64,000 nt of DNA, taken from positions 1,932,001-1,996,000 of the forward strand of contig NZ_CP061813.1 in assembly GCF_014784055.1 (NCBI RefSeq). Direction: 5' to 3'. Below the pieces are notes generated by a model. The model made no database searches. It saw only the letters and a program-made list of their open reading frames with translations, and was not told the origin of the DNA. Numbering within the stretch: the stretch's first letter is position 1; every line of letters starts with the position of its first letter. The position numbers were made by a program, and so were the translations under genes. This document shows positions 1 through 64,000 of the stretch, in pieces. The DNA is from Polaribacter haliotis (GTDB taxonomy: Bacteria > Bacteroidota > Bacteroidia > Flavobacteriales > Flavobacteriaceae).

Positions 1-348
1 AAAGCTAATACTTTAATTGAAATTACGAATAGAATAAGTGACATCGGATTTGAATACGAGACAGAGGACAAAAAACTATCTAAGTGGAATAGAAAACGTA
101 ATTATAGAGGTTTAGTCATTTACAAAATTGACAAAAACGGACAAAATGCATACGTTACGTTAACTGATAAAAATGGAGTTGTATTTTTTAGAGAACACCT
201 TTTAAAGAATAGGGTTTACGACTTCTTTAATAGTTTATATAAAACGAAATGGATTGGAGAAAAATTTCAGATTATTAATAGAGATGGAAATTTATTTAAA
301 GAATTTGATGCGGAAAAAACTGCTTACAACAATGTATATAAAAAATAG
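1..348 (+). CDS. 3' end of an unknown protein gene (cassette 0)
   Basis: The frame is open from the first base of the window and closes at TAG 346-348, leaving 115 residues with the start missing. I do not recognise the family. The visible part is polar and mixed in charge, with no membrane segment or cysteine motif; it contains the stretch GLVIYKIDKNGQNAYVTL, which looks like beta strand. The last codons (CTTACAACAATG...) run into the left arm of the first attC-like palindrome, so the C-terminus is encoded by the recombination site itself, as often happens in integron cassettes. It has the same orientation as most genes of the array. That it is real coding sequence is fairly sure because the frame is open and codon use matches its neighbours; the function is unknown. 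Confidence 0.6.
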   Translation, partial: KANTLIEITNRISDIGFEYETEDKKLSKWNRKRNYRGLVIYKIDKNGQNAYVTLTDKNGVVFFREHLLKNRVYDFFNSLYKTKWIGEKFQIINRDGNLFKEFDAEKTAYNNVYKK

Positions 349-522
349 CGCAAGTCGTTGCTAACACTAAGTCTTGGGCATTTTTCGGAAGTCGCCAAAT
401 TTTTAAATTTGACGATTTCCCAAAAATAAAATAAATAGTAAAATTTAAAAATTCGGCTTGTGTTTATCCGAAAAGTAACAGCTTATTTTCAGCACTACTT
501 TTCATATACGGAGCCGTTGGGT
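324..522 (+). repeat. attC-like site 0 (between cassettes 0 and 1)
   Basis: The R''-like end TTACAAC (324-330) and R'-like end GTTGGGT (516-522) bound an imperfect palindrome. The left arm GTATATAAAAAATAGCGC pairs with the reverse complement of the right arm (GTATATGAAAAGTAGTGC, 15 of 18 positions). Three bases separate CAAC from the arm on the left and six on the right, the same asymmetry as in all other sites. A second inverted repeat lies at about 388-421. At about 199 bp it is the longest site of the array. Confidence 0.65.
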
Positions 523-531
523 TTAATACGA

Positions 532-1230
532 ATGAAACATATAAACTACATTTTAATATTTCTATTTTTAGTTGGTTGCTCATCAACAAAAAAACTGACT
601 AAAAACAGTTCCAAACCGACAAAGTTTGTTTTTAAGAAATCTATGGTTTCTTCCCAAAATGGAATCTCGAATTTAAAATCAAAGCAGGATTCTTTAATTG
701 ATGCAACTTACAAGCCGAATGGAAAAGATTCTTTGATGAATAAAAAACTTAAGGAAATGCAGATGACTGATTTTCTAACTCAAACACCAGAAACGGAAAT
801 TTATGTAGAAATTCAAAATGACTCTATTTGGCGTTATACCAAACAAAAAGGTAAAATGATTGGCGATTATTTTATGATTCAAAAAAATAGCGGAATTTTA
901 AACTATTACGACAAATCCAAATCTGTCAATTATAGAAAGTATGACCTGTTTGCTAAAAATCACGAATACGAAATAGTTGAAAATCGAAAAGACAGAAAGG
1001 AAATAAAGGGTTTTGATTGTTACAAATTGACTTTAATAAAAAAAGACACAGAAAGCGACTTAGGAAATACGATTTACGAGATGTATGTGACTGACCAAAT
1101 TGAATTACCAATACATTCCGTTATTAATTTAACTAAACTTATTCCGAATAACTTTCCAATGGAAATTAAAGTCTGGGAAGAAAAACTTTCTGGAATGGCT
1201 GAATTATATGAATTAATCGGTATTGAATAA
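532..1230 (+). CDS. Predicted lipoprotein, GLPGLI-like (cassette 1)
   Basis: A 232-residue protein with a clear lipoprotein signal: MKHINYILIFLFLVGCSS, with lipobox LVGC and Cys at residue 16. It is probably anchored in the outer or inner membrane. The frame is open from a GTG at 460, but that start would place coding sequence across the attC-like site and hide the signal peptide, so ATG 532, just after the cassette boundary (GTTGGGTTTA, 516-525), is preferred. The C-terminal half has beta-rich stretches such as IKGFDCYKLTL and EMYVTDQIELPIHSV that recall GLPGLI/DUF4412-type periplasmic proteins of Bacteroidota; this is a resemblance only. The only short space for a promoter is inside the upstream palindrome, as usual for cassette genes. 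Function unknown. Confidence 0.75.
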   Translation: MKHINYILIFLFLVGCSSTKKLTKNSSKPTKFVFKKSMVSSQNGISNLKSKQDSLIDATYKPNGKDSLMNKKLKEMQMTDFLTQTPETEIYVEIQNDSIWRYTKQKGKMIGDYFMIQKNSGILNYYDKSKSVNYRKYDLFAKNHEYEIVENRKDRKEIKGFDCYKLTLIKKDTESDLGNTIYEMYVTDQIELPIHSVINLTKLIPNNFPMEIKVWEEKLSGMAELYELIGIE

Positions 1231-1235
1231 AGTAC

Positions 1236-1369
1236 TAAACCCAACAACGTATATAATTTATTGCTAGTTCTTGCCTACTTATGAAAATCCTCGCGGATTT
1301 TCTATTCGGTTTTTATTTGCTAAATTACGTGCTAAACCACGCAACAAACCATATACAAACACGTTGTGT
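1236..1369 (+). repeat. attC-like site 1
   Basis: The left end TAAACCCAAC (1236-1245) is the exact reverse complement of the start of the cassette it closes (GTTGGGTTTA, 516-525). The right end GTTGTGT (1363-1369) opens the next cassette. The left arm GTATATAATTTATTGC pairs with the right arm read in reverse complement (GTATATGGTTTGTTGC). The apical hairpin is GAAAATCC-tcgc-GGATTTTC (1283-1302). Spacers are three bases on the left and six on the right. Length is about 131-134 bp. Confidence 0.75.
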
Positions 1370-1390
1370 TTAATTTGAAAAAGAAAATTA

Positions 1391-1804
1391 ATGAAACAAA
1401 GTAAGATTTCTAAAACTTGGAATTATTACAAAAAAAATAGTTGGAAATTAGGAGTCTTAATTTTATCAATAGTTCTTTTTTACTTTGTTATTCAGAAAAT
1501 TGAATTGAAACAAAATTCCGTTGAAACTTATGGTAAAATATATGAAAAAAAACGAATTGTAAGTGGAATCAGAGTTGGACCTCTATTTAAGTACAAGTTT
1601 TGGTTTATGTATAATGGGAAAAAACATTTTGGAGAAACAACAAAAACTCTTGAAGGAGAAAATAATATTGGAAAAGTATTTAAAGTGAGAGTTTTAATGA
1701 ATAAACCTGAGAACTATGAAATTCTTTTTGACCAAGAATATGTTGAAAAATATATTATTGACAAAAACGGAATTAAAAAAACTCTATATTTTGAAAAAAA
1801 CTAA
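1391..1804 (+). CDS. Small membrane protein with one N-terminal helix (cassette 2)
   Basis: A 137-residue protein. Residues about 17-36 (LGVLILSIVLFYFVIQ) form one membrane helix after a basic N-terminus. The rest is a polar, beta-rich domain (ETYGKIYEKKRIVSG..., KYKFWFMYNGKKHFGETTK, GKVFKVRVLMNKPENYEILF). This layout resembles DUF3592-type proteins, where a small beta domain follows a helix, but the similarity is not strong enough to name the family. The gene starts 22 bp after the cassette boundary and its TAA stop (1802-1804) touches the left end of the next attC-like site, so the cassette is almost entirely coding. The cellular role is unknown; single-gene cassettes like this are typical of integron cargo. 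Confidence 0.7.
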   Translation: MKQSKISKTWNYYKKNSWKLGVLILSIVLFYFVIQKIELKQNSVETYGKIYEKKRIVSGIRVGPLFKYKFWFMYNGKKHFGETTKTLEGENNIGKVFKVRVLMNKPENYEILFDQEYVEKYIIDKNGIKKTLYFEKN

Positions 1805-1935
1805 ACACAACAACGTGTATAATTAATGGCTAGTTCTCGCCTACTTACGAAAATCCTCGCGGATTTTCTATTCGGTTTTTATTTGCTAAATTAGTTGCTT
1901 AAACACGCCACAAATCATACACAAAACCGTTGCCA
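1802..1935 (+). repeat. attC-like site 2
   Basis: The left end TAAACACAAC (1802-1811) is the reverse complement of the start of cassette 2 (GTTGTGTTTA, 1363-1372). The right end GTTGCCA (1929-1935) opens cassette 3. The arms GTGTATAATTAATGGC and (reverse complement) GTGTATGATTTGTGGC pair. Apical hairpin GAAAATCC-tcgc-GGATTTTC at 1849-1868. Nearly identical in its core to site 1. Confidence 0.75.
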
Positions 1936-1969
1936 GTAATACAAAACCAAACTAACTAAAAATCGAAGT

Positions 1970-2947
1970 ATGTTTAAAAAAGCAATAATAGAAGCCTTTC
2001 ACTGGAGTATGAAATGGTATTTTGGTTCATTTGCTGTAGCCATAGCAACTTTTTTCTTTTTTCAAAAAACCTTGGACTTCACAACTTGGCGTTCTATTAG
2101 ATATGGTTTAGCAATTTTCACTATAACATTTATTGTACGAGCATTTATACAATACATACAAAAAATCGATGATCTTGAGCAAACTGTAAATAAAAAACAA
2201 GAAAAAATCGATGTTTTTGAAAAAAGTAATAGTAAATCAGACTTAATTAAAAAATATAATTATTACGGAGAAGTACTTATCGCTTTAAAAGATATTTTTT
2301 CTCAAATAAACAAAATTAAAAGAAATGAAAATGTAACAAAAAAAGATATAAGTAATCAATTAATAAAACTTTCAAATAGGTTAAAATCTGTTTTTGAGAA
2401 ACGATTTAATAATAATTACTCTATTTCAATAAAGGTTATTTTAAAAGAAAAAGATATTCCTATATCTGAAAACTCTGAAATAATAACATTGATTCGTGAT
2501 GAAGAAAGTTATTTTGAAAGAAGGGATAATGCAAAAAACAACAATAAACATATTATAAAAGATAATACTTGTTTTAGTGAAATTCTAAAAAACATTGAAT
2601 CTCCAAATAAAGCATATTTTTTCTCTAATAATTTACCTAAATCGAATAACTATTGTAATAGTAGTGAAAAGGATTACGGAACAATGCAAAAAAATTTAGA
2701 AGAAAAAGAGAAATTAAAATACTGGACTTTACCTTACAAAAGCGAATTGGTTGTTCCAATTTCTCCTATATCATATAATACCAATGAAAGAAAAAATCAT
2801 TTTTTCGGTTATTTATGTGTAGATTGTAACGAAATTGAAGGATTCCATAAAAAATATGACGTTCATAATTTACTTGGATTAGCAGATGGAATATCTGATT
2901 TATTAGAACAATGGTTAATACTAAAAATTAAAGAAAATGGCGAATAA
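1970..2947 (+). CDS. Membrane protein with coiled coil and GAF-like C-terminal domain (cassette 3)
   Basis: A 325-residue protein. Two hydrophobic helices lie near residues 18-32 (FGSFAVAIATFFFFQ) and 46-62 (YGLAIFTITFIVRAFI). A charged, probably coiled-coil segment follows (about 65-90, IDDLEQTVNKKQEKIDVFEK), then a cytosolic domain. Its end (SELVVPISPISY..., FFGYLCVDCNEIEGF, DVHNLLGLADGISDLLEQW) has the strand-strand-helix pattern of the last part of a GAF domain, so it may sense a ligand or cell state; this is inference. No kinase or other output domain is visible. Its stop overlaps by 11 bp the start of a 43-residue frame (2937-3068), suggesting a two-gene cassette with translational coupling. 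It may be a membrane sensor or a defence-like accessory protein; no function can be assigned. Confidence 0.65.
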   Translation: MFKKAIIEAFHWSMKWYFGSFAVAIATFFFFQKTLDFTTWRSIRYGLAIFTITFIVRAFIQYIQKIDDLEQTVNKKQEKIDVFEKSNSKSDLIKKYNYYGEVLIALKDIFSQINKIKRNENVTKKDISNQLIKLSNRLKSVFEKRFNNNYSISIKVILKEKDIPISENSEIITLIRDEESYFERRDNAKNNNKHIIKDNTCFSEILKNIESPNKAYFFSNNLPKSNNYCNSSEKDYGTMQKNLEEKEKLKYWTLPYKSELVVPISPISYNTNERKNHFFGYLCVDCNEIEGFHKKYDVHNLLGLADGISDLLEQWLILKIKENGE

Positions 2948-3068
2948 AAAAAATTATAATTCAGAAAATAAAGATAAAAATACAAATTTTGACTTTTTTG
3001 AAAATTATAATAATAATGTTGAAGTAGTAGGATTTAGAACCTCTTGGATTTCTGAATTTAAAGATGAA
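2937..3068 (+). CDS. Possible 43-residue protein, second gene of cassette 3
   Basis: ATG 2937 lies inside the end of the upstream gene (overlap ATGGCGAATAA), and the frame runs to TGA 3066-3068. The product starts MANKKNYNSENKDKN and ends VGFRTSWISEFKR. It is very polar, rich in Asn and Lys, with no membrane helix. The overlapping start is the usual arrangement for coupled translation, which supports it, but the length and composition are close to what chance frames give in this AT-rich DNA. I cannot name a family. Confidence 0.4.
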
Positions 3069-3119
3069 ATGAAAAGTATATATGAAGGTGGAAAAAAATC
3101 TGAAAAAAAATAAAAGTAC

Positions 3120-3254
3120 TACTGGCAACACCGTGTATAATTAATTGCTGGTTTTAGCCAATTTACGAAAGTCCTCGCGGACTTTCTATCTATGATTTAT
3201 TTGCTAACTTTAGTGCTTAAAACACGCAACTAATCTTACACAACAACGTTGTGG
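3120..3254 (+). repeat. attC-like site 3
   Basis: The left end TACTGGCAAC (3120-3129) is the reverse complement of the start of cassette 3 (GTTGCCAGTA, 1929-1938). The right end GTTGTGG starts at 3248. Apical hairpin GAAAGTCC-tcgc-GGACTTTC (3167-3186) differs from sites 1 and 2 by one compensated base pair (A-T to G-C). Spacers are again three and six bases. Confidence 0.75.
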
Positions 3255-3259
3255 GTAAT

Positions 3260-3703
3260 TTAAGAAAGATGAGGCATTCCAGTTCCAGTTTCAACAAAAC
3301 TCTTTAAACTTTGAGTTACAAATCTTTCCCAAGCCGGAAAACAAATTTCATAACAGTTTAACTCAGGAACTAATCCATTATGTGCGAAATTTAGAATTGT
3401 TTCGTTTTGACCTTTTTCTTCCAAAACCCATTCAACAAGAGTTCCTTCCCACTCTTTTTCAATTCCATCATAACCGTTGTGAATATGTTTAGCCTCAATA
3501 CATTTCCATACAATTTTTGTATTTGGTTCAAATTCGGAGATTTTAAACTTCCAATAAGTACTATCAAAACTTGTTGTGAATTCATCACCAACTGAAGAAA
3601 CTGAATTATCTGTATTTCCCCACCATTTTTGGACGTGTTGTGAAATAGCATTGAATACTTGTTGTGTAGTTCCATTAATCGAAACCATTGTTGTGTATGA
3701 CAT
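3260..3703 (-). CDS. SRPBCC/AHSA1-like domain protein (cassette 4)
   Basis: A 147-residue protein on the minus strand, the only gene of the array pointing left. It reads as one START-like (SRPBCC) domain of the AHSA1 type: MVSINGTTQQVFNAIS at the start, WWG near residue 28, the middle strands KFKISEFEPNTKIVWKC and EWEGTLVEWVLEE, and a final helix FPAWERFVTQSLKSFVETG. Length fits the family (140-160). Members bind small hydrophobic ligands, and many are encoded next to ArsR or HxlR regulators, exactly as here: an HxlR-type gene diverges 95 bp away. The substrate cannot be told. The two genes together form one cassette bounded by GTTGTGGGTA and TACCCACAAC, and the shared intergenic region carries its own promoters. 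Confidence 0.85.
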   Translation of the reverse strand: MSYTTMVSINGTTQQVFNAISQHVQKWWGNTDNSVSSVGDEFTTSFDSTYWKFKISEFEPNTKIVWKCIEAKHIHNGYDGIEKEWEGTLVEWVLEEKGQNETILNFAHNGLVPELNCYEICFPAWERFVTQSLKSFVETGTGMPHLS

Positions 3704-3738
3704 AATTTAATTTTAAAATATTAATAGTGCTTGCGAAT

Positions 3739-3798
3739 TACAAGTGCAAATATATAAAAGTACTTTTATTTTACAAGTGCATTTTTATATATTTGCAT
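3739..3798. promoter_or_regulatory. Divergent promoter region with 16-bp palindrome, probable HxlR operator
   Basis: Between the AHSA1-like and HxlR-like genes lies the perfect palindrome ATAAAAGTACTTTTAT (3754-3769), flanked by two direct copies of TTACAAGTGCA (3738-3748 and 3771-3781). TATATTTG boxes of the Bacteroidota -7 type occur facing both ways: about 3789-3796 for the HxlR gene and about 3747-3754 on the minus strand for the AHSA1-like gene. HxlR-family sites are commonly TACT/AGTA-containing palindromes, so autoregulation is likely; this is inference. Confidence 0.55.
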
Positions 3799-4218
3799 AT
3801 GAAACAGATTGAAAGAAGGTCGGACTGTCCAATTAGCTTATCGCTTGACATTTTTGGAGACAAATGGACTTTACTAATTTTAAGAGATTTTATTTTCTTT
3901 AACAACAGACACTTTAACGAGTTAGTAACAGTTGAAAAAATATCTACAAATATTCTTGCTGACCGATTAAATCGACTACTTGAAAATGATGTTGTAAAAA
4001 AAGAAGTTGATAGGAATAATAAATCTTCATATCTGTATTCGTTAACAGAAAAAGGAATTGAATTAATTCCGATAGTTATTGAAATTTATAAATGGGGAGC
4101 AAACAATATTGACGGAAATAATGCTAATCGTGAATTTAAAAATGAATTGAATTCTAATTTTAATAAAGTGACATCGGAAATAGTTGACAGAATAAAAACT
4201 ACCCACAACAAAGTATAA
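3799..4218 (+). CDS. HxlR-family winged-helix transcriptional regulator (cassette 4)
   Basis: A 139-residue protein. The typical HxlR signature is complete: a cysteine near the N-terminus (RRSDCPISLSLDIFGDKW), TLLILRDFIFFNNRHFNEL, the recognition segment ISTNILADRLNRLLENDVV, and the wing YLYSLTEKGIELIPIVIEIYKW. The family senses redox or electrophilic stress through the conserved Cys (here residue 9) and controls neighbouring genes. ATG 3799 is chosen over an upstream ATG at 3727 because the family begins close to the conserved Cys and the earlier start would run through the promoter. The gene's last codons (TTHNKV) are encoded by the left end of attC-like site 4. The divergent AHSA1-like gene is the probable target. 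Confidence 0.9.
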   Translation: MKQIERRSDCPISLSLDIFGDKWTLLILRDFIFFNNRHFNELVTVEKISTNILADRLNRLLENDVVKKEVDRNNKSSYLYSLTEKGIELIPIVIEIYKWGANNIDGNNANREFKNELNSNFNKVTSEIVDRIKTTHNKV

Positions 4219-4335
4219 AATCAATGCTTGGTTCTGTGCTTAAACCAGCGATAAGTCCTGTTTTGCTACATCTGATTTTCCTGCGGAAAATCCTTGCACA
4301 CAAAACCGCACTAATCTTATACATAAACGTTGTGC
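4200..4335 (+). repeat. attC-like site 4
   Basis: The left end TACCCACAAC (4200-4209) is the reverse complement of the start of cassette 4 (GTTGTGGGTA, 3248-3257). The right end GTTGTGC starts at 4329. Arms GTATAAAATCAATGC and (reverse complement) GTATAAGATTAGTGC pair. The apical hairpin is of a second type: GATTTTCC-tgc-GGAAAATC (4274-4292). Spacers three and six bases. Confidence 0.75.
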
Positions 4336-4361
4336 ACAAGCTAAAAAAACGACTAATCGAA

Positions 4362-4763
4362 ATGAAAAATATAGAATTTAAAATCGGAATAGTTCCAAAA
4401 ACATCTGAAATAATTGAGGTTTATGATAGTTCGGGAATCAAAAGACCGACAAAAGATAGCGACCGAATTACTAAAATGTATAAAAATTCTAATCTGATTA
4501 TAACCGCGTGGTTGAATAATGAGCTGATTGGAATATCACGCTCAATAACTGATTTTTGTTATGCTTGCTATTTGTCGGATTTAGCTGTGAAAAGCGAATA
4601 CCAAAAAGAAGGAATCGGAAGGCAACTAATAAAACTGACAGAAAAAGAAATAGGTAAACAAACTGCATTAATTTTGCTTTCCGCACCATTAGCAATGGAA
4701 TACTATCCTAAAATTGGATTTGATAAAGTTGAAAATGGATTTATAATACGTCGAACTGAATAA
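4362..4763 (+). CDS. GNAT-family N-acetyltransferase (cassette 5)
   Basis: A 133-residue protein. The GNAT fold is recognisable: strand LIITAWLNNELIGISRSITD, strand CYLSDLAVKSEYQKEGIGRQLIKLTEKEIG with the acetyl-CoA binding motif Q-K-E-G-I-G-R (R/QxxGxG/A), and the C-terminal strand-helix ALILLSAPLAMEYYPKIGFDKVENGFIIR. It transfers an acetyl group from acetyl-CoA to an unknown amine. The length is slightly short but complete. The frame is open from 4224, but that would translate the attC-like palindrome; ATG 4362, 33 bp after the cassette boundary, is the natural start. GNAT enzymes are among the most frequent integron cassette products. Confidence 0.88.
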   Translation: MKNIEFKIGIVPKTSEIIEVYDSSGIKRPTKDSDRITKMYKNSNLIITAWLNNELIGISRSITDFCYACYLSDLAVKSEYQKEGIGRQLIKLTEKEIGKQTALILLSAPLAMEYYPKIGFDKVENGFIIRRTE

Positions 4764-4789
4764 TTTAATTTAGATATAAAAAAGCCTGA

Positions 4790-4922
4790 TGCACAACACT
4801 GTATAAAAATAATTGCGGTTTAGTGCTTAACCAAAGGTCGTTGCGAGTTTGTAACGTCTGATTTTCCTTCGGAAAATCCTCGCATACAAACCCGCAACTA
4901 TTCTTATACAAACACGTTGTGT
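4790..4922 (+). repeat. attC-like site 5
   Basis: The left end TGCACAAC (4790-4797) is the reverse complement of the start of cassette 5 (GTTGTGCA, 4329-4336). The right end GTTGTGT starts at 4916. Arms GTATAAAAATAATTGCGG and (reverse complement) GTATAAGAATAGTTGCGG pair at 16 of 18 positions. Apical hairpin GATTTTCC-ttc-GGAAAATC (4860-4878) is of the same type as site 4. Confidence 0.75.
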
Positions 4923-4946
4923 GGCATTTGAGAAAACCGAAATAAA

Positions 4947-6347
4947 ATGGTCGAAACAAGACAAGAATATCTCAAACGAATAAATTTCGTCTTAGATTTT
5001 ATTGATAAAAATCTTGATGTTGACCTATCACTTGAATATTTATCAAAGAAAGCTCATTATTCACCTTACCACTTTCATAGAGTATTTCTAACAGTAGTTA
5101 ACGAAAGATTAAATGAGTTTATCAATAGAAAAAGAATTGAGCGAATTGCTTCAATTCTACTTGTTGAACCAAAGATTCCCTTAATCGATTTAGCTTACAA
5201 ATACGGTTTTAATAGTGACAACTCTTTTTCACGAGCATTTAAGAAATACTATGGTATCAGTCCAACTAAATTTAAATCTGAGGGAAAAGAAATACTTAGC
5301 AAGATTGGTATAGAATTTTTTTCAACCGAAAAATACATTTGTTCCATTAATGATATTAAACAATGGACTAAAATGAATACACAAATAACGATTAAAGAAC
5401 TTCCTGAATTAAAACTTGCAAGTATATCTCATATTGGGAGCTTCGAAAAGGTAGCTAATATGTTTCAAAAGTTAATGGAATGGGGACATCAAAAAGGAAT
5501 ATTAGACACTTCAAATTTTAAAGCAATAACAATTTATCACGACAACCCTAATGTTACCCAAGCTTCAAAATTAAGATTCAGTACTTGCATAACAATTAGT
5601 GAGAACATTAATGCAGATGGAGAAATTAGACAAATAGACTTACAAAAAGGTACTTATGTCGTTGGGCATTTTGAAATTAAAGCAGAAGAAATTTCAAAAG
5701 CGTGGAAAAGTATGTGTATTTGGGTAATAGAAAATGGTTATGAATTTAGAGATGGTGATTATTTTGAAATGTATCATAATGACCACAAAACTCATCCCGA
5801 ACAAAAATTCATATTAGACATTTGTATTCCTTTACAAAAGACTAAAAACATTAAACTTGGAGAAATCAACAAAGTAAATCTGTCGAAATATAAAGCTCAA
5901 AACCAAAAATGTGAAAACAACTTAGATTATCATCAATTGATAAACTATATGAAAGAATTGAGGCTCTTTTTTCAAAAAGAGTATGGCACAATTTTTAGAC
6001 TCGGAAAGATTTATCAGGGAGACCCTAATTTCTCTTACTTTTCTCTAACGACAGATGAATTAAAAAAGCAAAAACTTAAATTCGTTATCATTTTAAATCA
6101 CAAAGAATTGTATTTTTCGATTTGCTTATCAGGTCAGAACAAAAGTATTCGAAAAAAGTATTGGAAGATTTTTAAAGGTAGCGATTGGAATAAATATCAT
6201 TTGGCAGAATCAATTGATGACAGTTTATCTATTATAGACCAGATAATTGTTGAAGAACCAAATTTTAATAATAAAAGAAGTTTAACCGAAAAGATTGAAA
6301 AGGAATCAATGAAATTTACTAGAGAACTAAAAGGTATACTTGAATAA
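4947..6347 (+). CDS. AraC-family regulator with GyrI-like domain and extra C-terminal domain (cassette 6)
   Basis: A 466-residue protein in three parts. Residues 1-110 are a complete AraC/XylS double helix-turn-helix (LSLEYLSKKAHYSPYHFHRVF and IDLAYKYGFNSDNSFSRAFKKYYGISPTKFK). About 145-300 is a GyrI-like/effector-binding domain (ELKLASISHIGSFEKV..., KGTYVVGHFEIKAEEISKAWKS, DGDYFEMYHND...LDICIPL). About 320-466 is a further domain (YMKELRLFFQKEYG..., KQKLKFVIILNHKELYFSI) that I do not recognise with certainty. AraC-GyrI fusions (Rob/SoxS-like layout) are multidrug-responsive regulators; the extra domain is unusual. The gene is the last cassette of the array, 30 bp after the boundary GTTGTGTGG. 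Confidence 0.85.
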   Translation: MVETRQEYLKRINFVLDFIDKNLDVDLSLEYLSKKAHYSPYHFHRVFLTVVNERLNEFINRKRIERIASILLVEPKIPLIDLAYKYGFNSDNSFSRAFKKYYGISPTKFKSEGKEILSKIGIEFFSTEKYICSINDIKQWTKMNTQITIKELPELKLASISHIGSFEKVANMFQKLMEWGHQKGILDTSNFKAITIYHDNPNVTQASKLRFSTCITISENINADGEIRQIDLQKGTYVVGHFEIKAEEISKAWKSMCIWVIENGYEFRDGDYFEMYHNDHKTHPEQKFILDICIPLQKTKNIKLGEINKVNLSKYKAQNQKCENNLDYHQLINYMKELRLFFQKEYGTIFRLGKIYQGDPNFSYFSLTTDELKKQKLKFVIILNHKELYFSICLSGQNKSIRKKYWKIFKGSDWNKYHLAESIDDSLSIIDQIIVEEPNFNNKRSLTEKIEKESMKFTRELKGILE

Positions 6348-6353
6348 AAACGA

Positions 6354-6395
6354 CCACACAACATGCGTATATAACAAATAAAAATAGTGTAAATT
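6354..6395 (+). repeat. Truncated attC-like half-site closing cassette 6
   Basis: CCACACAAC (6354-6362) is the reverse complement of the start of cassette 6 (GTTGTGTGG, 4916-4924), and the left-arm motif CGTATATAACAAATAAAAATAG follows. No matching right arm, apical hairpin or GTTG end can be seen before rpe. The site seems to have lost its right half, which would lock the last cassette in place and marks the distal end of the array. Confidence 0.6.
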
Positions 6396-6492
6396 TTAAT
6401 TATTAAAATAGAGAATTCTAAAATAGCTATTTTTTTTTCAAATTTTAAACTCTTTTAAAGGCACACTGTATTACAAAGTATCTCTTTCTTAG

Positions 6493-6500
6493 TATCTTTG
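6493..6500 (+). promoter_or_regulatory. Putative -7 box for rpe
   Basis: TATCTTTG fits the TAnnTTTG -7 element of Bacteroidota and lies 27 bp before the rpe ATG. No convincing -33 TTG at the expected distance was found. The rest of 6396-6527 shows only AT-rich sequence. Confidence 0.45.
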
Positions 6501-6527
6501 TAAAACAAAATATATACAATAAATAAA

Positions 6528-7184
6528 ATGAGTAATTTAATTGCACCTTCAATTTTAGCAGCAGATTTTGGTAATTTGCAAAGAGACGTAGAAATGGTAA
6601 ACAATAGCGAAGCAGATTGGTTTCATATTGATATTATGGATGGTGTTTTTGTGCCAAATATTTCTTACGGTATGCCAGTTTTAAAAGCAATTTCTAAACA
6701 TGCTACAAAAACTATTGATGTGCATTTAATGATTGTAAACCCAGATCAATACATACAAACATTTGCAGATTTAGGCGCAAATATTCTTACAGTTCATTAC
6801 GAAGCTTGTACACATTTACACAGAACAGTTCAAGCAATAAAAGCTGCAGGAATGAAAGCTGGAGTTGCATTAAATCCTCACACACCTATCTCTGTTTTAG
6901 AAGATATTATTGTAGATTTAGATTTGGTTTGTATTATGAGTGTAAACCCTGGTTTTGGCGGACAATCTTTTATAGAAAATACGTATAAAAAAACGGCACA
7001 ATTAAGACACTTAATTGAATTCTCTAAATCTAACTGTAAAATAGAAATTGATGGAGGAGTTACCAACAAAAATGCTAATGAATTAATTGAAGCTGGAGCA
7101 AATGTTCTAGTTGCAGGAAGTTATGTTTTTGGAGCAGAAAACCCAACAGAAACAATAGAAAATTTAAAAAACCTAATAAACTAA
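6528..7184 (+). CDS. rpe: Ribulose-phosphate 3-epimerase
   Basis: A 218-residue cytoplasmic TIM-barrel enzyme that interconverts D-ribulose 5-phosphate and D-xylulose 5-phosphate in the pentose phosphate pathway. Family motifs are all present: IAPSILAADFGNL at the N-terminus, the metal-site HIDIMDGVFVPNISYG, DVHLMI, VHYEA, MSVNPGFGGQSFI, and the phosphate-binding EIDGGV...GANVLVAGSYVF. Length is standard. The start MSNLIAPSILAAD is typical. The nuclease gene follows directly after the stop (TAA then TTG), so the two are likely co-transcribed. This gene marks the boundary between the cassette array and conserved chromosome. Confidence 0.97.
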   Translation: MSNLIAPSILAADFGNLQRDVEMVNNSEADWFHIDIMDGVFVPNISYGMPVLKAISKHATKTIDVHLMIVNPDQYIQTFADLGANILTVHYEACTHLHRTVQAIKAAGMKAGVALNPHTPISVLEDIIVDLDLVCIMSVNPGFGGQSFIENTYKKTAQLRHLIEFSKSNCKIEIDGGVTNKNANELIEAGANVLVAGSYVFGAENPTETIENLKNLIN

Positions 7185-8561
7185 TTGCTATATACAGTAA
7201 TAGACATAGAAACTACAGGAAATGGATATAAAGGTTCTAAAATAACCGAAATATCCATTTTTGTTTTTGATGGAAAAAAAGTTGTAGACGAATACACAAC
7301 ACTTATAAATCCAGAACAAAATATTCCGCCATTTATTACCAATCTTACAGGCATTACAAATGCAATGGTAAGGAATGCGCCTAAATTTTATGAAGTTGCT
7401 AGAAAGATTGAAGAAATTACAAAAAACACCATTTTTGTAGCACATAATGTAAACTTCGATTATAACATAATTCAAGCTGAATTTAAAAGTTTAGGATTCG
7501 ATTTTAAACGAAAAAAACTATGTACAGTTCGTTTGTCGAGAAAAATTATTCCTGGTTTAAATTCTTATAGTTTAGGTAATATTTGTACTTCAGAAAATAT
7601 TCCAATTAACGGCAGACACAGAGCCAAAGGCGATGCAGAAGCCACAACAGAATTATTTAGAAGGTTAATTGAAAGAGATGATCAATTTATTATTAATTCA
7701 TTTCTGCACCCACGTTCTAGACAAGCAACCTTACCACCTCTTTTAGATAAAAAAGTTGTTGATAATTTACCCGAAACTTTTGGCGTTTATTACTTTAAAA
7801 ATTTAGCAAAAGAAGTTATTTATGTTGGTAAAGCTAACAACATAAAGCAACGTGTAATCAGTCATTTTTACGATAAGAAGAAAAAGGAACAAAATATGTG
7901 TTTAGAAACCGCAGACATTTCCTTTATAGAAACTGGTAGCGAATTACTAGCACTACTTTTAGAGTCTGAAGAAATTAAACACATTTATCCAAAATATAAT
8001 AGAGCGCAAAGAAGAGCAGGAGAAGCTGTTGGTTTATTTTCTTATGAAGATCAAAAAGGGATTATTCATTTGGCTTATAACCGCTTAAAATTAGCTCCCA
8101 ATCCAATAATGAAGTACTATTCTGTTGCAGAATGTAGAAATCATTTAGAGGTTCTTTGTAAAGAATTTGAATTATGCCCTAAATATTGTCATTTACAAAC
8201 CAATGTCTCTAGTTGTTTTCATTATCAACTGAAAGAATGTAAAGGTATTTGTTGCGATAAAGAAGCTGTGGATGATTATAATATTCGTGTTAGACAAGCC
8301 ATTAAATCTGTAGGAATTGATGCAGAAAATTTAATTATTAAAGAAACAGGAAGAACAAAAGATGAAGTAGGTTTTGCTTTAATTTTAGATGGAATCTACA
8401 AAGGAATTGGTTATTTAGATACTTCTCAAGATGTGCTGTTAGAAAACCCAGCAGATTATCAATTCTTTGTTGAACCAAAAAAAGATAATAGAGATATTCA
8501 AAGAATATTAACGGCTTATATTAGAAAAACAGAAGAAATTAAACTTCTAGCTAATGATTAA
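7185..8561 (+). CDS. Fused DnaQ-like 3'-5' exonuclease and GIY-YIG nuclease (Cho/UvrC-N type)
   Basis: A 458-residue protein. Residues 1-170 are a DEDD exonuclease of the DNA polymerase III epsilon/PolC type: motif I VIDIETTG, motif II VAHNVNFDYNII, motif III HRAKGDAEATTELF. Residues about 195-275 are a GIY-YIG domain as in UvrC and Cho (FGVYYFKNLAKEVIYVGKANNIKQRV), followed by a Cys-containing region (CHLQTNVSSCFHYQLKECKGICC) similar to Cho-like proteins. This fusion is known in Bacteroidota and is thought to act in DNA repair. The start is TTG 7185, right after the rpe stop; the next in-frame ATG is about residue 58 and would remove the catalytic DIET motif, so TTG is strongly supported. 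Confidence 0.9.
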   Translation: MLYTVIDIETTGNGYKGSKITEISIFVFDGKKVVDEYTTLINPEQNIPPFITNLTGITNAMVRNAPKFYEVARKIEEITKNTIFVAHNVNFDYNIIQAEFKSLGFDFKRKKLCTVRLSRKIIPGLNSYSLGNICTSENIPINGRHRAKGDAEATTELFRRLIERDDQFIINSFLHPRSRQATLPPLLDKKVVDNLPETFGVYYFKNLAKEVIYVGKANNIKQRVISHFYDKKKKEQNMCLETADISFIETGSELLALLLESEEIKHIYPKYNRAQRRAGEAVGLFSYEDQKGIIHLAYNRLKLAPNPIMKYYSVAECRNHLEVLCKEFELCPKYCHLQTNVSSCFHYQLKECKGICCDKEAVDDYNIRVRQAIKSVGIDAENLIIKETGRTKDEVGFALILDGIYKGIGYLDTSQDVLLENPADYQFFVEPKKDNRDIQRILTAYIRKTEEIKLLAND

Positions 8562-8628
8562 AAAAACAACTCTACTTCTATTAATCTCAATTATTTCCTG
8601 CAAATCACAAAAAATACAGATAAACTAA
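8554..8628 (+). pseudogene. Remnant of a lipoprotein gene: signal peptide only
   Basis: ATG 8554 overlaps the end of the nuclease gene, and the frame encodes 24 residues, MIKKTTLLLLISIISCKSQK..., a perfect lipoprotein signal with lipobox ISC, then stops at TAA 8626. A terminator hairpin follows almost at once. It may be the leftover 5' end of a deleted lipoprotein gene or a chance frame; a functional 24-residue lipopeptide is less likely but possible. Confidence 0.4.
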
Positions 8629-8640
8629 ATTCAAATATAG

Positions 8641-8677
8641 AAAAAAACCTCAGAATTTTTAAATTCTGAGGTTTTTT
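8641..8677. terminator. Bidirectional Rho-independent terminator
   Basis: Inverted repeat AACCTCAGAATTT (8646-8658) and AAATTCTGAGGTT (8661-8673) with A-run before and T-run after, so it can serve both the plus-strand nuclease gene and the minus-strand tRNA gene that ends at 8679. Confidence 0.85.
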
Positions 8678-8678
8678 G

Positions 8679-8752
8679 CGACTCCAGCAGGATTCAAACC
8701 TGCAACCCTCAGAGCCGAAATCTGATATTCTATTCAGTTGAACTATGGAGCC
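8679..8752 (-). tRNA. tRNA-Arg (anticodon TCG)
   Basis: The minus strand folds into a full cloverleaf of about 74 nt. The acceptor stem is GGCTCCA/TGGAGTC with discriminator G. The anticodon stem is TCAGA/TCTGA around the loop TTTCGGC, giving anticodon TCG, which reads CGN arginine codons. The T arm is GCAGG-TTTGAAT-CCTGC. CCA is not encoded. The gene lies just downstream of the yqeY-like gene on the same strand. Confidence 0.93.
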
Positions 8753-8768
8753 TTATTTATACAAATAA

Positions 8769-9221
8769 TTATTTCGCCAAATGCTTTTTAACCAACATAG
8801 AAATTGTTTTCCCATCTGCTTGGCCAGCTAATTCTTTAGAAACAATACCCATTACTTTTCCCATATCTTGCATTCCTGAAGCTCCTACTCCATCAATAGT
8901 AGAAATTACAACTCCTTCTATTTCTTCTTCTGTTAATGCTTCTGGTAAAAACTGTTCTAAAACTGCAATTTCTGCTAATTCTGGTTCTGCTAAATCTTGT
9001 CTGTCTTGTTTTATGAAAATTGCAGCACTATCTTTTCTTTGTTTTACCTGCTTCTGGATAATTTTCATTTCTTGGTCTTCTGTCAATTCTGTTTGAACAC
9101 CAGTTTCTGTTTTAGCCAATAAAAAAGCCGATTTTACTGCTCTTAAAGCTTGTAAAGCAACTGTATCTTTTGCTTTCATTGCTTCTTTCATTTTATCCAT
9201 TACTTGTTTTTGCAAACTCAT
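8769..9221 (-). CDS. GatB/YqeY domain protein
   Basis: A 150-residue cytoplasmic protein of the YqeY family: MSLQKQVMDKMKEAMKAKDTVALQALRAVKSAF at the start, the central EDQEMKIIQKQVKQRKDSAAIFIKQ, and the C-terminal YqeY tail EQFLPEALTEEEIEGVV...MGKVMGIVSKELAGQADGKTISMLVKKHL. The same domain ends GatB of the tRNA amidotransferase, where it contacts tRNA; the role of the free-standing protein is not well established. Length is normal. It is followed on the same strand by tRNA-Arg, 16 bp away, and preceded by the retropepsin-like gene 15 bp upstream, so the three may share a transcript. Confidence 0.93.
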   Translation of the reverse strand: MSLQKQVMDKMKEAMKAKDTVALQALRAVKSAFLLAKTETGVQTELTEDQEMKIIQKQVKQRKDSAAIFIKQDRQDLAEPELAEIAVLEQFLPEALTEEEIEGVVISTIDGVGASGMQDMGKVMGIVSKELAGQADGKTISMLVKKHLAK

Positions 9222-9236
9222 ATTTTTAGTTTTTAA

Positions 9237-9692
9237 TTATTTATTTTTCTTCAACTTTTTTAAATACAAAACATTCTTATTATAATCTATAAATGCTTTT
9301 CCACTTTGTAAAATATCTGCGCCAATAATACCATCTACTTCTTTAGCATTGTGTTGCGTTAAAGCTGTATTTACGTGAGATAAATCGAACAATACCAAGT
9401 GGAATTTCTTGGTTTTCCAACTACCAATTTTTAAAAGATTATTTTCAGAAAGTTGCGTTTCCATGTCTGTTGCTCCTGCTCCTGCAGCTTTTGTCTCACT
9501 TTCTTCGGCAATTAATTTAAAGTTTTCTACAGCATTTAAACCTACGCAAGAATTAGATGCACCTGTATCTAAAATAAAACGCCCATTAACTCCGTTAATT
9601 TTTGCTTTTAATTCTAGATGATTTGTTGCAATTTTTTTTAATGAAATCTTTACGTATTTATTCTTCTTTAAAATTTTTTCTAAACGTTTCAT
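9237..9692 (-). CDS. Retropepsin-like aspartic protease (clan AA)
   Basis: A 151-residue protein with one pepsin/retropepsin lobe: FILDTGASNSCVGLNA contains the catalytic DTGA, and EVDGIIGADILQSGKAFIDYNKNVLYLKK gives the second hydrophobic-hydrophobic-Gly psi loop and following strands. Such single-lobe proteins act as homodimers. There is no clear signal peptide; the start is a basic segment MKRLEKILKKNKYVKISLKK. Family members are common in Bacteroidota, with substrates unknown. It is 15 bp upstream of the yqeY-like gene on the same strand and probably co-transcribed with it. Confidence 0.88.
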   Translation of the reverse strand: MKRLEKILKKNKYVKISLKKIATNHLELKAKINGVNGRFILDTGASNSCVGLNAVENFKLIAEESETKAAGAGATDMETQLSENNLLKIGSWKTKKFHLVLFDLSHVNTALTQHNAKEVDGIIGADILQSGKAFIDYNKNVLYLKKLKKNK

Positions 9693-9740
9693 ATAAATTT
9701 TTAAGATTTCAAAAATACAATTTATAAAATTTAGAAAATA

Positions 9741-10529
9741 CTATCGCTCCAAAATTTCTTTCAGGTTTTCTTTGTAGGTTTTAGACATTCTAATATTATG
9801 GTGTGTTCCTTTATCAATTTCTATACATCTATTTTTTGTTGATTTGTTTAATCTTACTAATGCTTTAGAATCTTTAAAAGAAGTTACTTTGTCTAAATTT
9901 CCATGAAAAATTGTAATTGGAACCGAAACCTTAACAATATCTAAATCTGACCTGAATTTATACTTCAATAAAAATGTGGGCGCAAACTTAGCATAGAATT
10001 GTACCGCTTTTTTAAAATTGAAAAATGGCGCTTCTAAAATTAATTCTTTTGGGAAGTTTACTGCTGCAATTTTTGTCGCAAAAGTACTTCCCAAGGAAAA
10101 ACCATAAACCACAATTGTTTCTTCTTTATAATTTTTCTTTAAATAATCGTAAACAGACAAGGCATCTTCGTACATTTTATTTTCGTTGAATTTACCTGTG
10201 CTTTTTCCGTAATTTCTATAATCGAAAACCAATACTTCATAATTATATTCAATAAAATAAGAAACTCTTTCTCCCCATTTTATTAAATTTCCATTATTCC
10301 CATGACAGAATAGAACAATTCCTTTTGGATTTTCTAATTTAAAATGAAGTGCATTAATCTGATTCCCATCTGTTGTATCTATAAAAATTTCTTGAAATTT
10401 ATTTGAGAATTTGTATTGATAATCTTTATCAACCTTTCTACCATTTAGAAAGATTAATTTTTCTTGAAAAAAATAAATCCCAAAAAAAATGAACATTAAT
10501 ATGATAAAAAACACTCCTAAATACATCAT
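9741..10529 (-). CDS. Membrane-anchored alpha/beta hydrolase
   Basis: A 262-residue protein. A hydrophobic N-terminus (MYLGVFFIILMFIFFGIYFF) probably anchors it in the inner membrane. The hydrolase core is clear: oxyanion region GIVLFCHGNNGN, DYRNYGKSTG, nucleophile elbow VYGFSLGS with Ser, acid in FHGNLDKVT, and His in KGTHHNIRMS. It resembles BEM46/ABHD13-type serine hydrolases of this size. Substrate unknown. It is a single gene on the minus strand, 48 bp upstream of the protease gene; the opposite-strand gene at 10653 shares its promoter region (10530-10652), in which I see no certain promoter motif. Confidence 0.88.
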   Translation of the reverse strand: MMYLGVFFIILMFIFFGIYFFQEKLIFLNGRKVDKDYQYKFSNKFQEIFIDTTDGNQINALHFKLENPKGIVLFCHGNNGNLIKWGERVSYFIEYNYEVLVFDYRNYGKSTGKFNENKMYEDALSVYDYLKKNYKEETIVVYGFSLGSTFATKIAAVNFPKELILEAPFFNFKKAVQFYAKFAPTFLLKYKFRSDLDIVKVSVPITIFHGNLDKVTSFKDSKALVRLNKSTKNRCIEIDKGTHHNIRMSKTYKENLKEILER

Positions 10530-10652
10530 TTTAATAAAATAAATTTCACGAAACTACTCATTTTTAAAGATTCTAAATAGAAACTTTAACATTATTAGGT
10601 TTGACTTCCTTTTAAATAATTACTATTTTTAGTTAATTGTAAATAAAATGAT

Positions 10653-11114
10653 ATGAAAACTTCCAAAAGATTAGAGCAGGCTTTAGTGAAATTGTACAAT
10701 GCTTTTCATAACAACAGGTTAAATCCTGAAGACTGTACAGCTTGTGCTGTTGGTAATATTTTAGATAATTTAGATAGTTGGAAGCATCTTTCTAACGAGC
10801 ATGGTTCTTTAGAATTGAGTTATGTTGGTCGAGTTCACGAAAATTTGGGTAGGAAATTCAATGGATATTCGCCATTAGAGATTCTACAAATCGAAAAAAT
10901 ATTTTTAGAAGCTTGTGGCTTTAAAACACCTTTATGCCACTATAATTCTAAACCACAAAACCCAACAAATAAAGACATTTTATTTAAGGGTTTGTGTAAT
11001 GTTGTGGCTTATTTGTGTGAGTTGGATAAAACACCTAATGTAATGGATTATTCGAAACTGTTTGAGTTTGAAAATGACGAACCCATATATCATCTTGAAA
11101 CTTTTTTAAATTAA
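10653..11114 (+). CDS. Conserved flavobacterial protein with Cys/His residues, function unknown
   Basis: A 153-residue soluble protein. It contains CTACAVGNIL near residue 30, a conserved-looking WKHLSNEHGSLELSYVGRVHE, and several more cysteines (EACGFKTPLCHYN, LCNVVAYLCELDKTP). The pattern could bind metal. From memory, relatives in flavobacteria are sometimes annotated as a subunit of the Na+-translocating NADH:quinone reductase, but nothing here supports that: there is no ferredoxin, FAD or NADH-binding motif, and the real nqrF lies at 14755-16065. Treat it as a conserved protein of unknown role. Start ATG 10653 is the first in frame. Confidence 0.75.
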   Translation: MKTSKRLEQALVKLYNAFHNNRLNPEDCTACAVGNILDNLDSWKHLSNEHGSLELSYVGRVHENLGRKFNGYSPLEILQIEKIFLEACGFKTPLCHYNSKPQNPTNKDILFKGLCNVVAYLCELDKTPNVMDYSKLFEFENDEPIYHLETFLN

Positions 11115-11199
11115 TGTAAATGGGATAACAAATAACTTTAATGTGTTAAAATTGCTCTTAGTTAAGTATTAATTTGCGGGAAATCTAAAATTATAAGTT

Positions 11200-11391
11200 A
11201 TGAAAAAATTAATATTTGCAGCTCTTTGTATATCAATATCTTTTAGTTCTTGTAGAGAAGATAAGAAAAAAGAAAAAACAGTAAAAACAGAAGTTGAAGC
11301 AAAAAAGAAAATAAGTGTTGAAACTTCTAAAGGAAGTGTAAAAGCTGATGATAAAGGAAATGTTGATATTAAGATTAAAGATAAAAACTAA
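11200..11391 (+). CDS. Small lysine-rich lipoprotein
   Basis: A 63-residue protein with signal MKKLIFAALCISISFSSC (lipobox FSSC, Cys 18), then an almost entirely charged tail (REDKKKEKTVKTEVEAKKK...KIKDKN). The mature peptide of about 46 residues is likely disordered and attached to a membrane by lipid. No family recognised; such short charged lipoproteins are common in flavobacteria. It stands alone and is followed by a terminator at 11420-11452. Confidence 0.75.
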   Translation: MKKLIFAALCISISFSSCREDKKKEKTVKTEVEAKKKISVETSKGSVKADDKGNVDIKIKDKN

Positions 11392-11419
11392 ACATTCTTA
11401 TTATTTAATAATATCTTAC

Positions 11420-11452
11420 AAAAGCTTTAACTAAATATTAAAGCTTTTTTTT
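11420..11452 (+). terminator. Rho-independent terminator after the small lipoprotein gene
   Basis: AAAAGCTTTAA (11420-11430) and TTAAAGCTTTT (11438-11448) form an 11-bp stem with a 7-base loop, followed by a T-run. Confidence 0.75.
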
Positions 11453-11463
11453 ATGCGAGAAAT

Positions 11464-11628
11464 TTATAGTAGTGATTTTCTTGCCAAAAAATAATTTTCA
11501 CGTAAAAGACGAATCCAGATATATTTCTTTCTACAGTTGAAACATTTTTTTTGTTTTACAACAGGAAAAAAATCATCTACGACTAAGTCTCTTTTTTCTT
11601 CTCTTTTACAATTTGGACATTTACTCAT
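11464..11628 (-). CDS. Zinc-ribbon mini-protein, 54 residues
   Basis: A short minus-strand frame from ATG 11626-11628 to TAA 11464-11466. The product MSKCPNCKREEKRDL... has two CxxC pairs, CPNC at residues 4-7 and CFNC at 29-32, spaced as in a zinc ribbon, and a basic/aromatic tail (RKKYIWIRLLRENYF). A similar small gene with CPKC and CGKC sits at 14442-14603 on the other side of the two-component genes. The paired CxxC motifs and the matching layout make it very likely real, though the role (nucleic-acid or protein binding) is a guess. Confidence 0.75.
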   Translation of the reverse strand: MSKCPNCKREEKRDLVVDDFFPVVKQKKCFNCRKKYIWIRLLRENYFLARKSLL

Positions 11629-11735
11629 CTAATGGTATTGTTTACCAATAGTAAGAATTAAAAGCAAATTGTGTAAATATATTCTATAGAAACCTACTAT
11701 TTATAGATGAAACGCTCTATTTTATAGATAAGAAA

Positions 11736-12467
11736 TTATTTTATTTGCAGTATCTTATACAATTCTTCTTTATAAGAATTACTTAATTGAACAGTATATT
11801 CTCCCAAAGAAATTTGAAGTTTGGTAATAGAATCTATCTTTTTTGTATTGATAATAAAAGATCTATGCACTTGTAAAAAAGTTTTTGGCAAAAGTTCTTT
11901 TATTTGCGATAAAGAACTTCTTAACAAATAATTTGAGTCTTTTGTAAAAATTTGAATGTAATTTCTATCTGACTCAATAAAGTAAATATTATCTGTAATT
12001 AATTTTACATACGCTTCTTTTACTTTAATATAGATTACATTTTCTTCTAATTTTAAAACCGTTTTTTCTTTATTTAATAAGTTATCTTTTTCAGTAAAAT
12101 TAACGAGTGCAATTTTTATGGAAGCTAATAAACTTTCTTTTACAAACGGCTTTAGTAAATATCCATAAGGCCTCGTTTCTGTAGCTTCTAAGATTGTTTT
12201 TTCGTCGCCAAAAGCGGTTAAAAACAAATATGGAATATGATACGATTTACGAATATAATTGGCAATCCAAATTCCGTTTTTGCTTCCTTGAATATTTATA
12301 TCTAAAATGGCTAAATCTACTTTTTCATTCACTAAGACATCTATTGCATCTAATGCATTATTAACAACACCAGCAATTTCGTACCCTAAATTCTTTAAAG
12401 TTAAACGTAAATTTTCTGCAATAATTTCTTCATCTTCAACAATAAGTATTTGTAGCTTTTGCCCCAT
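11736..12467 (-). CDS. LytTR-type response regulator
   Basis: A 243-residue cytoplasmic regulator. Residues 1-120 are a receiver domain: acidic pair VEDEE, phosphorylation Asp in DLAILDINIQGSKNG, Thr in PYLFLTAFG, and Lys in GYLLKPF. Residues about 145-243 are a LytTR DNA-binding domain (YIKVKEAYVKLITDNIYFIESDRNYIQIF, LPKTFLQVHRSFIINTKKI). The LytTR class binds direct repeats in promoters. The gene starts 5 bp after the stop of the histidine kinase gene, so the pair is one operon. Targets are unknown. Confidence 0.93.
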   Translation of the reverse strand: MGQKLQILIVEDEEIIAENLRLTLKNLGYEIAGVVNNALDAIDVLVNEKVDLAILDINIQGSKNGIWIANYIRKSYHIPYLFLTAFGDEKTILEATETRPYGYLLKPFVKESLLASIKIALVNFTEKDNLLNKEKTVLKLEENVIYIKVKEAYVKLITDNIYFIESDRNYIQIFTKDSNYLLRSSLSQIKELLPKTFLQVHRSFIINTKKIDSITKLQISLGEYTVQLSNSYKEELYKILQIK

Positions 12468-12472
12468 AAGTT

Positions 12473-13198
12473 TTAAATTATTACATCGTCTTTAAAAGTA
12501 ATTAAGAAACTACTACCATTATCATTCACATACTCCATAGTTCCTTGTAATTGTTTTGCTAACAATTTAACTAATTTTAAACCTAATGTATCTATATTAT
12601 TAAAATCTATTGGATTGCTCATACCAATACCATTGTCTTTTATCAATAATATATATATATTTTCTCTCGACTTTTTATTTAACTGAATCGTTATTTTACC
12701 TTTATTACGATTTGTAAAAGCGTGTTTGTATGCATTTGTAATTAGTTCATTTATAATTAAACCTAATGGAACCGAAATATTTACTGGAAAAGTAAAGTCT
12801 TTTGTATCAATTTTAAATTGAACAACAACAGATTCTTGATAATTAGATATTTTAATATGTTCTATTAATGTTGAAATATATTCTTTAAAATTTATGGAAC
12901 TGATGTTATTATTTTGATACAATTGCTGGTGTATTAAAGACATTGCATGAATTCTATCTTGCCCAACTTTTAAAATCTTACTCAATTCTTTATTATCGCT
13001 TTTTAAAGATTGTAATTCTAAAATACTCGATATTACTTGTAAATTATTTTTTACACGATGGTGTAGCTCTTTTAATAACAACTCTTTTTCTTTGGCACTT
13101 TTCTCTGCTTCTATTTTTTGATTGGTTATTATTTCTTTGTTTTTTATGGTCTTTCTAAGAGAAAAATACATTGCTAATAATAAAGCAATTAAAAGCAA
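12473..13198 (-). CDS. Histidine kinase, C-terminal half (HisKA_2/HATPase) of an interrupted gene
   Basis: A 241-residue frame: membrane helix (LLIALLLAMYFSL), a coiled linker (NKEIITNQKIEAEKSAKEKELLL), the HisKA_2 dimerisation/phospho-acceptor helix KELHHRVKNNLQVISSILELQ with the accepting His, and an HWE/HisKA_2-type HATPase (N box IINELITNAYKHAF, G1 box IKDNGIGM, SSFLITF at the end). The only available start is TTG 13196-13198 inside the membrane helix. Upstream, the same frame is open back to the TAA at 13262-13264 that ends the TPR gene, and the intervening codons read KKSLQKNEIDRATKTYQKVA, a continuous linker. So this is the catalytic half of a TPR-histidine kinase cut by one stop codon. 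It phosphorylates, if made, the adjacent LytTR regulator. Confidence 0.85.
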   Translation of the reverse strand: MLLIALLLAMYFSLRKTIKNKEIITNQKIEAEKSAKEKELLLKELHHRVKNNLQVISSILELQSLKSDNKELSKILKVGQDRIHAMSLIHQQLYQNNNISSINFKEYISTLIEHIKISNYQESVVVQFKIDTKDFTFPVNISVPLGLIINELITNAYKHAFTNRNKGKITIQLNKKSRENIYILLIKDNGIGMSNPIDFNNIDTLGLKLVKLLAKQLQGTMEYVNDNGSSFLITFKDDVII

Positions 13199-13261
13199 TA
13201 ATGCTACTTTTTGGTATGTTTTGGTTGCCCTATCAATTTCATTTTTCTGTAAACTCTTTTT

Positions 13262-14401
13262 TTATTCCAGTTCTTTCTTTTCTGTTTCGAATTTTACTGC
13301 TGCTATTAGATACTGGTTTTCAAGTTTTACCAACTCTAAAGAATCTTTATACTTTTCTGCAGCGATTAAAACTTCATCTGCTTTGTTAAACAGATTCAGT
13401 TTTAAAAAAGTTTTCCCTTTTAAAAATAAAGATTCTTCTTTTAAATTAGGGTTGTTATCTTTTTCTAAATATATAAAAATGCTATCTATATATTTTAGAG
13501 CTATTTTAGGTTCGTGCTTTAAATAATACACATTTGCAACTTCATGGTAGGCGTGTGCCATTCTCTTAAAATCTTGTTGCTTTCTACTAAAATTTACTTC
13601 GCCTAGTAAAATGGGTAATGCTTTGTTATAATTTCCTTTTTCTACCCAAATACTTGCAATGTTTTCTTCAATAACTTTTCTAAAACCTATAGCCCTTTTA
13701 AAATCAATTTTATCATCTAAAATAGCGATTGCTTTTTCGAAATAAAATTTAGCACTATCTAATTGATTCATCTTAAAAAAACACAAACCAATATCGTTAT
13801 TAGCACTACTGTAACCAAAATAATCGTTTTCCTCTATAAAACCTTTTCCTCTTTCTATAAAATACTTCTTGGCTTTTTCGTAGTTTCTTAAACGATAATA
13901 GGCTAATGCTATTCTGTTGTTTTTACTAGATTTCCTAGAAGGAATATTATGCTTTAATAACAAGTTATGGTATAGTGTGTAGCTATTTAATAGATTGTTA
14001 TATTGCTCGGTTCTAGAATATGCTTGGTTTAAATCTTGTAACATATAAACCACATCTTTTAGTTCTGCTACTTTTGTGCTTTTTAATAAAAACTCTGCTT
14101 TATTTATTACTTCTATATCTTTTTTAAGCTTATTTAGATAACTTATTTCTAAAAGTTTTATGGTAAGTTTTTGGTCTTCTGTACCTCTATTTTCTGCCCA
14201 ATCTAAAGATTGATAAAGTAAGTTTTTTGTTGTAGTTGCTACTATATCTTCAGTTTTATTTTCCTTATCTATTTTTTTGAAATAAGTAACAAAATTCTCG
14301 AAATCTTTTTTTGTAGTAATTTGATCTTGCTTTTGAAAAGCAAAAATGCTACACAAAATTATACAGAGGGAAAAAAATTTGATAAAATTCGTTTTGTACA
14401 T
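13262..14401 (-). CDS. TPR sensor portion of the interrupted histidine kinase
   Basis: A 379-residue protein with signal peptide MYKTNFIKFFSLCIILCSIFAFQ and a series of tetratricopeptide repeats (for example IALAYYRLRNYEKAKKYF, NDIGLCFFKMNQLDSAKFYFEKAI, YHEVANVYYLKHEPKIALKYI, LKGKTFLKLNLFNKADEVL). It ends in a coiled segment KFETEKKELE then TAA. Periplasmic TPR arrays followed by one membrane helix and a HisKA_2 kinase form a standard Bacteroidota sensor; here the downstream part is in the same frame after the stop. If no readthrough occurs the product is a free periplasmic TPR protein. Either a nonsense mutation or a sequence error explains it. Confidence 0.85.
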   Translation of the reverse strand: MYKTNFIKFFSLCIILCSIFAFQKQDQITTKKDFENFVTYFKKIDKENKTEDIVATTTKNLLYQSLDWAENRGTEDQKLTIKLLEISYLNKLKKDIEVINKAEFLLKSTKVAELKDVVYMLQDLNQAYSRTEQYNNLLNSYTLYHNLLLKHNIPSRKSSKNNRIALAYYRLRNYEKAKKYFIERGKGFIEENDYFGYSSANNDIGLCFFKMNQLDSAKFYFEKAIAILDDKIDFKRAIGFRKVIEENIASIWVEKGNYNKALPILLGEVNFSRKQQDFKRMAHAYHEVANVYYLKHEPKIALKYIDSIFIYLEKDNNPNLKEESLFLKGKTFLKLNLFNKADEVLIAAEKYKDSLELVKLENQYLIAAVKFETEKKELE

Positions 14402-14441
14402 TATCTGTGTAGCTATTTTTATAAAAGTAAGTAAATTTTAA

Positions 14442-14603
14442 TCAATTATTAAATGTCTTAAAACAGATATTAAAAAGTGGATGCCATAAATAATTAGAAT
14501 AACATTTTCCACATTTATACAACTTAAATCTTAAAATTTTTTGGTAAAAAGATCTTTGAACTTTTGTTCTAGAAAACGATTTACATTTTGGACATTGTTT
14601 CAT
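14442..14603 (-). CDS. Zinc-ribbon mini-protein, 53 residues
   Basis: A minus-strand frame from ATG 14601-14603 to TGA 14442-14444. The product MKQCPKCKSFSRTK... has CPKC at residues 4-7 and CGKC at 31-34, then a hydrophobic tail YSNYLWHPLFNICFKTF. It has the same layout as the 54-residue protein at 11464-11628, so the two are probably distant paralogues flanking the two-component genes. It lies 41 bp upstream of the TPR sensor gene on the same strand and could be the first gene of that operon. Function unknown. Confidence 0.7.
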   Translation of the reverse strand: MKQCPKCKSFSRTKVQRSFYQKILRFKLYKCGKCYSNYLWHPLFNICFKTFNN

Positions 14604-14697
14604 TATATAATAAAACTACAGTATTTAAAGTACTTAAAAAATAAAATGGGATTAAGCTATTTTTTTTGAGGACAAAGTTTCTATTTTCAGGGACAAA

Positions 14698-14727
14698 AAA
14701 AAACCGATTCATTTCTAAATCGGTTTT
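14698..14727 (-). terminator. Rho-independent terminator of the nqr operon
   Basis: AAACCGATT (14701-14709) and AATCGGTTT (14718-14726) form a stem with an 8-base loop. On the minus strand, the transcript leaving nqrF (stop at 14755) meets the stem and then a U-run from the A-tract before 14701. Confidence 0.8.
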
Positions 14728-14754
14728 ATATAATATTTAATTTAATATTGAAGT

Positions 14755-16065
14755 CTATCCTCCAAAATCATCAAATCGGATATTTTCATCTGGCATACCA
14801 AAATCTTCTCCCATTTTTTGTACTGCTTTGTTCATTAATGGTGGTCCACAGAAGTATAATTCTAAATCTTCTGGAGATTCGTGAAGATTTAGGTAGTTAT
14901 CTATTACACAATTGTGAATAAACCCTACAAAACCATCTCCAGCTTCATCATTAATATCTTTTTTAACTTTCCAATTATCCGAATCTAAAGGGTCTGATAA
15001 TGCAATAAAGAACTTAAAGTTTGGAAAATCTTTTTCTAATGCTCTAAAGTGATCGATGTAAAACAATTCTGCTTTCGAACGTCCACCATACCAATAAGTT
15101 ACTTTTCTACCTGTTTTAAGAGTTCTGAATAAGTGATATAAGTGAGAACGCATTGGCGCCATTCCTGCTCCACCACCAACATATAACATTTCTGCATCCG
15201 ATTCGTTTATGAAGAATTCTCCATAAGGTCCAGAAATTACACATTTGTCTCCTTTTTTCAAATTGAAAATATATGAAGAGGCAACTCCTGGATTTACATC
15301 CATCCAACCACCTTTTGCTCTATCAAATGGCGGTGTTGCAATACGAACGTTTAACATAATTTCTCTTCCCTCTGCTGGGTAAGAAGCCATTGAATAAGCT
15401 CTTTCCACAGTTTCGGTATTTTTCATAACTAACGGACGTAGTTTAAACTTATTCCATTCTGCTTCAAATTTATCTGGAGTTTCATGTTCTTCTGGGTGTG
15501 CAGTAATGTCCATATTTTCGAACTTTACTTCACAAGGAGGAATTTCAATTTGAATATATCCACCAGCTTTATAACCCATATCTTCTGGAATTTCTACTAC
15601 AAATTCCTTAATAAAAGAAGCCACATTGTAATTTCTTACTACAACTGCATCCCATTTCTTAATTCCGAAAACTTCTTCTGGAATAGAAATGTTCATGTCT
15701 TGTTTTACTTTAACCTGACAAGCCAAACGTGCTCCTTCTTTTAGTTCTTTTCTAGAAAAATGAGGAACTTCTGTAGGTAAAGCTTCTCCTCCACCAGAAT
15801 TCACATGACATTCGCATTGAATACATGTTCCACCTCCACCACAAGCAGATGGTAAGAAAATTTTATTACTACCTAAAGTAGTTAGTAAAGAATCTCCTGA
15901 AGCTACTTCAATTTCTCTTTCGCCATTAATCATAATCTTTACGGGACCTGATGGCGATAATTTTTGTTTTACAACTAGTAATATTGTAATTAATAATAAA
16001 GCTATTATTAAAAACGCTACTACTGTTGCGATTACAGTTCCTGTTGTTCCTGCTGCTAAAATCAT
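14755..16065 (-). CDS. nqrF: Na+-translocating NADH:quinone reductase subunit F
   Basis: A 436-residue inner-membrane protein and the NADH entry point of the Na+-NQR pump. One N-terminal helix (ATVVAFLIIALLLITILLVV) is followed by a 2Fe-2S ferredoxin domain with its four cysteines in SACGGGGTCIQCECHV and RLACQVK, then an FNR-like FAD domain (RAYSMASYP) and an NADH domain (GGGAGMAPMRSHLYHL, YFCGPPLMNKAV). The end is the typical aromatic DENIRFDDFGG. Length is as usual (about 410-435). Last gene of the operon, 1 bp downstream of nqrE, before a terminator. Confidence 0.97.
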   Translation of the reverse strand: MILAAGTTGTVIATVVAFLIIALLLITILLVVKQKLSPSGPVKIMINGEREIEVASGDSLLTTLGSNKIFLPSACGGGGTCIQCECHVNSGGGEALPTEVPHFSRKELKEGARLACQVKVKQDMNISIPEEVFGIKKWDAVVVRNYNVASFIKEFVVEIPEDMGYKAGGYIQIEIPPCEVKFENMDITAHPEEHETPDKFEAEWNKFKLRPLVMKNTETVERAYSMASYPAEGREIMLNVRIATPPFDRAKGGWMDVNPGVASSYIFNLKKGDKCVISGPYGEFFINESDAEMLYVGGGAGMAPMRSHLYHLFRTLKTGRKVTYWYGGRSKAELFYIDHFRALEKDFPNFKFFIALSDPLDSDNWKVKKDINDEAGDGFVGFIHNCVIDNYLNLHESPEDLELYFCGPPLMNKAVQKMGEDFGMPDENIRFDDFGG

Positions 16066-16066
16066 A

Positions 16067-16792
16067 TTAATTTATAGTTTTAGTATTTTTTGCTATTTCT
16101 TCTTTTTCTAAATCCTTTTTTACCACCTTTTCAGTAACAACTTCTGGCTCTGTAGAAGGTTCTCCCTCTTCATCTCCACCAGTTAACATTCCTCCAAAAC
16201 TTAAGAAACCAATTCCCATTAAACCAGTAATAATAAAAGTAATTCCTAAACCTCTTAATGCTGGAGGAACACTTGAATATCTAATTTTCTCACGAATGGC
16301 TGCAATTGCTAAAATTGCTAAAAACCAACCAATTCCAGATGAAACTCCGTAATTAAATGCCAAACCTAAAGATTCAATCTCTCTTGCTTGCATAAATAAA
16401 GAACCTCCTAAAATTGCACAGTTTACTGCAATTAATGGTAAGAAAATACCTAATGAGTTATATAATGATGGTGAAAATTTCTCTACAATTATCTCTACCA
16501 ACTGCACCATTGTTGCAATAGTTGCAATAAACATAATAAAAGAAAGGAAACCTAAATCGTAATCTGCATATTCATCTCCCAACCAAACTAACGCACCTGG
16601 TTGTAATAAATATTGATCTAATAACCAGTTCAATGGAACTGTTATTGCCAATACAAAAATTACGGCAGCTCCTAAACCAACTGCTGTTGCTACTTTTTTA
16701 GATACGGCTAAGTATGAACACATACCTAAGAAAACCGCAAACACCATATTATCAATAAAAATTGATTTGAAAAATAATTCTACGTGCTCCAT
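16067..16792 (-). CDS. nqrE: Na+-translocating NADH:quinone reductase subunit E
   Basis: A 241-residue membrane protein with six predicted helices, for example [38 protein letters not shown] and [19 protein letters not shown]. Cysteines in GMCSYLAV and NCAILGG correspond to those that hold the NqrD/NqrE iron centre. The core ends near residue 205 ([14 protein letters not shown]). About 35 acidic and basic residues follow ([13 protein letters not shown]...[12 protein letters not shown]), a tail longer than in most family members (about 200). It is separated from nqrD by 82 bp, unlike the other tightly packed genes. Confidence 0.95.
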
Positions 16793-16796
16793 ATTT

Positions 16797-16862
16797 TTTA
16801 GTTTTCAGTTTTCAGTTTCAGAAATCAGTTAGCTTTTTGACTGCAAACTGCTACTGCAATTG
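16797..16862. repeat. Short direct repeats in the nqrD-nqrE gap
   Basis: The gap contains TTTTCAG units in tandem (AGTTTTCAGTTTTCAGTTTCAG) followed by related CAGTTAGC, ACTGCAAACTGC and ACTGCAAT pieces. Such AACTG-rich junk repeats occur between flavobacterial genes. No start or stop signal lies within. Confidence 0.45.
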
Positions 16863-16874
16863 TAAACTTATTTG

Positions 16875-17519
16875 TTAATCTTCTATTAATGCTTTATTTC
16901 TACTTCTTTGTACCCAAATAATTAATCCTACAACTATTAAAGCCATTGGTGGCATTAACATAAATCCGTTGTTTTCGTAACCTGTGGAATACAAGCCTGT
17001 TTTTTCGATTGGATCTCCTAAAACTGGAATTCCGAATAAAGTTCCAGAACCTAACAATTCTCTAAAAAAACCAACAATTAATAAAATAACTGCGTATCCT
17101 AAAGCATTTCCAATTCCGTCTAAGAAAGATTTCCAAGGTCCGTTTGCCAAAGCAAAAGCCTCAAAACGTCCCATAATAATACAGTTCGTAATAATTAAAC
17201 CTACGAATACTGCCAATGTTTTACTTAACTCGTAAGCGTATGCTTTTAAAACTTGATCTACAATGATTACCAAAGAAGCAACTACAATAAGTTGTACAAT
17301 AATTCTAATTTTAGAAGGAATAATGTTTCTCATTAAAGAGATTACAACATTACCAACTCCTAGTACAAACAATACAGCAACTCCCATTACTAAAGAAGCT
17401 TTTAACTCTGCAGTAATTGCTAATGCAGAACAAATACCTAATACTTGAATCGTAATTGGGTTATTATCTGCTAATGGATCTGTGATTAACTTCGTGTCTT
17501 TTTTTGAAAGTAGTCCCAT
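16875..17519 (-). CDS. nqrD: Na+-translocating NADH:quinone reductase subunit D
   Basis: A 214-residue membrane protein of six helices: TIQVLGICSALAITAELKASLVMG, VISLMRNIIPSKIRIIVQLIVVASLVIIVDQVL, GLIITNCIIMGRFEAFAL, and NALGYAVILLIVGFFREL. Cysteines in GICSALA and TNCIIMGR match those of the NqrD/E iron site. It is homologous to nqrE and to RnfE. Length is standard (about 210). It follows nqrC with 1 bp between them. Confidence 0.97.
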   Translation of the reverse strand: MGLLSKKDTKLITDPLADNNPITIQVLGICSALAITAELKASLVMGVAVLFVLGVGNVVISLMRNIIPSKIRIIVQLIVVASLVIIVDQVLKAYAYELSKTLAVFVGLIITNCIIMGRFEAFALANGPWKSFLDGIGNALGYAVILLIVGFFRELLGSGTLFGIPVLGDPIEKTGLYSTGYENNGFMLMPPMALIVVGLIIWVQRSRNKALIED

Positions 17520-17520
17520 C

Positions 17521-18315
17521 TTAGTTTTTATTTTTTAAATTTTGGAAGTATGGTAAGTACAACTTTAAATCCTTTTTAATCATTGCAGCAACACCATCTC
17601 CAGTAATTGTTGCACCAGCTAAAGCATCTACTTCAAAATCCTCTTTATCTTTATTTAATGGATCGTTATTTCCTTTTGCAACTGTAATTCCTTTGAATAC
17701 ACCTGCATCTGTCAATAATTTTTCACCATAAAAATCGTCCATAAAATAACGTTGTTTTATGTTGGCTCCTAAACCAGGAGTTTCTCCTGCGTGATCGAAA
17801 AATGCTCCTTTTACAACCATATCTGTATCTAAAGCAACATAACCCCAAATTGCATCCCAAAGACCTTTACCTCTTATTGGTGCTACATAAACAGTTTTTC
17901 CTTCTTGTTCTCCTTTAAATAAAGGTAAGAACCTAGATTTACCGTTTTTTGCTCTGGTTTGTTGTTTTTTAATATCAATTAAATAAGGCTCTTTTTTATT
18001 ATTAGCTGCCATGAATTCTTCACGATTCATTTCTTTAATAATTTTGCCATCTTTAACTTCTATAACAATTTGTTCAGAAATTTTTTCAGCAAAAACATCT
18101 GCTACTTTATCTGTAGAAATAAAAGTGATACTTCCTTCTTCATTTTCATTAACACCTAAAGCGTACAATATATTTTGTTGCTTTTCCATTCGCTCATTTT
18201 CCTTAATTGTAGGTTTTAATGACGATGCTGTAAATGCTAATAACGAACCAACTACTACAACCATTATAATGGCGAAAATAATTGTGTAACTATTACTATC
18301 TGTTTTATTACTCAT
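17521..18315 (-). CDS. nqrC: Na+-translocating NADH:quinone reductase subunit C
   Basis: A 264-residue protein with one N-terminal helix (YTIIFAIIMVVVVGSLLAFTAS) and a periplasmic FMN-binding domain. The FMN-attachment motif is VDALAGATITGDGV, with the Thr of A-G-A-T carrying covalent FMN (family knowledge: S/T-G-A-T). Other family marks are ALDTDMVVKGAFFDHAGETPGLGANI. Length is standard. Central gene of the operon, 2 bp after nqrB. Confidence 0.97.
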   Translation of the reverse strand: MSNKTDSNSYTIIFAIIMVVVVGSLLAFTASSLKPTIKENERMEKQQNILYALGVNENEEGSITFISTDKVADVFAEKISEQIVIEVKDGKIIKEMNREEFMAANNKKEPYLIDIKKQQTRAKNGKSRFLPLFKGEQEGKTVYVAPIRGKGLWDAIWGYVALDTDMVVKGAFFDHAGETPGLGANIKQRYFMDDFYGEKLLTDAGVFKGITVAKGNNDPLNKDKEDFEVDALAGATITGDGVAAMIKKDLKLYLPYFQNLKNKN

Positions 18316-18317
18316 AA

Positions 18318-19520
18318 TTAAGCAGTTTTAGCTTTTAAACGTTTCATTCTTCTCTTAACGTTTCCTTGCACAACATAATGATCTATGGTTGGTGCAAATA
18401 CATTCATTAATAAAATTGCTAAGAATACTCCTTCTGGATATGCTGGATTGAAAACACGAATCATAATTGATAAGAAACCAATTAAGAAACCGTAAATCCA
18501 TTTTCCTTTATTTGTTTGTGATGCTGTTACAGGATCTGTTGCCATAAAAACAGCTCCAAATGCCAAACCACCAATCATTAAGTGTTCCCACCAAACTGTG
18601 TTCATTAATCCGTAAAATTTACTAGATTCTGTAATAATATCTGCTGCAACAACTTGATTGAAAATTAAACCCATTACTGCTGCTCCAATAAATGTTGAAA
18701 GAATTATTCTCCAGCTTCCAATTTTTGTAAAAATTAAAAAAGCTGCACCTAATAATATTAATAAAGTTGAAGTTTCTCCTACAGAACCTGGAATGAATCC
18801 CATAAACTTGTCCCACATAGAATATATTACTTCATTTCCTTGGGCATAGCTTCCAAGAATTGTTTCTCCAGAAATTGCATCTGCAGTTCCTGTTCTTTCA
18901 ACTGCATCATACACCCAAACCTTATCTCCAGACATCCAAGTTGGATATGCAAAAAATAAGAATGCTCTAATAGTTAAAGCAGGATTTAAAATATTCATTC
19001 CTGTTCCACCAAATACTTCTTTACCAATTACCACTCCAAAAACCACTGCAACTGCTAACATCCATAAAGGTGTGTCTACAGGTACAATTAATGGTACTAA
19101 CATTCCTGTTACTAAATAACCTTCTTCAACTTCGTGCCCTTTTATTACCGCGAAAATAAATTCCACTAAAAGACCAACTCCATAAGAAACAATTACTAAT
19201 GGTAAAACTTTTATGATTCCTATCCAAAGGTTATCCCAAGTAAAAAAATTAGCTAAGACATCTGTTCTTAAAGAACTATCTATAGCTGCATAATGTTGGT
19301 AACCTGCGTTAAACATTCCAAAAATCAAACAAGGAATTAAAGCCATAATTACAATATTCATTGTACGCTTTAAATCGTCTGCTGCTTTAATGTGAGTTCC
19401 TCCTTTGTGAGTAACTTCGTTAGGTAAATATAAAAAAGTATGGATTGCGTTAAACGCAGGTGCCATTTTTGTTCCTTTATATTTCTCTTTTAAATTGTGT
19501 AAGTTTTGTTTTAAGCTCAT
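18318..19520 (-). CDS. nqrB: Na+-translocating NADH:quinone reductase subunit B
   Basis: A 400-residue membrane protein with about ten helices, homologous to RnfD. Recognisable parts are MALIPCLIFGMFNAGYQ, GKEVFGGTGMNILNPALTIRAFLFFAYP, GLAFGAVFMATDPVT and the final GVFLAILLMNVFAPTIDHYV. The covalent FMN site is expected at S/T-G-A-T; the matching segment reads DAISGETILG, so the Thr is kept but Glu replaces Ala in the motif. The subunit carries the sodium path and the quinone site. Four bp after nqrA. Confidence 0.97.
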   Translation of the reverse strand: MSLKQNLHNLKEKYKGTKMAPAFNAIHTFLYLPNEVTHKGGTHIKAADDLKRTMNIVIMALIPCLIFGMFNAGYQHYAAIDSSLRTDVLANFFTWDNLWIGIIKVLPLVIVSYGVGLLVEFIFAVIKGHEVEEGYLVTGMLVPLIVPVDTPLWMLAVAVVFGVVIGKEVFGGTGMNILNPALTIRAFLFFAYPTWMSGDKVWVYDAVERTGTADAISGETILGSYAQGNEVIYSMWDKFMGFIPGSVGETSTLLILLGAAFLIFTKIGSWRIILSTFIGAAVMGLIFNQVVAADIITESSKFYGLMNTVWWEHLMIGGLAFGAVFMATDPVTASQTNKGKWIYGFLIGFLSIMIRVFNPAYPEGVFLAILLMNVFAPTIDHYVVQGNVKRRMKRLKAKTA

Positions 19521-19524
19521 AACC

Positions 19525-20874
19525 TTATCCTAATTCTTCTCTCATTAAATCTAAACCTTCACGAATTATCTTCTGATGAGGCTGTTTAGATACACAAATA
19601 AATTCTGTTAGTGCAAAATCTTCTGGTGCTACTTCGTAACCACCTAAAGCTTCCATTTCATCTAAATCTTTATACATAAATGCTTTTAACAATTGCATTG
19701 GATAAATATCTAAAGGAAACACTTGTTCGTAAGCACCTGTAACCACAAATGCTCTGTGCTCTCCATTTGTATTTGTATTTAAATCGTACTTTTTGTTTGG
19801 TGTTAACCAAGAAAAAGTTAAAGCTCTTGAAGCAGAAATTTTATTGAAAATTGGTTTGTTCCAACCAAAAAATTCATAATCGTCTCCTTCTGGAATCGCT
19901 GTTATTTGATTATCGTAATAACCCAAAAATTCGTCTTCTTTTACTTCCTTCCCAGAAAGTACGTTCCCGCTAATAATTCTTGTATTATCGTCATTCAAAT
20001 TGTTTGCAGTAACATCCGAAATAGTTGCTCCTGCAATTGCAGTTACATATTGTGGATTCTTAAATTGAGAACCAGTTAAAGCTACTGTTCTTGTTAAATT
20101 TAACTTTCCAGTTAATAACAACTCTCCAATAACTACTAAATCTTGTGGTGATACTATCCAAACAACTTCACCTTTATTAATAGGATCTATTTTTGCAATT
20201 TGAGTTCCTACATTTCCTGAAGGATGTGGTCCTGAAACCTTATGTAATTCAACTCCTTTTAAACCTGATAAAGGAGAATTAGAATTTGCGCCAACAGAAA
20301 CATGCACTTTACCTTCTGTAAGTTTAGAAACTGCATCGATTGCTGCTTGCAATTGTGTTTCTTTCCCTGCTAAAGTATAATCTAAGTCTGCAGCTAAAGG
20401 TGCACTTGCGTATGCAGATACAAAAATAGCTTTTGGAGCCTGATTTGGATTTGCAACAACATCATAAGGACGCTGTTTTATAAATGGCCAACAACCTGCT
20501 GCTAATAAATGATTTTTAACTTCTTCTGAAGACATAGAGTCTGCATTTTTAGTTTCAAAATCTTTATGAGTTTGTGTTGCATCTGCAGAAATTTTAACTG
20601 CTAATACCTTTCTTCTTGCTCCACGAACAACCTCTACTACTTTACCAGAAACCGGACTTGGAAATAATAGACGTTCATCACTTTTCGAATGAAAAAGTGC
20701 TTCTCCAGCTTTTACTTCTGTGCCTTCTTTAGCAATAAGTTTAGGTGTTATTCCGTGAAAGTCTTCTGGCTTTACTGCATAAATGCTACTCTGAGTATTA
20801 TTCATAGTAGTTTTTTCTGCAACGCCAACAAGCTTAATATCTAAGCCTTTTTTAATACGAATGTCTTTTGACAT
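19525..20874 (-). CDS. nqrA: Na+-translocating NADH:quinone reductase subunit A
   Basis: A 449-residue peripheral subunit: MSKDIRIKKGLDIKLVGVAEK at the N-terminus, the barrel-sandwich-like EVKAGEALFHSKSDERLLFPSPVSGKV, and later VSGPHPSGNVGTQIAKIDPI and AFVVTGAYEQVFPLDIYPMQLL. Length is typical (about 445). It contacts the quinone end of the pump. First gene of nqrABCDEF; the whole operon pumps Na+ while passing electrons from NADH to ubiquinone/menaquinone, the usual respiratory entry of marine flavobacteria. Confidence 0.97.
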   Translation of the reverse strand: MSKDIRIKKGLDIKLVGVAEKTTMNNTQSSIYAVKPEDFHGITPKLIAKEGTEVKAGEALFHSKSDERLLFPSPVSGKVVEVVRGARRKVLAVKISADATQTHKDFETKNADSMSSEEVKNHLLAAGCWPFIKQRPYDVVANPNQAPKAIFVSAYASAPLAADLDYTLAGKETQLQAAIDAVSKLTEGKVHVSVGANSNSPLSGLKGVELHKVSGPHPSGNVGTQIAKIDPINKGEVVWIVSPQDLVVIGELLLTGKLNLTRTVALTGSQFKNPQYVTAIAGATISDVTANNLNDDNTRIISGNVLSGKEVKEDEFLGYYDNQITAIPEGDDYEFFGWNKPIFNKISASRALTFSWLTPNKKYDLNTNTNGEHRAFVVTGAYEQVFPLDIYPMQLLKAFMYKDLDEMEALGGYEVAPEDFALTEFICVSKQPHQKIIREGLDLMREELG

Positions 20875-20911
20875 AGTAAATTGGAATATTTAGTTATCTA
20901 AAAAAATCATG

Positions 20912-20919
20912 CAAATTTA
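20912..20919 (-). promoter_or_regulatory. Putative -7 box of the nqr operon
   Basis: On the minus strand, TAAATTTG fits TAnnTTTG and lies about 40 bp upstream of nqrA. The -33 element is not obvious. The rest of 20875-21114 is AT-rich without other recognisable elements. Confidence 0.4.
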
Positions 20920-21114
20920 AAGATTTTGAGGGTTAAGAGTGATATAATTTGAAGGTAATCTTACTGAATTAATCTTATTTATATTAATTCTAAATAAAAT
21001 ATATTTTGAAGAGAAACAACTTCTTATCTTTAATTTAATTTCCTTAAAATGACACATATTTTAAATAAATCGGATTAAATAAGGTTTTATAATTTTGAAA
21101 ACTGAAAAATTATA

Positions 21115-24100
21115 TTATTTCTTTACGATTCTTTTAATTACAACTCCATTATTTGTGAATATTTTAAATAAATAAACACCTCTTTGTAAATGCCCTATTT
21201 GAATGGTGTTTTTAGGTTTTAATAATTTAAAAACCGTCTTTCCTAATAAGTTATAAGCGATAATTTTATCAATTTCTAATTGACTACTTCCTTTTATGCT
21301 TAATTGATATGTAGCTGGATTTGGATATAATTTAACTTCAGTATTTAAAATTTCATCATTAATATTTGCAGTTGTTGAGATTTCAAAATTAGCTCCTATA
21401 AAAAACAATTCGTAGTTATTATTTAAACTAAGTGAACCTATTTTTATTAAATAAGCCCCTATTTCTTCTCCTAATTCTCTTGTTAAATTCCCAGTAAAAA
21501 CATCTTTATTTACTAAAATTCCATTCGTTATTTGATAGGTTAAAGGAGGATCTGCATCATTTTTACCTTTTATTATAGAATCTGCAGTAACTGTAATTTC
21601 TCTTTTTGAAATAGTTAAAAAACTACTTATAAAATTAATTTGATAATTTCCATTTTCTAATGTTGATGAGATTTCGTAATCTCCAATATTCTCTCCTACT
21701 TCTCTTTTTAAGGTACCTGATAAAACGTCTCCATTTAATAAATTCCCTGAAGTTATTTTATAAGTAAAATCTGGGTCTGAATCTCCATAGATTTTTGTTT
21801 TAAAATCTGAATTAATAGATATTTCTTTTTTTGAAATTGTAAAGTTACTACCGATAAAAGTAATTTCGTAATTGCTATTTACCAAAGTTGATAAAATCTT
21901 ATAAACACCTACATTTTCTCCTAATTCTCTATTTAATGTCCCTGATAAAACATCGCCATTTATTAAACTTCCTGAAGAAATATTGTAGGTAAACTCAGGA
22001 TCTGATTCTCCATAAATTTTTGTTTTTGCATCTGCTGTAATTGATATTTCTTTTTTTGAAATTATAAAGTTACTGCCGATAAAAGTTATTTCGTAATTGC
22101 TATTTACCAAAGTTGATGAAATCTTGTAAACACCTACATTTTCTCCTGATTCTCTATTTAAAATACCTGATAAAACATCGCCATTTATTAAACTTCCTGA
22201 AGAAATATTGTAGGTAAACTCAGGATCTGATTCTCCATAAATTTTTGTTTTTGCATCTGCTGTAATTGATAATTTTCTTTTAGCAATGGTTAATTTTCCT
22301 GAAACATAAATAATATCGTAATCTGTGTTCGATAAATTCGATGAAATTACATATTCCCCAGCATTTTCTCCAATTGTTCTACTTAAACTTCCTGTTAAAA
22401 CATCACCAGAATCTAAACTTCCAGATGTAATTTTATATGTTAAAATTGGGTCTGTTTCTCCGTAAATTTTAGTTTTTGAATCTACTGTTATTACGATTCC
22501 TTTTTTTGCAGTAATTCTTAAAAAACCAGATTGAAAGGTAATATTATAATTAGAATTTGAAAGCGAAGAACTTATTAAATAATCACCCAAACTCTCTCCA
22601 GCTTCTCTGCTTAAATTTCCAATTAAAACATCTCCATCAACTAAATTACCTTTGGTAATTCTATAAGTTAAAACCGGATCTGTATTTCCAATAATCTTAG
22701 TTTTAATATCTGCTGAAATTGTAATTTCTCTTTTAGTAATTGTTAAATCACTTGCAATAAATGCAATCTCGTAATTATCGTTATTTATAGTAGATGTAAT
22801 TGCATATTCTCCAATATTCTCGCCAATTGCTCTAACTAAACTTCCTGATAAAACATCGCCATCTACCAAACTTCCTGAAGTAATATTATAAGTTAATGCT
22901 GGATCTTCGTCTCCGTAATTTTTTGATTTTGAATCTACTGTAACTGTAATTTGTCTTTTTAAAATCGTTAAATTATCAGCAATAAATGTAATCTCGTAAT
23001 TATCGTTATTTAAAGTAGATGTAATTGCATATTCTCCAATATTCTCGCCAACTACTCTAACTAAACTTCCTGATAAAACATCGCCATCTACCAAATTGCC
23101 TGAAGTCATTTTGTAGGTTAATTCTGGGTCTTCGTCTCCGTAAATTTTTGTTTTTAAATCTGCTGTAACTGTAATTTCTCTATATAAAATCGTTAAATTA
23201 TTAGCGATAAATGTAATCTCGTAATTATCGTTATTTAGATTTGATGTAATTGCGTAAGTTCCAATATTCTCGCCAATTGGTCTAGTTAAACTCCCTGATA
23301 TAACATCGCCATTCACCAAACTTCCTGATGTAATCTTGTAGGTTAATTCTGGATCTTCTTCTCCGTAAATTTTTGTTTTAAAATCTGCTGTAATTGTTAG
23401 TTTTCTCTTGGTTAAAAAATAAGATTCGTGTTTTATTTCAACTAAAGAGTTACCAACCAAATCTGTAATATTATTTGAGTTTTTCAACCCTAAAGAAACC
23501 ACTCCAAGATCTGTGTTTTTTGCAGAAATACTTACTTTATATTGGTTGTTAGAAAGGTTTTCAACATTTGAAATTGTTATATTCGAAGAAGCCAATCCAT
23601 TTAATTCAAAATCAGATAGATCTACGTTTTTAACTTCTTCATTAAAAGTGACTAAAAACCACCAAGAATCTACATTCGATTGTTTAGAAATATCTTGAAT
23701 AATAGGTTTTGAGATATCATAATTGAATCCAATTTTATTAGAAACTGTATTCTGATTATTATTTAAATCTAAAGAAACATTTTCAGGAACTTGAACCGAA
23801 AATTTACCTTGAGAAAAAGGAACAACTTCAATTTTATAGTTTTTATAGTCTGAAGTTAAAAAAGAGGAAATCGTACAATTTTCTAGTAAAAAATCTGATT
23901 TTTCAAAACCAGCAACTGCTTTAGAAAAAGCAACGTCTAAAGAAACAGGAACTGTGTTTGTATTCAAATTATCTGTTGTGGAAACAACCACATTTACTGG
24001 ATCTGTATTTTTAGCTACAGCAACCGAAACTACATATTTGTTTAAATTGGCTTCATTCTCTGATAAAACTGAATAAGTAATTGGATTCGTAAAATCTTGC

Positions 24101-24705
24101 AGAGATACCCCTGATTCTTGCAGAATTCCATCTACATAAACCTTAGAATTTCCACTTGAATTAAAAACGGCTTTTAAGTTTGAAATACTTGTGTTTTCAG
24201 GTAAAACGATATGTACTTCATCTTGCGAAATAGTTGAAACCAAAGTATTAATTCCATCAAAATTAAAGGAATTTAGAACTGCATTAGCATTCAATTGCGG
24301 ATTTGCAATACTATAAGACTGGAAAATTCCTCCCAAATTTCCATCGATAGAAAATGTTTCAGTGTTATCGATATTTACTACTTTATCTGAATTGCTATCA
24401 TAGATTTTGAAATTAATGGTTTCATAATCTGTATTTGCAAAAACTGATAAATACGCAACATATTTATTGGCATTTGGCACGAAAACAACATTAGAAACTC
24501 CTCTTATTTCTCCATTTACAAAGGCACCAATTTTATCGTTTGTAGATGTTAAAGTGGTTCCATTTACATTTAAAAACGTTGTAAACGTCATACTATATTG
24601 ATAATCTGCAGAATTTACGGTCCAATTTGGGTCTTGTGCATTTACAAATTGTAGGAAAAAACCTAAAAAAACAGCAAAAAAGAAATTTAGTTTTCGTGTT
24701 TTCAT
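21115..24705 (-). CDS. Secreted surface protein with nine MBG-type repeats and T9SS sorting tail
   Basis: A 1196-residue protein. The signal peptide (MKTRKLNFFFAVFLGFFLQFVNA) is followed by a domain that starts QDPNWTVNSADYQYSMTFTT and is shared with the two upstream genes. Then come Ig-like parts (KAVAGFEKSDFLLENCTI..., VTFNEEVKNVDLSDFELNG) and, from about residue 435 to 1110, nine repeats of about 75 residues of the MBG type (T-x-D-x-K-T-K-I-Y-G-x-x-D-P-x-L-T-Y). The end (LYPNPATYQLSIKGSS...GVYLFKIF...IKRIVKK) is a type A T9SS sorting domain, so the protein should cross the outer membrane and be attached to the surface. Last gene of a four-gene operon, 3 bp after its neighbour. Probably adhesive or structural. 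Confidence 0.93.
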   Translation of the reverse strand: MKTRKLNFFFAVFLGFFLQFVNAQDPNWTVNSADYQYSMTFTTFLNVNGTTLTSTNDKIGAFVNGEIRGVSNVVFVPNANKYVAYLSVFANTDYETINFKIYDSNSDKVVNIDNTETFSIDGNLGGIFQSYSIANPQLNANAVLNSFNFDGINTLVSTISQDEVHIVLPENTSISNLKAVFNSSGNSKVYVDGILQESGVSLQDFTNPITYSVLSENEANLNKYVVSVAVAKNTDPVNVVVSTTDNLNTNTVPVSLDVAFSKAVAGFEKSDFLLENCTISSFLTSDYKNYKIEVVPFSQGKFSVQVPENVSLDLNNNQNTVSNKIGFNYDISKPIIQDISKQSNVDSWWFLVTFNEEVKNVDLSDFELNGLASSNITISNVENLSNNQYKVSISAKNTDLGVVSLGLKNSNNITDLVGNSLVEIKHESYFLTKRKLTITADFKTKIYGEEDPELTYKITSGSLVNGDVISGSLTRPIGENIGTYAITSNLNNDNYEITFIANNLTILYREITVTADLKTKIYGDEDPELTYKMTSGNLVDGDVLSGSLVRVVGENIGEYAITSTLNNDNYEITFIADNLTILKRQITVTVDSKSKNYGDEDPALTYNITSGSLVDGDVLSGSLVRAIGENIGEYAITSTINNDNYEIAFIASDLTITKREITISADIKTKIIGNTDPVLTYRITKGNLVDGDVLIGNLSREAGESLGDYLISSSLSNSNYNITFQSGFLRITAKKGIVITVDSKTKIYGETDPILTYKITSGSLDSGDVLTGSLSRTIGENAGEYVISSNLSNTDYDIIYVSGKLTIAKRKLSITADAKTKIYGESDPEFTYNISSGSLINGDVLSGILNRESGENVGVYKISSTLVNSNYEITFIGSNFIISKKEISITADAKTKIYGESDPEFTYNISSGSLINGDVLSGTLNRELGENVGVYKILSTLVNSNYEITFIGSNFTISKKEISINSDFKTKIYGDSDPDFTYKITSGNLLNGDVLSGTLKREVGENIGDYEISSTLENGNYQINFISSFLTISKREITVTADSIIKGKNDADPPLTYQITNGILVNKDVFTGNLTRELGEEIGAYLIKIGSLSLNNNYELFFIGANFEISTTANINDEILNTEVKLYPNPATYQLSIKGSSQLEIDKIIAYNLLGKTVFKLLKPKNTIQIGHLQRGVYLFKIFTNNGVVIKRIVKK
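21376..23403 (-). repeat. Tandem array of nine 75-residue (225-bp) MBG repeats
   Basis: Nine repeats start with TKIYG-like signatures: KTKIYGEEDP, KTKIYGDEDP, KSKNYGDEDP, KTKIIGNTDP, KTKIYGETDP, KTKIYGESDP twice, KTKIYGDSDP and IKGKNDADP. Repeats 6 and 7 are almost identical in DNA; the shared segment recurs 225 bp apart (for example at 22010 and 22235). The rest have diverged, so the array grows by recent unequal exchange. Confidence 0.9.
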
Positions 24706-24708
24706 TGG

Positions 24709-25998
24709 TTAGTTTTGATGAACATTAATTACGGAATGCAACAATAAATTACCTGCTTTGTCTTGTATTGTATTTGTCGATTTTATGTTTAAAGTAACTG
24801 CTCCAAAATAATTTTGAATATTATTTACAGTTACTGTATAAACAGAATCGCTTTCTTTTACAATACTAATAGTTGCATCTGCATTCAATTTAAAATCTGT
24901 TGCATTTACGTTTTCCACAGCTTCACTAAAAACGACTGTAAATGTTAGATTTTTATTCTGGGTTATTTCGTTTGTAGCATTTTTCCTTTTTATTGATTTC
25001 AAATACGGACTCACTAAATCATACGTAAAAGCTAGTTTATTTGAAGCTGAATTCCCTTCATTTTGAGAATTAAAAACTTTATTTTCTGGAATTTCAATCG
25101 AAAATTCTCCTTGTTGAATGGGAACTATTTCAACTTTATAAAAGACATTATTTTCTTTAACTATGGATGAAATTACAGCATTTGTAAGTAAAATATCTTC
25201 TTCTAAAAAATCTAAAATAGCAAAGTTCGTTTTTACATTTATTGAAACTGGCGCTTGTTTTACAAAAGTATTTACATCGCTTTCTAATAAGATTTCTGGA
25301 GGATCTACATTTTCATCAGCAATTGTTACTTTAACATCATAATCTACTAAATTGGCTTCATTTTCGGATAATAATTGATAAGAAATTGTGCTCGAAAAAT
25401 CGTTGGAAGTGGTTCCTGAGACTTGTTTTATTTTATCAACATAAAAAGTTGCTCCTGAGCTTGTATTAAATTCAGCAATTAAATTCGAAACATTGGTATT
25501 AAAAGGTAAAACAATGTCTACTTTATTATTGCTAATCGTTTGTGAAACACTTGTAATTCCAGAAAAAGAAAAGGAACTTAAAACAACATCGTTACTTAAA
25601 GCTGGTTGTGCAATACTATGTGTTTGAAATATACCACCAACATTTCCATCGATTACGAAATTTACTTTTTCGGAAACATCGTACACAGTTTCATTTGAAC
25701 TATTGTAAATTTTGAAGTTTAAAATCTCTCCAGTTGTATTTGCAAAAACCGTTAAATAGGCTACATATTTATTAGCATTTGGTACATAAGTAACATTTGC
25801 AACTCCCCTAATTTCGCCATTTACAATGACTGCAACTTTATCTTGGGGGGAAGATAAAGTTGTGCCATTAACGTTTAGAAACGTAGTAAACGTCATACTA
25901 TACTGATATTTAGAAGCATCTACAGACCAATTAGGATCTTGTGCTTTTAAATGAAAAGCGAGAAAACCGAATAAGATTATGAAAACTAATTTGTTCAT
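24709..25998 (-). CDS. Secreted paralogue of the MBG protein N-terminus, lacking a sorting tail
   Basis: A 429-residue protein with signal MNKLVFIILFGFLAFHLKA and then DPNWSVDASKYQYSMTFTT, closely like the start of the gene downstream (21115-24705); the similarity runs through IVNGEIRGVANVTYVPNANKYVAYL and the Ig-like parts (VVFSEAVENVNATDFKLNA). It ends SVINVHQN, with no YPNP tail, so it is not a T9SS type A cargo by itself. It could be a truncated copy of a longer protein or work in the periplasm. Positions in the operon (5 bp after the giant gene) suggest joint expression with the surface proteins. The domain's function is not known to me. Confidence 0.85.
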   Translation of the reverse strand: MNKLVFIILFGFLAFHLKAQDPNWSVDASKYQYSMTFTTFLNVNGTTLSSPQDKVAVIVNGEIRGVANVTYVPNANKYVAYLTVFANTTGEILNFKIYNSSNETVYDVSEKVNFVIDGNVGGIFQTHSIAQPALSNDVVLSSFSFSGITSVSQTISNNKVDIVLPFNTNVSNLIAEFNTSSGATFYVDKIKQVSGTTSNDFSSTISYQLLSENEANLVDYDVKVTIADENVDPPEILLESDVNTFVKQAPVSINVKTNFAILDFLEEDILLTNAVISSIVKENNVFYKVEIVPIQQGEFSIEIPENKVFNSQNEGNSASNKLAFTYDLVSPYLKSIKRKNATNEITQNKNLTFTVVFSEAVENVNATDFKLNADATISIVKESDSVYTVTVNNIQNYFGAVTLNIKSTNTIQDKAGNLLLHSVINVHQN

Positions 25999-26002
25999 TT
26001 TC

Positions 26003-29000
26003 TTATTTTTTTACCATTTTTTGAATACTGCTTTTCCCAGATTCAGCATTTATTTTTATCAAATAAACACCTCTAGCTATGTTGCTGGTATCAATTGTTG
26101 TTTTGTCTGAATTTACAATCACTTTTTTAACCAAAACACCAATAGTTGAAAAGATTTCTATGTGTGTTAATTTTTCATTTTGATTGGAAGCATCTATAAT
26201 TATAGAGCTCGAAAATGGATTCGGATACAAAACTACATCACTTAAAAATAAATCGTTATTTGATAAACTTTTTGAATTTAGAATCACTGGAATTTTCATA
26301 TTTCCAAAGACTTTATTGTTCTCGAAAACAAACTCTGAAGAAACATCTATTTCTGAAATACCATCTGAAAGTCTAAATTGTAAGGCATCTTCTGTATCAC
26401 TAAAAACAGTTACAAAACTCATCTTTTTATCTCCGAAATTAATTATTGGAGATGCTCCTCTAAGAACTCCTTTTGCATCGTAAACAACAACAGAAGTCAT
26501 TTCTTCGCTTCCAATTATTTCTGCTACAACACTCATATTAGAGCTGTATTTAGAAAATTGATGGATGGTTTTAGATGAATACTCTTGACCAGTTGTACTC
26601 GGTTTTGCTAGACTATTAGAATTCGGATAATTAATAGATTGTGAGGCTCCAGATTTAATCATATAACCTCTGCTAGATTGCATATAATTTAAAGTTCCAC
26701 TCCAACCAGAATTGGCATCGTAAATTGCAAATGTGTATTGGTCTTTTATAACATCGCCATCTGTAGGATTGTAAAATGTAAGCGCTTCTTGCAGACTAAT
26801 ATTTCTATGAATTGGAAATGGTAACCAGTTCCAACCTTCGTTAATTATTAGGTTTACACTACTTTCATCTACATCATTCCCAATTAATTTTAAAGAATTT
26901 TCGTTTGCTAATTTTACTTTGTACATTTTAGTATTCTCTATGGTTGTTAGAGAACCAAACCAATTATCGGCTTCGAAACGCGTAAATTGGTTTTGCGATT
27001 TAACTTGGTCATCATCTTGTAAAACAAGGTCGTTAAAAACCGATTTTACATCTGTAAATCTGCTGTCTTCTACAAAGAAAGAAACCCAAGTCCAACCTTT
27101 ATTTAAGACAGTTTCTTGTTCTGCAAACTCTGCTCCAGAGAAAATTGTGGGGTTAGTTTTTGAACCCAAAACTTCATTCTGTAAAAATGCCATTTTTGGA
27201 GAACCATTTATGGAAGCCACTAAAATTTTCCCATTTACAGCGTCCCAAATTTTAAAAGTAACTTCTTCTCCACTTGCAACATTACTATAGGTTGTTAAAT
27301 AAACAAAGTAACTATCGAAAGCAACATCGTATCTTAAATACCCTTCTCCTCTTGGATTATTATCTACAAATGCACCGATTTTTGTGTATTGGTCTCTAGA
27401 GAAAACATCGTTTATTTTAATTTTTCCAATTACATTCATACTATTAGAAAAATCCGGAGAATTTACAGACCAATCTGGAGCTGGCGTTAAAACTCTTAAA
27501 TCTAAAGTTAATCTGTCATTAAATTCGGAAGCAGTTTCTAAAAAAATATTCGCATTGTAAGTTCCCATTGATAATTCTTTATCAACTGTAAATACAATTT
27601 GTTTTGTTGCATTTGGAGTTACAGTTCCACTGCTGTTTTTAACGGTTACCCAAGTTGGTAAACCGCTAATTTTATAAGGCTGATTGCTTCCTCCTTTATT
27701 TACAATATCCATCGTAAAAGAATAATCTTCGTTTACATTTTTCTCTTCTACAATTTCTTTTGTTTGCTCTTTTGTAAACCATTCTATTTCTTGTCTGTTT
27801 ATAAAAGCAGACCAACTTACAGGAGATAATTGCTCATTAAAATGTGTATCTGACATTCTTGAAACAGAGAAATCTAAAATTTGCCCTTCGAAAAGCGACC
27901 ATTCTTCTGTGGTTAATTCTGGCTGAATAATCATTTGATCTCCATTGATAACCGTCGAAAAAGGAATGTTTGTAAATTGTAATTTCGGTTTTAAAGCTGG
28001 TGAATCTTCAGTATAACTCTGTGTGCTTCCACTTAAAATTGAAAAAGTAGCACTCACTTTATTATTAATTGCTAGATGATTGTATTTTGGGCCATTTGTA
28101 GTGTTTGTATCTTCTTGATTAAAATCTACATAGAGCATTAAACCTTCAGTTTTTGCATCAATTTCGAAATAACGATCTCTTTTTATTTGCTCGAAACTTC
28201 TTGCAGTATTCCACAGACGAATTTCGTCTAAACTTCCAGTAAAATGATTGTCAATTGTTACATTTGAAAATGTATCTTTAAATAATCGTGCTCCAATTAA
28301 TATTTGATTTCCAGAAATACCACCAATGTTTTCGGAAGAAACAGAAGTTGTTTCCAAAGCATCTACATAAGAATTTATAGAACCTCCTCTTTTTACAACT
28401 AATGCAATATGATGCCAAACACCATCTGCAACAGATATTGTCGTTAAATTATAACCAATATTTTCTGATATTAATTCTAAATTTCCATCCGATTTCATGT
28501 TTATAGACCATTTATTTCGAAGTCCATTTGTTTGTACGAAATCTTCGTCATTTCCTTTTCCGTTAGAAAAAATGGTGCTTTCTGATGCTGTGGCTGTTTT
28601 AATCCAAAATGAAAGTGTAATATCTTCTGAAATACTTGGTTGTACAAAACCGACATTTTCTAAAGATAAATAAGAATCATTTGCGAAAACATATGCAGTT
28701 CCTTTTGGTTTAATGTCCCAATCTAAATTTACAATGGCATTTCTTCTTTTTGCTTTATCTACACCCGTTTTTCCATTTCCTTCAGCTAAAGTCCAATATC
28801 CTAAAAGATTCAATTCTCTTCCTGTTAAAGTTTTATCTTTTGCAACAGTTGCTTGTGCTCTTGTAAAAGTCTTAGACCAAAAACGAATGTCGTGAATGTT
28901 ACCAATTGTGTTATTTCCTCCAATAAAAATTGAACTATTGGAATTCAAATCTAAATTATCGTCTAACATTTCTGAAACTAATTCAGTTCCGTTTTCTAAA

Positions 29001-32000
29001 ATTAGTAACAAAGGTTTCTTTGTATCATCTCCAGAAACTCCTTTTTGATACACCAAAGAATAAAAATTATATTGAGCAGGATTTATTACTGCTTTCACAG
29101 ATTCTGAACCCACACTAAAAGTTAACTCATTTCCTATTAAACTCGCATTAATTCCGTTTTCTTGTGTTATTAAATTTCCATTTCCTGTAGTTGAATTTTT
29201 GTACCAAAACTGAACCGTAAAAGATCCTTTTGGCAACACTTGGTTTGGCAATTCAATTTGATTTTCACTTCCGTCTAAAAACACAGAAACATTATGATCG
29301 ATTGCTTGTTGATTGCTTAAACCTGTTACTTTTATGGCAGTTGTTCCGCTTTCGAAAATTGCTTCATTAAAACGAACAGAAACATCTTCGCCAACATCTA
29401 AAATTCCATCAGAAGGTTGTGGAGTTCCGAATAAAACTGGTGCATTTAAATTGATTGTTCCAGAAATTATTGGAGAAATATTGGTAACATCGTCTGTACA
29501 ATAAGAAATTGCTCTAAACTCGTATTTTCCATCTGGGATTTTATCTCCAACTACATCCCAATTAAAAGTATAATCGGAATTTGCACTGTCTATTACTTCT
29601 CCAGAAGTGTCACTTGCTTCGTTTAATAAAGTTTGGGTTCCATAATAGGTTTTAAACTTAATCCAATTTGCAGAACTTGCATTTCTATATTGCAATTCTA
29701 TTTTTTTGAATCCGTTAAAATCTGTATTAAAATCGGTAAATGTAATTGGCAAACTATTGTTAATTGTATTGCCATTTACATCTTGCGAAAATGCTTCTGC
29801 TCTGTTGAAAATAAAATTATTTTCTGGAGCAGAAACTGTTACTTTAGAGCACGATTTTTTAAATTCTACAGAAACATCTATAAAACCTTCAGAATCATTT
29901 ATATCGTCACAAGGACTTTTTAAATAAACTCTAATATTATTATATTCAAAAATACTGGAAGCAGACGATTTGTACACTTCAAAAGGAAATTCTACAGTTT
30001 CGTTATAAGGAATATACACGTTTACTCCATTTGCTTCTACATTTGTGGTTGCTCCATTTAATGTTAATGCATCTACTTCTATAATGTATTCCAAATCGGA
30101 TTGTGTATCGCTATTATTCTTCAATAATAATGTAAATAAAGCACCTTCGCTTTCTGGAATATTTTTTAAAACTGTTTTGTCTGATTTTACTTCTGGTAAA
30201 TAAACTCTGTTTGTTGGGTCAGATAAAATTTCTCCTCCAACACCAATAACATCTTTATTATAACCTGTTGTTTTGTAAAAAAGCGATGTTGTTTCAGCTT
30301 CATAAGGACAAGAAGTTGCACCTGCTTTTGTGATAAAAACTGGGCCATTTCCATCGAACATATTTACTATATCTACACTTAAAACATTGTATAAATCATT
30401 GTCTTTTAATGTGTAAGAAATCGTACTAGAAACCTCTTGCTCTGAAGTATTTGCATCTGCATTTATCCAAGAATTTGTTTTGGTATAATTCGCAAAAGCA
30501 CCCACATTATTTACCAACAAACCTAATTGTGCTTTAAATTCGTTACCAATATCTATAGTGTTTTCATAGGTATAACTTCCTATTTGAGCTGTGGTTATGC
30601 TACTTGTAAATTCGCCAACTCCTGCATCGAAAGATTGGTTGGAAAAGAAATTTTCATTTACCAAGGCATCCATTTCTGCTTGATACTCGTTTGTGTAAAT
30701 TATTTCCCCTGTAAAAGGATTTTTATAACTTTCAAATTCATTTTGTATGGTTGCTAAAACAGCACTTCTGTAGGCTTCTTTATTGTTTTTAGCATCGTAT
30801 TTTGTTTTCTCGTTATTCTGAATTACTTTTCTCCACAAATTCGCTTGATTCGTGTAAGAATCTGCTGTAACTAATGGCAAACTAGGATCTGGAGTTGGAT
30901 TTGGAACAAAATTAGCGGCCAAAGCTTCCAATTCCGGAATTAAAGTTTCTACAATATATTTTTGAGAATATGTAAAAAACGTTTTGGTAGGTTGTTCTCC
31001 AATAAAATAATCTTTGTTTGTACTTATATACAGTGTAACATCGTTATTATCTTTGTCTTTTGCAGTTACTTCTATATTATCGATGGTTGCTCCATTATTA
31101 TTGACTATTGGTGCATCTGTAACAAACATATTATTAAAAATACCATAATATACATTTTTAGAATTTCCAATGTATAAATCTCCATCTGAACCTACGAAAT
31201 CTACATCGTCGCTTGTAGAAATTGTTTTGTTAAAAGTATAGGTTTTTGTAACTGTATTTGTTTTCGTTTCTTCTATTGTATGTGAAAAATTATTTTCTAC
31301 ATCTGCAACAAAATTAGCCTCATAACCAACAGCAAAAAAAGGTGTACCTGCACTAGTTTCGAAAGTTGGTCCAAGAGATACATAAAGACCTCCTCCATTT
31401 CCATCTACATTTGTATTTGCATTTTCTGTAGTAAAAGTAATTGTAGTTCCTTTTTCTATAGACGCAAAACTGTTAGAACCTGGTGGATCTCTTAAAATAA
31501 TATCTGGCACTTCTGGTGCATAAGTTGCAAAAGCAACACCTCCTGTACTTGCGCCACCTTTTACAATTCCTTCTGATTTAAAATCGGAAATATTAGAAAT
31601 CGTTAAAGCATTACTACCAGCAATATTATAAGCAACAGAAATTGCACTTTTAAAATTATCTGCAATTGCAGTATTGGGTTCACCTGCTTTGAATGAATAT
31701 TTATATTGCCTGTTATTATTAACTAATTTTATGGAACTTTCTCCTGAAATTTCTACATTATTATTAATATTAAATGCTCCCTCAGTAAAATACTCCTTTG
31801 TAATTTTATCTTCTGAAGCATCTTTATTTATGTAATTCTGAGTAACTTCAAACAGCATATTGTAAGTCTGTTTTTGAATATATATTGGAGTATCTAAACC
31901 AGAAATATCAAACGTCTTATCGCCTATTTTTATTTCTTTTTCATATTCTTGATTTACCAAGGTTAACATGACTGGAGAATTGTATCTAAAACTTTTTTTA

Positions 32001-34468
32001 TGATGAAATGCTTTCGAAAACAATTCGGATCCGTCTTTGGTAATGTGTTTAATAGAATCTAAAACAGGAGTTGCCAATAAATTTAATGTTTCGTTACTCG
32101 ATAAAATTGAAACATCTGTATTTGAAGGAATTTTAAGATCCGCAGATTTTATATAATATATGTAGGGAATTAGAGAAACTTCATATTCTCCTGTTGCTGG
32201 GTTTGTAGCTACTGGAACATCAAAGGCAGACGTATTTATGTCTCCTTTTAAAATAATGTTTGCAACACCTATATTGTTTAATGAAGAAACAATTTCGTTC
32301 TCTTCATTTTCTTCTCCTTCGTTATTAATATGTGTGTAAACTCCATTCAAACCAAAACCAAGAGGTTTGTCTGACTCTATTTTACCTCCAACTACTTTAC
32401 CAATTAAGGAGATTCTTGTCTTATCTATAAACCATGTTCTTTCTATTTGATCTTCGAAAAACTCGAAAGTTCCTGAAGCTGGGAAATACCCAGAATGTTC
32501 GAAAACATGACCGTCTTTTCTTACTTCAATTTTATGTTTTCCAATAGGTACATTAATGGTAAAATCGCCATTTGCTTTTGTTTCTACTGGCTGATTATCT
32601 TCATCTATTACAATATCTCCATCTATATAAATGTATGCTTTTTCTAAACCAATTACTGGATATCTTTTTAATTCGCCACCTTCGTAAAACCCATTTAAAG
32701 GGTTTATTGCACCACCTTCGTAATAAAATTCTGCCTTATTTATAATTACAGAACCATCTATTCTATATTGGTTATAACCAAAATCTTCGATGCTTTTTGT
32801 ATTGTAATCAACAACATCTACATCTAAAGGATTGTCTTTAAAAACATTCTGAACATTATAAACAGCTCTACCATTAAATTTAAAGGAAGAAACATCTTTA
32901 AAATTCAATTGATTTACCACACTTGCATCTGCTCCTAGAAATAAAGTTTGACTTGCAGGCTCAAAAGAATGTACCCCAAAAGAAGGAGTAACTACAAAAG
33001 ATTCTCCAGAACCAGAATAAGGAATACTTGCAATGGTATAACTTCCATTTGCATCTGTAACTCCAAAAACTCCTAATTGTTTTTTAGTAGGTTTTGTGCT
33101 GTTAAATAAAACTCCATTTACCGCATTTTGCACAAAAATTCCATCATTTTTATTTTGTCTAAATCCTTTTTTAGATAAATCGTACACATTGGTTCCTGTA
33201 GTTTCATTCATTCTTAAATACAAACTCAAACCAGCTTCACCACCACTTAAATATCTCCTATAATCTCTTCTAATTGCTTCGTTAGATACTATTTTTTGCC
33301 AAACTCTAACCTCATCTAAATACCCAACATAAGCATCTGCTAAAACAACTTTTTTTAATAAAGAAGCATCTAAAATATCGTAATTTATTGAAATAGGATT
33401 TGTAAAAGCCGGGACTAAAACACCTTCAGGCACATTTGCATTTGTAACATAATCTTCTGTAATTTCTCTTCCATTTACATAAAATTTAGCTTTTTTACCA
33501 TCTTCTAAAGTCGCAGAAACATGCACAAAAGAAGTTGTTGTTAAAGTGGAAATATTACTAAAAACATCACGTCCTAAAAAATCCAATTCACCTGTTGGAA
33601 AAGAATTTGCTATAGTTGTTTCTTGTAAAGTGGTTCCATTTACTTTTAGCTGAAATTGTATTGAATTTGCATCTAACTTTCCTGCATATAATTGAACAAC
33701 TTCGTCTCTTTTTGTTGTGAATTTAAACACTTCACCATAATTGGTAATCCAAGCTTGTAGAGTTGTATTGTTGGATCCGATATCGTATTTTATTTCGTCA
33801 ATAGAAACATAACCATTATCAATTTTTAAACTGCTTCCTCTTGTAGTATTTTCCTCTCCATTTGCTTCAGCAAAAACGATAACATCTTGTACAGGACTAC
33901 CTCCTTCAAAACTAATACTTCCAGAAACTGTCGCTGTTGGATTTCTAAAACCAACACCATCTATAAAATTTACAAAACGTTCATTAAAAGCAGAAACACC
34001 GAAAGCTTCTACTTTATATTCATACAAAGTTCCACCTTCGATTTGTGCATCATTATATTCAAAAACATCTTTACTTACACTTCCTATAAATTGATAGGGA
34101 ATTGTACTACCAAATTCTTTTCTATAAATATTTACTTTTTCTATTAAATGTTGATTACCTCCAAACTCCCATTTAATATTTATTTTATCGCTAAAATATC
34201 CTTTAGAAATCTCGAAACCATCTACCACAAAAGTGGGTGAAATATATAAGATTCCATAAGGAAAACCTGTTCTACTTTCAAGATCATTTTTATTTAATAC
34301 TGAAATAATTGGGCTTCCTACTTGCATTTGCATGTATAAATTATTGGCATCGGACCTATAATCTACAGCTGCATTACCAACAAAAAGTTGATCCTTACTC
34401 TGTTCTTGTGCTTGGGTTATAAAACCCACAAAACACAAACATAATATTTGTAGTATTTTTTTCATCAT
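26003..34468 (-). CDS. Giant LamG-rich surface protein (2821 residues) with T9SS sorting tail
   Basis: The signal peptide is MMKKILQILCLCFVGFITQAQ. Fibronectin-like and regulatory-like beta domains follow (FPYGILYISPTFVVDGFEI; ATVSGSISFEGGSPVQDVIVF). LamG/concanavalin-like modules occur at about 205-425 (YVGYLDEVRVWQKIVSNEA), about 1740-1900 and about 1935-2110 (ITLSFWIKTATASESTIF, HFTGSLDEIRLWNTARSFEQ). A long middle part (about 900-1500) has no family I recognise. Near 2328 there is another copy of the D-W-S-V-N-S...Y/F-S-N-S-M domain of the neighbouring genes. The end (DVVLYPNPFSSSIIIDASN...GVYLIKINAESGKSSIQKMVKK) is a T9SS tail. Likely a carbohydrate- or surface-binding adhesin; the substrate is unknown. 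Second gene of the operon. Confidence 0.92.
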   Translation of the reverse strand: MMKKILQILCLCFVGFITQAQEQSKDQLFVGNAAVDYRSDANNLYMQMQVGSPIISVLNKNDLESRTGFPYGILYISPTFVVDGFEISKGYFSDKINIKWEFGGNQHLIEKVNIYRKEFGSTIPYQFIGSVSKDVFEYNDAQIEGGTLYEYKVEAFGVSAFNERFVNFIDGVGFRNPTATVSGSISFEGGSPVQDVIVFAEANGEENTTRGSSLKIDNGYVSIDEIKYDIGSNNTTLQAWITNYGEVFKFTTKRDEVVQLYAGKLDANSIQFQLKVNGTTLQETTIANSFPTGELDFLGRDVFSNISTLTTTSFVHVSATLEDGKKAKFYVNGREITEDYVTNANVPEGVLVPAFTNPISINYDILDASLLKKVVLADAYVGYLDEVRVWQKIVSNEAIRRDYRRYLSGGEAGLSLYLRMNETTGTNVYDLSKKGFRQNKNDGIFVQNAVNGVLFNSTKPTKKQLGVFGVTDANGSYTIASIPYSGSGESFVVTPSFGVHSFEPASQTLFLGADASVVNQLNFKDVSSFKFNGRAVYNVQNVFKDNPLDVDVVDYNTKSIEDFGYNQYRIDGSVIINKAEFYYEGGAINPLNGFYEGGELKRYPVIGLEKAYIYIDGDIVIDEDNQPVETKANGDFTINVPIGKHKIEVRKDGHVFEHSGYFPASGTFEFFEDQIERTWFIDKTRISLIGKVVGGKIESDKPLGFGLNGVYTHINNEGEENEENEIVSSLNNIGVANIILKGDINTSAFDVPVATNPATGEYEVSLIPYIYYIKSADLKIPSNTDVSILSSNETLNLLATPVLDSIKHITKDGSELFSKAFHHKKSFRYNSPVMLTLVNQEYEKEIKIGDKTFDISGLDTPIYIQKQTYNMLFEVTQNYINKDASEDKITKEYFTEGAFNINNNVEISGESSIKLVNNNRQYKYSFKAGEPNTAIADNFKSAISVAYNIAGSNALTISNISDFKSEGIVKGGASTGGVAFATYAPEVPDIILRDPPGSNSFASIEKGTTITFTTENANTNVDGNGGGLYVSLGPTFETSAGTPFFAVGYEANFVADVENNFSHTIEETKTNTVTKTYTFNKTISTSDDVDFVGSDGDLYIGNSKNVYYGIFNNMFVTDAPIVNNNGATIDNIEVTAKDKDNNDVTLYISTNKDYFIGEQPTKTFFTYSQKYIVETLIPELEALAANFVPNPTPDPSLPLVTADSYTNQANLWRKVIQNNEKTKYDAKNNKEAYRSAVLATIQNEFESYKNPFTGEIIYTNEYQAEMDALVNENFFSNQSFDAGVGEFTSSITTAQIGSYTYENTIDIGNEFKAQLGLLVNNVGAFANYTKTNSWINADANTSEQEVSSTISYTLKDNDLYNVLSVDIVNMFDGNGPVFITKAGATSCPYEAETTSLFYKTTGYNKDVIGVGGEILSDPTNRVYLPEVKSDKTVLKNIPESEGALFTLLLKNNSDTQSDLEYIIEVDALTLNGATTNVEANGVNVYIPYNETVEFPFEVYKSSASSIFEYNNIRVYLKSPCDDINDSEGFIDVSVEFKKSCSKVTVSAPENNFIFNRAEAFSQDVNGNTINNSLPITFTDFNTDFNGFKKIELQYRNASSANWIKFKTYYGTQTLLNEASDTSGEVIDSANSDYTFNWDVVGDKIPDGKYEFRAISYCTDDVTNISPIISGTINLNAPVLFGTPQPSDGILDVGEDVSVRFNEAIFESGTTAIKVTGLSNQQAIDHNVSVFLDGSENQIELPNQVLPKGSFTVQFWYKNSTTGNGNLITQENGINASLIGNELTFSVGSESVKAVINPAQYNFYSLVYQKGVSGDDTKKPLLLILENGTELVSEMLDDNLDLNSNSSIFIGGNNTIGNIHDIRFWSKTFTRAQATVAKDKTLTGRELNLLGYWTLAEGNGKTGVDKAKRRNAIVNLDWDIKPKGTAYVFANDSYLSLENVGFVQPSISEDITLSFWIKTATASESTIFSNGKGNDEDFVQTNGLRNKWSINMKSDGNLELISENIGYNLTTISVADGVWHHIALVVKRGGSINSYVDALETTSVSSENIGGISGNQILIGARLFKDTFSNVTIDNHFTGSLDEIRLWNTARSFEQIKRDRYFEIDAKTEGLMLYVDFNQEDTNTTNGPKYNHLAINNKVSATFSILSGSTQSYTEDSPALKPKLQFTNIPFSTVINGDQMIIQPELTTEEWSLFEGQILDFSVSRMSDTHFNEQLSPVSWSAFINRQEIEWFTKEQTKEIVEEKNVNEDYSFTMDIVNKGGSNQPYKISGLPTWVTVKNSSGTVTPNATKQIVFTVDKELSMGTYNANIFLETASEFNDRLTLDLRVLTPAPDWSVNSPDFSNSMNVIGKIKINDVFSRDQYTKIGAFVDNNPRGEGYLRYDVAFDSYFVYLTTYSNVASGEEVTFKIWDAVNGKILVASINGSPKMAFLQNEVLGSKTNPTIFSGAEFAEQETVLNKGWTWVSFFVEDSRFTDVKSVFNDLVLQDDDQVKSQNQFTRFEADNWFGSLTTIENTKMYKVKLANENSLKLIGNDVDESSVNLIINEGWNWLPFPIHRNISLQEALTFYNPTDGDVIKDQYTFAIYDANSGWSGTLNYMQSSRGYMIKSGASQSINYPNSNSLAKPSTTGQEYSSKTIHQFSKYSSNMSVVAEIIGSEEMTSVVVYDAKGVLRGASPIINFGDKKMSFVTVFSDTEDALQFRLSDGISEIDVSSEFVFENNKVFGNMKIPVILNSKSLSNNDLFLSDVVLYPNPFSSSIIIDASNQNEKLTHIEIFSTIGVLVKKVIVNSDKTTIDTSNIARGVYLIKINAESGKSSIQKMVKK

Positions 34469-34487
34469 TAAGATTTTTTAAAAATTA

Positions 34488-35360
34488 CTACAGTTTTATG
34501 ATGTAGTTTACTCCGTAATTTACGGGTCTAGATTCTGTACCTGTATTATATGTATTTCCTGCAACGTTATGGTTGTGATTACCATTAGAACTGGTTCCTC
34601 GAGCTTGATTATCGTGACCATTAGAGTTACTTAAATACCATGTTGCTGGCCCTCCAGATATTGCAACTGCTTGAGTGACTTTATAATAATCATAAGAAGT
34701 ATGATTGTGATTTCCAGTAGTGTTTGTATTTAAATTTAAATAGTGTGCGTGTTCTTTGTTATCATCACCTTGTGTATCATTTAAAGCTGGTCCAGCTTTT
34801 CCATTTACAGCACTTGTTCCAGTTCCTCTTAAAAAAGTACCTTGTAAATCTGGTGCATTATTACCTACAATTGCAATTAATGCAGTTGATCCATTTATTG
34901 CAGTTAAATCTCTTCCATCACAAAGAACCCAACCACTTGGAGCAGTATCTCCTGTATAAGGCATAATAGAACCTGTTGGAACGCCATTTGCTGCATAATG
35001 CGCATAAGGTGTGTATTGAAATGGTTGATCGTAAACCTCTATTGTATTTCCATTATACACAACAGAAACTTTAAGTTTCATGTTTTTAGTTGCAAAATTT
35101 ACATCATTAAATGTGTTTTCTATGGGATTTCCAGAACTTACAATATGAGAAAAAACTCCAAAATTATCTGTTTTTATACCTTGTGTTTCTGCATAAAGTA
35201 CAGTATTGTCTTCTTTTACGATACTAAAAGTAAACGTTAAATTGGTATCTGTAATTGCAGAACTTGCATTGTCTCTTGCAATACCTTGTACAGAAATACC
35301 CTGTGCAAAAGATATCGATGTTAAAAATGCCAATAATAAAGTGTAGTAAAATTTTTTCAT
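34488..35360 (-). CDS. Secreted phage tail-collar domain protein
   Basis: A 290-residue protein with signal MKKFYYTLLLAFLTSISFAQ. Residues 20-130 are a beta-rich domain (GISVQGIARDNASSAITDTNL). Residues about 132-180 are a tail-collar domain (PF07484-like): GSIMPYTGDTAPSGWVLCDGRDL and DLQGTFLRGTGTSAVNG. The C-terminal part is rich in His and Asn (EHAHYLNLNTNTTGNHNHTSYDYY, NGNHNHNVAGNTYN) and ends TESRPVNYGVNYIIKL, as in phage fibre tips. The H-x-H pairs could bind metal, as in T4 gp12. First gene of the four-gene surface operon, 19 bp before the giant gene. There is no phage around it, so this is a co-opted fibre module. Function unknown; probably trimeric. Confidence 0.88.
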   Translation of the reverse strand: MKKFYYTLLLAFLTSISFAQGISVQGIARDNASSAITDTNLTFTFSIVKEDNTVLYAETQGIKTDNFGVFSHIVSSGNPIENTFNDVNFATKNMKLKVSVVYNGNTIEVYDQPFQYTPYAHYAANGVPTGSIMPYTGDTAPSGWVLCDGRDLTAINGSTALIAIVGNNAPDLQGTFLRGTGTSAVNGKAGPALNDTQGDDNKEHAHYLNLNTNTTGNHNHTSYDYYKVTQAVAISGGPATWYLSNSNGHDNQARGTSSNGNHNHNVAGNTYNTGTESRPVNYGVNYIIKL

Positions 35361-35589
35361 GATGAAGTATTTTTATTCGGTTTGATATTAAAAATACCTT
35401 ATAAATCATTTTTACTAAAAATTATGTTACGTTGTTATGTTTTTTAGGGATGAAGTCCTTAAATATTGGTATGAAGGAACTTAGAATTGATAATAATTTA
35501 AATGTATTACTTTCTCTTATACAACAATGAGTTATCTTTCCTAAAAAAGGTATGGTATTTGCAACATGAATTTAATAGTTAAAATTCAC

Positions 35590-35597
35590 TATTTTTG
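35590..35597 (+). promoter_or_regulatory. Putative -7 box of the Plug-family gene
   Basis: TATTTTTG fits TAnnTTTG, 21 bp before the chosen ATG at 35619. The rest of 35361-35594 between the divergent operons holds AT-rich sequence with no other clear element. Confidence 0.4.
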
Positions 35598-35618
35598 AAC
35601 AATTACTTTTATAGAAAT

Positions 35619-36833
35619 ATGCATCAAAAAATAACATTTCTTTTTTTAATTTTTATTACTGCTATAAACGCACAAAACATTAAAACCATTCAATTAAGAC
35701 CTTTGCAAGAAAATAATTTTTCTGCAATTGTACCTTTAGGAACTGTTTTAGAATTGTCTTTTGACGATTTGGATGCAGACAGTAAAAGTTATCAATATAA
35801 AATAGAACACATGACCCACGATTGGCAAAAAAGCAGATTGCTTTCTAGTCAATATATAAATGGTTTCGACCAAAACACGATTATAGACGTTACGAATTCA
35901 TTTAATACACTTCAAAATTATACACATTATTCAGTGCAAATCCCGAATACAAATTCTGTAATTACAAAAAGTGGAAATTACCTATTATCGGTTTTAGATA
36001 CTTATGACGATGTTGTTTTTACAAGACGATTTGTTTTGTACGAAAATTTAGCGACTGTTGGTGTTTCTGTTGCCAGAAGTAGAAACACAAAAACTTTAAA
36101 CACACAACAAACTGTTCAGTTTTCGGTGAATCACCCAGATATTCGCATTAATAATCCGAGTCAAGAAATTAATGTTGCGATTGTAAAAAACAATAATTGG
36201 AACGAAACAATTACAGATTTACAGCCTACTTTTTTTAAACCCAATCAGCTTTTATATACTTACACTAACAAAACAAATTTTTGGGGAGGAAACGAATATT
36301 TAAACTTCGACAGTAAAGTAATAAGAAGTAGAAGTGTAAATATTGTAAAAATTACGAACGACAATCTTTTTAATCTTTACATTTATCTTTTTACCTTCAA
36401 TCCTTTTAGAGAATACACCTATAACCCAGACATAAATGGACAGTTTGTAATTAGAACTTTAGAAGCAAATGATCCAAGAACAGAAGCAGATTATGCAGTA
36501 ATGCATTTTATTTTAGAAGCAGAAGTTCCTTTTAAAGACAAAGAAATATATGTATATGGAGCATTTAATAATTTTGAAATCTCAGAAGAAAACAAAATGT
36601 ATTATAATAAAGAAAGCCAAACTTACAATGCAAGTATTTTAATGAAACAAGGTTTTTACAACTACACATTTGCTACTTTTGGAAAAGATAATTTTGTAAA
36701 TACCAACGAAATTAATGGAACTTTCTTTGAAACCGAAAACGTTTATAATGTTCTTGTGTATTACAAACCTTTTGGAAGTTTGTACGATAGAGTAATTGGA
36801 GTTGGTACTGGATTTTTTAACCAGAATCGATAA
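35619..36833 (+). CDS. T9SS Plug-family protein (DUF5103)
   Basis: A 404-residue secreted protein with signal MHQKITFLFLIFITAINAQ. The start is moved to ATG 35619 because the frame's earlier ATG (35595) adds eight residues before the signal peptide. The DUF5103 features are present: YQYKIEHMTHDWQKSRLLSSQYINGF, TNSVITKSGNYLLSVLD, and the C-terminal carbohydrate-module-like EKDIYVYGAFNNFEIS-type segment (KDKEIYVYGAFNNFEIS). In T9SS the Plug protein blocks the periplasmic side of the SprA channel when no cargo is in transit. The gene stands just beside many T9SS cargo genes, which fits. Confidence 0.85.
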   Translation: MHQKITFLFLIFITAINAQNIKTIQLRPLQENNFSAIVPLGTVLELSFDDLDADSKSYQYKIEHMTHDWQKSRLLSSQYINGFDQNTIIDVTNSFNTLQNYTHYSVQIPNTNSVITKSGNYLLSVLDTYDDVVFTRRFVLYENLATVGVSVARSRNTKTLNTQQTVQFSVNHPDIRINNPSQEINVAIVKNNNWNETITDLQPTFFKPNQLLYTYTNKTNFWGGNEYLNFDSKVIRSRSVNIVKITNDNLFNLYIYLFTFNPFREYTYNPDINGQFVIRTLEANDPRTEADYAVMHFILEAEVPFKDKEIYVYGAFNNFEISEENKMYYNKESQTYNASILMKQGFYNYTFATFGKDNFVNTNEINGTFFETENVYNVLVYYKPFGSLYDRVIGVGTGFFNQNR

Positions 36834-36957
36834 TTATTTTTTTCTACTTGTTTGTTTTTTAAGTTTTTAAAACCTATTTTTAACACTTTTTAACATTTTA
36901 AAAACTAACGAACCTAACTCTTAAAAATAGATTACCCCTCTATTTTTATACTTTTTA

Positions 36958-38409
36958 ATGAAAATATTTTACCTATACCTATATGTATTTTTTATAGCCA
37001 ATCCTCAAATTAATTTTAAGGAATACTATAAAAAAGCAACAGAAGACTATAAAAATAGTGTCATAAATAGTCCTTATTACGATAAAGCTATAAAAGCTTG
37101 CCCAAATATTGAAGAATATCCAAAATTGCTTCTTTACAAGGGAATCGATCTTTTTATGCTAAATAAACCAGTCTTAGCTATTAAATATTTAGAATTAGCA
37201 AGAATGCATGTAAAAAATGATGCTGATAAAATTCTAATTACAAACAATTTAGCGCTTATATATTCGGAAATAGGAAATTATAAAAAAGGGAATTTTTACT
37301 TTAAAGAAACCTTAGAAAAAGCAATTGAAACTAAAGATACTTTTTTTGAAGAAGAAGTACGTTTTAATATGCTATTAAATGATTACGATTTAATTATACC
37401 TAACCCACCTATTACAAAGTTTTGGGATTTTTACAACAAATTACCTAAAAAATCTAAAGAAAAGAAGTTTGAGTATTTAAATATCTTTTTTGAGTTGAAT
37501 AACGCTAGATTTTCAAACAACGAAGCTAAAGAAATTAGAAACCATTTATATAAAAATTTTGTAATCGATTCTTTTGATAAAAATTTAAAAGGCTTTTTCT
37601 ATAATAACAACACGACTTTAAACTTAAATTTAAAAGAGTACGATATTGCTTTAAAATATAACGATACCTCTTATGTTATTTCTAAACAATACTTAGGAAC
37701 AGAAGAAATTTTAAATGACCTATATAATTATAAAGAAATTTACGAAGGCAAAAAAGAATTAGAAATTGCCCTAAAATATGTAGATTCCATTCAAGCAATA
37801 GAAGATAAAATTAGAAAGGAAATACAAAATATTAGTACAGAAATTATAGATGAAAATATACTCTTTAATAAAACTAAAAAAAATATAGAAAGAAGTGTTA
37901 TTAGTTATAAAATATATGTATCCATATTTTTTATCGCCCTTATTTTATTTTTATTTTTTTACATAATTCGAAACAAAAAACAAAAAGAAAAACTAAAAAA
38001 ACTGAATTCGGAACTGATTTTAAAAAAGGGAGAATATAATAAAACACTTCAAAATAACATTCATTTTAAGAACGAAGTAAAAAGCCTACTCAAAGAAAAA
38101 AAGTTCGACGAGTTACAAAAAATGTATAAGAAATACGAACTGGAAGATTTAAATACAGAAGTACATCATAAATATTTAGTATCAGAAATAACACCCTCTT
38201 TTATCCAAAAAATAAATTCCTACAAGATACCTTTTAGCGATATCGAAAAACTCCTTTTATTTTATAGAAAAGAGAAACATACCTATAAAGAAATTTCTGT
38301 AATTACAAATAGAACACTAAGAAGTATACAAGGTTTATCTTATCGATTAAATAAAAAAATAAATTTAGAGCTAAACATCAGTTTAACGGATTTCATAGAA
38401 AAATTGTAG
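36958..38409 (+). CDS. TPR sensor with membrane helix and C-terminal helix-turn-helix
   Basis: A 483-residue protein. An N-terminal signal/anchor (MKIFYLYLYVFFIANPQ) is followed by tetratricopeptide-like helices (ASIK-type motifs such as VLAIKYLELARMHV and NNLALIYSEIGNYKKGNFYF). A membrane helix lies near residue 318-342 (YVSIFFIALILFLFFYIIR), then a coiled coil and a LuxR-like helix-turn-helix at the end (LLLFYRKEKHTYKEISVITNRTLRSIQGLSYRLNKKI). This TPR-TM-HTH type is common in Bacteroidota and is thought to be a one-component membrane transcription regulator. It may control the neighbouring surface genes; this is an inference from position. Confidence 0.82.
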   Translation: MKIFYLYLYVFFIANPQINFKEYYKKATEDYKNSVINSPYYDKAIKACPNIEEYPKLLLYKGIDLFMLNKPVLAIKYLELARMHVKNDADKILITNNLALIYSEIGNYKKGNFYFKETLEKAIETKDTFFEEEVRFNMLLNDYDLIIPNPPITKFWDFYNKLPKKSKEKKFEYLNIFFELNNARFSNNEAKEIRNHLYKNFVIDSFDKNLKGFFYNNNTTLNLNLKEYDIALKYNDTSYVISKQYLGTEEILNDLYNYKEIYEGKKELEIALKYVDSIQAIEDKIRKEIQNISTEIIDENILFNKTKKNIERSVISYKIYVSIFFIALILFLFFYIIRNKKQKEKLKKLNSELILKKGEYNKTLQNNIHFKNEVKSLLKEKKFDELQKMYKKYELEDLNTEVHHKYLVSEITPSFIQKINSYKIPFSDIEKLLLFYRKEKHTYKEISVITNRTLRSIQGLSYRLNKKINLELNISLTDFIEKL

Positions 38410-38507
38410 CAAAATAGAGGGTTGAGTACCTTTTTGAGTACTCTAAAGTAGAAAAAATATCAAACTAGAACATTAGATTTGTTCTTTAACCACTAATCAA
38501 TAATCAC

Positions 38508-41147
38508 ATGAAAAAAATTACTTTTCAAAAAAACACAACTTTATTTGTTGTTTTTATTTTTCTTTTATCTGTTGTAAATTCATTTGCACAGAAGAAAGCA
38601 AAATTCAATTATGCAACTGCAGCAAAAAAAGAAAAAGCAAATTATTTTAGTATTGTTGCTCAAAAAAAACAAGAGTTAAAATCGTACGACTTATCTAATA
38701 TAAACGATTTAAAAGAATACAAACATTTTAATAGATGGAAAGAATATTGGAGAATTAGAGTAAATGCAGATGGTACTTTCCCAAATGAAAACACCGCTTT
38801 TTTTAGTGCTGCTATTTTAACAAAGGATGGTAAAATAAAAACGTCTAAATATGCTGCAAAAAGCACTGCAGAACCTTGGAATAATATTGGAACAAACGAT
38901 GTGCCAGATTCAAATGGATATCCAAATTTCCCACAAATGGGAAGATTAACTTCTTTCTTAAGAATAAGACATGCAACAGACCCAACAAAAGATGTACTTT
39001 TTGTAGGTGCACCAAATGGAGGAGTCTGGAAATCTACAGATGGTGGTGCAACTTGGACACCAAAACTAGATATGATTGCAGGAATTGGAGTTACAGATAT
39101 TAAAACAGCTAGCACTACGAACATTAATAATTACACAACAAAACCAATTTATATTTCTACAGGAGATTGGGATGGAGATCATGTAAAATCAATAGGGGTT
39201 TTAAAATCTACAGATGGTGGAGAAACATTTGCTTCTACAGATTTAACTTATACATTAGAAAATCAAAAACTTTTAGGAGATTTAGTAGTTGTAGATGACA
39301 ATACTGTTTTTGTGGGAACTGCAACAGGAATTAGTAAAACTACTGATGGTGGTTCTTCTTGGAATCAGGTTTTCGATGCACAAGGTGGAAACGCAAACAT
39401 GGGTAGAGTTGCTGTTTCTGGCACTAAAATAATGTACACTGGTTATTTTGATACAGCCTATACAGCCGATTATACAGACGATAATAATTGGAATTTCGTA
39501 GATGGAAGCACTGGTAATTTCGACAAAAAGGCAGTTACAGTTGGAGAAGATGGTGAGTTTTACATCCAAGATATGAGTGGACAAATTATGCAATATGATG
39601 GAGCTACCAATAAATTTACAAATGTTGGTACTATACCAGCAGAATATAATTCGCAACAAGGTTACAACCAAGCTCTAATTGTAAGAAATAATTTTGTGCT
39701 TTCTGGTGAATTTAACGCTGGTCATTCCTCAGATAATGGTGCTAATTGGTATAGATCTTTAAATGGTTATTGGACAAATAGTAGCGATGATGGAAATTAT
39801 ATCCATTCCGATCATCACAGGTTAGGAAAGTTAGAAGAAGGTTCTTTAAAATTTTGGAGCGCAAATGATGGAGGTTTAAACTATATAACCTACTCCTCTA
39901 ACACAGATCAAAAACCAACCATCGAATATAAAACAGCTAAAACAATTGTTACACAACACTTTTCTGTAGCTATAAACCCAGCTACAAATGGAGACGATTA
40001 TGTTACAGGTAATCAAGATAACGATGGTTTCTCTAAAATAGGTGGAACTTGGTACGCTGTTGCATTAGGTGATGGTATAGAGAGTGCAATAAATTATAAC
40101 AACCCAAGTATTAGATATGCAACCAACCAAAATGGATTATTAGTAAGGTCGGATGCTGGTTTTAAAAACGAATTAAATGGAGATTACACATTAAGCCCTG
40201 CAGGAATTTCTTTTAATCATTACATGGAATTGGATAGAACAAATCCAACGATACTTTACATGAATGCAGATAAAGGTGGTAAAGATAAAGACGACAACCC
40301 AAACCCAACAGGTATTTTTAAAATTACAGACAATGGTACAGAACTTACAAGTACCATGTTAGATGCTGGAAACCCAGCACATAAATTTAATACTCATGCT
40401 GCTTTAATACTAGCTATAAACGATAACAATATTATTAGAAAAATACCTACAGATGGTTCTACTCCAACCAGTTTAACTGGTGCTCAAAATTTGGGAACAG
40501 GAGTAAATATAGAATCTATAGATTTTAATGCTTCTAACCCTAACACTATGTATGTAACCACAAAAGGATATGTCGATGGTAAAAAAGTATACAAATCTAC
40601 AGATGGTGGAGCTAATTTTACAAATATCTCTAATAACTTACCAAACGTAATTATTAACAAAATTCTATTAAAACAAGGAGAAACAAATGAGACATTATTT
40701 GTTGCTACAAATATTGGAGTTTACGTTACTACAAATGGAGGTACTTCTTGGGATAAATTAGGTGCAGGTTTACCAAATGTAGACGTAAAAGATATCGAAA
40801 TTAATTATTCTTCAGATAGACTAGTTGCTGCAACTTTTGGTAGAGGTTTATGGGATGTAAATGTTGCAAATAGCACTTTAAGTTTAGAAAATAATTCTAT
40901 TGATACTAGTTTAGAATTTAGTGTATATCCAAATCCAGTACAAAACAGCAATTTAAAAATTGCTATTAAAGAGGGCTTACAACCTTTAAAATTCGAAATT
41001 TATAATGTTGTTGGGGGTATAGTTAAAAAAGGAACTGTTTCTAATAACAAAGAAATAAATGTAGATCAATTAGCTAATAACGTGTATTTAATTCGCTTAT
41101 ATAATGCTGAATTTAATGCTATTAAAAAGTTTGTTTTAGCGAAATAA
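38508..41147 (+). CDS. Beta-propeller (BNR/sortilin-like) T9SS surface protein
   Basis: An 879-residue protein with a signal peptide (ending near VVNSFAQ). Repeated propeller motifs are seen: GGVWKSTDGGATWTPKL, GVLKSTDGGETFASTDL, GISKTTDGGSSWNQV, KVYKSTDGGANFTNIS and GVYVTTNGGTSWDKLG, each the S-T-D-G-G-x-T/S-W signature of BNR/VPS10-type blades (about residues 160-780). The end (LEFSVYPNPVQNSNLKIAIK...NVYLIRLYN...IKKFVLAK) is a T9SS tail. Such proteins are often annotated as glycosyl hydrolase or exo-alpha-sialidase, but no catalytic set can be confirmed here. The lipoprotein gene follows after 1 bp, so they share a transcript. Confidence 0.9.
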   Translation: MKKITFQKNTTLFVVFIFLLSVVNSFAQKKAKFNYATAAKKEKANYFSIVAQKKQELKSYDLSNINDLKEYKHFNRWKEYWRIRVNADGTFPNENTAFFSAAILTKDGKIKTSKYAAKSTAEPWNNIGTNDVPDSNGYPNFPQMGRLTSFLRIRHATDPTKDVLFVGAPNGGVWKSTDGGATWTPKLDMIAGIGVTDIKTASTTNINNYTTKPIYISTGDWDGDHVKSIGVLKSTDGGETFASTDLTYTLENQKLLGDLVVVDDNTVFVGTATGISKTTDGGSSWNQVFDAQGGNANMGRVAVSGTKIMYTGYFDTAYTADYTDDNNWNFVDGSTGNFDKKAVTVGEDGEFYIQDMSGQIMQYDGATNKFTNVGTIPAEYNSQQGYNQALIVRNNFVLSGEFNAGHSSDNGANWYRSLNGYWTNSSDDGNYIHSDHHRLGKLEEGSLKFWSANDGGLNYITYSSNTDQKPTIEYKTAKTIVTQHFSVAINPATNGDDYVTGNQDNDGFSKIGGTWYAVALGDGIESAINYNNPSIRYATNQNGLLVRSDAGFKNELNGDYTLSPAGISFNHYMELDRTNPTILYMNADKGGKDKDDNPNPTGIFKITDNGTELTSTMLDAGNPAHKFNTHAALILAINDNNIIRKIPTDGSTPTSLTGAQNLGTGVNIESIDFNASNPNTMYVTTKGYVDGKKVYKSTDGGANFTNISNNLPNVIINKILLKQGETNETLFVATNIGVYVTTNGGTSWDKLGAGLPNVDVKDIEINYSSDRLVAATFGRGLWDVNVANSTLSLENNSIDTSLEFSVYPNPVQNSNLKIAIKEGLQPLKFEIYNVVGGIVKKGTVSNNKEINVDQLANNVYLIRLYNAEFNAIKKFVLAK

Positions 41148-41148
41148 T

Positions 41149-41568
41149 ATGAAATATTTAAAACAAATACTTATCGTATTTTCTTTGATGTTATTTGGTT
41201 GTAGTTCCGCAATAAAAATAGCTGAGGCTCTAAAAACAAAGCACATTTCTGGTTTACGAAATGGAAAAGATTATATCGACTATACTCTTAAAATTAATGC
41301 TAAAAATAGATTTCAATTTAAAGAATTGAGTGTAAATGGAGCTATTATTAAAAAATCTTTATATGTTAAAAATCTAGCCACTGGATTAAGTTCAACAAAA
41401 ATAAGCGATTCTTATGCAGAAGGTTCCTATATTTTCGGTTTTAGAATTTTTGATGTAGAAAATTTTAAGGATGAAGAAATTTTAACTTTTCAATATTTAA
41501 TGAATAGCAAAGAATATTCAATTGAAACTCCAATTGATTTAAACCGCAAAATAGCAAACAATAAATAA
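41149..41568 (+). CDS. Small lipoprotein of unknown function
   Basis: A 139-residue protein with lipoprotein signal MKYLKQILIVFSLMLFGCSS (Cys 18). The mature part is a beta-rich domain (YIDYTLKINAKNRFQFKELSVNG, EEILTFQYLMNSKEYSIETPI) with no family I recognise. Its start follows the stop of the beta-propeller gene by 1 bp, so it is translated from the same message and may act with that surface protein, perhaps as a periplasmic or outer-membrane partner. A terminator follows at 41602-41644. Confidence 0.7.
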   Translation: MKYLKQILIVFSLMLFGCSSAIKIAEALKTKHISGLRNGKDYIDYTLKINAKNRFQFKELSVNGAIIKKSLYVKNLATGLSSTKISDSYAEGSYIFGFRIFDVENFKDEEILTFQYLMNSKEYSIETPIDLNRKIANNK

Positions 41569-41580
41569 TTTCAAAAAAAA

Positions 41581-41644
41581 AGTAGAGGGGGAAATTCTAC
41601 TCCTTACTATTTAATGTAAAAGTTAACTAGTAAGGTTTTTTTTT
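41581..41644 (+). terminator. Terminator after the propeller/lipoprotein operon
   Basis: Two hairpins in a row: AGTAGA/TCTACT (41581-41601) and CCTTACTA (41602-41609)/TAGTAAGG (41628-41635), the second followed by a nine-base T-run. Confidence 0.75.
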
Positions 41645-41711
41645 GCCTAAAACTTAAATAAAATAGCTTCTAATTTGCTTGGTTTCTTCAAAAAAACTAC
41701 ATTTACTAAGT

Positions 41712-42098
41712 ATGGTTCAACAAATTACAAAAGGAATTAAAATTTCTGTAGCAACCGAGTATAATGGTACTAGTTTACGGAACACCAAACTGTATCATAT
41801 TTTTGCGTACGAAATTACTATCGAGAATAGAAGCCCAAACACTGTAAAGCTTACAGATCGTTTTTGGAAAATTTACGACTCTTTAAATCCAATAGAAATT
41901 GTAAGTGGAGAAGGTGTTGTTGGCCAAACCCCCACCTTAAAACCAAATGATATTTACACCTATAATTCAGGATGTTTCTTAGAATCTAATATGGGTGCTA
42001 TGAAAGGTTTTTACACGATGATTAACCTAGAAAATTACGACCAATTTAAAGTATTTATACCAACTTTTCAACTAACAACACCTGTTTTATCAAACTAA
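41712..42098 (+). CDS. apaG: ApaG protein
   Basis: A 128-residue protein of the ApaG/DUF525 family, a small beta-sandwich: MVQQITKGIKISVATEYNGTSLRN, HIFAYEITIENRSPNTVKLTDRFWKIYD, GEGVVGQTPTLKPNDIYTYNSGC, GAMKGFYTMIN, FKVFIPTFQLTTPVL. The start is set at ATG 41712 because family members begin close to the first strand (the open frame extends to 41679). ApaG is linked to Co2+ resistance and Mg2+ efflux in some bacteria, with no known enzyme activity. The next gene starts inside or right after its end. Confidence 0.93.
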   Translation: MVQQITKGIKISVATEYNGTSLRNTKLYHIFAYEITIENRSPNTVKLTDRFWKIYDSLNPIEIVSGEGVVGQTPTLKPNDIYTYNSGCFLESNMGAMKGFYTMINLENYDQFKVFIPTFQLTTPVLSN

Positions 42099-43231
42099 CA
42101 AAATCTAAAAAGAAAGTCGCAAGAGTTAAAGATCCAGAATGTTTAAATTGTGGACATCCATTTAATGGACGGGAGAATTTTTGCCCAGAATGTGGACAAG
42201 CTAACAAAGGTAACAGCATTACTTTTAAAAGTTTTATACACGAAGTTTTTAATGGGTTTTTTAATTTTGACGCTAAATTTTGGCGTACTATAATACCTCT
42301 TTTAATTAGTCCTGGTAAAGTAACTAAAGATTATGTTGCAGGAAAAAGAGAACGCTATACAAATCCTTTTCGCTTTTACTTAACAGTTTCTATAATCTTC
42401 TTTTTAATTGTTGGGTTAGTAGAAACGAAACATAATTTCGACGAACTAACTAGCGATAACTCAGAAATTATAGATAGTTTAAAAAATGAAAAGAAAATTA
42501 AAAAACTAAGTCAACAAGAAATAGACTCTATAAAGAATATTGTAAATCAAAAAATGGAGGAATCTATTATTCCGATTCCTAAAAAAACTAGAGATAAAGT
42601 TTTAAAAGAAATTGACGAAGAAGCAAAAGAGTCTGAGACTAATAAAACTCCAAAAAAGAAGAAAGCAATTTCAAAAATTTCAGTTTTTGGTTTTGATTTG
42701 GGTAAAATGAAAAACTTTTACGAAGATCATAAAAAACTTAGTATAGACAGTTCTTTAGACAGTTTAGGTTTAGAGAAAAATTTTAAAAATCGATTTATAT
42801 ACCAAAGAGTAAAACGCCTACATAGTGTTTTTGAAGATGATGAAGAACAAGACAGATTTGGTAAAGAAATAATTTCATACGGCTCTGTTGCATTATTTAT
42901 ATTTCTGCCGCTTTTTACACTATTTTTAAAACTATTTTATATTCGAAGAAAGTGTAATTATGTAGATCATTTAATATTTGCATTTCATACACAAACTGTT
43001 TTGTTTATGACCTTAGGTATATTTCTAATACTTTCTTTATTTATAAATATAGAAGAATTCTGGATTCCTATTCTACTATTCTTAATTTACTTATATCTAG
43101 CCATGAAAAAGTTCTATAACCAAGGCTATATAAAAACGTTTTTTAAATTTATACTTTTAAATTTCTGTTATTTTATTCTTAGTATTATTGGTACCGTTTT
43201 TATAGCCCTTATTTCATTTGCTATATATTAG
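42089..43231 (+). CDS. DUF3667-type membrane protein with N-terminal zinc ribbon; start codon unclear
   Basis: The frame is open from 42050 to TAG/TAA 43229-43231 and encodes a Cys-rich start (ECLNCGHPFNGRENFCPECGQ, four zinc cysteines), KGNSITFKSFIHEVFNGFFNFDAKFWRTI, LLISPGKVTKDYVAGKRERYTNPF, and four or five helices (LTVSIIFFLIVGL; GSVALFIFLPLFTLFL). This matches DUF3667 proteins of Bacteroidota. But no ATG, GTG or TTG occurs in frame before ATG 42554, which is about 150 codons into the domain. I set the start arbitrarily at ATC 42089, overlapping the end of apaG by 10 bp; ATT 42053 is another candidate. Either a rare start codon is used, or the start has been lost by mutation or error. Confidence 0.7.
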   Translation: MKLTKSKKKVARVKDPECLNCGHPFNGRENFCPECGQANKGNSITFKSFIHEVFNGFFNFDAKFWRTIIPLLISPGKVTKDYVAGKRERYTNPFRFYLTVSIIFFLIVGLVETKHNFDELTSDNSEIIDSLKNEKKIKKLSQQEIDSIKNIVNQKMEESIIPIPKKTRDKVLKEIDEEAKESETNKTPKKKKAISKISVFGFDLGKMKNFYEDHKKLSIDSSLDSLGLEKNFKNRFIYQRVKRLHSVFEDDEEQDRFGKEIISYGSVALFIFLPLFTLFLKLFYIRRKCNYVDHLIFAFHTQTVLFMTLGIFLILSLFINIEEFWIPILLFLIYLYLAMKKFYNQGYIKTFFKFILLNFCYFILSIIGTVFIALISFAIY

Positions 43232-43278
43232 AAATAAATATTTCTAATAAGCGCATGTATTAAGCTGTAAAAAAGTAC

Positions 43279-43959
43279 TTATTGAATAAAATCTAAATAG
43301 GTCATTTCTACAGTTTCATCTTCTTTTTTAACAGATGTAATACTTACAGTTTCCACTAAATGACGTCTCATTTTCGGTGAAGTTTCAACAGTTCCTAAAT
43401 CTTCGTTTTTATGAAATTCTATTATTTTTTGCTTATAAAAATCGTTATTTTCTTTTAAAAATTCTGCAAACCATTCTTTTCTTGACTTCTTCATTTCTTC
43501 GGTATATAATGTAGAAGAAGACCATATTATAGGTTCTTGTTGTAATTTTTTGAAGTGTTTTATTTTACCATCCCAAACTAATTCGTAAGTATTTAAACCC
43601 TTGTTCCAATCTACAAAAATTAATGTAAAAGGCTCGATATCTGTAAAATCGAAGTTCTTTATATAATCAAGAGCATTATCGTTTGTAAGGATATTTTTCA
43701 CAATAATTCCTCTACTCATTTTATAAAAACTCTTTCTTTTATGAATTGTAAAACCACCATTTAATAAACAAACCAAACGCTTTTTTTCACTTAGACCAAT
43801 CCAAGTTCCTCCTGCTAATTCATCTTTTGGATACGTTAATTCCACTCCATTTTCTCGATATTTTTTAGGTGGAATCGTTTTTCTTAGCGGAGTTTCATCT
43901 CTATTAGAAGTTAAAATAAAATTATTATTTTTTAAAGGTAAATAAGTAACTGTACACAT
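43279..43959 (-). CDS. NRDE-family protein (Tango2-like)
   Basis: A 226-residue cytoplasmic protein of the NRDE/TANGO2 family: MCTVTYLPLKNNNFILTSNRDET contains the conserved Cys 2 and the N-R-D-E motif, followed by LAGGTWIGLSEKKRLVCLLNGG. Cys 2, once the Met is removed, is an N-terminal nucleophile-like residue, so an amidohydrolase function has been proposed for the family; no substrate is established. Length is somewhat short for the family (about 240). A single gene, divergent from pruA with 106 bp between. Confidence 0.9.
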   Translation of the reverse strand: MCTVTYLPLKNNNFILTSNRDETPLRKTIPPKKYRENGVELTYPKDELAGGTWIGLSEKKRLVCLLNGGFTIHKRKSFYKMSRGIIVKNILTNDNALDYIKNFDFTDIEPFTLIFVDWNKGLNTYELVWDGKIKHFKKLQQEPIIWSSSTLYTEEMKKSRKEWFAEFLKENNDFYKQKIIEFHKNEDLGTVETSPKMRRHLVETVSITSVKKEDETVEMTYLDFIQ

Positions 43960-44016
43960 TTAAAATGGCTTAAAATATTCATACTTAAAGTTACGAAATC
44001 GCTTTGAATAAAATTG

Positions 44017-44024
44017 TAACTTTG
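44017..44024 (+). promoter_or_regulatory. Putative -7 box of pruA
   Basis: TAACTTTG fits TAnnTTTG and is 41 bp before the pruA ATG. No clear -33 TTG at the expected 19-21 bp. Confidence 0.45.
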
Positions 44025-44065
44025 CAACTTCAAAATTAGTAGATTTAATATTAAAAACTTACAAA

Positions 44066-45691
44066 ATGGCAAGAGGATTTTTCAATGTTCCAACAGCAGT
44101 TAACGAGCCTGTAAAAGGATACGCTCCAGGATCTCCAGAAAGAGAAGAGTTATTAGCAACATATAAAGAAATGTTTAACAGCAATATTGATGTGCCTATG
44201 CATATTAATGGAGAAGAAGTTAGAACAGGGAACACCAAAAATATTACACCTCCACATGACCATAAACATGTAGTTGGACAATATCATACTGCAGAAAAAA
44301 AACATGTAGATGATGCAATATCTACAGCTTTAGCTGCGAGAGAAGCTTGGTCTAGTGTTAGTTGGATGGAACGTGCTTCTATTTTCTTAAAGGCTGCAGA
44401 ATTATTAGCAGGTCCATACAGAGCAAAAATGAATGCTTCTACAATGATTGCACAATCTAAAAATGTACACCAAGCAGAAATTGATGCCGCTTGTGAAATG
44501 ATAGATTTCTTTAGATTTAATGTACAATATATGACTGATATTTTTAAAGATCAGCCAGCATCTGCTCCTGGAATTTGGAACAGAGTTGAGTATAGACCTT
44601 TAGAAGGTTTTGTATATGCTATCTCTCCTTTTAATTTTACTTCTATTGCTGCAAATTTACCTGCAGCTGCCGCTTTAATGGGAAATGTGGTTGTTTGGAA
44701 ACCATCTGATCACCAAGCATATTCTGCACAAGTAATTGTAGATTTATTTAAAGAGGCTGGTTTACCTGATGGTGTTATTAATGTTGTTTATGGAGATCCT
44801 GTAATGATTTCTGATACTGTTTTAGCTTCTCCAGATTTTTCTGGATTACATTTTACAGGTTCTACCCATGTTTTCAAAAACCTTTGGAAACAAATTGGAA
44901 ACAATATTCATACCTACAAAACATACCCAAGAATTGTTGGAGAAACTGGTGGAAAAGATTTTATTTGGGCACACAATTCATCTAATCCTTTACAAATTGC
45001 AACTGCAATTGTAAGAGGTTCTTTCGAATACCAAGGTCAAAAATGTTCTGCTGCCTCAAGAGCTTACATTCCTGCTTCTTTATGGGCAGAAGTTAAAAAA
45101 CATGTAATTTCTCAAACGAATGAAATTAAGATGGGTTCTCCAGAAGATACCAATAATTTTGTAAATGCAGTTATTCATGAAGGTTCTTTTGATAAAATAG
45201 CAAGTTTTATTGATGCAGCAAAAGCTGATAATGATGCAGAAATTATTGTTGGTGGAAACCACGATAAATCTGTGGGATATTTTATTGAGCCTACAGTAAT
45301 TTTAGCAAAATCTCCAACATATGCAACAATGACAACTGAATTATTTGGCCCTGTTATGACTGTTTTTGTTTACGAGGATGCAGAATGGGAAGCTTCTTTA
45401 AAGTTAGTAGACGAATCTACAGAGTACGCTTTAACAGGGGCTATTTTCTCTACAGATAGATATATAGTTGAAAAAGCTTCTAAAGCATTAGAAAATGCTG
45501 CAGGAAACTTTTATATTAACGACAAACCAACAGGTGCAGTTGTTGGACAACAACCTTTTGGAGGTGCAAGAGCTTCTGGAACAAATGACAAAGCTGGTTC
45601 TGCGCAAAACTTATTACGTTGGACTTCTGTTAGGTTAATTAAAGAAACGTTTGTAACTCCTACAGATTATAAATATCCTTTTTTAGGGTAG
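44066..45691 (+). CDS. pruA: L-glutamate gamma-semialdehyde dehydrogenase
   Basis: A 541-residue cytoplasmic aldehyde dehydrogenase that oxidises glutamate semialdehyde (from proline) to glutamate with NAD+. Motifs: FAVISP-type EGFVYAISPFNFTSIAANLPAAAALMGN, LHFTGSTHVF, catalytic Glu in IVGETGGKDFIWAH, catalytic Cys in EYQGQKCSAASRAYIP, and ELFGPVMTVFVYED. Length about 540 is typical of the stand-alone Bacteroidota enzyme, as opposed to the PutA fusion. The start MARGFFNVPTAVNEP is typical for the family. A terminator follows. No putA is in the window. Confidence 0.97.
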   Translation: MARGFFNVPTAVNEPVKGYAPGSPEREELLATYKEMFNSNIDVPMHINGEEVRTGNTKNITPPHDHKHVVGQYHTAEKKHVDDAISTALAAREAWSSVSWMERASIFLKAAELLAGPYRAKMNASTMIAQSKNVHQAEIDAACEMIDFFRFNVQYMTDIFKDQPASAPGIWNRVEYRPLEGFVYAISPFNFTSIAANLPAAAALMGNVVVWKPSDHQAYSAQVIVDLFKEAGLPDGVINVVYGDPVMISDTVLASPDFSGLHFTGSTHVFKNLWKQIGNNIHTYKTYPRIVGETGGKDFIWAHNSSNPLQIATAIVRGSFEYQGQKCSAASRAYIPASLWAEVKKHVISQTNEIKMGSPEDTNNFVNAVIHEGSFDKIASFIDAAKADNDAEIIVGGNHDKSVGYFIEPTVILAKSPTYATMTTELFGPVMTVFVYEDAEWEASLKLVDESTEYALTGAIFSTDRYIVEKASKALENAAGNFYINDKPTGAVVGQQPFGGARASGTNDKAGSAQNLLRWTSVRLIKETFVTPTDYKYPFLG

Positions 45692-45712
45692 TATAAAGTT
45701 TTCTAAATCACA

Positions 45713-45745
45713 AAAAAACCTCAACTATATAGTTGAGGTTTTTTT
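45713..45745. terminator. Bidirectional Rho-independent terminator between pruA and the protease gene
   Basis: AAAAAACCTCAACTA and TAGTTGAGGTTTTTT form a stem of about 14 bp, with A-run before and T-run after, serving the two convergent genes. Confidence 0.85.
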
Positions 45746-45764
45746 TCTACTTTTTTTTAAAAAA

Positions 45765-48700
45765 TTATTTAAGTATCAACTTTTTAGTTGTGTACTTAGA
45801 ACCGTTTGTAATTTTTAATAAATACAAACCTTTAGAAGCATTTTCGAAAGAAATTTTTTCCGAAAACCTATTTGTTTTATTATTAAAGTTTTTTTGATCT
45901 ATTAATCTTCCTCTAATATCAAATAATTGAACAGATACTTGGCCAGAATCTTCGATATCGAACCTTAGGTTTATAATTCCTGTAGATGGATTTGGATATA
46001 AATTAAAATCATTAAATACATTATTAGGAATCGAAGCAACACTATCTACAATAATCGTATAATCTTCTACTTCTCCATCTGCTCCCATTTCACAAGAACT
46101 TGGGTTTCCATCTCCTGTATATTTTGTAGAAATCCTCATAATAGTACTTCCTAAATTAGCACCAGAAGGCACAGTAATAGACAAAGGACTTAACGATGTA
46201 GTTCCATTTGTACTTGATGTTGTAGTTCCTAAATCGTATTGTTCTCCAGCATCTGTAAAATCGCAGTTTTGGTTCCAATCTATCCATACTAAAGTTTTTG
46301 TAGAATAAAAATCTTCAGAATCGTCTGCAGTATTTGTGTTTACTGTTAAATCGTAAGAAGTATTCACTTCTACAGTAGTACTCATTCCAGTAAAATCGCT
46401 ATAACCAGAAGTTTTTACAAGAGTAGTATTGTTTATAGTATTAAACTTTACCAAGGTTGTACTTGTATCATAAGTCGTATTTCCTACTGAAGGACAAACT
46501 GAACATAATTCTGTACTAAAACTAAATACATTTGAAAAAGCACCTTCTCCACAACTATTTTTCGGTTTTACTCTCCAGTAGTAAGTAATGTTTGAAGTTA
46601 AGTTATTGGGTCTATAGCTGTTTTTTGAAGTATTTGCACTCGCTACAATATTCGAAAAACCGTTATCTGTTGCAATCTCAATATCGTACGAAACTGCATT
46701 TTCGTCTACAACCCAAGTTAACTCCTGAGAAACTGGTACGTTTGTAGCTCCATTAGAAGGCGAAACTAACGTTAATGCACTGAAACCTGCCTGTGTAACA
46801 ACTAATTGACTATCTAAATTTTGTGTTACTGTATTTGCAGAGGCTACTACATTTATAGTATAAGATTGTGCAGTTTTTCCATCTAAATTAGAAATTGTCA
46901 TTGTTACTTTTCCATCCGAATTTATAGAAGTTGGACTAAAAGAAACATTTGTACCTGAAGGTTGACCTGTGGTTGAAAAAGTTACATTTTCCGAAAAACC
47001 ATTTAAAAAATCTAAATCTAAACTATATTCTGCACTGTTTCCACCTGAATTACAAACAAACTGGGTTCCACTTTCATCTGTAAGTAAAAATGTAGGCGTT
47101 GTAGAATTAATTGTAAAGTTTGATACATTTACGTTGTAAAAAATATTATCGACAGCCTCTACCAAAATTCTTGCAGATGAGGTTGCATTGTTAGGAATTA
47201 TAATTTCTTCTGAACCATCATTAGGTGTATTACTTTTTAAAGTAATTGGGTATGTTAATCCTCCATTTATAGATAATTTAATATTTACATTTACACAATT
47301 AATTGGAGCTAAATCTGTAGTTCCTTTATTCCAAGTTATAGTTTGTGTAGAACCAGTATCCCAAACAACAGCTGTATTAGGTGCAGAAACTGTAAATGCT
47401 TCTGCATCTGTAACTGTAACTCTCATATCGTCTCTTGCACTACTTCCTCCACCTGAATTATTATCTCTTACCACTAAAGAAAAATTTAAGTCTCTAGCAA
47501 CAGAAGGAACCACTTCCCAAGTAGATTCTGTACTTCCAGAGAGTACAGTTGGTAAAGCAGGCATGTATCTATTTGGTGAAAACGAAATAGGTAAAGATCT
47601 AAAAACGGCTCCTCCAGTATTTGTAGAAGATGGTGGAACTGCAACACCAGTACCAACTTCATTGTCTATTTGTTCCCAACTATAACTTAATGTTGTTCCT
47701 GCATCTACATCTGCACCAACTCCTCTTAAAATAAATGGTGTAGATTTTGGTATGGAATAATCGAAACCAGCATTTGCACTTGGAGCAGTATTACCTGTTG
47801 GTGTTGCTACTGCACAATTTGCTGAAGTGGTAATAATATTCCACATTTCATCTATACTAACAGAATGAAAATGATCGTCACTATCGTTTTGAATATTTTG
47901 CGGAGCACAAATTCCTGCATATCCCATAATTGTAGATCCACTCCCAGGTTCTACAGCTGTAAAGTCATTTCTATTACCTCCTTCGCAATTAGAACTCGTT
48001 CCATTAAAAGTATGATTTGCTCCAAATTGATGACCAAACTCATGTGCTACAAAATCAATATCAAACTCATCTCCAAATGGTTGTGAAATTCCTGTAACTC
48101 CAGAAGCTTTTTGACCTGTTTTACAAACAACTCCACCTCCTGCAAAACCTCCTGCACCAGTACTAAAAGTGTGTCCAATATCGTAATTTGCACTTCCAAT
48201 ATTACTATCGCAGACAGTTTGACTTTCTTTTATAAGTTCTCCTGTATTATTATTCGTTAAATTATCTGTATTTGCATCTAAAAAAATAATAGCATCGTTA
48301 TTTGCGACAATTTCCATTCTTACAGATAAATCTCTTTCGAAAATTCCATTAATTCTAGTAAGTGTTGTATTCATTGCAGATAAAACTGCTGCTTTTTTAG
48401 ATTGTTCTGTAGCTGCTGAAGAAATTCCTAAACGATTTAAATGAAACTGTGCGTATTCTCCTGTACAAGCCAATGCCAATCTATAAGTTCTTAACAAACC
48501 ATCGTTTGCATTTTTAGATTGAAAAACAGGCACAGCCTTATTAAACTCCTTTACTTGACATGTAAAATCTTTTGCTTCTTTAATTAAATCTTTTCTATTG
48601 TATGCAATTAACTTTTTATTATCTTTTGTATAAGAATCTACATAAAAAGTATTTTTTCCAGGTTCGTAAATAGAAAAATGAAAACCATCTAAGCCCTTAG

Positions 48701-49064
48701 AAAACTTTAATTTTATGGAAGAATTATCTACTTGAACTCCAGAGTAAGACACAATGTTATTGTATTTCGAAGCCAATTCTTTATTTAAATTCGAAGTTTC
48801 CTCTATATAAAATTTCTTTAAACCATTTCTTGTTGGAACTTCTATAGTTTCTTTCTTAGAACTTTTTACAGATCTTATTTTATTATTAAAATTCTGTGTT
48901 TTTAATGAATAAAGTTGATATTCTTTAGGCATATCATTTCTAATCATTAAATTTTTCTTAGAAATTTCTTCTACATTGTCGGTTATTTTCGACCATTGTT
49001 TCTCTTGTCCAAAAAAAGCGATGGACGAAAAACAAAACAAGAGTATGAAAGTATTTTTTTTCAT
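45765..49064 (-). CDS. Secreted metzincin zinc protease with GEVED domain and T9SS tail
   Basis: A 1099-residue protein. A signal peptide (MKKNTFILLFCFSSIAFFGQ) and propeptide lead to a reprolysin-like M12B-type domain with the zinc motif HEFGHQFGANHTF (HExxHxxGxxH, near residue 340) and the downstream Met-turn-like GSGSTIMGYAGIC. After it come Ig-like/Fn3 domains, with SPSNGATNVPVSQELTWVVDE, a GEVED domain at about 900-1000 (LVWIDWNQNCDFTDAGEQYDLG...GEVEDYTII), and the T9SS tail (LYPNPSTGIINLRFDIED...KKLILK). A secreted peptidase for proteins outside the cell. Alone on the minus strand, with the terminator shared with pruA. Confidence 0.94.
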   Translation of the reverse strand: MKKNTFILLFCFSSIAFFGQEKQWSKITDNVEEISKKNLMIRNDMPKEYQLYSLKTQNFNNKIRSVKSSKKETIEVPTRNGLKKFYIEETSNLNKELASKYNNIVSYSGVQVDNSSIKLKFSKGLDGFHFSIYEPGKNTFYVDSYTKDNKKLIAYNRKDLIKEAKDFTCQVKEFNKAVPVFQSKNANDGLLRTYRLALACTGEYAQFHLNRLGISSAATEQSKKAAVLSAMNTTLTRINGIFERDLSVRMEIVANNDAIIFLDANTDNLTNNNTGELIKESQTVCDSNIGSANYDIGHTFSTGAGGFAGGGVVCKTGQKASGVTGISQPFGDEFDIDFVAHEFGHQFGANHTFNGTSSNCEGGNRNDFTAVEPGSGSTIMGYAGICAPQNIQNDSDDHFHSVSIDEMWNIITTSANCAVATPTGNTAPSANAGFDYSIPKSTPFILRGVGADVDAGTTLSYSWEQIDNEVGTGVAVPPSSTNTGGAVFRSLPISFSPNRYMPALPTVLSGSTESTWEVVPSVARDLNFSLVVRDNNSGGGSSARDDMRVTVTDAEAFTVSAPNTAVVWDTGSTQTITWNKGTTDLAPINCVNVNIKLSINGGLTYPITLKSNTPNDGSEEIIIPNNATSSARILVEAVDNIFYNVNVSNFTINSTTPTFLLTDESGTQFVCNSGGNSAEYSLDLDFLNGFSENVTFSTTGQPSGTNVSFSPTSINSDGKVTMTISNLDGKTAQSYTINVVASANTVTQNLDSQLVVTQAGFSALTLVSPSNGATNVPVSQELTWVVDENAVSYDIEIATDNGFSNIVASANTSKNSYRPNNLTSNITYYWRVKPKNSCGEGAFSNVFSFSTELCSVCPSVGNTTYDTSTTLVKFNTINNTTLVKTSGYSDFTGMSTTVEVNTSYDLTVNTNTADDSEDFYSTKTLVWIDWNQNCDFTDAGEQYDLGTTTSSTNGTTSLSPLSITVPSGANLGSTIMRISTKYTGDGNPSSCEMGADGEVEDYTIIVDSVASIPNNVFNDFNLYPNPSTGIINLRFDIEDSGQVSVQLFDIRGRLIDQKNFNNKTNRFSEKISFENASKGLYLLKITNGSKYTTKKLILK

Positions 49065-49118
49065 AAAGTAATTTTAGTTATTCTGTTACTTATGTAACAT
49101 CAAATATAATCAATTATT

Positions 49119-49126
49119 TATCTTTG
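49119..49126 (+). promoter_or_regulatory. Putative -7 box of lipB
   Basis: TATCTTTG fits TAnnTTTG and lies 12 bp before the lipB ATG, so transcription would start almost at the start codon (near-leaderless). A small inverted repeat GTTAC-ttat-GTAAC (49085-49098) is just upstream, between lipB and the divergent protease gene; its role is unknown. Confidence 0.45.
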
Positions 49127-49137
49127 TAGTCGCAATT

Positions 49138-49842
49138 ATGAATAGAAACATACTTTTAAAAGACCTAAAAAGAAGAGATTACAAGGAAACTTGGGATTAT
49201 CAAACAGAACTGCTTCAAGAAATTGTAGATGTTAAAATTAATAATCGAAGAAAAAACCTTTCAGAAACTACAGAAAATCACTTTCTTTTTGTGGAACATC
49301 CACACGTTTATACTTTAGGAAAAAGTGGCGATTTAAGTAATTTATTATTAAATGAAAAGCAACTTGAAGAAAAGGGAGCTACTTTTTATAAAATTAACAG
49401 AGGTGGAGACATTACCTATCATGGACCTGGACAAGTTGTTGGATATCCTATTTTAGATTTAGAAAATTTCTTTACTGATATTCATAAATATCTTCGTTTA
49501 TTAGAAGAAACGATAATTCTAACAATTGCAGAGTATGGTTTAAAAGGTGAAAGAAGCAGTGGAGAAACTGGTGTATGGTTAGATGTTGGAACGCCTTTTG
49601 CTCGTAAAATTTGTGCGATGGGAATTCGTTCTTCACGTTGGGTAACTATGCATGGTTTTGCATTAAATGTAAACACCAATTTAGGTTATTTCGATAATAT
49701 TATTCCTTGTGGAATTCGTGGAAAAGCAGTGGCTTCTATGGAAGCTGAATTGGGTAAGAAATTAGACTTAGATGAAATAAAAGAGAAAATATTAAAGCAT
49801 TTTAAAGCTTTATTTGAAGTTGAAGAATTTATAATAAAATAA
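49138..49842 (+). CDS. lipB: Lipoyl(octanoyl) transferase
   Basis: A 234-residue cytoplasmic enzyme that moves octanoyl from acyl carrier protein to lipoyl domains, the first step of lipoate synthesis. Motifs: FVEHPHVYTLGKSGD, INRGGDITYHGPGQVVGYPILDL, SGETGVWLDV with the following ARKICAMGIRSSRWVTMHGFALNVN (catalytic Lys), and the catalytic Cys in IIPCGIRGKAVASME. Length and start (MNRNILLKDLKRRDYKE) are typical of Bacteroidota LipB. A strong terminator follows it at 49857-49902. It is a single gene here; lipA is not in the window. Confidence 0.97.
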   Translation: MNRNILLKDLKRRDYKETWDYQTELLQEIVDVKINNRRKNLSETTENHFLFVEHPHVYTLGKSGDLSNLLLNEKQLEEKGATFYKINRGGDITYHGPGQVVGYPILDLENFFTDIHKYLRLLEETIILTIAEYGLKGERSSGETGVWLDVGTPFARKICAMGIRSSRWVTMHGFALNVNTNLGYFDNIIPCGIRGKAVASMEAELGKKLDLDEIKEKILKHFKALFEVEEFIIK

Positions 49843-49856
49843 AAGCTCAAGTTTTT

Positions 49857-49902
49857 ATACAAAAAAAGCTCAACAAAATTTAAAAATTTTGTTGAGCTTT
49901 TT
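49857..49902. terminator. Rho-independent terminator after lipB (bidirectional)
   Basis: AAAAAAAGCTCAACAAAATTT (49861-49881) and its complement ending GTTGAGCTTTTTTT form a stem of about 20 bp flanked by A-run and T-run. It also serves the convergent nucleoid-associated protein gene. Confidence 0.9.
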
Positions 49903-49925
49903 TTATATAATTTGTAGCTCTAAAA

Positions 49926-50978
49926 CTATTTCTCTTCGTTAAAGTACACTTTGTAATACTTCATTTTTTTCTCTTCATCATAACCTCTTTCTAAATATTC
50001 TGAAGCCGCTTCTGGTGCATCTACATCTAATTTAATAACAATGTTTGTATCGAGTTTTATTTCGGTTTTTAGTTTACTTTTTTCTTTCTTTAAAACAACT
50101 CCAGAAACATCGAAATTATTACGAATTAACACATCGTTTAAGTTTTCGAAGTGCTTTTTATAATCGTCGAACTGTTCTTTGTGTTTTTCGTCTGTAAAAA
50201 CTTCGTCTTTAAAAGTAGCATAATCTACAGATTCGTTTTCTTTAAAATAATCGACTGTATTTGCTAAGAAGTTTCCTTGCTGTTGCATACCTAATTCTGG
50301 CTTAATTACTTCCTCCGAAAATTCTTTACACATTTCTAAATAACTCTGTGTGTGCGAATTATAATCGTCTGCCAATTTTACACTTAAGAAGTTTTTAACC
50401 CAATATTGTGCATCGTAATTGTTATTATCTACAGAAAAAACTACAGTTCCTTCTGCGTCTGATGTATTTAGAATTAAACATCCTTTGTCTAATCTTTTTG
50501 TTGAAATTCCTTTCTGAACGACAACATCGAAACTTTCATTATCATCTAAATATGTTTGAAAGAAATCTACTTTATTCTCAATTTTAAAAACACCCACTGC
50601 TTCTGTTAAAACATCTTTATATTCTATTCCTTCTATAAAAACAACAAGTACGTCTCCTGTTTTTATTTGTGCGGAATTCGATTGTTCAAATAAATGGTTT
50701 ACAATGTTTTTAGAATGTTCTACAAAAGAAGCTTCTTCCTTAAATACTTCTGATGCGTAATTATTTAGTTCGTTTAAGCGTACATCTGCATGATTTGTAA
50801 AACGATAACTTTGCGTTAAACTTCCAAATGGTTTTAACAGAAAGTTTTTCATTAAATCGTAGCTTTCTTGATCGAAACGAATTAAATCTTCAGAAAAAGC
50901 ATTCTGACCACTATTAAATTTATTTGCTACTTTATGAAGAATACATTTGGTAATTTCTGCGCGTGTTTTTTTAATCAT
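49926..50978 (-). CDS. Nucleoid-associated protein (NdpA-like)
   Basis: A 350-residue cytoplasmic protein of the NdpA/YejK family (PF04245): MIKKTRAEITKCILHKVANKFN and the conserved core IVNHLFEQSNSAQIKTGDVLVVFIEG, AVGVFKIENKVDF, LDKGCLILNTSDAEG, and WVKNFLSVKLADDYNSHTQSYLEMCKEFSEEVI. Escherichia coli YejK binds DNA and nucleoid proteins; the mechanism is unclear. Length about 340-350 is usual in Bacteroidota. Single gene. Confidence 0.9.
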   Translation of the reverse strand: MIKKTRAEITKCILHKVANKFNSGQNAFSEDLIRFDQESYDLMKNFLLKPFGSLTQSYRFTNHADVRLNELNNYASEVFKEEASFVEHSKNIVNHLFEQSNSAQIKTGDVLVVFIEGIEYKDVLTEAVGVFKIENKVDFFQTYLDDNESFDVVVQKGISTKRLDKGCLILNTSDAEGTVVFSVDNNNYDAQYWVKNFLSVKLADDYNSHTQSYLEMCKEFSEEVIKPELGMQQQGNFLANTVDYFKENESVDYATFKDEVFTDEKHKEQFDDYKKHFENLNDVLIRNNFDVSGVVLKKEKSKLKTEIKLDTNIVIKLDVDAPEAASEYLERGYDEEKKMKYYKVYFNEEK

Positions 50979-51071
50979 CTTGTAAAATTGAGAGCGTAAA
51001 AATAGTTGAAGTTTTTAAATAAACGAATTAGTTTCTAAAATTAAAACGCTAAAAGTTCATAAAAAAGTTTA

Positions 51072-51152
51072 GCCCTGATTGAACGGCTTGTTTGAGCTCT
51101 TTTTTGTTTTTTCAACAAAAAAAGCGAGTAGTGAAAGCAGGAAATAGCTGCA
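51072..51152. repeat. Dispersed hairpin repeat, copy 1
   Basis: The core TTGTTTGAGCTC...CAAAAAAAGCGAGT with a following GAAAGC is shared with 58176-58223 elsewhere in the window. The core is itself a hairpin: GAGCTCTTTTTTG pairs with CAAAAAAAGCGAG. It lies in the rnhB-side spacer (50979-51174), which otherwise holds no gene. Confidence 0.55.
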
Positions 51153-51174
51153 AATAAAAAACCTTTTCTTAATT

Positions 51175-51774
51175 TTAAAGCTTTAACTTTAGTTGTTCTG
51201 GTAACAATTTAAACGTTTTTCTGTGGTAATCTGTGGCGCCAAATTCTCTAATTGCATTTCTATGTTCTTTAGTAGGATAACCTTTATTTTTTTCCCAATT
51301 GTACATTGGAAATTCTTGATGAATTTTAGCCATATATTCGTCTCTATATGTTTTCGCCAAGACAGAAGCTGCTGCAATACTTAGGTATTTTGCATCGCCT
51401 TTTACAATGGTTTCGTGTGGAATATCTTTGTAATTTCTAAACTTATTACCATCTACAATAATAAATTCTGGTGTTATTTTTAATGCTTCTATGGAACGAT
51501 GCATTCCTGTAATAGAGGCTTGCAACACATTAATTTCGTCCACTTCTTGTTGCCAAACAAAGGAAACTGCAAAAGCAAGTGCACTTTCTTCGATAATAAT
51601 TCTTATTTCGTCTCTTTTTTTTTCTGATAATTGTTTAGAATCGTTTAAAAAAGGATGTGAAAAATTTTCTGGTAAAATTACTGCTGCAGCTACAACTGGA
51701 CCAGATAAACAACCTCTACCTGCTTCATCTGTACCAGCTTCTAAAGGAAAACCACTGTAATTTAGTTTCAACAT
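51175..51774 (-). CDS. rnhB: Ribonuclease HII
   Basis: A 199-residue cytoplasmic enzyme that cuts RNA in RNA-DNA hybrids and removes single ribonucleotides. Motifs: [22 protein letters not shown] with catalytic Asp and Glu, [12 protein letters not shown], and [36 protein letters not shown] with further acids, and the family ending [12 protein letters not shown]. Length is typical. Single gene, on the minus strand; divergent from the porin gene with 125 bp between. Confidence 0.97.
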
Positions 51775-51873
51775 TTTACAAAGAAAAGAAATCTTTCTCT
51801 TTTAGATTCAACTGAAGAAAATAATTAACAGTTTTCGAAGTAATTATTGGCTATTATTTTCGTTTTATTATTT

Positions 51874-51881
51874 TACATTTG
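51874..51881 (+). promoter_or_regulatory. Putative -7 box of the porin-like gene
   Basis: TACATTTG fits TAnnTTTG, 18 bp before ATG 51900. A TTG at 51847 is 24 bp away, slightly further than the 19-21 bp usual for the -33 element. Confidence 0.4.
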
Positions 51882-51899
51882 TTGTTGCACATTTTTTGT

Positions 51900-53870
51900 A
51901 TGAATAAACAAGCATTTTTCTTTTTTATTAGTCTTTTATTATCAATCAATTCTCTTTTTTCTCAAAGAACTTTGGGAACAGAGTTACGTGTTGGGCAAAA
52001 TGATAATGGTTCTTTTAATAGTAGAGATTCTTTAAACACTGGAGAAATTAATGTTACGCTTTCTGGCAAAACAAAATATACAGATTATAAAATTTTCTCT
52101 CATAAAGGAGATACCACTTATATAGACACTACTTTAAATATTAAAAAAGAATACAAGTTTAATTTTTTAAGAAAAGATCTTTTCGAATTTTTACCTTTTC
52201 ATAATCAAGGACAAACTTTAAACAATTTAGGCTATCGTTTTAATGCCATTAATAGACTACCAGATATTGGTTTTACTGCTAAACAAGTTAGTTATTTAGA
52301 GGTTGAAGATATTGAATATTACGAAGTTCCTACTCCAACTACAGAGATTTTATACAGAACTGGTTTGGAACAAGGGCAGGTTTTGGATGCTTTATTTACA
52401 CTAAATTTTTCTAGAAGATTAAACGTTTCTCTTTCCTACAAAGGTATTAGATCTTTGGGGTCTTATAGACAGGCTTTGGTTAGTAATGGGAATTTTAGAG
52501 GTGCTTTTCATTACAGAACAAAAGAAAACCAATATCAAATTCGTGGACATTTAACTACGCAAGATTTTTTCCATCAAGAAAGTGGTGGTTTGACTGCAGA
52601 ATCATTAGAAAATTTTAAAAATGAAGATCCTAATTTCGAAAACAGAGCTAGATTAGATGTAAATTTAGATGCTACAGAAACAAAATTTGATGGAAATAGA
52701 GTGTATTTAGAACACAGTTATAAATTACTCTCCAGTAAAGATACTGTTAACAACAAAGACTTTAGCAATTTAAAAATTGGTCATATTTTTAATAATGAAA
52801 ATAAAACCTACGATTTTATTCAGGCTTCACTTACTCCAGATTTTTTTGGAGCACAGAATTCCTCTTTACCAAGAAATTCGGAGGTTACAAATAAAATAAC
52901 GAACAATGAACTAAATTTAGAATTCAACTCTAAATACGTTTTAGGAAAGTTTAAAGCAAAAACAAATATTACGCATTATTCTTACGCTTACGATACTATT
53001 TTAAATAGTAAAAGTAATATCAATAAATTAAAATTAGAGGGAAAAGCAATTTCTTTTGGTGCAGATTGGAATGCTAAAATTAAAAACTTTCAATTGAATG
53101 CAGATGCTTCTGTAACTCCAGGCTCTGGAAGACTTTCTGGCAATTACTTAAAAGGTGAAGCTGTGTATGCTAAAGACAGTGTTTTTAGTGCAAAAGGAAC
53201 TTTATTAATTAGCTCTAAATCGCCAAATTTTAATACTCTTTTACACCAAAGTGAATATGACGATTACAATTGGCAAAATGGTAATTTTAGTAATGTAAAT
53301 ACTAGAGATTTAGGTTTTGACTTTGCTTCTAAATGGCTAAATGCTTCGTTGAACTTTACCAATATAGATAATTATACTTATTTTGATGAAGATAGTCAAC
53401 CTCAACAATTTTCTGGACAAATTACTTATTTAAAAGTTAAAGCAAGTCGAGAGTTTACCTACAAAAAGTTTGCTCTAAATAATACGTTAATGTACCAAAA
53501 TGTTAGTAGTGGAAGTTCTGTTTTTAGAGTTCCAGATTTTGTAACAAGAAATACACTTTACTATACAGATTATTGGTTTAAAGGAAAGCCAATGTTGGTA
53601 AATATTGGAGTTACGTTTAAATATTTTACAAAGTATAATGTAAATGCTTACGATCCATTATTATCGGAATTTAGAATACAGAATGATGAGCAAATAGGTT
53701 TCCCAACTTTCGATGTTTTCTTTAATGCACAAGTTCGAAGAACTCGCTTGTATCTAAAGATTGACAATGCGACTTCTAGTTTTTCTAAAAAGAATTATTT
53801 TTCTGCACCAAATTATCCTTACAGAGATTTTGTTATACGTTTTGGATTGGTTTGGAATTGGTTTATTTAA
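51900..53870 (+). CDS. Putative outer-membrane beta-barrel protein (porin-like)
   Basis: A 656-residue protein. The signal peptide is MNKQAFFFFISLLLSINSLFS, which sets the start at ATG 51900, not the ATG at 51879 seven codons upstream. The rest reads as many amphipathic strands: LEFNSKYVLGKFKAKTNITHYSY, GRLSGNYLKGEAVY, NASLNFTNIDNYTYFD, ALNNTLMYQNVSS, TRLYLKIDNATS, ending in the aromatic RFGLVWNWFI typical of outer-membrane barrels. It matches the putative-porin group of Bacteroidota (DUF4289-like). Probably in the outer membrane; substrate unknown. It ends 26 bp before a small membrane protein gene. Confidence 0.85.
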   Translation: MNKQAFFFFISLLLSINSLFSQRTLGTELRVGQNDNGSFNSRDSLNTGEINVTLSGKTKYTDYKIFSHKGDTTYIDTTLNIKKEYKFNFLRKDLFEFLPFHNQGQTLNNLGYRFNAINRLPDIGFTAKQVSYLEVEDIEYYEVPTPTTEILYRTGLEQGQVLDALFTLNFSRRLNVSLSYKGIRSLGSYRQALVSNGNFRGAFHYRTKENQYQIRGHLTTQDFFHQESGGLTAESLENFKNEDPNFENRARLDVNLDATETKFDGNRVYLEHSYKLLSSKDTVNNKDFSNLKIGHIFNNENKTYDFIQASLTPDFFGAQNSSLPRNSEVTNKITNNELNLEFNSKYVLGKFKAKTNITHYSYAYDTILNSKSNINKLKLEGKAISFGADWNAKIKNFQLNADASVTPGSGRLSGNYLKGEAVYAKDSVFSAKGTLLISSKSPNFNTLLHQSEYDDYNWQNGNFSNVNTRDLGFDFASKWLNASLNFTNIDNYTYFDEDSQPQQFSGQITYLKVKASREFTYKKFALNNTLMYQNVSSGSSVFRVPDFVTRNTLYYTDYWFKGKPMLVNIGVTFKYFTKYNVNAYDPLLSEFRIQNDEQIGFPTFDVFFNAQVRRTRLYLKIDNATSSFSKKNYFSAPNYPYRDFVIRFGLVWNWFI

Positions 53871-53896
53871 TACAAAAAACTTTAAACTTCTTAATT

Positions 53897-54142
53897 ATGA
53901 AAAATCAACTTAAAAATAATTGGAAAGTTTTTCTCTTGGCTAGTTTAACTTTAGGTTTGGCTCCTTTTAATCCGCCACATATTTGGGGGAAAATTCAATG
54001 GGCTTTAGGTGGAAATGCTTTTTCTTCTGAAAATGGAATGAATTCCGCAGATTGGTTTGATGTTCTACTTCATGGAACTCCTTGGGTTTTATTACTGATT
54101 TCAATTATTTTAAATCTCTTTTCTTCTAAAGCTAAAAAATAA
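53897..54142 (+). CDS. Small two-helix membrane protein
   Basis: An 81-residue protein: helix VFLLASLTLGLAPFNPPHIWG, then WALGGNAF, MNSADWFDVLLHG, and helix TPWVLLLISIILNLFSS. The frame is open from 53852, but the ATG there lies within the end of the porin gene; ATG 53897 after the porin stop is the natural start. Similar 70-80-residue proteins are conserved in flavobacteria, sometimes named RND-transporter-like, but the name has no basis in sequence. Probably an inner-membrane helper; co-transcribed with the porin-like gene. Confidence 0.7.
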   Translation: MKNQLKNNWKVFLLASLTLGLAPFNPPHIWGKIQWALGGNAFSSENGMNSADWFDVLLHGTPWVLLLISIILNLFSSKAKK

Positions 54143-54176
54143 AATTTATTAAAATTGAAATGTATCTGCCTTAAAA

Positions 54177-54905
54177 TTATGTTTTGGGATCCGTTTTAAA
54201 AACTTTCAAAAGATTCAATAATAGAACACAGAAAATTACCCAAACAAAACCTGCAATAAACCCTCCTAAAATATCTGAAGGGAAATGTACACCTAAATAA
54301 ATTCTACTGACTCCAATGCTTAAAATCAATAGAACTAAAAGTGTAATAATTCCGAATTTGAAGAATTTACGCATATTAAATGTAGCAACTAAATAGATTA
54401 GAAATCCATAAAAAGCCATAGCTGTCATTGCATGTCCACTTGGATAACTTAAAGTTTTTACAGTTACTAAATGCTCTAAAGTTGGTCTTGCTCTATTAAT
54501 TATTTGCTTTAAAATTACGTTAGAACTTAAAGCTAAAAGTAATATTAAAGTCAATTGTCCTGCATATTTCCATCTTTTAAAGATTAGATAAAATAATATT
54601 GAACATAAAGAGAAAACTACCAAATACCCTAAAGCATCTCCCACTTCTGTTACAAAAGAAAAATAGTTTGTTAGAGCCGGATTTCTAAAAGAAATTATAT
54701 ACTCCGTAATTTTCGAATCAAATGTTCCTAATAATTCTGTTTGTAGACTTTCCGTAAGTTCCACAAAGAGTTTTATTCCAGAAATAACAATAATTAAAGC
54801 AATTAAAACTGTAATGGCATAAGGTAATTTTTCGTCGTATTTTGTGAGTTTTTTAGATAAAAATTCTCTAGACTTATCAATTACAAGTATAATCTCTTTT
54901 TGCAT
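54177..54905 (-). CDS. PAP2-family membrane phosphatase
   Basis: A 242-residue integral membrane protein of the PAP2 type, with about five or six helices. The three phosphatase motifs are complete: KQIINRARP (K-x6-RP), YPSGHAM (PSGH), and SRIYLGVHFPSDILGG (SR-x5-H-x3-D). It removes phosphate from a lipid such as phosphatidic acid, undecaprenyl pyrophosphate or phosphatidylglycerophosphate; which one cannot be told. A long N-terminal part (residues 1-60) precedes the core. Single gene downstream of the GNAT/NhaC pair on the same strand, 48 bp away. Confidence 0.93.
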   Translation of the reverse strand: MQKEIILVIDKSREFLSKKLTKYDEKLPYAITVLIALIIVISGIKLFVELTESLQTELLGTFDSKITEYIISFRNPALTNYFSFVTEVGDALGYLVVFSLCSILFYLIFKRWKYAGQLTLILLLALSSNVILKQIINRARPTLEHLVTVKTLSYPSGHAMTAMAFYGFLIYLVATFNMRKFFKFGIITLLVLLILSIGVSRIYLGVHFPSDILGGFIAGFVWVIFCVLLLNLLKVFKTDPKT

Positions 54906-54953
54906 AATTTAATTCTGAATGAAATTTGAATCAAGAAATTTTAAACACTATTA

Positions 54954-55400
54954 TTATAAGTCTTTTTGCATGACTGGTAAAAAACGACCAGCTATAGAAC
55001 TCTCTATTTTATTTATTTTATAAAATCCTTGCGATTTATAAAAAGGGACTGCATTTGGGTCTGCCAATAAAATCATTTTTTTTGAATCTAAAGACTTCGC
55101 TTTTTCAAATGAATGTGTTAATAATTGTTTTCCAATTCCTCGATTTACAAAGTTAGGCAACACAAATAGCATCTCTAACTCAATCGAATTTTCTTTTGGC
55201 TTATTTAAAAAGTAAAATCCTGCAATTTTAGTATCAACCATAAATTTATAAATAATTTCTTTAGAAATTATTGTTGAAGTTACTGTTAAATCTTCTCGCC
55301 AACTTTCTATTAACTCATTAGAATAACCCCAAATAGCTTTGGATTTTAATGCAATTTCTGTGAGTTGTTTTGCGTCTGAAAGTGTTGCTTTAACAAGCAT
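54954..55400 (-). CDS. GNAT-family N-acetyltransferase
   Basis: A 148-residue protein with the GNAT fold: MLVKATLSDAKQLTEIALKSK, strand FMVDTKIAGFYFLNKP, the acetyl-CoA motif LFVLPNFVNRGIGKQLLTHSFEKA (N-R-G-I-G-K), and KMILLADPNAVPFYKSQGFYKINKIES. Length complete. It transfers acetyl to an unknown amine. Its ATG is 1 bp after the stop of nhaC on the same strand, so the two are translated from one message; a functional link is unclear. Confidence 0.92.
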   Translation of the reverse strand: MLVKATLSDAKQLTEIALKSKAIWGYSNELIESWREDLTVTSTIISKEIIYKFMVDTKIAGFYFLNKPKENSIELEMLFVLPNFVNRGIGKQLLTHSFEKAKSLDSKKMILLADPNAVPFYKSQGFYKINKIESSIAGRFLPVMQKDL

Positions 55401-55401
55401 T

Positions 55402-56871
55402 TTATTTCTTTACCAACTGTCTAATTTTAATATTTAAAGCTGCAAATAACAAAGTCGTAAACGGACTTAAATAATTAAAAATAGCATACACAAAATAATC
55501 TGCAACAGAAACCCCTAAAACGCTACTTTGGTAAGCACCACAAGTATTCCAAGGAATTAAAACCGAAGTTACAGTTCCAGAATCTTCTAAAGTTCTACTT
55601 AAATTTTCTGGAGCTAAACCTTTATCTTCATACGCTTTTTTAAACATTTTACCTGGAATTACAATTGCCAAATATTGGTCGGATGCTATTGCATTTAAGC
55701 CTAAACAACTTACAACTGTACTTGCAAACAAACCAAAAACCGAGCTTGCAACAGATAATAAACTCTTTGTAATTTTTGCCAATGCTCCAATTGCATCCAT
55801 AATACCACCAAAAACCATGGCACAGATTATTAGTAAAATTGTCCAAATCATTCCATTCATTCCACCAGAAGAAAATAATTCTGATAATTTCTCATCATCA
55901 GTTTCAATATTTGTATCTGTTAAAATGGAATTAATTATTGAAGAAAACTTAGAGTCAGATAGACTTGCTAACACATCTCCTTGAAAAATAAATGCAAAAA
56001 CTGCAGCTAAAACAACTCCAGTTCCTAATGCAATTAATGGTTTTGTTTTCATTAAAATCATTGCAATTACAATTCCTGGAACTAAAAATAACCAAGGCGA
56101 AATATGAAACGTATTATCAATTGAAGCTAATAAATTACTAATATCTGCACTTCCTGTAGTATCTATATTTCCACTAATAATTGCAAATACAATTAACGTA
56201 ATTATAATTGTTGGCACTGTTGTAATTGCCATATATTTTATGTGCGTAAACAAATCTGTACCAGCCATTGCTGGCGCTAAATTTGTAGTATCTGAAAGTG
56301 GAGACATTTTATCGCCAAAATAGGCTCCTGAAATTACGGCTCCAGCAATCATTCCTGGTGCAATTCCTAAAGCGCTTCCAATACCTACTAATGCAATACC
56401 AACTGTAGCAGAAGTTGTCCAAGAACTTCCTGTTGCAATCGAAATTATTGCTGCAATTATTACAGATGCTGGTAAAAATATTTCCGGACTTAAAACTTGT
56501 AATCCATAATAAACCATAGCTGGAATAATTCCACTTACGAGCCAAGTTCCTGCTAATGCTCCTACTAAAAAAAGAATCATAATTGGTACAAAAACGCTTT
56601 TCCAGTTTTCCCAAACTTCTGCAATCATTCTCGAAAAAGACACTTTATTAAAAAAGCCAACAGCTGCTGCAACTATACCTCCCATTAATAAAATGTACTG
56701 ATTTGTATAACCTCCTAACCACTCTTGTCCTTCCACAAAAAAAATATTATATGCAAGTAAACACATTAATATTACCACAGGAATTAAAGATTCTAAAAGA
56801 TTTAACTCTTTGTTTTCTATAATTTTTTGATCTTCAATATTTATTTCTGAAAGATTTTTTTCGTCTGGCAT
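55402..56871 (-). CDS. nhaC: NhaC-family Na+/H+ antiporter
   Basis: A 489-residue inner-membrane protein with about 11-12 helices. Family marks are GGIVAAAVGFFNKVSF, IIAAIISIATGSSWTTSATVGIALVGIG, GAVISGAYFGDKMSPLSDTTNLAPAMAGTDLFTHIKYM with the conserved acidic and polar residues, and later SDQYLAIVIPGKMFKKAY and SVLIPWNTCGAY. The charged extra-helix N-terminus (MPDEKNLSEINIEDQK) is typical of the family in Bacteroidota. Exchanges Na+ for H+, which fits a sodium-based marine bacterium with an nqr pump in the same window. Confidence 0.94.
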   Translation of the reverse strand: MPDEKNLSEINIEDQKIIENKELNLLESLIPVVILMCLLAYNIFFVEGQEWLGGYTNQYILLMGGIVAAAVGFFNKVSFSRMIAEVWENWKSVFVPIMILFLVGALAGTWLVSGIIPAMVYYGLQVLSPEIFLPASVIIAAIISIATGSSWTTSATVGIALVGIGSALGIAPGMIAGAVISGAYFGDKMSPLSDTTNLAPAMAGTDLFTHIKYMAITTVPTIIITLIVFAIISGNIDTTGSADISNLLASIDNTFHISPWLFLVPGIVIAMILMKTKPLIALGTGVVLAAVFAFIFQGDVLASLSDSKFSSIINSILTDTNIETDDEKLSELFSSGGMNGMIWTILLIICAMVFGGIMDAIGALAKITKSLLSVASSVFGLFASTVVSCLGLNAIASDQYLAIVIPGKMFKKAYEDKGLAPENLSRTLEDSGTVTSVLIPWNTCGAYQSSVLGVSVADYFVYAIFNYLSPFTTLLFAALNIKIRQLVKK

Positions 56872-56950
56872 TTTATAAATTTTTGTACTGTAATGTTACG
56901 ATTTTAGAAGAAGTTATGCAAATTGATTTGGTTACACTATTTTTACGTTT

Positions 56951-57973
56951 ATGGATTCATTAACGCAAATTGTTTTAGGTGCTGCTTGTGGCGAAATTAT
57001 TCTCGGTAAAAAAATTGGAAATAAAGCTTTATTGTTTGGCGCAATTGGAGGTACAATTCCAGATTTAGATGTTTTTATTGGTGGACTTTTGTATGATAAT
57101 GAAATTAATGCGATGGTTTTTCATCGTGGTTTTATGCACTCTATTTTATTTTCAATCTTGGGTGCTTTTCTCTTTGGTTGGATAACTCATAAACTCTACA
57201 ATACTGGAAAAAGGTTAAATTCTACCACTCAAAAAGATTGGATTTGGTTATTCTTTGTATCACTTTTTACGCATCCTATTTTAGATTGTTTTACGCCTTA
57301 TGGAACACAACTTTTTGCTCCTTTTTCTGATTATAGAATTGCTTTTAATAATATTTCTGTTGTTGATCCTTTATATACACTACCTTTTTTAATCTGTTTA
57401 ATTGTGGTTTTATTTCTGAAAAGAACAAATTCGAAAAGATTAAAATGGACTAAAGCAGGAATTTATATTAGTTCTGCTTACATGATTTTTACAATTGGTA
57501 ATAAATTATATATCGATGCTGTTTTTGAGAAATCTTTTGAAAAAGCTGGAGTTTCTTACAATCGTTTTTCTGCACAACCAACTATTTTGAATAATATTTT
57601 ATGGTATGCAGTTGCAGAAACTGAAGACAAATATCATCTTACTTTTTATTCTCTTTTTGATAAAAGTAAAACTGCAGAAAAAATAATTACAGTTGATAAA
57701 CAGCACAATTTAATAGATATGAATGACGAAAATCTACAAAAATTGGCTTGGTTTAGTAATGGTTATTACAATGTTTACAAAAAGGAAAAAATTGGGACTT
57801 ATAAATATACAGATTTACGTTACCCAATGTTAAACCCTGATGATATAAATACATCTGTTTTTAATTTTACTGTTTTTTACGAAAATGAAGAATGGGATAT
57901 TTTACCTTTTAATGGAAGCCCTCCAAGCAAAGAAGATTTTGCAAAGTTTACAGAACGTTTTTGGGGGATTTAA
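56951..57973 (+). CDS. YdjM-like membrane metal-dependent hydrolase
   Basis: A 340-residue membrane protein of the YdjM family (PF04307). The N-terminal signature is complete: MDSLTQIVLGAACGEIILGKKIGNKALLFGAIGGTIPDLD, then HRGFMHSILFSILGAFLFGW and the histidine LFTHPILDCFTPYGTQL; these His and Asp residues resemble a metal-binding site. Four or five helices follow, then a soluble part (residues about 185-340, including DGVYKYTDLRYP-like KIGTYKYTDLRYPML). The family is called metal-dependent hydrolase, but the reaction is not known. A single gene, divergent from nhaC. Confidence 0.92.
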   Translation: MDSLTQIVLGAACGEIILGKKIGNKALLFGAIGGTIPDLDVFIGGLLYDNEINAMVFHRGFMHSILFSILGAFLFGWITHKLYNTGKRLNSTTQKDWIWLFFVSLFTHPILDCFTPYGTQLFAPFSDYRIAFNNISVVDPLYTLPFLICLIVVLFLKRTNSKRLKWTKAGIYISSAYMIFTIGNKLYIDAVFEKSFEKAGVSYNRFSAQPTILNNILWYAVAETEDKYHLTFYSLFDKSKTAEKIITVDKQHNLIDMNDENLQKLAWFSNGYYNVYKKEKIGTYKYTDLRYPMLNPDDINTSVFNFTVFYENEEWDILPFNGSPPSKEDFAKFTERFWGI

Positions 57974-57982
57974 ATCTATAAA

Positions 57983-58107
57983 TGTCATTTCGACCTTGTG
58001 GAGAAATCTAAAATTTTTTAATATCAGATTTCTCAATTCCACTTATTTGCTTCGCAAGCTACTTTCAATTAAAATAACTTTTAATTTCAGTAATATTCGA
58101 AATGACA
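57983..58107. repeat. 125-bp inverted repeat between YdjM-like and MegL-like genes
   Basis: Outer arms TGTCATTTCGA (57983-57993) and TCGAAATGACA (58097-58107) are exact inverted copies. Inner arms GAGAAATCT (58001-58009) and AGATTTCTC (58026-58034) form a second stem. Elements opening with TGTCATTTCGA and containing GAGAAATCT are a dispersed noncoding repeat of flavobacterial genomes, from memory. No protein is encoded. Confidence 0.65.
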
Positions 58108-58134
58108 AATAATTCTTATACCTAATTTTTAAAA

Positions 58135-58245
58135 CTTCCTTTTCGGCTTTGCAATTCGCGTTAAGGATAGAGCAATTGTTTGAGCTCTTTTTTGTTTTTC
58201 ACAAAAAAAGCGAGTGCGAAAGCCTGACCTGAAAGGGAACGCCCA
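58135..58245. repeat. Dispersed hairpin repeat, copy 2
   Basis: Shares with 51072-51152 the core TTGTTTGAGCTC...CAAAAAAAGCGAGT and a trailing GAAAGC. In this copy an outer stem is also seen: CCTTTTCGGCTTTGC near 58139 pairs imperfectly with GCGAAAGCCTGACCTGAAAGG near 58216. Adjacent to the other inverted repeat, so the spacer 57974-58252 is made almost wholly of two repeat elements. Confidence 0.6.
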
Positions 58246-58252
58246 AATAATT

Positions 58253-59452
58253 TTATAAAACTCCTACTTCTTGCATGCAAGATTTCATCATGTGGTAAGT
58301 TCGCTCAATATCGTTGTCTAAACCGATTGAAAAACGAATTAAACCGTCTGAAAGGCCCATTTCTTTTTGCTCGTCTTCTGGAATTTCGGAAGATGTTGAA
58401 CTTCCTGGAGCAGAAAACAACGTTTTATAAAAACCTAAACTCACAGCCAAATAACCCAAGTTTTTGTGTTGCATTAACTCCATTAATTCGTTGGCTTTGT
58501 CCAAAGAACCAACATCGATTGTTAACATTCCTCCAAAACCATATTCAGGATTCATCATTTTTTTGAATAAATGATGGGAAGGATGAGATTCTAAACCTGG
58601 ATACACTGTTTTTAATCCATCTTTTTCGAATTTTTCAGCCAAAAAAGCTGCGTTAAAACTGTGTTGTTTCATTCGAATATGCAAGGTTCTCATGTTTTTA
58701 AGAATGGATGCCGCTCGCAAACTATCCATTGTAGAACCCAGCAACATACTTGCACCATCGTTTACATTTCGCAAATCGTTAATGAGTTCTTGCGAACCAC
58801 AAACCACGCCACCAACTGTGTCTGAAGAGCCGTTTATAAATTTTGTTAAACTATGGCAAACAATGTCTGCACCTAATTTTGCTGGAGAAATTGACAGTGG
58901 AGAAAATGTATTATCTACCACTAATTGTAAATTGTGTTTTTTCGCTAACGCTGATAAACCTGCAATATCTGCAACCTCTAAAAGTGGGTTACTTACTGCT
59001 TCGCAATATAAAACTTTGGTGTTTTTTGTAATTGCTGCTTCTACAACATCCAACTTTGTGATGTCTACAAAAGTGGTTTCTACATTAAATCTTGGTGTGA
59101 AATTCTTTAAGAAAGCGTAAGTTCCACCGTAAATTGTTCTACTTGAAACAATATGGTCTCCTGCTCCACACAATTGCATTAAAACTGGCGTAATTGCGCC
59201 CATTCCTGATGCTGAAACATTGGCTGTTTCAGTGCCTTCCATTGCTGCTAGTGCTTCGCCTAAATATAAATTTGATGGCGTTGAATGACGAGAATATAAA
59301 TAACAACCATCTGCATTTCCCTCAAAAGTATCGAACATTGTTTTTGCGGATATGAAGGTGTAAGTTGATGAATCTGAAATGGATGGATTTACACCTCCGA
59401 ATTCGCCAAAGTATTGTAAATCTTGAATTTTATCTGCTGGATTGAATTTCAT
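58253..59452 (-). CDS. Cys/Met metabolism PLP enzyme, probably methionine gamma-lyase
   Basis: A 399-residue cytoplasmic PLP enzyme. The family segments are SRHSTPSNLYLGEALAAMEGTE, SGMGAITPVLMQLCGAGDHIVSSRTIYGGTY, CEAVSNPLLEVADI, VVDNTFSPLSISPAKLGADIVCHSLTKFINGSSDTVGG (with the PLP Lys in SLTKF), and LIRFSIGLDNDIE. It matches the trans-sulfuration group; the sequence around Tyr in SRTIYGG and the length fit methionine gamma-lyase rather than cystathionine gamma-synthase, but the exact reaction is not certain. It diverges from an Lrp-type regulator 160 bp away, the usual pairing for this enzyme in flavobacteria. Confidence 0.85.
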   Translation of the reverse strand: MKFNPADKIQDLQYFGEFGGVNPSISDSSTYTFISAKTMFDTFEGNADGCYLYSRHSTPSNLYLGEALAAMEGTETANVSASGMGAITPVLMQLCGAGDHIVSSRTIYGGTYAFLKNFTPRFNVETTFVDITKLDVVEAAITKNTKVLYCEAVSNPLLEVADIAGLSALAKKHNLQLVVDNTFSPLSISPAKLGADIVCHSLTKFINGSSDTVGGVVCGSQELINDLRNVNDGASMLLGSTMDSLRAASILKNMRTLHIRMKQHSFNAAFLAEKFEKDGLKTVYPGLESHPSHHLFKKMMNPEYGFGGMLTIDVGSLDKANELMELMQHKNLGYLAVSLGFYKTLFSAPGSSTSSEIPEDEQKEMGLSDGLIRFSIGLDNDIERTYHMMKSCMQEVGVL

Positions 59453-59612
59453 ACTATTCGTTTTTAATTTAAGTCAAAATTAATAGTAAATAGATTATTT
59501 ATCAATACAAATGAATAAATACAGTTTTTATTTCTATTTTTGAATTCATAATTAGTTTTAAAAACTACAAACAGTTAAAATATTTACTATTTTTAGATAA
59601 TTTTCAATTTAG

Positions 59613-60071
59613 ATGTTAGACAAAATCGATAGAAAACTGATTAATTTGCTACAAGAGGATAGTAAACAGACTACAAAACAGCTGTCTTTACAGTTGAATT
59701 TATCTGTTACTGCAGTTTATGAACGTATAAAAAAATTAGAAAAAGAAAAGGTGATTGAAAAGTACGTAGCTATCATCAATAAAAATAAAATTGAAAAATC
59801 TTTTTTGGTTTTTTGCCATATTAAATTGGTGCAACATTCCAAAGAATATGTAACTACTTTTGAGCGAGAAATTTTAAAATTAGAAGAAGTTTCCGAATGT
59901 TTTCATGTAAGTGGAGATTACGATTATATTCTAAAAATTTATGCAAAAGATATGGACGAATATCGAGATTTTATGGTCACAAAATTAACTGCCATAAAAT
60001 ATATTGGAAGTACACACAGTATTTTTACCATCGAAAAAGTAAAAAATACAACTGCTATAAATCTTACTTAA
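59613..60071 (+). CDS. Lrp/AsnC-family regulator
   Basis: A 152-residue DNA-binding protein. The helix-turn-helix is KIDRKLINLLQEDSKQTTKQLSLQLNLSVTAVYERIKKLEKEKVI (residues 4-48), followed by the ligand-binding RAM domain KSFLVFCHIKLV..., VSECFHVSGDYDYILKIYAKDMDEYRDFMV...IGSTHSIFTIEKVK, which is complete. Such regulators bind an amino acid and control nearby genes; the divergent MegL-like gene is the obvious target. A downstream CPBP-type gene starts 1 bp after its stop. Confidence 0.93.
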   Translation: MLDKIDRKLINLLQEDSKQTTKQLSLQLNLSVTAVYERIKKLEKEKVIEKYVAIINKNKIEKSFLVFCHIKLVQHSKEYVTTFEREILKLEEVSECFHVSGDYDYILKIYAKDMDEYRDFMVTKLTAIKYIGSTHSIFTIEKVKNTTAINLT

Positions 60072-60072
60072 A

Positions 60073-60699
60073 ATGCAAACCACCAACTATAAACTTACTG
60101 AACTTTTTGTACTATTTGTTTTAATTCCAATCAGTTTTGTTTTGGAGTATTCACCTATTTTAAAATTGATTATTGGTGTTTCGGGTTTTGCATATATACT
60201 TTATGTTATTTTAAAGGTTGAAAAAATTCAGTTTAAAATTAAAAAAGATATCCATTGGAAAAACTTTTGGAAAACGACACTTTTTAAGTCCATAATTATT
60301 GCTGTTTTTACAACTATTTTTGTTTGGTTTACAGATACAGAAAATCTTTTCGAAATAGTCTTAAACAAGCCTTTTAAATGGATGATATTTCTATTTATTT
60401 ATGCTTTTTTTTCTGTGTATCCACAAGAAGTATTATTTAGAACCTTCTTTTTTAAGCGATATGAGAATCTTTTCAAAAATGAAAGATTTTTTATTTTTAT
60501 AAATGCTGTCTTGTTTTCTTTAGCACATTTATTCTTTCAAAACACAGTTGTGATTGTCATCACTTTTATTGGTGGAATTTTATTCGCAATTACCTACAAA
60601 AAAACGAAATCTACCTTTTTAGTTTCTGTTGAACATGCTATTTATGGCTGTTGGTTATTTACTGTTGGAATGGGAGAAATGTTGGGCTTTCCTTCTTAA
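60073..60699 (+). CDS. CPBP-family intramembrane protease homologue
   Basis: A 208-residue protein with about six membrane helices. The CPBP/Abi family motifs are present in weakened form: SVYPQEVLFRTFFFKRY (normally E-E-x-x-x-R; here Q-E-V-L-F-R), then FSLAHLFFQNTVVIVI (His of motif 2) and HAIYGCWLFTVG (His of motif 3). The first catalytic Glu is replaced by Gln, so protease activity may be lost or altered. CPBP proteins process other membrane proteins or protect from bacteriocins; the substrate is unknown. It overlaps the Lrp operon. A terminator follows. Confidence 0.85.
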   Translation: MQTTNYKLTELFVLFVLIPISFVLEYSPILKLIIGVSGFAYILYVILKVEKIQFKIKKDIHWKNFWKTTLFKSIIIAVFTTIFVWFTDTENLFEIVLNKPFKWMIFLFIYAFFSVYPQEVLFRTFFFKRYENLFKNERFFIFINAVLFSLAHLFFQNTVVIVITFIGGILFAITYKKTKSTFLVSVEHAIYGCWLFTVGMGEMLGFPS

Positions 60700-60712
60700 A
60701 ATATAAAAAAAG

Positions 60713-60740
60713 AAAACCCAAAACTTTCGTTTTGGGTTTT
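60713..60740. terminator. Rho-independent terminator after the CPBP gene
   Basis: AAAACCCAAAAC (60713-60724), loop TTTC, GTTTTGGGTTTT (60729-60740): a perfect 12-bp stem, A-run on one side and T-run on the other. Confidence 0.85.
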
Positions 60741-60779
60741 AGAAAAACTTAATGTTTTTTTTAGCTATTTGTTACTTTG

Positions 60780-61412
60780 TTACTTTGTTACAACTGTAAA
60801 TTGTAACTCCATAATATCGTCGATAAATTTATCTTTTAAATTATCGAAAAATTTCTTAGACCCATATTTTACATTAAAATCTGCTCTGTCTATATTAAAT
60901 TTTTCACTTGCAAAAGTCGTAACATTTCCTTCTGTAGAAATCGTAGCAGGTATTGTAATACTTTTAGTAACATCCTTTAATGTTAAGTTCCCTGTTACAG
61001 CTAATTTACCGTCATTTTCTTCTACATTTGTGATTTCGAATTTAGAAGTTGGGTATGTTGCAACATCAAAGAAATCTGCATTTTTTAAATGCCCTTCTAA
61101 TTTTCCAGCTCCTTCAGAACCAGCCATATCTTCATTTGTAATTGTAGACATATCTATTACAAAAACTCCATTTGTAAGCTGTCCTTCTTCAACAACTAAA
61201 CCTCCACTTTTTAAAGCGACAGTTCCATTATGAGCTCCTGTTGGTTTTGTTCCTTTCCAAGAAATTACAGACGCTTCTGTATTAACATTGTTTAAATCTG
61301 CAGCATTTACTTTTACTTCTACAGCTTCTTTTACCTCTACTTTTTCTTTTTTGTCTTTACATCCAGTTAAAACTGAAGCTGCAACTACTATTGATAAAAT
61401 TATTTTTTTCAT
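60780..61412 (-). CDS. YceI-family lipoprotein
   Basis: A 210-residue lipoprotein with signal MKKIILSIVVAASVLTGC (lipobox LTGC). The mature part has the YceI lipid-binding beta barrel: ASVISWKGTKPTGAHNGTVALKSGGL, NGVFVIDMSTITNEDMAGSEGAGKLEGHLKNADFFDVATYPTSKFEITNVE, and LTLKDVTKSITIPATI; it ends MELQFTVVTK. YceI proteins bind long-chain isoprenoids such as quinones and may act in stress or lipid handling in the periplasm. The linker between the Cys and the barrel (KDKKEKVEVKEAVEVKV) is charged. A -7 box (TATATTTG) is at 61463-61470 on the minus strand. Confidence 0.92.
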   Translation of the reverse strand: MKKIILSIVVAASVLTGCKDKKEKVEVKEAVEVKVNAADLNNVNTEASVISWKGTKPTGAHNGTVALKSGGLVVEEGQLTNGVFVIDMSTITNEDMAGSEGAGKLEGHLKNADFFDVATYPTSKFEITNVEENDGKLAVTGNLTLKDVTKSITIPATISTEGNVTTFASEKFNIDRADFNVKYGSKKFFDNLKDKFIDDIMELQFTVVTK

Positions 61413-61462
61413 TTTTTTTTAATTTAATTGATTTTTAATTTTTGGATATTTATTTTCCATGG

Positions 61463-61494
61463 CAAATATACAACTAATTTATTTTCCTTGGAAA
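61463..61494 (-). promoter_or_regulatory. Promoter region of the YceI gene
   Basis: On the minus strand, TATATTTG (61463-61470) fits TAnnTTTG about 50 bp before the ATG. An inverted repeat TTTCC-tt-GGAAA (61483-61494) lies just upstream and could be an operator. Confidence 0.4.
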
Positions 61495-61501
61495 CTATTT
61501 T

Positions 61502-62215
61502 TTACTTTTTTATTAAAAAATTAACAACATGTGCAGCTGCTTGCAATCCAAAAGCTGCTGGCATGTAGCTTATGGTACCATAATAAGATTTTTTAAAATT
61601 GGTTCCGTCTGTAATTTTAACGCTTGCAGGAATTTGAACTTCTTCTGAATACACCGCTTTTACACCTTTATCTACCTTTCTTTCTTTTAAACGCTTTCTT
61701 AAAACTCTTGCCATTGTACAGTTCTTTGTTTTGCCAATATCTTTTACACGAATTTTGGTAGCATCTAATTTACCTCCAGCTCCCATTGAAGAAATAATTT
61801 TAACTTTCTTTCTTCTTGCAGCCACAATTAAATTAATTTTTGGTGTAATAGAATCTATACAATCTAAAACGTAGTCAAACTCTTTTGAAACAATTTCATA
61901 GGCTCTTTCTGGTGATAAAAATTCTTTTAAAACTGTTAATTCTAAATCTGGATTAATATCTTTTAATCTTTCTGATAAAACTTTTGTTTTCGCTTTACCA
62001 ACTGTAGATTGTAATGCAGGTAATTGTCTGTTAATATTTGTTTCATCAAAAACATCGCCATCTACAATTGTCATTTTTCCAACGCCAGCTCTAGCAATAA
62101 ATTCTGCTGCATAACTTCCAACTCCCCCTAAGCCAACAACTAAAATATTGGCATTTTGTAATCTTTCAATTCCTTCTTTTTGCACTAAAAGTTCAGTACG
62201 TTCTAACCAACTCAT
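61502..62215 (-). CDS. tcdA: tRNA threonylcarbamoyladenosine dehydratase
   Basis: A 237-residue ThiF/E1-like ATP-dependent enzyme that makes the cyclic form of t6A in tRNA. Motifs: NANILVVGLGGVGSYAAEFIARAGVGKMTIVDGD (nucleotide binding), NINRQLPALQSTVGKAK, DYVLDCIDSITPK, SSMGAGGKLDATKIRV and the C-terminal PASVKITDGTNFKKSYYGTISYMPAAFGLQ. Length is usual for the family (about 240-270). The TatD-type gene upstream overlaps its start by 4 bp (ATGA), so the two are coupled. Confidence 0.93.
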   Translation of the reverse strand: MSWLERTELLVQKEGIERLQNANILVVGLGGVGSYAAEFIARAGVGKMTIVDGDVFDETNINRQLPALQSTVGKAKTKVLSERLKDINPDLELTVLKEFLSPERAYEIVSKEFDYVLDCIDSITPKINLIVAARRKKVKIISSMGAGGKLDATKIRVKDIGKTKNCTMARVLRKRLKERKVDKGVKAVYSEEVQIPASVKITDGTNFKKSYYGTISYMPAAFGLQAAAHVVNFLIKK

Positions 62216-62856
62216 ACTCTAAATATATTTCTAAAATTTTGTTTTATTATATGTTGAAGTTCTTCAACTTCTAACCTTTTTATGTTTGCTACTTTTTTAT
62301 AAACTTCTTGAATTGCAACTTCTGAATCGTCTGTTTCTAAAAACAATTTATCTAAAGGAATTTCTGAAACTACTTTTTGCAGTTTTTCAGTCTTGATAAC
62401 TGCTACTCCAATTGATAAAATAATTCCGTTTTTAATTAAACTTTCTGCAACTTGTTGGTTTTTATTAAAACCGTGTAAAATCCAAATTTGTTTTGGTTTT
62501 GTTTCTTTTTTTATTTCAATAATTTCTTGAAATGCTTTTACACAATGTATAATTAAAGGTTTGTTGTGTTTTTCTGAAAGTTTCACTTGTTTTCTGAAAA
62601 CTTCTTGTTGAAGTTTAAAATCTGCTTCTGTAATTTTATCTAAACCACATTCGCCCAAAGCAAAACAATTTTTATGCTGAAGTCTTTCTTCTATAATTAA
62701 AAGTTCTTCTTCGATTTTATTTTTATTGATAAACCAAGGATGAATTCCGATTGAAAAAGGAGAAGAAAAATCTACTGAAGTTGGATATTTATTTTCAATA
62801 GAAAACACGTTTTCAACCGATGATTTTTTGTGAGTATGGATGTTGATAAAATCCAA
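62212..62856 (-). CDS. TatD-family metal-dependent hydrolase
   Basis: A 214-residue protein of the TatD/amidohydrolase type: FINIHTHKKS (first His pair), GIHPWFI, ALGECGLD (Glu), FRKQVKLSEKHNKPLIIHCVKAFQEI (His) and LDKLFLETDD (Asp). It is shorter than the classic TatD DNase (about 260). The family cuts DNA 3'-5' or acts on D-tyrosyl-tRNA; which is not clear here. Its stop overlaps the tcdA start. The gene begins 5 bp after dtd. Confidence 0.88.
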   Translation of the reverse strand: MDFINIHTHKKSSVENVFSIENKYPTSVDFSSPFSIGIHPWFINKNKIEEELLIIEERLQHKNCFALGECGLDKITEADFKLQQEVFRKQVKLSEKHNKPLIIHCVKAFQEIIEIKKETKPKQIWILHGFNKNQQVAESLIKNGIILSIGVAVIKTEKLQKVVSEIPLDKLFLETDDSEVAIQEVYKKVANIKRLEVEELQHIIKQNFRNIFRV

Positions 62857-62861
62857 ATTAG

Positions 62862-63314
62862 TTATTCTTTATTTTTTGAATCGATGATGATGGTTACTGG
62901 ACCATCATTTAACAATTCGACTTTCATGTCTGCACCAAATTCTCCAGTTTGTACTTTTTTCCCTAATTCGTTTTCCAGTGTTTTTACAAAATTCTCATAT
63001 AAAGGAATCGCAATTTCTGGCTTCGCTGCTTTTATATAACTGGGTCTGTTTCCTTTTTTGGTAGATGCTTGCAACGTAAACTGACTCACAACAATCGCTT
63101 CTCCATTACTTTCTAATAAAGATTTGTTCATTACTCCATTTTCGTCATTAAAAATGCGAAGATTTGCCACTTTTCGAACCAACCAATTAATATCTTCTTG
63201 AGCATCTTCATTAACAATTCCCAATAAAACTAAAAGTCCGTTTTTGATTTCTGCAACTTTTTCTTCATTAATAGTTACACTTGCTTTAGAAACTCTTTGA
63301 ATTACAATTTTCAT
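62862..63314 (-). CDS. dtd: D-aminoacyl-tRNA deacylase
   Basis: A 150-residue cytoplasmic homodimeric enzyme that removes D-amino acids wrongly charged onto tRNA. All signature parts are present: MKIVIQRVSKASVTINEEKVAEIKNGLLVLLGI, the catalytic motif VVSQFTLQASTKKGNRPSY, and the Gly-cisPro-containing LLNDGPVTIII near the end. Length is standard (about 145-150). The gene starts 3 bp after the rsgA stop, so the two are co-transcribed with the TatD-type and tcdA genes. Confidence 0.97.
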   Translation of the reverse strand: MKIVIQRVSKASVTINEEKVAEIKNGLLVLLGIVNEDAQEDINWLVRKVANLRIFNDENGVMNKSLLESNGEAIVVSQFTLQASTKKGNRPSYIKAAKPEIAIPLYENFVKTLENELGKKVQTGEFGADMKVELLNDGPVTIIIDSKNKE

Positions 63315-63317
63315 AGT

Positions 63318-64000
63318 CTACTCATTATCTTCTTCGTTCCAAATATCGGTTCTAAAATGCTCTGATTCTTCTTCGCCTTCTAAAATTTGTAAGTAACTTT
63401 TATAACGAGACCAAGAAACTTTTTCTTCTTCTAAAGCTTCTTTTACAGCACATTTTGGCTCTTTTGTATGAATACAATTATTGAATTTACAGTCTTGCTT
63501 TAACGCAAAAAACTCTGGAAAATAATCTCCCAATTCGTATTTATCGATATCTACAACTCCAAAACCTTTAATTCCTGGTGTGTCTATAATTTTTGCGTCG
63601 TTTTTATTTTCGATACTTAAATCGAACATTTCTGCAAATGTAGTTGTGTGTTTTCCTTGGTTATGTTGGTCGGAAATTTCTTTGGTTTTTAAGTCTAATG
63701 TTTTGTCTATTGCATTTACCAAAGTGGTTTTTCCAACTCCAGAATGTCCAACAAACATAGATGTTTTACCCAACATCATTTCTTTAATAGTATCTACATT
63801 TTTATTTTGTGTTGCAGAAACTTCTACACATCTGTAACCAATGGCTTCGTAAATATCTTTTAAGTATAAAATTTCTGCTCTTTCTTCTATTTCGTAAGAA
63901 TCTATTTTATTGAAAACTAAAATTACATCGATTCTGTAGGCTCTTGCAGAAACTAAAAAACGGTCTATAAACGTGGTAAATGTTGGTGGATTATTTATAG
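63318..64000 (-). CDS. rsgA: Ribosome small-subunit GTPase RsgA, 5' end outside the window
   Basis: The frame is open to the right end of the window, giving 227 visible residues plus stop. The circularly permuted GTPase domain is clear: NKID (G4; VILVFNKIDSYE) first, then EVSAT (G5), then the P-loop GHSGVGKTTLVN (G1), then DTPGIKGFG (G3). The C-terminal zinc knuckle is CKFNNCIHTKEPKC. RsgA helps the last steps of 30S ribosome assembly. An internal ATG near 63779 is not the start, because the coding segment runs on past it. First gene of the rsgA-dtd-tatD-tcdA run; upstream genes lie to the right of the window. Confidence 0.96.
   Translation of the reverse strand, partial: INNPPTFTTFIDRFLVSARAYRIDVILVFNKIDSYEIEERAEILYLKDIYEAIGYRCVEVSATQNKNVDTIKEMMLGKTSMFVGHSGVGKTTLVNAIDKTLDLKTKEISDQHNQGKHTTTFAEMFDLSIENKNDAKIIDTPGIKGFGVVDIDKYELGDYFPEFFALKQDCKFNNCIHTKEPKCAVKEALEEEKVSWSRYKSYLQILEGEEESEHFRTDIWNEEDNE

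Follow-up and report, generated by a model that had tools for sequence, protein, structure and literature searches.

Integron-like cassette arrays and a linked Xer-like tyrosine recombinase in Polaribacter haliotis and other Bacteroidota

Introduction

In the classical integron, the integrase gene is oriented opposite to the cassettes. The IntI region with the I2 helix is generally held necessary for hairpin recombination and cassette capture, and one account holds I2 and single-strand recombination exclusive to the integron integrases (PMC7790495). Another account describes the insertion as incompletely conserved within its integron-like subgroup and nonetheless functionally essential (PMC8138268). 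Integron finders are described as searching for an IntI-specific domain (PMC9668308), and a report on a Tenacibaculum genome gives no integrons by IntegronFinder.

Here we describe cassette arrays of Polaribacter haliotis and related bacteria, whose probable enzyme apparently lacks the part thought essential for integrons, so that the standard search tools miss the system. A literature search of titles and abstract openings, with preprints and most subscription journals outside its scope, found no description of such a system.

Results

Layout of the arrays

The window is a 64,000-nucleotide stretch of the P. haliotis genome (NZ_CP061813.1, positions 1,932,001 to 1,996,000). Its positions 1-6395 hold six attC-like sites, counted from AAC to GTT, and a half-site, which bound seven units. 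Five sites are regular with 123-125 nt, or about 132 with flanks, and the sixth is longer with 191 nt. The coordinates thus bear out the row seen in the first-pass annotation, seven units with five full palindromes, a longer one and a terminal half-site. As a complete array, the row does not stand: it is the right-hand part of array C, which has 11 attC-like sites and begins, about 5 kb before window position 1, with an attI-like site. The features, all on the plus strand unless stated, are as follows.

1..330, unit 1, end of a cassette starting left of the window; box match of 7 to the preceding site (genome 1931513-1931635)
328..518, elongated attC-like site of 191 nt that includes a sub-hairpin insertion
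516..1245, cassette 2; ORF 532-1230, judged lipoprotein-like by eye and without a Pfam match
1243..1365, attC-like site
1363..1811, cassette 3; ORF 1391-1804, unknown
1809..1931, attC-like site
1929..3129, cassette 4; ORFs 1970-2947 and 2937-3113, unknown
3127..3250, attC-like site
3248..4209, cassette 5; minus-strand ORF 3260-3703, without a Pfam match, and an HxlR regulator at 3799-4218
4207..4331, attC-like site, second subtype
4329..4797, cassette 6; GNAT acetyltransferase 4362-4763, also present in arrays A and D
4795..4918, attC-like site, second subtype
4916..6362, cassette 7; AraC-type regulator 4947-6347 with GyrI-like, Cass2 and DUF7000 domains
6360..6387, terminal half-site, left arm only, from 6360; array end, followed by rpe at 6528-7184

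The same locus was found both with and without the array. Cassette 5 has a 97% copy at another locus (L050), and the GNAT cassette is alike from CGTT to CGTT in the three arrays that hold it. A search of window positions 1-8000 against Rfam gave seven matches at E<=5, all far under the gathering scores and none to an attC family. The likeness to Vibrio-type repeats claimed earlier is one of length and plan only.

In the whole genome, 34 of the 36 attC-like sites fall into four clusters, the tandem, same-strand cassette arrays A to D. The picture that would have told against an array, single palindromes dispersed without cassette order, was looked for and is not what the genome holds. A few single site copies are present outside the clusters.

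The attI-like heads

A 41-bp attI core is common to arrays A, C and D with 0-2 mismatches. The genome has exactly three such cores, each heading an array, and the reversed control gave 0. The attI of array D overlaps the 3′ end of a recombinase gene and array D then follows, whereas the copies of arrays C and A adjoin no such gene. No attI of this kind was found at array B, and a short palindrome precedes its first cassette.

Across genomes, the attI motif follows the recombinase gene in 86 of 101 loci and is absent from 15. The first cassette appears joined to it, and first-cassette boxes match in 36 of 50 cases. No attI was found ahead of the distant arrays in two genomes (G013 and G017).

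The recombinase

The gene linked to array D encodes an Xer-like tyrosine recombinase at genome 2003811-2004980, about 8 kb right of the window. No integrase had been seen in the row; this holds for the window, and not for the genome, which has this candidate outside. The IntI-type recombinase with its extra motif suggested earlier was not what turned up, the candidate being Xer-like and without the motif.

It lacks the IntI insertion of about 41 residues that holds the I2 helix, and the spacing from GLR to HxxRH is 91-92 residues in 21/21 members against 133 in 17/17 true IntI. The family and true IntI form separate clades, so the recombinase is no IntI-clade integrase. It scores 196.5 bits with the IntI model (cut-off 265) and 219.4 with NF040815, just missing the cut-off of 220. 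Its nearest structures are XerA, in comparisons spanning residues 94-358.

True IntI above the cut-off was found neither in this genome nor in the sampled genomes of the order. Other tyrosine recombinases are present in the genome, for example one of 448 aa at 364.1 kb, where a single site lies nearby.

End boxes and cassette junctions

Each of the seven window units, of which unit 1 opens left of the window, has at least five leading positions at which the sequence following the opening GTT is the reverse complement of that preceding the closing AAC. Counting all four arrays, the boxes match at 214 of 261 letters (permutation mean 104, maximum 145, n=20,000), with one pair that spans a degenerate site at 383.1 kb excluded beforehand. 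Boxes pair within the cassette in 28/31 cases in this genome and in 237/263 in others, compared with 27/335 when the two sides of a single site are set against each other there (permutation maximum 21). The two ends would thus pair in a circular form, and such cassette-specific matching boxes are, as far as sequence tells, as expected of a circular integron cassette.

The boxes do not follow the classical consensus. GTTRRRY and RYYYAAC each fit only 6 of the 36 sites, with AAC and GTT alone kept, which agrees with the looser boxes noticed at first.

Among 110 near-identical cassette pairs, none has both flanks alike. Identity stops no more than 2 nt from GTT in 86 of the 106 right-hand ends and in 62 of the 79 left-hand ones, although the pairs are not independent, and the left flanks are partly alike because they are other sites. 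This places the exchange, indirectly, at the GTT of the R′ box to within 2 nt.

Fold of the sites

The covariation of the site hairpin was reached by 0 of 500 shuffles; a weak measure, six pairs changed on both sides, was reached by 38 of 500. RNAalifold alone predicted 9 of 16 pairs, and the folding energies of five sites have z from -1.39 to -3.88, only modestly below shuffled in four. Stem pairs vary jointly on both sides and the in-stem mismatches, at A13, A18 and C113 of site alignment A5, are invariant, so by sequence the sites resemble attC as a folded hairpin with conserved unpaired bases. These joint changes and invariant mismatches suggest that the folded strand is recognised.

Linkage and spread

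With both flanks of the named loci searched equally, the sites lie downstream of the recombinase gene in 126 of 127 cases. The cassettes are in tandem in one orientation with one site each, and 355 of 359 sites are on the recombinase strand. No site was found in 11 of the 37 named loci having at least 2 kb downstream.

Sites and recombinase co-occur across the order; among the matches listed, 17 genomes carry sites but no recombinase and 40 a recombinase but no sites. In Tenacibaculum, 56 of 58 genomes have site matches, and the sites spread over more than 100 kb in two genomes of the genus. Elsewhere in Bacteroidota, related recombinases accompany arrays that share this plan, with site sequences that mostly differ. 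When 13 distant loci, of which L243 and L249 are short, were searched de novo, L238, L239 and L240 gave no linked site; site chains were barely or not at all above shuffled ones in L245 (3 vs 3), L248 (4 vs 3) and L250 (2 vs 2). The first site listed for L245 was rejected as chance-like.

A search of a phage collection gave no match, and a 20-base site core matched seven stretches in viral contigs. Pfam and PADLOC scans covering 144 proteins chosen from the cassette ORFs show defence-type genes among the first 25 families listed, so the arrays may serve marine bacteria as a store of such genes.

Discussion

We read these arrays as an integron-type gene-capture system with the linked recombinase most likely its enzyme, at a probability of about 0.9. 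On this reading, marine flavobacteria carry integrons of this kind in large numbers. The tandem same-strand arrays, the attI-like head and the linkage to a tyrosine recombinase agree with the integron-like reading and the undescribed Bacteroidota site family proposed at first. The system is integron-like on every sequence test made, but its integrase fails the defining one. We take it for an I2-less integron whose several attI-headed arrays seem to share one enzyme.

Each cassette, made up of one or two genes and a single attC-like hairpin site, would move as a circle and join at GTT to attI or to another cassette's site. We infer this recombination from sequence. The recombinase at 2003811-2004980, the most likely enzyme, would act on a folded single strand, and the solo attIs of arrays C and A would presumably be served in trans.

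Three other explanations bear on this reading. That the palindromes are dispersed REP- or MITE-like repeats lying between genes by chance has the few single copies on its side and next to no probability, as the clustering, the common strand, the attI heads and the cassette-specific boxes and junctions contradict it. It is improbable, too, that the cassettes are moved by another enzyme, be it a housekeeping Xer-like one, the 448-aa recombinase or a foreign true IntI, while the linked recombinase has another job. The 17 genomes with sites and no recombinase match among those listed, the further tyrosine recombinases and the ability of IntI1 to use Polaribacter phage attC sites (PMC9892861) would fit this, but the attI motif lies directly after the linked gene in most loci with the arrays following, and IntI above the cut-off is absent from this genome and those sampled in the order.

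A weightier alternative, still unlikely, is that the enzyme works on double-stranded sites of the ordinary kind, in the way Xer does at dif, the hairpin plan having another role and the attC likeness being a convergent layout. The lack of the I2 helix, the XerA structures and the modest folding of four of the five sites favour it, whereas the joint stem changes and the invariant mismatches point to the folded strand.

Somewhat better than even, in our judgement, is the wider proposal of a second integron form across Bacteroidota, in which an I2-less integrase recombines folded attC-type hairpins and serves several attI-headed arrays per genome. If true, the I2 insertion was not the innovation enabling hairpin recombination; the view that I2 and single-strand recombination belong to integron integrases alone is now directly testable.

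Among the known systems, the arrays resemble the sedentary chromosomal integrons in the tandem same-strand cassettes, the attI adjoining the integrase gene, the hairpin sites of 120-odd nt, the paired end boxes, the GTT junctions and the large arrays. They differ in the integrase without the IntI insertion, the boxes mostly not RYYYAAC/GTTRRRY, the several attI-headed arrays per genome and the recombinase gene on the cassette strand. The enzyme shares the fold and the best scores with XerA/XerC/XerD (NF040815, named 'site-specific tyrosine recombinase/integron integrase' by NCBI), but has an extra N-terminal stretch of about 95 residues and is linked to attI and cassette arrays. Three arrays without an adjoining recombinase gene of this family resemble CALIN, the attC clusters without integrase, but intact attI heads two of them and the recombinase is elsewhere in the genome. 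In the Acinetobacter Xer-dif resistance modules, as PMC7399989 describes them, sites of an Xer-type enzyme likewise flank the modules, whereas here the cassettes stand in tandem and their sites form long hairpins that covary.

Cassette arrays and their sites

The first-pass annotation had proposed a row of seven units at window 1-6395, and this row holds, its units being bounded by six attC-like sites and a closing half-site. Five of the sites measure 123-125 nt each from AAC to GTT and the sixth 191 nt. The source genome (3.80 Mb, a single contig, with the window at 1932001-1996000) supplied 33 sites for a covariance model, R1. This model gave 42 matches there at E<=1, 38 at E<1e-6, and the genome's sites form four same-strand clusters and a few single copies:

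380.4-387.6 kb, minus strand: array A, site cluster
1030-1035.8 kb: array B, site cluster
1927.6-1936.9 kb: array C, cluster of 11 sites, with the row in the window as its right-hand part
2005.4-2013.3 kb: array D, site cluster

Two long sites (window 328-518 and L054:12903-13090, L054 being a fetched locus of this genome) contain an extra internal AT-rich inverted repeat. The terminal half-site AACAT[GC]CG[TA]ATATAACAAATA is common to three array ends (window 6360, L050 minus strand 7256 and L217 6815). The cassette of the HxlR regulator ends with a full site in array C but with this half-site at 362 kb.

An IS-like element with the start TATGACCCGTCCTGAATAAAGG lies directly 3' of GTTnnnnnnAAT of three cassettes with different boxes, the box being the letters at a cassette end beside GTT or AAC. 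It stands beside the sites at 380425 (-), 1031130 (+) and 2013194 (+), with transposase ORFs within L054:17375-18597, and is placed as if the cassette starts were its target.

Hairpin structure

The 33 sites share a 16-pair stem with 95.7% of cells paired, a level reached by 0/500 shuffles. Their covariation score was also reached by 0/500 shuffles, and the count of pairs changed on both sides by 38/500. A wider alignment takes the best 150 of the 231 matches found in 24 chosen loci, 145 of them distinct; being fitted to the model, it is biased towards it. In this alignment 99.2% of cells are paired and 10/16 pairs changed on both sides.

Cassette ends and junctions

The two ends of an integron cassette pair in its circle, and the two sides of an array site derive from different cassettes. 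This expected pattern is the one found in these arrays. At least five leading box letters match in 28/31 cassettes of the source genome, and over 29 pairs 214/261 letters match, against a mean of 104 and a maximum of 145 in 20,000 permutations, one pair across a degenerate site having been excluded beforehand. One of the three unpaired cassettes spans a diverged site, L054:16392-16516, that R1 matched.

Across the genus loci and the named flavobacterial loci (recombinase loci from named genomes), 237/263 cassettes pass box pairing, a few pairs being counted twice as L090 and L127 are one contig; the permutation maximum is 21. The two sides of one site pair in only 27/335.

Near-identical cassettes make 110 pairs among 396 cassettes, and both flanks are alike in 0. 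These pairs are not independent, as many of them come from a few repeated cassettes. Where the flanks differ, identity stops within 2 nt after GTT at 86/106 right ends and within 2 nt before GTT at 62/79 left ends, the left flanks being sites themselves. In the source genome, arrays C, D and A each contain a copy of the GNAT cassette, and the copies match from one CGTT to the next. Two genera share a cassette at about 90% likeness, in different neighbourhoods of Algibacter mikhailovii (L175) and a genus relative (L099, genome G009).

The recombinase and attI

The best IntI-like protein of the source genome is a 389-aa ORF at 2003811-2004980, directly 5' of array D and 3' of a gene that we take to be pnp. 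The protein contains a Phage_integrase domain (130.5 bits), and the residues that we take to be catalytic fall in invariant alignment columns. Its scores are 219.4 for NF040815 (cut-off 220) and 196.5 for the IntI model (cut-off 265). The closest solved structures are XerA-type enzymes and next IntI4; the predicted model has a mean pLDDT of 79.2 and a pTM of 0.50. The N-terminal residues 1-95, of beta and alpha elements, gave no Pfam match at or above cut-off. Recombinase copies that contain in-frame stops occur in G018, G033, G037, G046, G049 and G001, all of the genus, with sites still present in these genomes.

A stretch with a TATAAC..GTT end lies directly 3' of the recombinase stop in 86/101 loci, and the first-cassette boxes agree with this attI in 36/50. 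Its 41-nt core has three copies in the source genome (at most three mismatches) and the reversed control 0:

after the recombinase: attI core, heads array D
1926982: attI core, heads array C, 3' of a gene that is presumably rpoD
388413: attI core, heads array A

Array B has no such core at this threshold. Its head has a short palindrome, bounded by CACAAC and GTT, in the expected attI position (L052:4405-4460). Solo attI copies head arrays in G037, G003 (two), G057 and G020, whose fetched stretches contain no recombinase of this kind; no solo attI was found at the G013 and G017 arrays. Likeness between solo and enzyme-linked attI extends back about 100 bp into the recombinase 3' end, as judged by eye. 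In the source genome this family has a single member at E<=1e-60, a recombinase that therefore seems to serve several arrays.

The rpoD-rpe locus

Array C sits between rpoD and rpe, here 11.7 kb apart. Both genes are present in 10/11 relatives fetched, and in 9 of those 10 the gap is 138-883 bp with no attI and no site. The gap in G009 has attI, one cassette and a similar terminal half-site.

Cargo

The window cassettes encode a lipoprotein-like protein, a GNAT protein, an HxlR regulator, an AraC-type regulator and unknown proteins. Pfam also assigns Cass2, 'integron-associated effector binding protein', to the AraC protein. Among the PADLOC matches listed for 144 cassette proteins, the defence-type ones are SduA, SoFic, AbiU, HEC-06, PD-T7-4 and candidate PDC families. 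The longest ORF is codirectional with the site in 164/184 cassettes, and an ORF of 60 aa is absent from 45/229. Some of the latter, such as the first cassettes of L054, L088 and L101, have many near-copies beside attI.

Distribution

R1 matches occur in 56/58 genus genomes, the source included, at E<=1e-3. The best match reaches E<=1e-10 in 48, two genomes have single matches near the limit, and eight have at least 60 each. In G037 the outermost sites enclose 1063-1222 kb and in G052 1193-1303 kb, figures that give the outer limits. The recombinase is present in 40/58 at E<=1e-60, and 20/21 fetched genus loci, taken mostly downstream of its gene, contain R1 sites.

Relatives of the recombinase in named genomes number at least 554 at E<=1e-3, some of other kinds. 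The 80 taken as named loci come from hosts including Winogradskyella, Algibacter, Lutibacter, Gillisia, Christiangramia, Salegentibacter, Psychroflexus and Maribacter. A site is present in 37/80, and in 26 of the 37 loci that extend at least 2 kb downstream; with both flanks sought, 126/127 sites are downstream of the recombinase. Counted from the matches listed for the host's order, sites and recombinase occur together in 34 genomes, sites alone in 17, the recombinase alone in 40 and neither in 205 (p 2.4e-12, kinship ignored). Plasmids carry sites too, in five records from Tenacibaculum finnmarkense, Persicobacter and Flagellimonas.

In a phylum sample, 108/395 genomes match the recombinase, the match often leaving out the N-terminal part. 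Thirteen such loci were examined de novo, three of the host's own family and the rest from further off. A search without a site model found cassettes joined by 122-127 nt sites in 8/13, 24 sites altogether. The R1-type profile misses most of them, with clear matches in L248 only, and they keep the same plan of AAC, paired arms and GTT. A TATAAACAAGTT-like stretch lies 5' of the first cassette in several of these loci. The longest chains reach 7 (L241) and 8 (L247, partly within the gene), against 2-3 after shuffling.

Comparison with known integrons

True IntI is above cut-off in 105/395 genomes of the phylum sample. None of the 107 matches listed is in the host's order; one genome is in the same class and the rest are further off. 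It follows that the system is no relabelling of the phylum's known IntI integrons. The tree places an IntI clade (100/100) apart from the genus recombinase clade (99/99), although the long branches leave the deeper order unsettled.

The GLR-to-HxxRH spacing is 133 residues in 17/17 true IntI proteins of the phylum, taken from 18 loci of which one yielded none, whereas it is 91-92 in 21/21 recombinases of this kind, without the I2-bearing region. It is 92-96 in 9/10 distant recombinases, the tenth having a wrong motif anchor; three Xer-like proteins from the source genome give 86-98. In the alignment to IntI4, 14 residues of the recombinase stand opposite 59. Published work regards I2 as required for cassette capture and as absent from all other proteins (PMC7790495).

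Judged by the sequence tests, the system appears to function as an integron, though not one of the IntI type. Unpaired bases also serve in the recognition of classical attC (PMC2727003), and the sites here have invariant non-pairing stem letters, A13, A18 and C113 in 145/145 and C120 in 136 of the 145.
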